Source of the DNA: Candidatus Auribacterota bacterium | GTDB taxonomy: Bacteria; Auribacterota; JAFGBW01 | Direction: 5' to 3' | DNA: 12,833 nucleotides | NCBI GenBank assembly: GCA_016932965.1 | Contig: JAFGBW010000274.1 | Span: 1 to 12,833, forward strand | Shown: in pieces, positions 1 to 12,833 of the stretch | Numbering within the stretch: the first letter of the stretch is position 1 | Layout: every line of letters starts with the position of its first letter | Translations under genes and position numbers: made by a program | The notes under the pieces: generated by a model | The model's input: the letters and a program-made list of their open reading frames with translations, nothing else | Told to the model about the DNA's origin: nothing | The model's database searches: none

Positions 1-729
1 AAATTCCTTTTCGGCGATAAATGGTATCCCATATCAGAGCCGCCCCAATTGGGCATTTTGCCGCTGATTGCAGGTTCAATAGTCGTGACGATTGGCGCCG
101 CGATCCTGTCCATTCCCGTCGGTATCGGAAGCGCTGTTTATATTGCGGAGATCGCTCCCTTGAAACTCAAGGAAATACTCAAAGCAGGCATCGAACTTCT
201 GGCCGCAATCCCGAGCGTTGTCCTGGGATTCATTGGAATGGTCACATTAGTGCCGGCGGTCAAGAGCCTTTTTCATCTCCCCACCGGTTTGACCGCATTT
301 TCCGGATCCATCATGCTTGCTTTCATGGCCATGCCGACGATTGTTTCCATAGCCGAAGACGCGCTTTACTCAGTCCCCAAGACATACAAGGAAGGGGCGT
401 TCGCGCTCGGCGCAACACACTGGCAGACCATATACCGCGTTATTCTTCCTGCTGCCTCTTCCGGGCTCATGGCATCCGTCATGCTGGGCATCGGACGGGT
501 GATCGGAGAAACCATGGCTGTCATGATGATCACCGGCAACGCGGCTGTCATCCCCAATACCATCATGCAGCCGGTCAGGACGCTGACCGCCACTATTGCC
601 GCTGAAATGGGCGAGGCTGTTGTGGGAAGCGAGCATTATTTCGCCCTGTTTGCCATCGGTATTGTTTTATTTGTTATCAGCTTTATCATCAATGTCACAG
701 CGGACATATTTTTACACAGAAGACAATGA
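1..729 (+). CDS. pstC: Phosphate ABC transporter permease PstC (5' partial)
   Basis: One of the two membrane subunits of the PstSCAB high-affinity phosphate importer. The reading frame is open from base 1 (first residues KFLFGDKWYP, a typical PstC stretch just before the conserved permease core), so the N-terminus lies upstream of the window and the TTG at 49 is internal. Several hydrophobic helices are visible. The EAA-type coupling loop that docks on the ATPase is clear at about 360-540: EDALYSVPKTYKEGAFALGA, then the GIGRVIGETMAV segment. The C-terminus ends with a hydrophobic helix. The stop overlaps the pstA start as ATGA (4 bases), so translation is probably coupled. The family is certain from these motifs. 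Assignment to PstC rather than PstA rests on position and on the FLFG..WYP segment. Confidence 0.93.
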   Translation, partial: KFLFGDKWYPISEPPQLGILPLIAGSIVVTIGAAILSIPVGIGSAVYIAEIAPLKLKEILKAGIELLAAIPSVVLGFIGMVTLVPAVKSLFHLPTGLTAFSGSIMLAFMAMPTIVSIAEDALYSVPKTYKEGAFALGATHWQTIYRVILPAASSGLMASVMLGIGRVIGETMAVMMITGNAAVIPNTIMQPVRTLTATIAAEMGEAVVGSEHYFALFAIGIVLFVISFIINVTADIFLHRRQ

Positions 730-1577
730 ACATGAACCCTCGCACAACCCAGAAACTGGCGTTTGCTTTTTTTCTGCTGGCAACACTTCTCATCATCGTG
801 CCTGTAGGACTGATTGTGGTTGTGATCATCCAGAAAGGCCTACCAGCCATATCGTGGGAATTTTTAACCAGTGTGCCAAAAAAGGGAATGAGGGCAGGAG
901 GTATTTTTCCAGCGATCATCGGCACTCTTTATCTGGTCTCAGGAGCCATCCTTTTCGCCCTGCCGATAGGCCTTTTCTCGGCCATTTATCTAAGCGAATA
1001 CGCCAAAGACAATTACATGAACCGGATCATCAAACTCTCGATTGTGAATCTGGCCGGCGTCCCTTCCGTTGTTTACGGACTCTTTGGACTGGCTTTATTC
1101 GTTGATTTCTTCAAATTCGGCGTCTCCATACTCGCAGGCTCGCTTACCCTTGGCATCATGATCCTGCCCATCATCATCACGGCTTCAAGAGAAGCCCTGG
1201 AAGCGGTTCCCTCCTCATTCAGGGAAGTCAGCTTATCACTGGGAGCCAGCAAATGGCAGACCATAAGGCACATTGTTCTTCCCAATTCCATATCAGGAAT
1301 CATCACGGGTACCATTCTCGGTATCGGACGGGCCGCAGGCGAGACCGCCCCCATTCTTTTTACCGTAGCGGCTTTTTATATACCGAAACTCCCCCATTCC
1401 ATTTTTGATCAGGTCATGGCACTGCCTTATCATTTGTACGTCATTTCAACCCAAGTACCGAACGTCAGCGAACAAATCCGATACGGGACAGCACTTGTCC
1501 TTATAGGAATGGTATTATTGATGAACCTGGCCGCTATCATTATCCGGTATCAATTCAGAAAGAAAAAAAAGTGGTGA
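726..1577 (+). CDS. pstA: Phosphate ABC transporter permease PstA
   Basis: Second membrane subunit of the phosphate importer, 283 aa, a normal length for PstA. The N-terminal helix (about residues 9-34) is followed by the characteristic IPAIIGTLYLV-type segment (seen as FPAIIGTLYL), YLSEYAKDN, the VPSVVYGLFGLALFV helix, and the EAA coupling loop REALEAVPSSFREVSLSLGA with GIGRAAGETAPILFT behind it. All are family hallmarks. The ATG overlaps the pstC stop by 4 bases. An internal ATG two codons later is possible. The stop codon overlaps the start of the first ATPase gene. PstA and PstC would form the channel heterodimer, so each permease could dock a different ATPase. That matters because the two PstB subunits downstream are not equivalent. 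Confidence 0.95.
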   Translation: MNMNPRTTQKLAFAFFLLATLLIIVPVGLIVVVIIQKGLPAISWEFLTSVPKKGMRAGGIFPAIIGTLYLVSGAILFALPIGLFSAIYLSEYAKDNYMNRIIKLSIVNLAGVPSVVYGLFGLALFVDFFKFGVSILAGSLTLGIMILPIIITASREALEAVPSSFREVSLSLGASKWQTIRHIVLPNSISGIITGTILGIGRAAGETAPILFTVAAFYIPKLPHSIFDQVMALPYHLYVISTQVPNVSEQIRYGTALVLIGMVLLMNLAAIIIRYQFRKKKKW

Positions 1578-2317
1578 AATTTATCATAGAAAATGTAAAC
1601 GCCTGGTTCGGCTCTGTGCAGAGTCTTAAGGAAATCAGCATGGAGGTCAAAGCGGATGAAATCCTGACCATCATTGGTCCTTCCAACAGCGGCAAGACAA
1701 CCTTTTTAAGGATTCTGAACAGAATGCATGAGCTCAACCCGGTATTCCGGATGCAAGGCCGCGTTCAGTTCAATGGTTCAGACATATCGACAATGGAGGT
1801 AGGCTTACTTAGAAAAAAAATCGGGATGGTGTTCGCCCTGCCCCTGCCCCTGCCGTTTACGATCTATGAAAACATAACATATGCCTTAAAAATGCACGGC
1901 ATCCGAAACAGGTCGATTCATATGGAGCGGGCGGAAAAGGCTCTCAGACAGGCATCATTGTGGAATGAAGTCAAAGACAGGTTAAAAACGTCCGCTTTCA
2001 AGCTGTCAGGAGGACAGCAGCAAAGGCTCTGCATTGCGAGAACCTTAGCCCTTGAGCCTGACGTGATTCTGTTTGACGAACCCTGTTCCGGCCTGGACCC
2101 GATTTCAACAGCCAAGGTTGAAGAAGCGATGTTTGAATTAAAAAAAGAATACACTATCGTGCTGGTAACCAACAACGTCAAGCAGGCTGCGCGTGTCGGA
2201 GACAAAACCGCCTTTTTCTTAAACGGCGAATTGATTGAGCTGGATAAAACCGAAAAAATTTTTACCGTGCCGTCTGATCAGAGAACGGATGATTATATCA
2301 GGGGGAAATTTGGATAA
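1574..2317 (+). CDS. pstB: Phosphate ABC transporter ATPase PstB, copy 1 (degenerate Q- and H-loops)
   Basis: ABC ATPase of the phosphate importer, 247 aa from the GTG at 1574, which gives a 4-base GTGA overlap with pstA. A GTG one codon earlier (1571) is equally readable. Residues numbered from 1574: A-loop aromatic around W11-F12; Walker A G35-T42 (GPSNSGKT, intact P-loop lysine); signature LSGGQ at 144-148, intact; Walker B VILFDE with D168 and E169, intact; D-loop SGLDP. Two normally invariant positions are changed. The Q-loop reads [12 protein letters not shown] where PstB usually has GMVFQKPNPFP, so the Gln is Ala88. The switch motif reads VTNN where PstB has VTHN, so the His is Asn200. 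Length and flanking sequence align without gaps to copy 2, so these are substitutions and not frameshifts. Alone it should hydrolyse ATP poorly. It probably acts as the partner of PstB2 and supplies the good signature motif. Confidence 0.93.
2301..2306 (+). promoter_or_regulatory. Shine-Dalgarno candidate deciding the pstB2 start
   Basis: A GGGGGA run inside the last codons of pstB1 sits 3 bases before the TTG at 2310. It supports a TTG start with an 8-base overlap. The alternative in-frame ATG at 2289 has only weak purine sequence ahead of it and would add seven residues not expected from the family. The spacing is short, so this is a preference and not a proof. Confidence 0.35.
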
Positions 2318-3074
2318 GACAATCAAAATTAAAATCCTGGATCTGGATTTCTGGTACGGGACGTTCCAAGCCCTTAAAAAGATCAATGCCTCCATCACCG
2401 AGAAAAAAATCACTGCCCTGATCGGGCCGTCAGGATGCGGGAAATCAACTCTCTTAAGGGTTTTCAACAGAATGAACGATTTCATCGAAGGTGTACGCAC
2501 CGAAGGCTCGGTTGAAATCGACGGGAAAGAGATTCTGGGCCCGTCCGTTGACCTGGTGTCCTTGCGAAAAAATGTGGGGATGGTATTTCAAAGGCCCAAT
2601 CCATTTCCTCTGTCCGTCTATGAAAACATCGTTTTCGGACTCAGAATACACCGGGACCACTTATCAAAAAGAGAATATGACAACATGGTGGAAAAAAGCC
2701 TGAAATCCGTCCTTCTCTGGGATGAATTAAAGGACCGCCTGAAGAAACCGGCGCTTTCGCTTTCTCTTGAACAGAAACAAAGACTTTGTATCGCAAGGCT
2801 CATTGCGGTAAAATCAGACGTCCTCTTAATGGATGAACCCTGTTCAACGCTGGATCCTCAGTCTACTGCAAAAATTGAAGAGCTGATGATCGAACTGAAA
2901 AAAGATTACACCATCATCATCGTGACGCACAATATGCAGCAGGCCTCACGGATCTCCGATGATACGGGATTCATGCTGCTGGGTGAATTGGTTGAATTCG
3001 GTAAAACCAAAAGCATATTTACAGCGCCTTCGGACAAAAGAACCGAGGATTACATAACCGGAAGATACGGATAA
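2310..3074 (+). CDS. pstB: Phosphate ABC transporter ATPase PstB, copy 2 (degenerate signature motif)
   Basis: Second phosphate-importer ATPase, 254 aa from TTG 2310 (261 aa from ATG 2289). The frame is open upstream to 2235, but that extension is not PstB-like. Residues numbered from 2310: FWYG A-loop; Walker A G39-S46 (GPSGCGKS), canonical; Q-loop [11 protein letters not shown] with Q94 present; Walker B LLMDE with D175 and E176; D-loop STLDP; switch VTHN with H207 present. The ABC signature, normally LSGGQQQR in PstB, reads LSLEQKQR (L151-Q155), so both glycines that contact the ATP gamma-phosphate across the dimer are lost. The C-terminal part (about 80 residues) is clearly paralogous to copy 1, and the two probably arose by tandem duplication. 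The defects mirror those of PstB1, which suggests an obligate heterodimer and argues against redundancy. Confidence 0.93.
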
Positions 3075-3096
3075 TATTAAAGGACAAGGAAGGAAC

Positions 3097-3765
3097 ATGC
3101 ATAGACATTTTGATGATGAATTACAGGGTTTAAACCAGGAACTAATCAAGATGAGTGAAATGGTCAAAACAGCCATCAATCATTCCGTAACGGCTCTTGA
3201 TCAACGGGACAGACAAATGGCGGAGGAAGTGATCAGTAAGGACAACGAGATTGACCTGATGGAAATCCATATCGATGAAGTGTGCATTGACTTGATTGCG
3301 AAACATCAACCGATGGCAAGCGATCTTCGCCTGATTACTACAGGCATGAAAATCAACGCGGACCTGGAAAGGATGGCTGACCTGGCGGTCAATATCTGTC
3401 AGCGTGTTCTTGAGATTGTCAACCAGGATCCCATCACTCCTCCTGCCGATATATCCAAATTATCCCTCATGGCTGAAAACATGATCAACGATTCCATCAC
3501 GGCATTCATTGAAAGCAATCTCCAGATGGCCAAACAAGTGATGACATCAGATGATCAGGCAGACAAGCTTCGCAATGACATAAAAGAAGACCTGCTGAAA
3601 AATTACATGGAAAAAGACCCCTCCACTTCCAGGAGGGCGGTTGCCCTGCTTTTGATTACCCGGCATCTTGAAAGGATCTGCGATCACGCGACCTATGTTG
3701 CCGAAGAAGTGATCTATCTGATGAAAGGAAAAATAGTTAAACACCATTTTCAGGAATTACCTTGA
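3097..3765 (+). CDS. phoU: Phosphate transport regulator PhoU
   Basis: Cytoplasmic regulator that restrains Pst transport and, in most bacteria, the PhoR-PhoB two-component system. The 222 aa length is normal. It consists of two homologous three-helix bundles, each with the family's metal-binding signature. The first copy is around residues 70-95 (HQPMASDLRLI, then DLERMADLAVNI with E91 and D95). The second is around 189-197 (RHLERICDH with E192 and D196, followed by VAEEVIYLMKGKIVKH). A strong Shine-Dalgarno (AAGGAAGG, 3086-3093) precedes the ATG, suggesting more independent translation than the coupled genes upstream. The last 9 bases overlap the convergent gene on the other strand. No pho box can be judged because the operon promoter lies outside the window. 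Confidence 0.96.
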   Translation: MHRHFDDELQGLNQELIKMSEMVKTAINHSVTALDQRDRQMAEEVISKDNEIDLMEIHIDEVCIDLIAKHQPMASDLRLITTGMKINADLERMADLAVNICQRVLEIVNQDPITPPADISKLSLMAENMINDSITAFIESNLQMAKQVMTSDDQADKLRNDIKEDLLKNYMEKDPSTSRRAVALLLITRHLERICDHATYVAEEVIYLMKGKIVKHHFQELP

Positions 3766-4854
3766 ATCTGTAGGTAAAGGGGAAGGATGAGTCCTTTTGA
3801 TCATGATCCATTCTTTGAGCAGCGAATACCCTATGACCAGGAGGGTCGGCCCGATGAAAAATCCGATGAATCCAAATGCGAGCAGACCACCGAGAACCCC
3901 GAAAAAAATCAGTGCAAAGGGCATTTTCAATTCCCTGCTGATCAGATAGGGTTTAAGTAAATTGTCCACACCGCTGATAATGAGCATTCCGTAAAAAAAG
4001 ATAAAAATACTGAAACCGGTTTTCCCGTTCATATAGAGATAGCCGGCTGCCGGCAGCCAGACAAAAGCAGGCCCTCCGGGGATGGTGATCAGGGAAAGAA
4101 AAAAAGTCAAAACCCCCAGCATCAGCGCGGAAGGGACCCCGGCCACGTAAAAGCCATAGGCTGCCAGGATACCCTGAGCAATGGCCGTGCCGATGATACC
4201 GTAAACCACACCGCGGATGGTCCGTCCCACTACTTGAAAATAATGCGCAGTCTGGCTTCCTGCCAGACGTTTCATGCCTTCGGAAAGAAGACGGAAAATA
4301 GCCTCGCCGTGTCTGAAAAAAAAGAAGCACATGAACACACTCAGGCTGAGCTGCATGATGCCGTGCCCAAGATCCAAACCGCATTGGATTAAAAATGTCC
4401 TGATCTGAGACTGTGAAAGTGTCTTTTTAAACAGTTCATTGAATTTGTCTGTATGAACACTCCACTCCTTCCAATAAACAACCAATGAATCTCCGACAAA
4501 AGGGGTTTTTTTCAGCCACAACGGAGCTTCGTGAGGTCCTTTTACGGCCCATTCCAGGATATAGTTGGCCAGGGTCTGAAGATTTTCTGCGAAAGAAAGA
4601 CTCACATATAAAAACGGCGTGATCAGAATGGCTGCTATCAGGGCAGACATGATAAACGCGGTAATCGTTCTTTTCTTTTTAAGCATCTGATTCAACTGAA
4701 GATAGGCTGGCCAGGCTGAATAACAGAGTACTCCTCCTAAGAGAATGGATGTCACAAACGGTTTCAGCACATAAAGACAACCCGTGATCAAAATCCCAAT
4801 GAGGATCATCCCGCCAATCTGCTCTATCCTGGTTATGGTTTTATACATATTCAT
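3757..4854 (-). CDS. AI-2E/PerM (YdiK-like) family membrane transporter
   Basis: Integral inner-membrane protein, 365 aa, of the family once called UPF0118. Members have been assigned AI-2 export, Na+/H+ antiport or permease roles, and the substrate cannot be told from sequence. Visible hallmarks are two N-terminal helices (about 14-60), a third helix near 65-90, a long soluble segment (about 95-165), then a C-terminal helical bundle with IPGGPAFVW near residue 257, DNLLKPYLISRELKMP near 295 and GVLGGLLAFGFIGFFIGP near 320. The ATG at 4854 has no clear Shine-Dalgarno, and a second ATG lies two codons inside. It converges on phoU and shares 9 bases with it, so there is no room for a conventional terminator between them. 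Its link to phosphate uptake is unknown. Confidence 0.88.
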   Translation of the reverse strand: MNMYKTITRIEQIGGMILIGILITGCLYVLKPFVTSILLGGVLCYSAWPAYLQLNQMLKKKRTITAFIMSALIAAILITPFLYVSLSFAENLQTLANYILEWAVKGPHEAPLWLKKTPFVGDSLVVYWKEWSVHTDKFNELFKKTLSQSQIRTFLIQCGLDLGHGIMQLSLSVFMCFFFFRHGEAIFRLLSEGMKRLAGSQTAHYFQVVGRTIRGVVYGIIGTAIAQGILAAYGFYVAGVPSALMLGVLTFFLSLITIPGGPAFVWLPAAGYLYMNGKTGFSIFIFFYGMLIISGVDNLLKPYLISRELKMPFALIFFGVLGGLLAFGFIGFFIGPTLLVIGYSLLKEWIMIKRTHPSPLPTDSR

Positions 4855-5230
4855 AATAGGTCATGGTCAACTTTTGAACTGTGATCTTGAAATAATTCTC
4901 TTCCATGAAATACAATCATAAAAAAATAGCAACTGAATTCGACTCTAAACCTCGTATATTCGAAAAATAAACTCTAACCCTTCCAGTCAGGCTAAGCAAG
5001 TCAAATCCCCTCCGGACTCAGGGAAAGATAAGCCATTGTGTTCTGAATTTTTATTCTGACTCCTGAATTCCGCCTCTTTCTATCCAGTCATCGTTCATAT
5101 CGGCCGGATAGGATAAAAGTCATGCTGCAGGGAAGGATCCATTCGTTTCACTCTTGATGTTCATGGATGATTAACATATATTGAGATTGGCTTTCATGAA
5201 ATTGAATCTATTTGGAATTTTATCAGCAAT
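4855..5230. other. Non-coding gap between divergent genes
   Basis: About 376 bases between the divergent starts of the AI-2E-family gene and queD. No conserved-looking ORF, tRNA, strong hairpin-plus-T-run or long repeat was seen. It should contain promoters for both flanking genes. A good candidate was found only on the plus strand (see the promoter entry). A preQ1 riboswitch-like element was looked for ahead of queD and not recognised. Confidence 0.6.
5154..5182 (+). promoter_or_regulatory. Candidate sigma-70-type promoter for queD and the NusG-like gene
   Basis: TTGATG (5154-5159) and TATATT (5177-5182) are separated by 17 bases, matching the housekeeping -35/-10 pattern. Transcription would begin near 5189, about 40 bases before the queD ATG. 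This is pattern evidence only. Confidence 0.4.
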
Positions 5231-5650
5231 ATGGAACTGAAAAAGATTTTTACTTTTGATGCCGCCCATTTCCTGCCCTGCCTGCCGGAATCTCATCCCT
5301 GCTCGAAAATGCATGGACACCATTTTAAAATTGCCGTTTCAGTAAAAGGTAAGGTCCGATCAGGTCATGGCTGGGTCATGGATTACGGTGAAATCAAGGA
5401 AAAAACCCAGCCCCTGATTCAGCAACTGGATCATTCGGTCTTAAATGATATTCCCGGCCTGGAAAACCCGACTTCAGAGCAGATCGCTCTCTGGTTTTGG
5501 AACCGTCTTAAATCCAGGCTGGATCTGCTAAATGCAATTGAAGTCTGGGAAAGCGAAACATCGCAGTGTATTTACCGCGGTGAATCTGTATCCGGCAGGA
5601 ATAAACTGAGGATCAATCCCATCACTTCAAAACGGAAAAAGGATGATTGA
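5231..5650 (+). CDS. queD: 6-carboxy-5,6,7,8-tetrahydropterin synthase QueD
   Basis: PTPS/QueD-family enzyme (139 aa) that converts dihydroneopterin triphosphate to 6-carboxytetrahydropterin, the second step of 7-deazaguanine (queuosine/preQ1) synthesis. Zinc ligands are visible at H13 (FDAAH) and at H28 and H30 (MHGH). The catalytic Cys is C24, the Asp-His pair D67-H68 (LDHSVLND), and the conserved Glu is near E107, before CIYRGE. The stretch LNDIPGLENPTSE is the classic QueD sequence and distinguishes it from eukaryotic-type PTPS. The ATG has only a weak ribosome site. Its usual partners queC, queE and queF are not here. Instead the stop codon overlaps the start of a NusG paralogue, an unusual neighbour. 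Confidence 0.93.
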   Translation: MELKKIFTFDAAHFLPCLPESHPCSKMHGHHFKIAVSVKGKVRSGHGWVMDYGEIKEKTQPLIQQLDHSVLNDIPGLENPTSEQIALWFWNRLKSRLDLLNAIEVWESETSQCIYRGESVSGRNKLRINPITSKRKKDD

Positions 5651-6174
5651 AATTGGAATCTGCTGATGAACAACAGGCTTATACCGGAAACCGGTGGTAC
5701 GCAGTTCAGACACGTTCACGTCATGAAAAACTTTCAGGAACTCTGGTCGCCAAAAAAGGCATAGAAGTCTATCTGCCTGTAAAAAAATCACTTCGGACCT
5801 GGTCGGACAGAAAAAAATGGATCGAGTTTCCGCTTTTCAAAGGGTATTTTTTTGTACGTCTGCCTTTTTCGAAAAAAGATCAGGTTCTACAGACTAAAGG
5901 AGTGGTCAAAATTCTGGGAGAAAAAAAACCCGAACCCATTCCTGATGATCAGATTGAAAGCCTGAAAAGCTTTGAAAAATACGAAGTGGAAGTAGATCCA
6001 TATCCTCAATTTCAGCCAGGGAGAAACGTGAAGGTCATTCACGGCCCTCTGCAAGGTTGTACCGGTATTTTGACGCAAAAAAAAGGACGGTACCGTCTGG
6101 TTGTTCTGATCAAAGTTCTCATGCAGGCTGCGTCTGTTGAAATTGACGGCAATGATGTGGAATTGATCGATTGA
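5647..6174 (+). CDS. Specialised NusG paralogue (UpxY/RfaH/LoaP-type elongation factor)
   Basis: NusG-superfamily transcription elongation factor, 175 aa. The N-terminal NGN domain begins WYAVQTRSRHEK (residues 17-28) and continues with KKGIEVYLPVKK, WSDRKKW and PLFKGYFFVRL, then GVVKILGEKKPEPIPDDQIE, a pattern typical of paralogues such as UpxY and not of core NusG. A KOW domain follows from about residue 123 (PGRNVKVIHGPLQGCTGIL). Core NusG is normally beside secE and rplK, which are absent here. No ATG fits the start. TTG 5647 overlaps the queD stop as TTGA, while TTG 5653 lies 9 bases after AAGGA (5639-5643) and is the better-spaced alternative. Such paralogues usually act on a nearby long operon, often for surface polysaccharide. 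The likely local target here is the protease-lipoprotein-glycosyltransferase run, which is inference. Confidence 0.87.
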   Translation: MKLESADEQQAYTGNRWYAVQTRSRHEKLSGTLVAKKGIEVYLPVKKSLRTWSDRKKWIEFPLFKGYFFVRLPFSKKDQVLQTKGVVKILGEKKPEPIPDDQIESLKSFEKYEVEVDPYPQFQPGRNVKVIHGPLQGCTGILTQKKGRYRLVVLIKVLMQAASVEIDGNDVELID

Positions 6175-6176
6175 GG

Positions 6177-6210
6177 TTGCTATTGCTTTTATTGCGATTT
6201 ATGATATGAT
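6177..6210 (+). promoter_or_regulatory. Candidate promoter for the FtsH-like gene cluster
   Basis: Two overlapping sigma-70-like arrangements start just after the NusG-like stop: TTGCTA (6177-6182) with TATGAT (6200-6205) at 17 bases, and TTGCTT (6183-6188) with TATGAT (6205-6210) at 16 bases. Both would start transcription about 50-60 bases before the ATG at 6270. That ATG has a good ribosome site (AAGGA at 6258-6262, 7-base spacer). The 95-base gap shows no terminator hairpin, so read-through from queD-nusG is also possible. Confidence 0.42.
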
Positions 6211-6269
6211 TATCTAACAGCTTAGAAAAACAGGCATAACTAATAAACTCTTTAATTAAGGAAAATAAT

Positions 6270-8015
6270 ATGTGGCTTAAACATTTGCGCTTATGGATCG
6301 GATATCACTGGCTGAAATTGATCATCATCCTGATCGCGCTTATCAATCTGGCCCTGGTGGCTTATGGAATCATCTGTTTCCGGAACCTGGATTCCTTTTA
6401 CAAGGAATACATGTTTGCTTCGGTCCCCATACAAATCCCCATTGGGCTACTCCATGCTTTTATCTGGATTTTCGGATACTGGTACTTGATCAGGATGGGA
6501 AGCGGATCTACCAAGGATTCCAAAGCCATTCCCCCTGAAAAATTGAATGTTTCCTTCAACGGCGTCATTGGAATTGACGAAGCAAAAGAAGAATGCATGG
6601 AGGTGGTTCATCTCATCAAAGACCGGCAGCGGATAAAAAGGATTGGCGGAAAAATCGTAAGGGGGCTCTTAATGATCGGGCCTCCCGGCTGCGGCAAGAC
6701 ACTTCTTGCAAAAGCCATTGCCTGCGAATCGAAAATTCCTTTTCTGGCCATGGCTGGATCTGAATTCAATGAAATGTATGTGGGTGTAGGCGCTTCCCGT
6801 GTGAGAAAGCTTTTTTCCAATGCCAGACGCTATGCAAATATTTATGGCAGCTGCATTATTTTCATTGATGAACTGGACGCCATCGGACGCGGTCGTCAAT
6901 TCTCCATCGGGGCAGGCGGCGGAGAAACAAACGCCACCCAGAACCAGCTTCTGGTAGAAATGGACGGATTAAACGAAGGAACCGGTGCTAATGTCATTGT
7001 GATCGGAGCGACGAACGCTCCGCCAGACTCTTTGGATGAAGCCTTATTGAGACCAGGACGTTTTGACCGTAAAATCATGATTGACCGTCCATACGCAGAG
7101 GGCCGTTTTAAACTGTTTCAATATTACCTGGGCAAGGTAAAATATGATCCCAGCATCGACCTCATGAGACTCGCGAATTATACGATTGGAATGAGCCCGG
7201 CTGATATTGAAAACGTGATCAAGGAATCCGCTCTGATATGCACCAGGGATAGAAGGGAAATCATAGAGCAGAAAGACATCACTCATGCTCTGGAAAGGGT
7301 CACGCTCGGCCAGGAAAGAAAAAGAAAAATCCATCCATTCGAACTGAGAAGAACCGCTGTTCATGAATCCGGGCACGCGATCCTGTTGTATTATCTCCAT
7401 CCGATTGATGATGTCTTCAAAGTATCGGTTGTGACCCGCGGAGGCACACTGGGAGTCATGCATCATCAGCCGATCGTAGAAATGTCCGGAAAGGACCGGA
7501 TCATGCTTGAAGCCAACATCACCACAAGCCTGGGCGGATATGCGGCTGAAAAGCTGGTGTTCGAATGCACGGCCTGGGGTTGTTCTTCTGATTTCAGAAA
7601 TGTGATGCATCTGGCTAAAATGATGGTGTACCAGGTCGGCATGGGATACTCAGGAATGGTTGGGGATTATACGTATCTAGGGCAGGAATACCAGCGAAGC
7701 GGCCAAGACCCCCTTTCAGAAACTCTCAAACAGAAGTTAAATGACGATGTGGTCTATATTCTGCAGAAATGTCTTAAAGAAGCCATGGATATTCTTGAAA
7801 GAGAAAAAGTCCTTCTGGAAAAAATGTCTGAAATCCTGATAGAAAAGAAGACCCTGGAATATGACGAGGTCACTGATATCTGCCAGAAATATGGTGTAGG
7901 CAAAATCCGTAAGATCGAGGAAAAAGGACTGTTGCAGGAATTTAAAAAACTGCTTGAAAGCACTGCTCATTCTCCTATAGCCGCTGAGACACCCCAGCCG
8001 GGAAATGGAGGATAA
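6270..8015 (+). CDS. FtsH-family membrane AAA+ zinc metalloprotease (divergent paralogue)
   Basis: Membrane-anchored ATP-dependent protease, 581 aa, shorter than typical FtsH (about 610-650). Two N-terminal membrane helices (about 15-37 and 54-76) are separated by only about 16 residues, where classical FtsH has an extracytoplasmic domain of roughly 70. The AAA+ module is intact: Walker A GPPGCGKT (137-144), pore motif MYVG (Y170 in place of the usual Phe), Walker B IIFIDE (D200, E201), and second region of homology ATNAPPDSLDEALLRPGRFDR ending at R267 with R264 and R267 as Arg fingers. The protease domain has HESGH (H365, E366, H369), with D441 in the SSDFRN segment as probable third zinc ligand. 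All catalytic residues are therefore present. The housekeeping ftsH is probably elsewhere. The tight junction with a lipoprotein gene downstream suggests a dedicated envelope role, which is inference. Confidence 0.9.
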   Translation: MWLKHLRLWIGYHWLKLIIILIALINLALVAYGIICFRNLDSFYKEYMFASVPIQIPIGLLHAFIWIFGYWYLIRMGSGSTKDSKAIPPEKLNVSFNGVIGIDEAKEECMEVVHLIKDRQRIKRIGGKIVRGLLMIGPPGCGKTLLAKAIACESKIPFLAMAGSEFNEMYVGVGASRVRKLFSNARRYANIYGSCIIFIDELDAIGRGRQFSIGAGGGETNATQNQLLVEMDGLNEGTGANVIVIGATNAPPDSLDEALLRPGRFDRKIMIDRPYAEGRFKLFQYYLGKVKYDPSIDLMRLANYTIGMSPADIENVIKESALICTRDRREIIEQKDITHALERVTLGQERKRKIHPFELRRTAVHESGHAILLYYLHPIDDVFKVSVVTRGGTLGVMHHQPIVEMSGKDRIMLEANITTSLGGYAAEKLVFECTAWGCSSDFRNVMHLAKMMVYQVGMGYSGMVGDYTYLGQEYQRSGQDPLSETLKQKLNDDVVYILQKCLKEAMDILEREKVLLEKMSEILIEKKTLEYDEVTDICQKYGVGKIRKIEEKGLLQEFKKLLESTAHSPIAAETPQPGNGG

Positions 8016-8025
8016 ACCCGGTTAC

Positions 8026-9294
8026 ATGATTTTTCATTCTATGCGTAAAAAATTAACTCCAGACATCCCTCTTTTTCCACTTGCAGGGATCCTCTGTCTT
8101 TTCCTTCTTGGACTTTTTTCCAGCGGGTGTTCGTGTTCCAGGAAATATTCCTATCCTGATAAAAATCTGGAAAAAAACCTGCACGACCTCCTGATGAAAG
8201 AATCCGGTATTGACACACTTGTAAAAAGAAACGGCGACACTCTCGGTATCTGCTTCACGGTCCCAAAATTATACGGCTCAGGAAGAAAAACCATGCCGAT
8301 TGTGGTGGATCAATTCCAGGATGTGATGCTTTGTGTCCGCAGGGTATTGATGAGCACGGATTCCTCGGTTCAATTTTTCCAGATTACGGTCCGGGGCAAT
8401 GATTCAGGCCTGGAAATCAGCATGACACGTTATGTCAAGGATCTGAAAATATTTTTTCTATCCTGTATTTCTCTGGATGACTATTCCAAAAGGATGGTCA
8501 ACAACACTTATATCAATCTAGCTTCACAGGGAAAGGAAAGAATCCAGCGCTTCTTTGAAGATTGGGGAACAAAAAAACCGGAAGCTCTTGCTGCGGCGCA
8601 TTTTACACAAGGAATTTTCAAAAACCAGGACATTTCCTCCGGATTCATCGCCTCTTTATGGGAAACCACCATGAAACTGAATGTAAAACATGAAATCCTG
8701 GATTTAAGAATGAGAGCCGCGGATGATAAAACTTACCTTTTTTTCTGCCGGGTCCGTGAAACCTTTGATAAAAAACAAGGCTTCCAGAATTTCACTTTCC
8801 GTAATTATTCCGGCATGACCCAGGATTTCCTTATCGAAATCTCCTCAGTGGATTATTTCCGTACCCTCATCACAAAACTATACATAAAAGGAGAAGAGAA
8901 CACTCAATGGGAATATCAGAAAATCGAACAGACTTACGGTGACCCGGAACAATGGAGGGAGTCGGATTTTTTCGTGATCAACATGAATTTCAAACGTTTT
9001 CTGGCTGAACAGATCGCAGAGAGAATCCAGATCATTTTAGGAAACAGGGAAAAGGAAGAAAAAACCAAGACCTCCTTTCTTCCTCGTCTTTCAGAAATCC
9101 GGGGATCTTTTGAAGACGGCACGATCAAACTGCTTTTCATTTACAGCGACTTCAAAAAGGACGTGGACACGGAAGACAAAAATGTGGCGATGGAAACAAC
9201 AAAAAATGTGTTTGAATTGTATCGGTACAGGGAATGCAAATCCGTGATGATCGGAACCCTGACCGGGAGTTTGTCCACTTATCCCATCGGGTGA
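8026..9294 (+). CDS. Putative lipoprotein of unknown function
   Basis: I do not recognise this protein (422 aa from ATG 8026). It has a basic N-region (RKK), a hydrophobic stretch of about 20 residues and then FSSGCSC, with Cys35 as likely lipidation site. The lipobox is imperfect because Ser stands where Leu is usual. The mature part is rich in Lys, Phe and Asp/Glu and looks like mixed alpha/beta. The N-terminal third and the C-terminal 110 residues seem to share a pattern (helix, strand, helix, strand ending in ITVRG or TLTG), a possible internal duplication that I cannot confirm. Three in-frame ATGs exist. 8005 overlaps the protease gene by 11 bases, 8026 lies 14 bases after GGAGGA (8007-8012), and 8041 is the shortest. 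It is 15 bases ahead of the glycosyltransferase, and the three genes look co-transcribed. It may be a partner or substrate of the protease. Confidence 0.7.
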   Translation: MIFHSMRKKLTPDIPLFPLAGILCLFLLGLFSSGCSCSRKYSYPDKNLEKNLHDLLMKESGIDTLVKRNGDTLGICFTVPKLYGSGRKTMPIVVDQFQDVMLCVRRVLMSTDSSVQFFQITVRGNDSGLEISMTRYVKDLKIFFLSCISLDDYSKRMVNNTYINLASQGKERIQRFFEDWGTKKPEALAAAHFTQGIFKNQDISSGFIASLWETTMKLNVKHEILDLRMRAADDKTYLFFCRVRETFDKKQGFQNFTFRNYSGMTQDFLIEISSVDYFRTLITKLYIKGEENTQWEYQKIEQTYGDPEQWRESDFFVINMNFKRFLAEQIAERIQIILGNREKEEKTKTSFLPRLSEIRGSFEDGTIKLLFIYSDFKKDVDTEDKNVAMETTKNVFELYRYRECKSVMIGTLTGSLSTYPIG

Positions 9295-9309
9295 AAGGAA
9301 TCCGCATAG

Positions 9310-10056
9310 ATGAAACTCAGCCTGGTTATCCCCGTATACAATGAGGCAAAAACACTCCAAACTGTTTATCAGAGAATCACCGATGTCCCCTTTTCCCTGG
9401 AATATGAGATGGTTTTTGTGGATGACGGGTCCTCGGATGCGTCACCTGAAATCTTAAGAAAACTGGCTGAAAAGGATCCCCGGATCAGATTAATCCTGAA
9501 AGAAAAAAACGGGGGTAAAGGCTCCGCGCTTGTCAAGGGTTTTGAAGAGGCCAGAGGCGACATCATTGTGGTTCAGGACGCGGATATGGAATACGACCCG
9601 GCAGAAATTCCCTCGCTCATCCATCCCATTGTCAAAAACAAGGCCGATATCGTCTATGGTTCACGATATTCCTCTATGTCAACCCAGGTGGTCAAATTCT
9701 ATCATTATCTTGGCAACCGCGTGCTGACACTTTTTTCAAACATGATGTCCGATATCAGACTCACTGACATGGAAACCTGTTACAAATGTTTCCGGTCGGA
9801 AATCATCAAGAACATCCGTATCACCAGCATGAGGTTCGGATTTGAACCTGAAGTGACTGCCAAAATTGCCAAGCTGAACTGCCGGATTCATGAGCTGCCC
9901 ATTTCCTATGTCCAGCGTTCGTATGCGGAAGGGAAAAAAATCGGTTTCAAGGACGGACTGGAGGCCCTCTGGTGTATTTTTAAATTCAATCTCCTGACCA
10001 GCGCCGAGTCCAGTTTCAAAGAAACCATGCCGGAAAAATATTACAAGAAGAAATAA
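9310..10056 (+). CDS. Family 2 glycosyltransferase (polyprenyl-phosphate hexosyltransferase type)
   Basis: GT-A fold glycosyltransferase, 248 aa, with no membrane anchor visible, resembling DPM1-type enzymes that move a sugar from a nucleotide donor to a polyprenyl phosphate. Motifs in order: LVIPVYNEAKTL (5-16), VDDGSSD (37-43), NGGKGSAL (67-74), the metal-binding DAD in VQDADMEYDP (90-92), TDMETCYKCFR, RFGFEPEVTAKIAK, and a C-terminal YAEGKKIGFKDG. The last four are typical of bacterial DPM1-like proteins. AAAGGA lies 10 bases before the ATG. Donor and acceptor cannot be read from sequence. It is the last gene of the plus-strand cluster, and its possible link to a NusG paralogue fits surface-glycan operons, although no other glycan gene is present here. 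Confidence 0.9.
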   Translation: MKLSLVIPVYNEAKTLQTVYQRITDVPFSLEYEMVFVDDGSSDASPEILRKLAEKDPRIRLILKEKNGGKGSALVKGFEEARGDIIVVQDADMEYDPAEIPSLIHPIVKNKADIVYGSRYSSMSTQVVKFYHYLGNRVLTLFSNMMSDIRLTDMETCYKCFRSEIIKNIRITSMRFGFEPEVTAKIAKLNCRIHELPISYVQRSYAEGKKIGFKDGLEALWCIFKFNLLTSAESSFKETMPEKYYKKK

Positions 10057-10098
10057 AAAAAGGGAATAAACTTGCGGAGGAATCTTTTTTTATTTCTA

Positions 10099-10130
10099 AA
10101 CCACGAAATCCACTAAAAACACGAAAATTA
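10099..10130. repeat. Short degenerate tandem repeat (CACGAAA-type)
   Basis: Three imperfect copies of a 9-10 base unit lie in the 160-base gap between the convergent glycosyltransferase and prepilin peptidase genes: CCACGAAAT, CCACTAAAAA and CACGAAAAT. The rest of the gap is AT-rich. No convincing terminator hairpin was found on either strand. Confidence 0.4.
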
Positions 10131-10216
10131 TCCTCAGCTTCGCTTCGAAAAATATTGCCAGATATTCCATTGAAACCGAAATAATTTAGAGGTGTTTCTC
10201 TCACAGAAAAACCAGA

Positions 10217-11032
10217 TTACATCATAAACCGCAATCCGTACCAGTGCAGGATATCATTGCCAAATAAAAAAGAAGTGAAAGCCCCCAGGGACAGAAAAGG
10301 ACCAAACGGTATTTCACTGCGGAGCTTTTGAAAGGAAAAAACAATGGCAGCGATCCCGAAAACAGAACCCCACATGGCTCCCAGAAAAATGGAAAGCAGT
10401 CCCAGCTTCCATCCTAAAAATGCGCCAAAAGCCCCTGCAAGCTTGATATCTCCAAAGCCCATGGCTTCCCGTTTATAGGCGGCTGATCCGAGAACGCGGA
10501 TCCCGTTTAAAACAAAAAAACAAATTCCGCATGAGACCAGTGAATGAATGAACCCTTCTTCAGCCGTATGGAATCCCAATAAAGACGGATATAAAGTGGC
10601 TGCCGCCACGCCTAACACCATTCCCCCGATAGAAAAACGATCCGGGATGATGAAATACCGGATATCAATGACTGAAAGGATAAGAAGACTTCCGAAAAAA
10701 ACAAAATAGATACCGGAGCGGATGATCCAGTCGCTGAAAGAGAGATGCCGCAAATGCCAGAAAATCAGGACCGCTATAATTCCTGTCAGGATCTCAATAA
10801 CGGGATAAACAGGGGAAATCATGATGCGGCATTTTGCACACCTGCCTTTTAAAAACAGATAACTGAACAGGGGAATATTATGATACCACGGAATTAAATT
10901 CTTGCAGTTGGGACAATGCGAGGCGGGAAAAACCAAAGAAAGCCCTTTGGGAATCCGAAAAATGCATACATTGAAAAAGGAGCCAAAGGCCAGGCCGTAA
11001 ATAAAAATAATGGGATAATATAAGAAATCCAT
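10217..11032 (-). CDS. pilD: Prepilin peptidase / N-methyltransferase (PilD/GspO, A24 family)
   Basis: Inner-membrane aspartyl protease that cleaves and N-methylates type IV pilin or type II secretion pseudopilin precursors. It is 271 aa from ATG 11032. A GTG at 11050 would add six residues, and neither has a good ribosome site. The first helix runs into GSFFNVCIFRIP (17-28). The methyltransferase-domain zinc tetracysteine is present as C40-x2-C43 and C65-x2-C68. The catalytic aspartates are D123 (SVIDIRYFIIPD) and D195 in GFGDIKLAG, followed by a late PFGPFLSLGA motif. It is therefore the full bifunctional form. No pilin or secretion gene is in the window, so which system it serves is unknown. 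A TATAAT-like -10 lies on its strand at 11111-11116 but lacks a good -35. Confidence 0.94.
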   Translation of the reverse strand: MDFLYYPIIFIYGLAFGSFFNVCIFRIPKGLSLVFPASHCPNCKNLIPWYHNIPLFSYLFLKGRCAKCRIMISPVYPVIEILTGIIAVLIFWHLRHLSFSDWIIRSGIYFVFFGSLLILSVIDIRYFIIPDRFSIGGMVLGVAAATLYPSLLGFHTAEEGFIHSLVSCGICFFVLNGIRVLGSAAYKREAMGFGDIKLAGAFGAFLGWKLGLLSIFLGAMWGSVFGIAAIVFSFQKLRSEIPFGPFLSLGAFTSFLFGNDILHWYGLRFMM

Positions 11033-11102
11033 CTTTAAATTCAATAACACAGGTTGCGGGTAATATTATTCTCTATTCTGTATTCTTTCATAATTAATTA
11101 AC

Positions 11103-11210
11103 AATTGAGAATTATAAATTAAGAATTTAAGTGAAGGAATAAAAAATCATTGACCCAAAAAAACAACATGGTGAAAGCTCATTATGCTGTATAATAAAAA
11201 ATTCTCAATT
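11103..11210. repeat. Inverted repeat pair bounding the aroE-pilD gap
   Basis: AATTGAGAATT at 11103-11113 and its exact reverse complement at 11200-11210 frame about 86 very AT-rich bases, and the right arm overlaps the aroE stop codon. A near copy (AATTAAGAATT) follows the left arm 14 bases on. It could be a small MITE-like or dispersed palindromic element, or chance in AT-rich DNA. No target-site duplication was identified. Confidence 0.35.
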
Positions 11211-12069
11211 ATTCCCTCAAACTCTCAAAACCAGCGGCTTCCCTCATGATTTCAATATCCGGTTTGATGCCGGTCCATTTTTCAAAGGCATAGGCCCCCT
11301 GCCTGACCAGCATCCCTTTTCCATTGCCTGTTCTGCACCCTCGTTCTTTGGCTCTTTTTAATAAATCCGTTTGGCAAGGGGAATAGATGATATCGTATAC
11401 AAAGGCAGAAGGAGATACATGCTGAAAATCAAAACGATACTTTTGAAAATTAAATTGGTCTCCGGGTTTTAATCCTATGCTGGTAGCATTAATAATCAAA
11501 TTCGCTTCTTCTAATGATAAATCCAATTCTTTCTGAGAACCTTGATTCAATCCAGCTTTTACCGCCAAGGATTTATTACAAAAATTGACCATATTTTCTG
11601 CATTTTCACGTGTTCTAAAAACGCATCTGACAAACTTTGCTCCTTCTAACGCCTTGAGACAAGCACGGGCGGCACCACTTGTGCCGAATAAAACAACATT
11701 CATTCCTTCCACATGAATATTGTAATCCTTCTTCCAGCTTTCTCTAAGCCCTCTCCAATCTGTGTTGATACCGCACCATTTCCCATTCTGATAATAAACT
11801 GTATTCACCGCTCCAATGGCTGCAGCCGTTTCATCCACAAAATCTAAATATGCTAAGATCTTTTCTTTATATGGCAGCGTGACATTGAATCCCTCGAAAC
11901 GGGAACGTAATTGTGGTGCAGTTGTCATCCAATGATCAGGATCGATTTCAAAAGCATCGTATTGGGCTTTCAGGCCATAATGCTGAAAAAGGGCATGATG
12001 CATGCGGGGAGAAAGGGTATGGCTCAAAGGATACCCGATAATGCCGAATTTGCGGATTGTTTCATCCAT
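11209..12069 (-). CDS. aroE: Shikimate dehydrogenase (NADP+) AroE
   Basis: Reduces 3-dehydroshikimate to shikimate in the aromatic amino-acid pathway (286 aa, slightly longer than the usual 270-280). The N-terminal substrate domain has GYPLSHTLSP (12-21, with Thr18 where Ser is usual and Ser20 kept), FNVTLPYKEKI with catalytic Lys68, GAVNT (86-90) and GINTDWRG with catalytic Asp104. The nucleotide-binding loop is GTSGAARA (129-136), a variant of the usual GAGGAARA. Downstream are NATSIGL, YDIIYSP and the C-terminal GMLVRQGAYAFEKWTG, all family marks. ATG 12069 has no clear Shine-Dalgarno, and a 19-bp perfect stem lies only 15 bases upstream of it. It lies behind leuA in the same direction and is probably co-transcribed unless the hairpins stop transcription. 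Confidence 0.95.
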   Translation of the reverse strand: MDETIRKFGIIGYPLSHTLSPRMHHALFQHYGLKAQYDAFEIDPDHWMTTAPQLRSRFEGFNVTLPYKEKILAYLDFVDETAAAIGAVNTVYYQNGKWCGINTDWRGLRESWKKDYNIHVEGMNVVLFGTSGAARACLKALEGAKFVRCVFRTRENAENMVNFCNKSLAVKAGLNQGSQKELDLSLEEANLIINATSIGLKPGDQFNFQKYRFDFQHVSPSAFVYDIIYSPCQTDLLKRAKERGCRTGNGKGMLVRQGAYAFEKWTGIKPDIEIMREAAGFESLRE

Positions 12070-12084
12070 TTCAGTTAAAAGGTG

Positions 12085-12125
12085 TTCCGCCTATATTTTT
12101 CTGTTTCAGAAAAATATAGGCGGAA
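12085..12125. repeat. Perfect 19-bp inverted repeat with 3-base loop, 15 bases before aroE
   Basis: Arms 12085-12103 and 12107-12125 are exact reverse complements around TTT. Each arm is a GC-richer foot (TTCCGCC) plus an AT-rich top. There is no long T run on either side, so it is not a textbook terminator. Transcribed with aroE it would form a very stable hairpin just ahead of the start codon and would bury the only SD-like sequence (GGCGGAA) in its stem. Confidence 0.85.
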
Positions 12126-12149
12126 ATATGATTTCTTTTGAAAGGAAGG

Positions 12150-12193
12150 GCGAAGGAAAACTTTTCTTTTGTAAAAGAAAAGTTTTCCTTCGC
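12150..12193. repeat. Perfect 21-bp inverted repeat just after leuA
   Basis: Arms 12150-12170 and 12173-12193 are exact reverse complements with only two bases between them. It starts 6 bases after the leuA stop on the leuA strand, where a terminator would be expected, but the flank there (toward 12149) is not T-rich. The base of the stem is GCGAAGG and the top is purine/pyrimidine-rich. Between this palindrome and the previous one lies a third, weaker stem (7 bp with one G-T pair, 12132-12147). Confidence 0.85.
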
Positions 12194-12199
12194 ATAACC

Positions 12200-12833
12200 T
12201 TATAACCCTGTTGCGGTTTTTTTATTTTTTTTACGATTCAAATATTTATTGAGGGCCACCACGTATGCTTTGGCGCTTGCCTCCAAAATATCGGTAGAAG
12301 AACTTCTTCCAGTGACATGAAACCGGCCCGGGCCTTCTGCTTTCACATACACCTCCCCCATGGCATCCTTACCTCCGGTCAGGGCTTTAAGGCTGTAATC
12401 CAAAAGGGTGAGTTTAACGCCGGAGAGCCGTTCAATCGCCTTATACAGGGCATCCACAGGCCCATCACCGGTTGCGGCTTCCTGAAAAATTTTACCTTGA
12501 CTTTCCATTTTTACCGTGGCAGTCGGGATGCCTGGCGGAGTGGAGCTGGTTACATTCAAATAAAGAAGCTTAAACATTTCTTCCGTCTTGGAAATATTTT
12601 GATCAACAAGGGCTTCCAGATCCTCATCATAGATGACCTTTTTCCTGTCTGCCAGAATCTTAAAAGCATCAAATATTCGGATCAACTCGGCATCATGAAC
12701 ATGATATCCGAGTTTTTTAAGCCTCATTTTTAATGCGTGTTTACCGGAATGCTTTCCAAGAACCATCATGCTTTCACTGAGACCAACAGACGACGGATTG
12801 ATGATTTCATAGGTGCAGCGGTGCTTTAAGACC
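12200..12833 (-). CDS. leuA: 2-isopropylmalate synthase LeuA (C-terminal part)
   Basis: First committed enzyme of leucine synthesis, which condenses acetyl-CoA with 2-oxoisovalerate. Only the last about 210 residues are here. The frame is open to the window edge (first residues VLKHRCTYEIINPSSVGLSE), so the ATG at 12769 is internal. LGKHSGKHA marks the end of the catalytic part. A helical linker follows, then the LeuA_dimer regulatory domain with TGDGPVDALYKAIERL, LLDYSLKAL, GKDAMGEVYV and the leucine-binding-region motif STDILEASAKAYVVALN. STDI and ALN point to isopropylmalate synthase and away from citramalate or homocitrate synthase. The regulatory domain makes leucine feedback inhibition likely. 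The C-terminal tail is lysine-rich. Confidence 0.92.
   Translation of the reverse strand, partial: VLKHRCTYEIINPSSVGLSESMMVLGKHSGKHALKMRLKKLGYHVHDAELIRIFDAFKILADRKKVIYDEDLEALVDQNISKTEEMFKLLYLNVTSSTPPGIPTATVKMESQGKIFQEAATGDGPVDALYKAIERLSGVKLTLLDYSLKALTGGKDAMGEVYVKAEGPGRFHVTGRSSSTDILEASAKAYVVALNKYLNRKKNKKTATGL

Follow-up and report, generated by a model that had tools for sequence, protein, structure and literature searches.

Reciprocal motif losses in tandem PstB ATPases point to a probable asymmetric heterodimeric phosphate importer in mostly uncultured bacteria

The stretch of DNA analysed here (the window; 12,833 nucleotides, contig JAFGBW010000274.1 of a Candidatus Auribacterota bacterium) carries one pst operon, with the end of pstC, pstA, two adjacent pstB genes and phoU following each other in this order on the forward strand. 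The contig begins inside pstC, whose 3' part occupies positions 49-729 (TIGR02138, 251.9 bits). It is followed by pstA at 726-1577 (TIGR00974, 296.2 bits), pstB1 at 1571-2317, pstB2 at 2310-3074 and, immediately 3' of pstB2, phoU at 3097-3765 (TIGR02135, 202.6 bits). The PstC, PstA and PhoU matches are all above their cut-offs. The pstB1 gene starts with GTG at 1571 or 1574, and pstB2, the start of which overlaps the pstB1 end, probably with TTG at 2310, preceded by AGGGGG; ATG at 2289 is an alternative. Against the PstB profile TIGR00972 (cut-off 343.2 bits), PstB2 passes with 365.4 bits and PstB1 falls slightly short with 338.3 bits, although PstB is still by far its top family. The AlphaFold2 model of PstB1 has a pLDDT of 95.4, and the best match among solved structures is, for both ATPases, PstB of E. 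coli PstSCAB (PDB 9k3s, 9k3x). Judged from profile and structure matches, both proteins are members of the PstB family of the Pst phosphate ABC importer.

Further genes of the window were named by sequence alone. A probable AI-2E/PerM-type membrane permease is encoded at 3757-4854 on the reverse strand, convergent with phoU. A NusG-like gene at 5647-6174 adjoins the gene of an FtsH-like AAA+ protease at 6270-8015 (581 aa, HESGH zinc motif).

Translation of the two pstB genes revealed complementary losses. In PstB1, the Q-loop Gln is replaced by Ala (Ala88) and the H-loop His by Asn (Asn200), and the catalytic Glu169 and the LSGGQ signature are intact. In PstB2, Walker A, Gln94, Glu176 and His207 are all intact and the signature reads LSLEQ. 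These residues agree with what an earlier note on this DNA had read from the letters, and its numbering is consistent with GTG 1574 for PstB1 and TTG 2310 for PstB2. The same note had called the PstB1 Walker A intact, which is generous: the motif fits GxxxxGK[ST], but Asn stands where the ABC-typical GxxGxGK has its middle Gly, a position that varies among relatives too. The Walker A/Q-loop/H-loop face of PstB1 is degenerate.

The earlier note had asked for these motifs to be tabulated in tandem pairs of relatives, and the outcome is the one it predicted. The same split, with the Gln lost in PstB1 and the signature altered in PstB2, occurs in 113 distinct pairs, both members at one locus, which come from about 20 phyla and, with few exceptions, from uncultured lineages. 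Five more genomes of the phylum have adjacent pairs of this kind, their PstB2 signatures being LSGEE, LSGEQ, IPLEQ and LPLDQ. The bacterial and archaeal genome collection was scanned with a DNA pattern of the Q-lost loop (GM-F-A-P-PLP), yielding at least 116 loci. The matches listed belong to 18 named NCBI phyla and several candidate groups, and Omnitrophota, Elusimicrobiota and Chloroflexota predominate among them. Since almost all of these records are metagenome-assembled, an isolated, unexpected phylum label may stem from a binning error. In viral contigs, no PstB1-type Q-loop was found by this pattern scan. PstA and PstC are encoded upstream of PstB1 in all 61 pairs with room upstream, and PhoU directly downstream of the pair in 45 of the 76 loci with room.

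Because the pattern scan selected on the lost Gln, a profile search with PstB1 was added. Among 384 genomes, 20 contain a protein scoring at least 389.9 bits, the top canonical PstB reaching 383.9 bits. All 20 lack the Gln (18 have Ala, 2 Asp), carry Asn for the His and retain SGGQ. A PstB with degenerate signature adjoins PstB1 in 19 of these genomes, and in the twentieth the partner is on another contig; there, as in other Elusimicrobiota with the partner elsewhere, it has intact Walker A, Gln and His and a degenerate signature. Twelve entries without a partner at the locus (two of them from one genome) were rechecked genome-wide, and the partner is present in all but two. In one of the two genomes without PstB2, PstB1 ends close to the edge of its contig; the second genome is an assembly of 0.7 Mb. 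Some Endomicrobium-type genomes (Elusimicrobiota) have pstB1 and pstB2 separated yet keep both (L205/L244 with L223/L224, L237 with L222, L236 with L225). Neither canonical relatives of the pair, nor relatives with random losses, nor a sequencing error appeared in the comparative data. A chance origin of the reciprocal split is ruled out by the 113 distinct pairs together with the 20/20 genomes of the profile search.

Next, motifs were counted in 124 distinct PstB1, 111 PstB2 and 57 canonical PstB sequences, the PstB2 class being defined by a signature other than SGGQ and the canonical class by SGGQ. The PstB1 signature is SGGQ in 124/124, and 121 of the 124, PstB1 of the window included, retain the catalytic Glu. 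The Walker A glycines and lysine, the Gln and the His of PstB2 are intact in 111/111, and its signature takes 23 variants, never SGGQ, as the class is so defined. Canonical PstBs keep Gln and His in all 57 distinct sequences sampled. Among the PstB1 loci there is no case of PstB1 followed by a canonical PstB.

Minimum numbers of changes were obtained on a tree built without the motif columns. For PstB1 they amount to none in the signature and at least 29 in the Walker A core; for PstB2, to at least 26 in the signature and none in Walker A, Gln and His. Canonical PstBs show no change in the signature (by definition), one in Walker A and none in Gln or His. With the geometry of composite ATP sites as reviewed in PMC7756269, the losses hit one composite site on each of its two faces and leave the other site canonical on both. 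This pattern fits the expectation for a pair in which the site made of PstB1 core and PstB2 signature would have been freed from selection and the other site would not.

Losses in the two partners also coincide residue by residue. The PstB1 His and the fourth residue of the PstB2 signature are both lost in 89 of the 113 pairs and both kept in 24, with no mixed pair; where the latter is lost, E, D or Y replaces G. The His-kept class is a Chloroflexota and Bacillota type with VPHS or VTHN and mostly an LSLGQ-like partner signature, and represents a milder form. Behind this coincidence there are two changes of the His and one of G4 on the tree. With one or two tree events per side it is suggestive rather than a statistical proof. 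It would be in line with two matched steps, in which Gln and signature residue 3 might have been lost first and His and residue 4 later.

The permeases differ as well. PstA of His-lost pairs has a coupling helix of the form R-E-V-S-x-S-L-G, with Val in 70/73 sequences versus 0/34 canonical PstA, and their PstC has K/R-E-G-A-x-A-L-G, with Gly in 77/80 versus 3/17 canonical sequences. PstC of the His-kept type stands outside this tabulation, the motif having been found in too few of them. Both helices of the window, KEGAFALGATHWQT in PstC and REVSLSLGASKWQT in PstA, are of the asymmetric type. Coupling helices dock close to the ATPase Q-loop, and their divergence therefore fits adaptation to two unlike ATPases. 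Shared operon ancestry could account for them as well.

Phylogenetically, PstB1 is one clade (SH-aLRT 97, and 99 without motif columns). PstB2 is nearly one clade, with two to three label changes and with canonical rows weakly placed near the base. Within each group, Bacillota-type and Chloroflexota-type members split from the remainder near the base. The distance matrices of the partners correlate with r 0.874, the permuted maximum being 0.09. Median dN/dS values for the pair genes are 0.32 and 0.21 and no value exceeds 0.6; both genes are under purifying selection.

The same genome encodes a third PstB, canonical in all motifs, on contig C98 (L276, 1847-10030). There, pstS, pstC, pstA and pstB make up a full canonical pst operon, so that the genome retains the asymmetric importer alongside a canonical one. 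The C98 permeases have ordinary REAS helices. Response regulator-like and histidine kinase-like genes follow this pstB, a phoU-like gene lies on the opposite strand and a porin-like gene nearby (all named by sequence). The end of another contig, C161 (L278:2756-3643), with pstS, pstC and the start of pstA, is 88.5% identical to window positions 1-887. Either the genome has the asymmetric operon twice, or sequence of a related strain has entered the assembly. In this operon start pstS precedes pstC, the gene inside which the window contig begins.

Two further kinds of PstB-like proteins were encountered. A separate clade (L249-L252, L254, L238) has a GLLSQ-PLP loop, an LSVGQ, LSLGQ or LSIGQ signature and mostly VTHILRQ. 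At those loci, no neighbouring PstB1-type partner was seen, and the clade was excluded from the pair counts. The other kind is the PstB-like product of L255:1501-2235 (+), in which almost every motif deviates (IFRQP, LTPAQ, VPQN); its genome encodes a canonical PstB too.

Since matching losses recur in more than 100 other pairs, a mixed motor pair most likely powers this importer. We put at roughly 0.86 the probability that PstB1 and PstB2 work as an obligate heterodimer beneath PstC and PstA, with one canonical, transport-driving ATP site and one degenerate site. The PstB2 core (Walker A/B, Q- and H-loops) would meet LSGGQ of PstB1 in the canonical site, which would hydrolyse ATP and drive transport. 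The PstB1 core, with Gln changed to Ala, His to Asn and a relaxed Walker A, would meet LSLEQ of PstB2 in the degenerate site. The latter most likely binds ATP, holds the dimer together and hydrolyses poorly, acting as a clamp or timer. Slow hydrolysis at the weak site may nevertheless occur, given that PstB1 retains its catalytic Glu and that MRP1 tolerates the exchange of His for Asn: with Asn at this H-loop position, transport stayed wild-type-like (PMC7756269). Further points that weigh against the heterodimer are the small number of tree events behind the His/G4 coincidence, the milder Chloroflexota-type pairs, the LSVGQ-like signatures of the PstB-like clade for which no adjacent PstB1-type partner was seen, and the replacement of PstB1 by excess PstB2 in the E. 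faecalis tandem, although both proteins are canonical there (PMC12096839). The obligate heterodimer had already been proposed in the earlier note, and constraint relaxed in trans across the pairs supports it; from the sequences we infer physical heterodimerisation itself, hydrolysis of one ATP per cycle and the docking partners of permeases and ATPases. That one ATP is spent per phosphate, and that the pair is linked to PhoU signalling, is speculation. A broader view, for which we would not quite offer even odds, is that these operons represent a widespread and ancient second form of Pst, found almost only in uncultured organisms, which uses one ATP per phosphate, turns the degenerate site into a regulatory clamp and works beside canonical Pst in some cells.

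Alternatively, PstB1 may be an ATP-sensing regulatory subunit, engaged for instance in PhoU signalling and only part-time in the importer, while PstB2 homodimers transport despite their altered signature. The phoU gene 3' of the window pair and in 45 of the 76 loci with room would suit such a role, as would the tandem PstBs of E. faecalis, where a required and an accessory protein are encoded side by side (PMC12096839). We regard it as improbable: a PstB2 homodimer would combine two altered signatures, PstB2 never having SGGQ in the pairs found, and the invariance of SGGQ in PstB1 (124/124) would make sense only if this signature contributed to an active site with a partner. Moreover, PhoU is missing directly behind the pair in 31 of the 76 loci.

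Even less credence is due to a symmetric use of the pair, in which the changed motifs would have no effect or be compensated, hydrolysis would take place at both sites and the pattern would go back to one ancestral event. Both clades do have few origins, LSxGQ is found elsewhere, in the PstB-like class without a PstB1-type neighbour, and the kept Glu of PstB1 and the tolerance of Asn at the H-loop in MRP1 (PMC7756269) agree with active sites on both sides. However, change has continued one-sidedly and in opposite directions in the two proteins, with at least 29 and at least 26 steps against 0. Constraint must therefore truly differ between the composite sites. A decaying duplicate or an assembly error has a negligible chance of explaining the pair, even though the assembly is a draft of 300 contigs and the end of another contig matches the window start at 88.5%. 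The pattern occurs in more than 100 other assemblies, dN/dS values stay well under 1, neither frame is interrupted and PstB1 is modelled with high confidence (pLDDT 95.4). Decay, which the earlier note had already dismissed, and sequencing error are thus rejected on comparative data.

The proposed obligate PstB1-PstB2 heterodimer bears on a debated question. Exporters commonly have a degenerate ATP site, the role of which is still disputed; here the same kind of change is met in a well-studied importer family, in separate genes and across about 20 phyla. Canonical relatives survive, sometimes in the same genome, so that one-site and two-site engines can be compared on the same substrate. This raises the question whether such importers save ATP. 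Many pst operons annotated as having two PstB copies probably carry an obligate pair and not redundancy.

Tandem pstB genes, as well as degenerate sites in exporters and in fused importer ATPases, are already known. Reciprocal motif losses in a Pst importer seem new: no earlier report was found in the open-licence literature, a scope that falls short of proof of absence.

E. coli uses one PstB twice, as a canonical homodimer. Its PstSCAB (PDB 9k3s, 9k3x) belongs to the same importer family and has the same subunits as the window system, which differs in having two specialised ATPases. Closer in gene arrangement are PstB1/PstB2 of E. faecalis (PMC12096839) and PstBA/PstBB of B. subtilis (PMC11466899), likewise adjacent pstB genes of one importer; the earlier note had rightly stated that such tandems exist. 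In E. faecalis, a 2025 genetic study, which states that no genetic study of tandem pstB had been published before, found unequal roles, canonical motifs in both proteins and substitution of PstB1 by excess PstB2 (PMC12096839). The B. subtilis PstBA-PstBB pair has been modelled (PMC11466899). Since the sampled loci contain no canonical tandem pstB pair that might serve as a sequence control, this control rests on the E. faecalis paper.

Loss on both faces of one site, with the other site spared, is also seen in the degenerate-site exporters TM287/288, BmrCD, TAP, MRP1 and Pdr5, the last with an LNVEQ signature and an altered H-loop (PMC7756269). Those exporters often have a changed catalytic Glu, whereas the Pst pair belongs to an importer, keeps the Glu almost always and has invariably lost the Q-loop Gln. 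In TM287/288-type exporters, membrane and ATPase domains share one chain; in the window, separate PstB genes accompany PstC and PstA permeases. The parallel to TM287/288 drawn in the earlier note is hence limited to ATP-site asymmetry and does not extend to the Glu or to the direction of transport. Among importers, RbsA and NupO of B. subtilis have one degenerate ATP site (PMC11466899). They are of another importer class, with fused nucleotide-binding domains and a lost Walker lysine, whereas here the asymmetry is divided between two separate genes of the Pst family.
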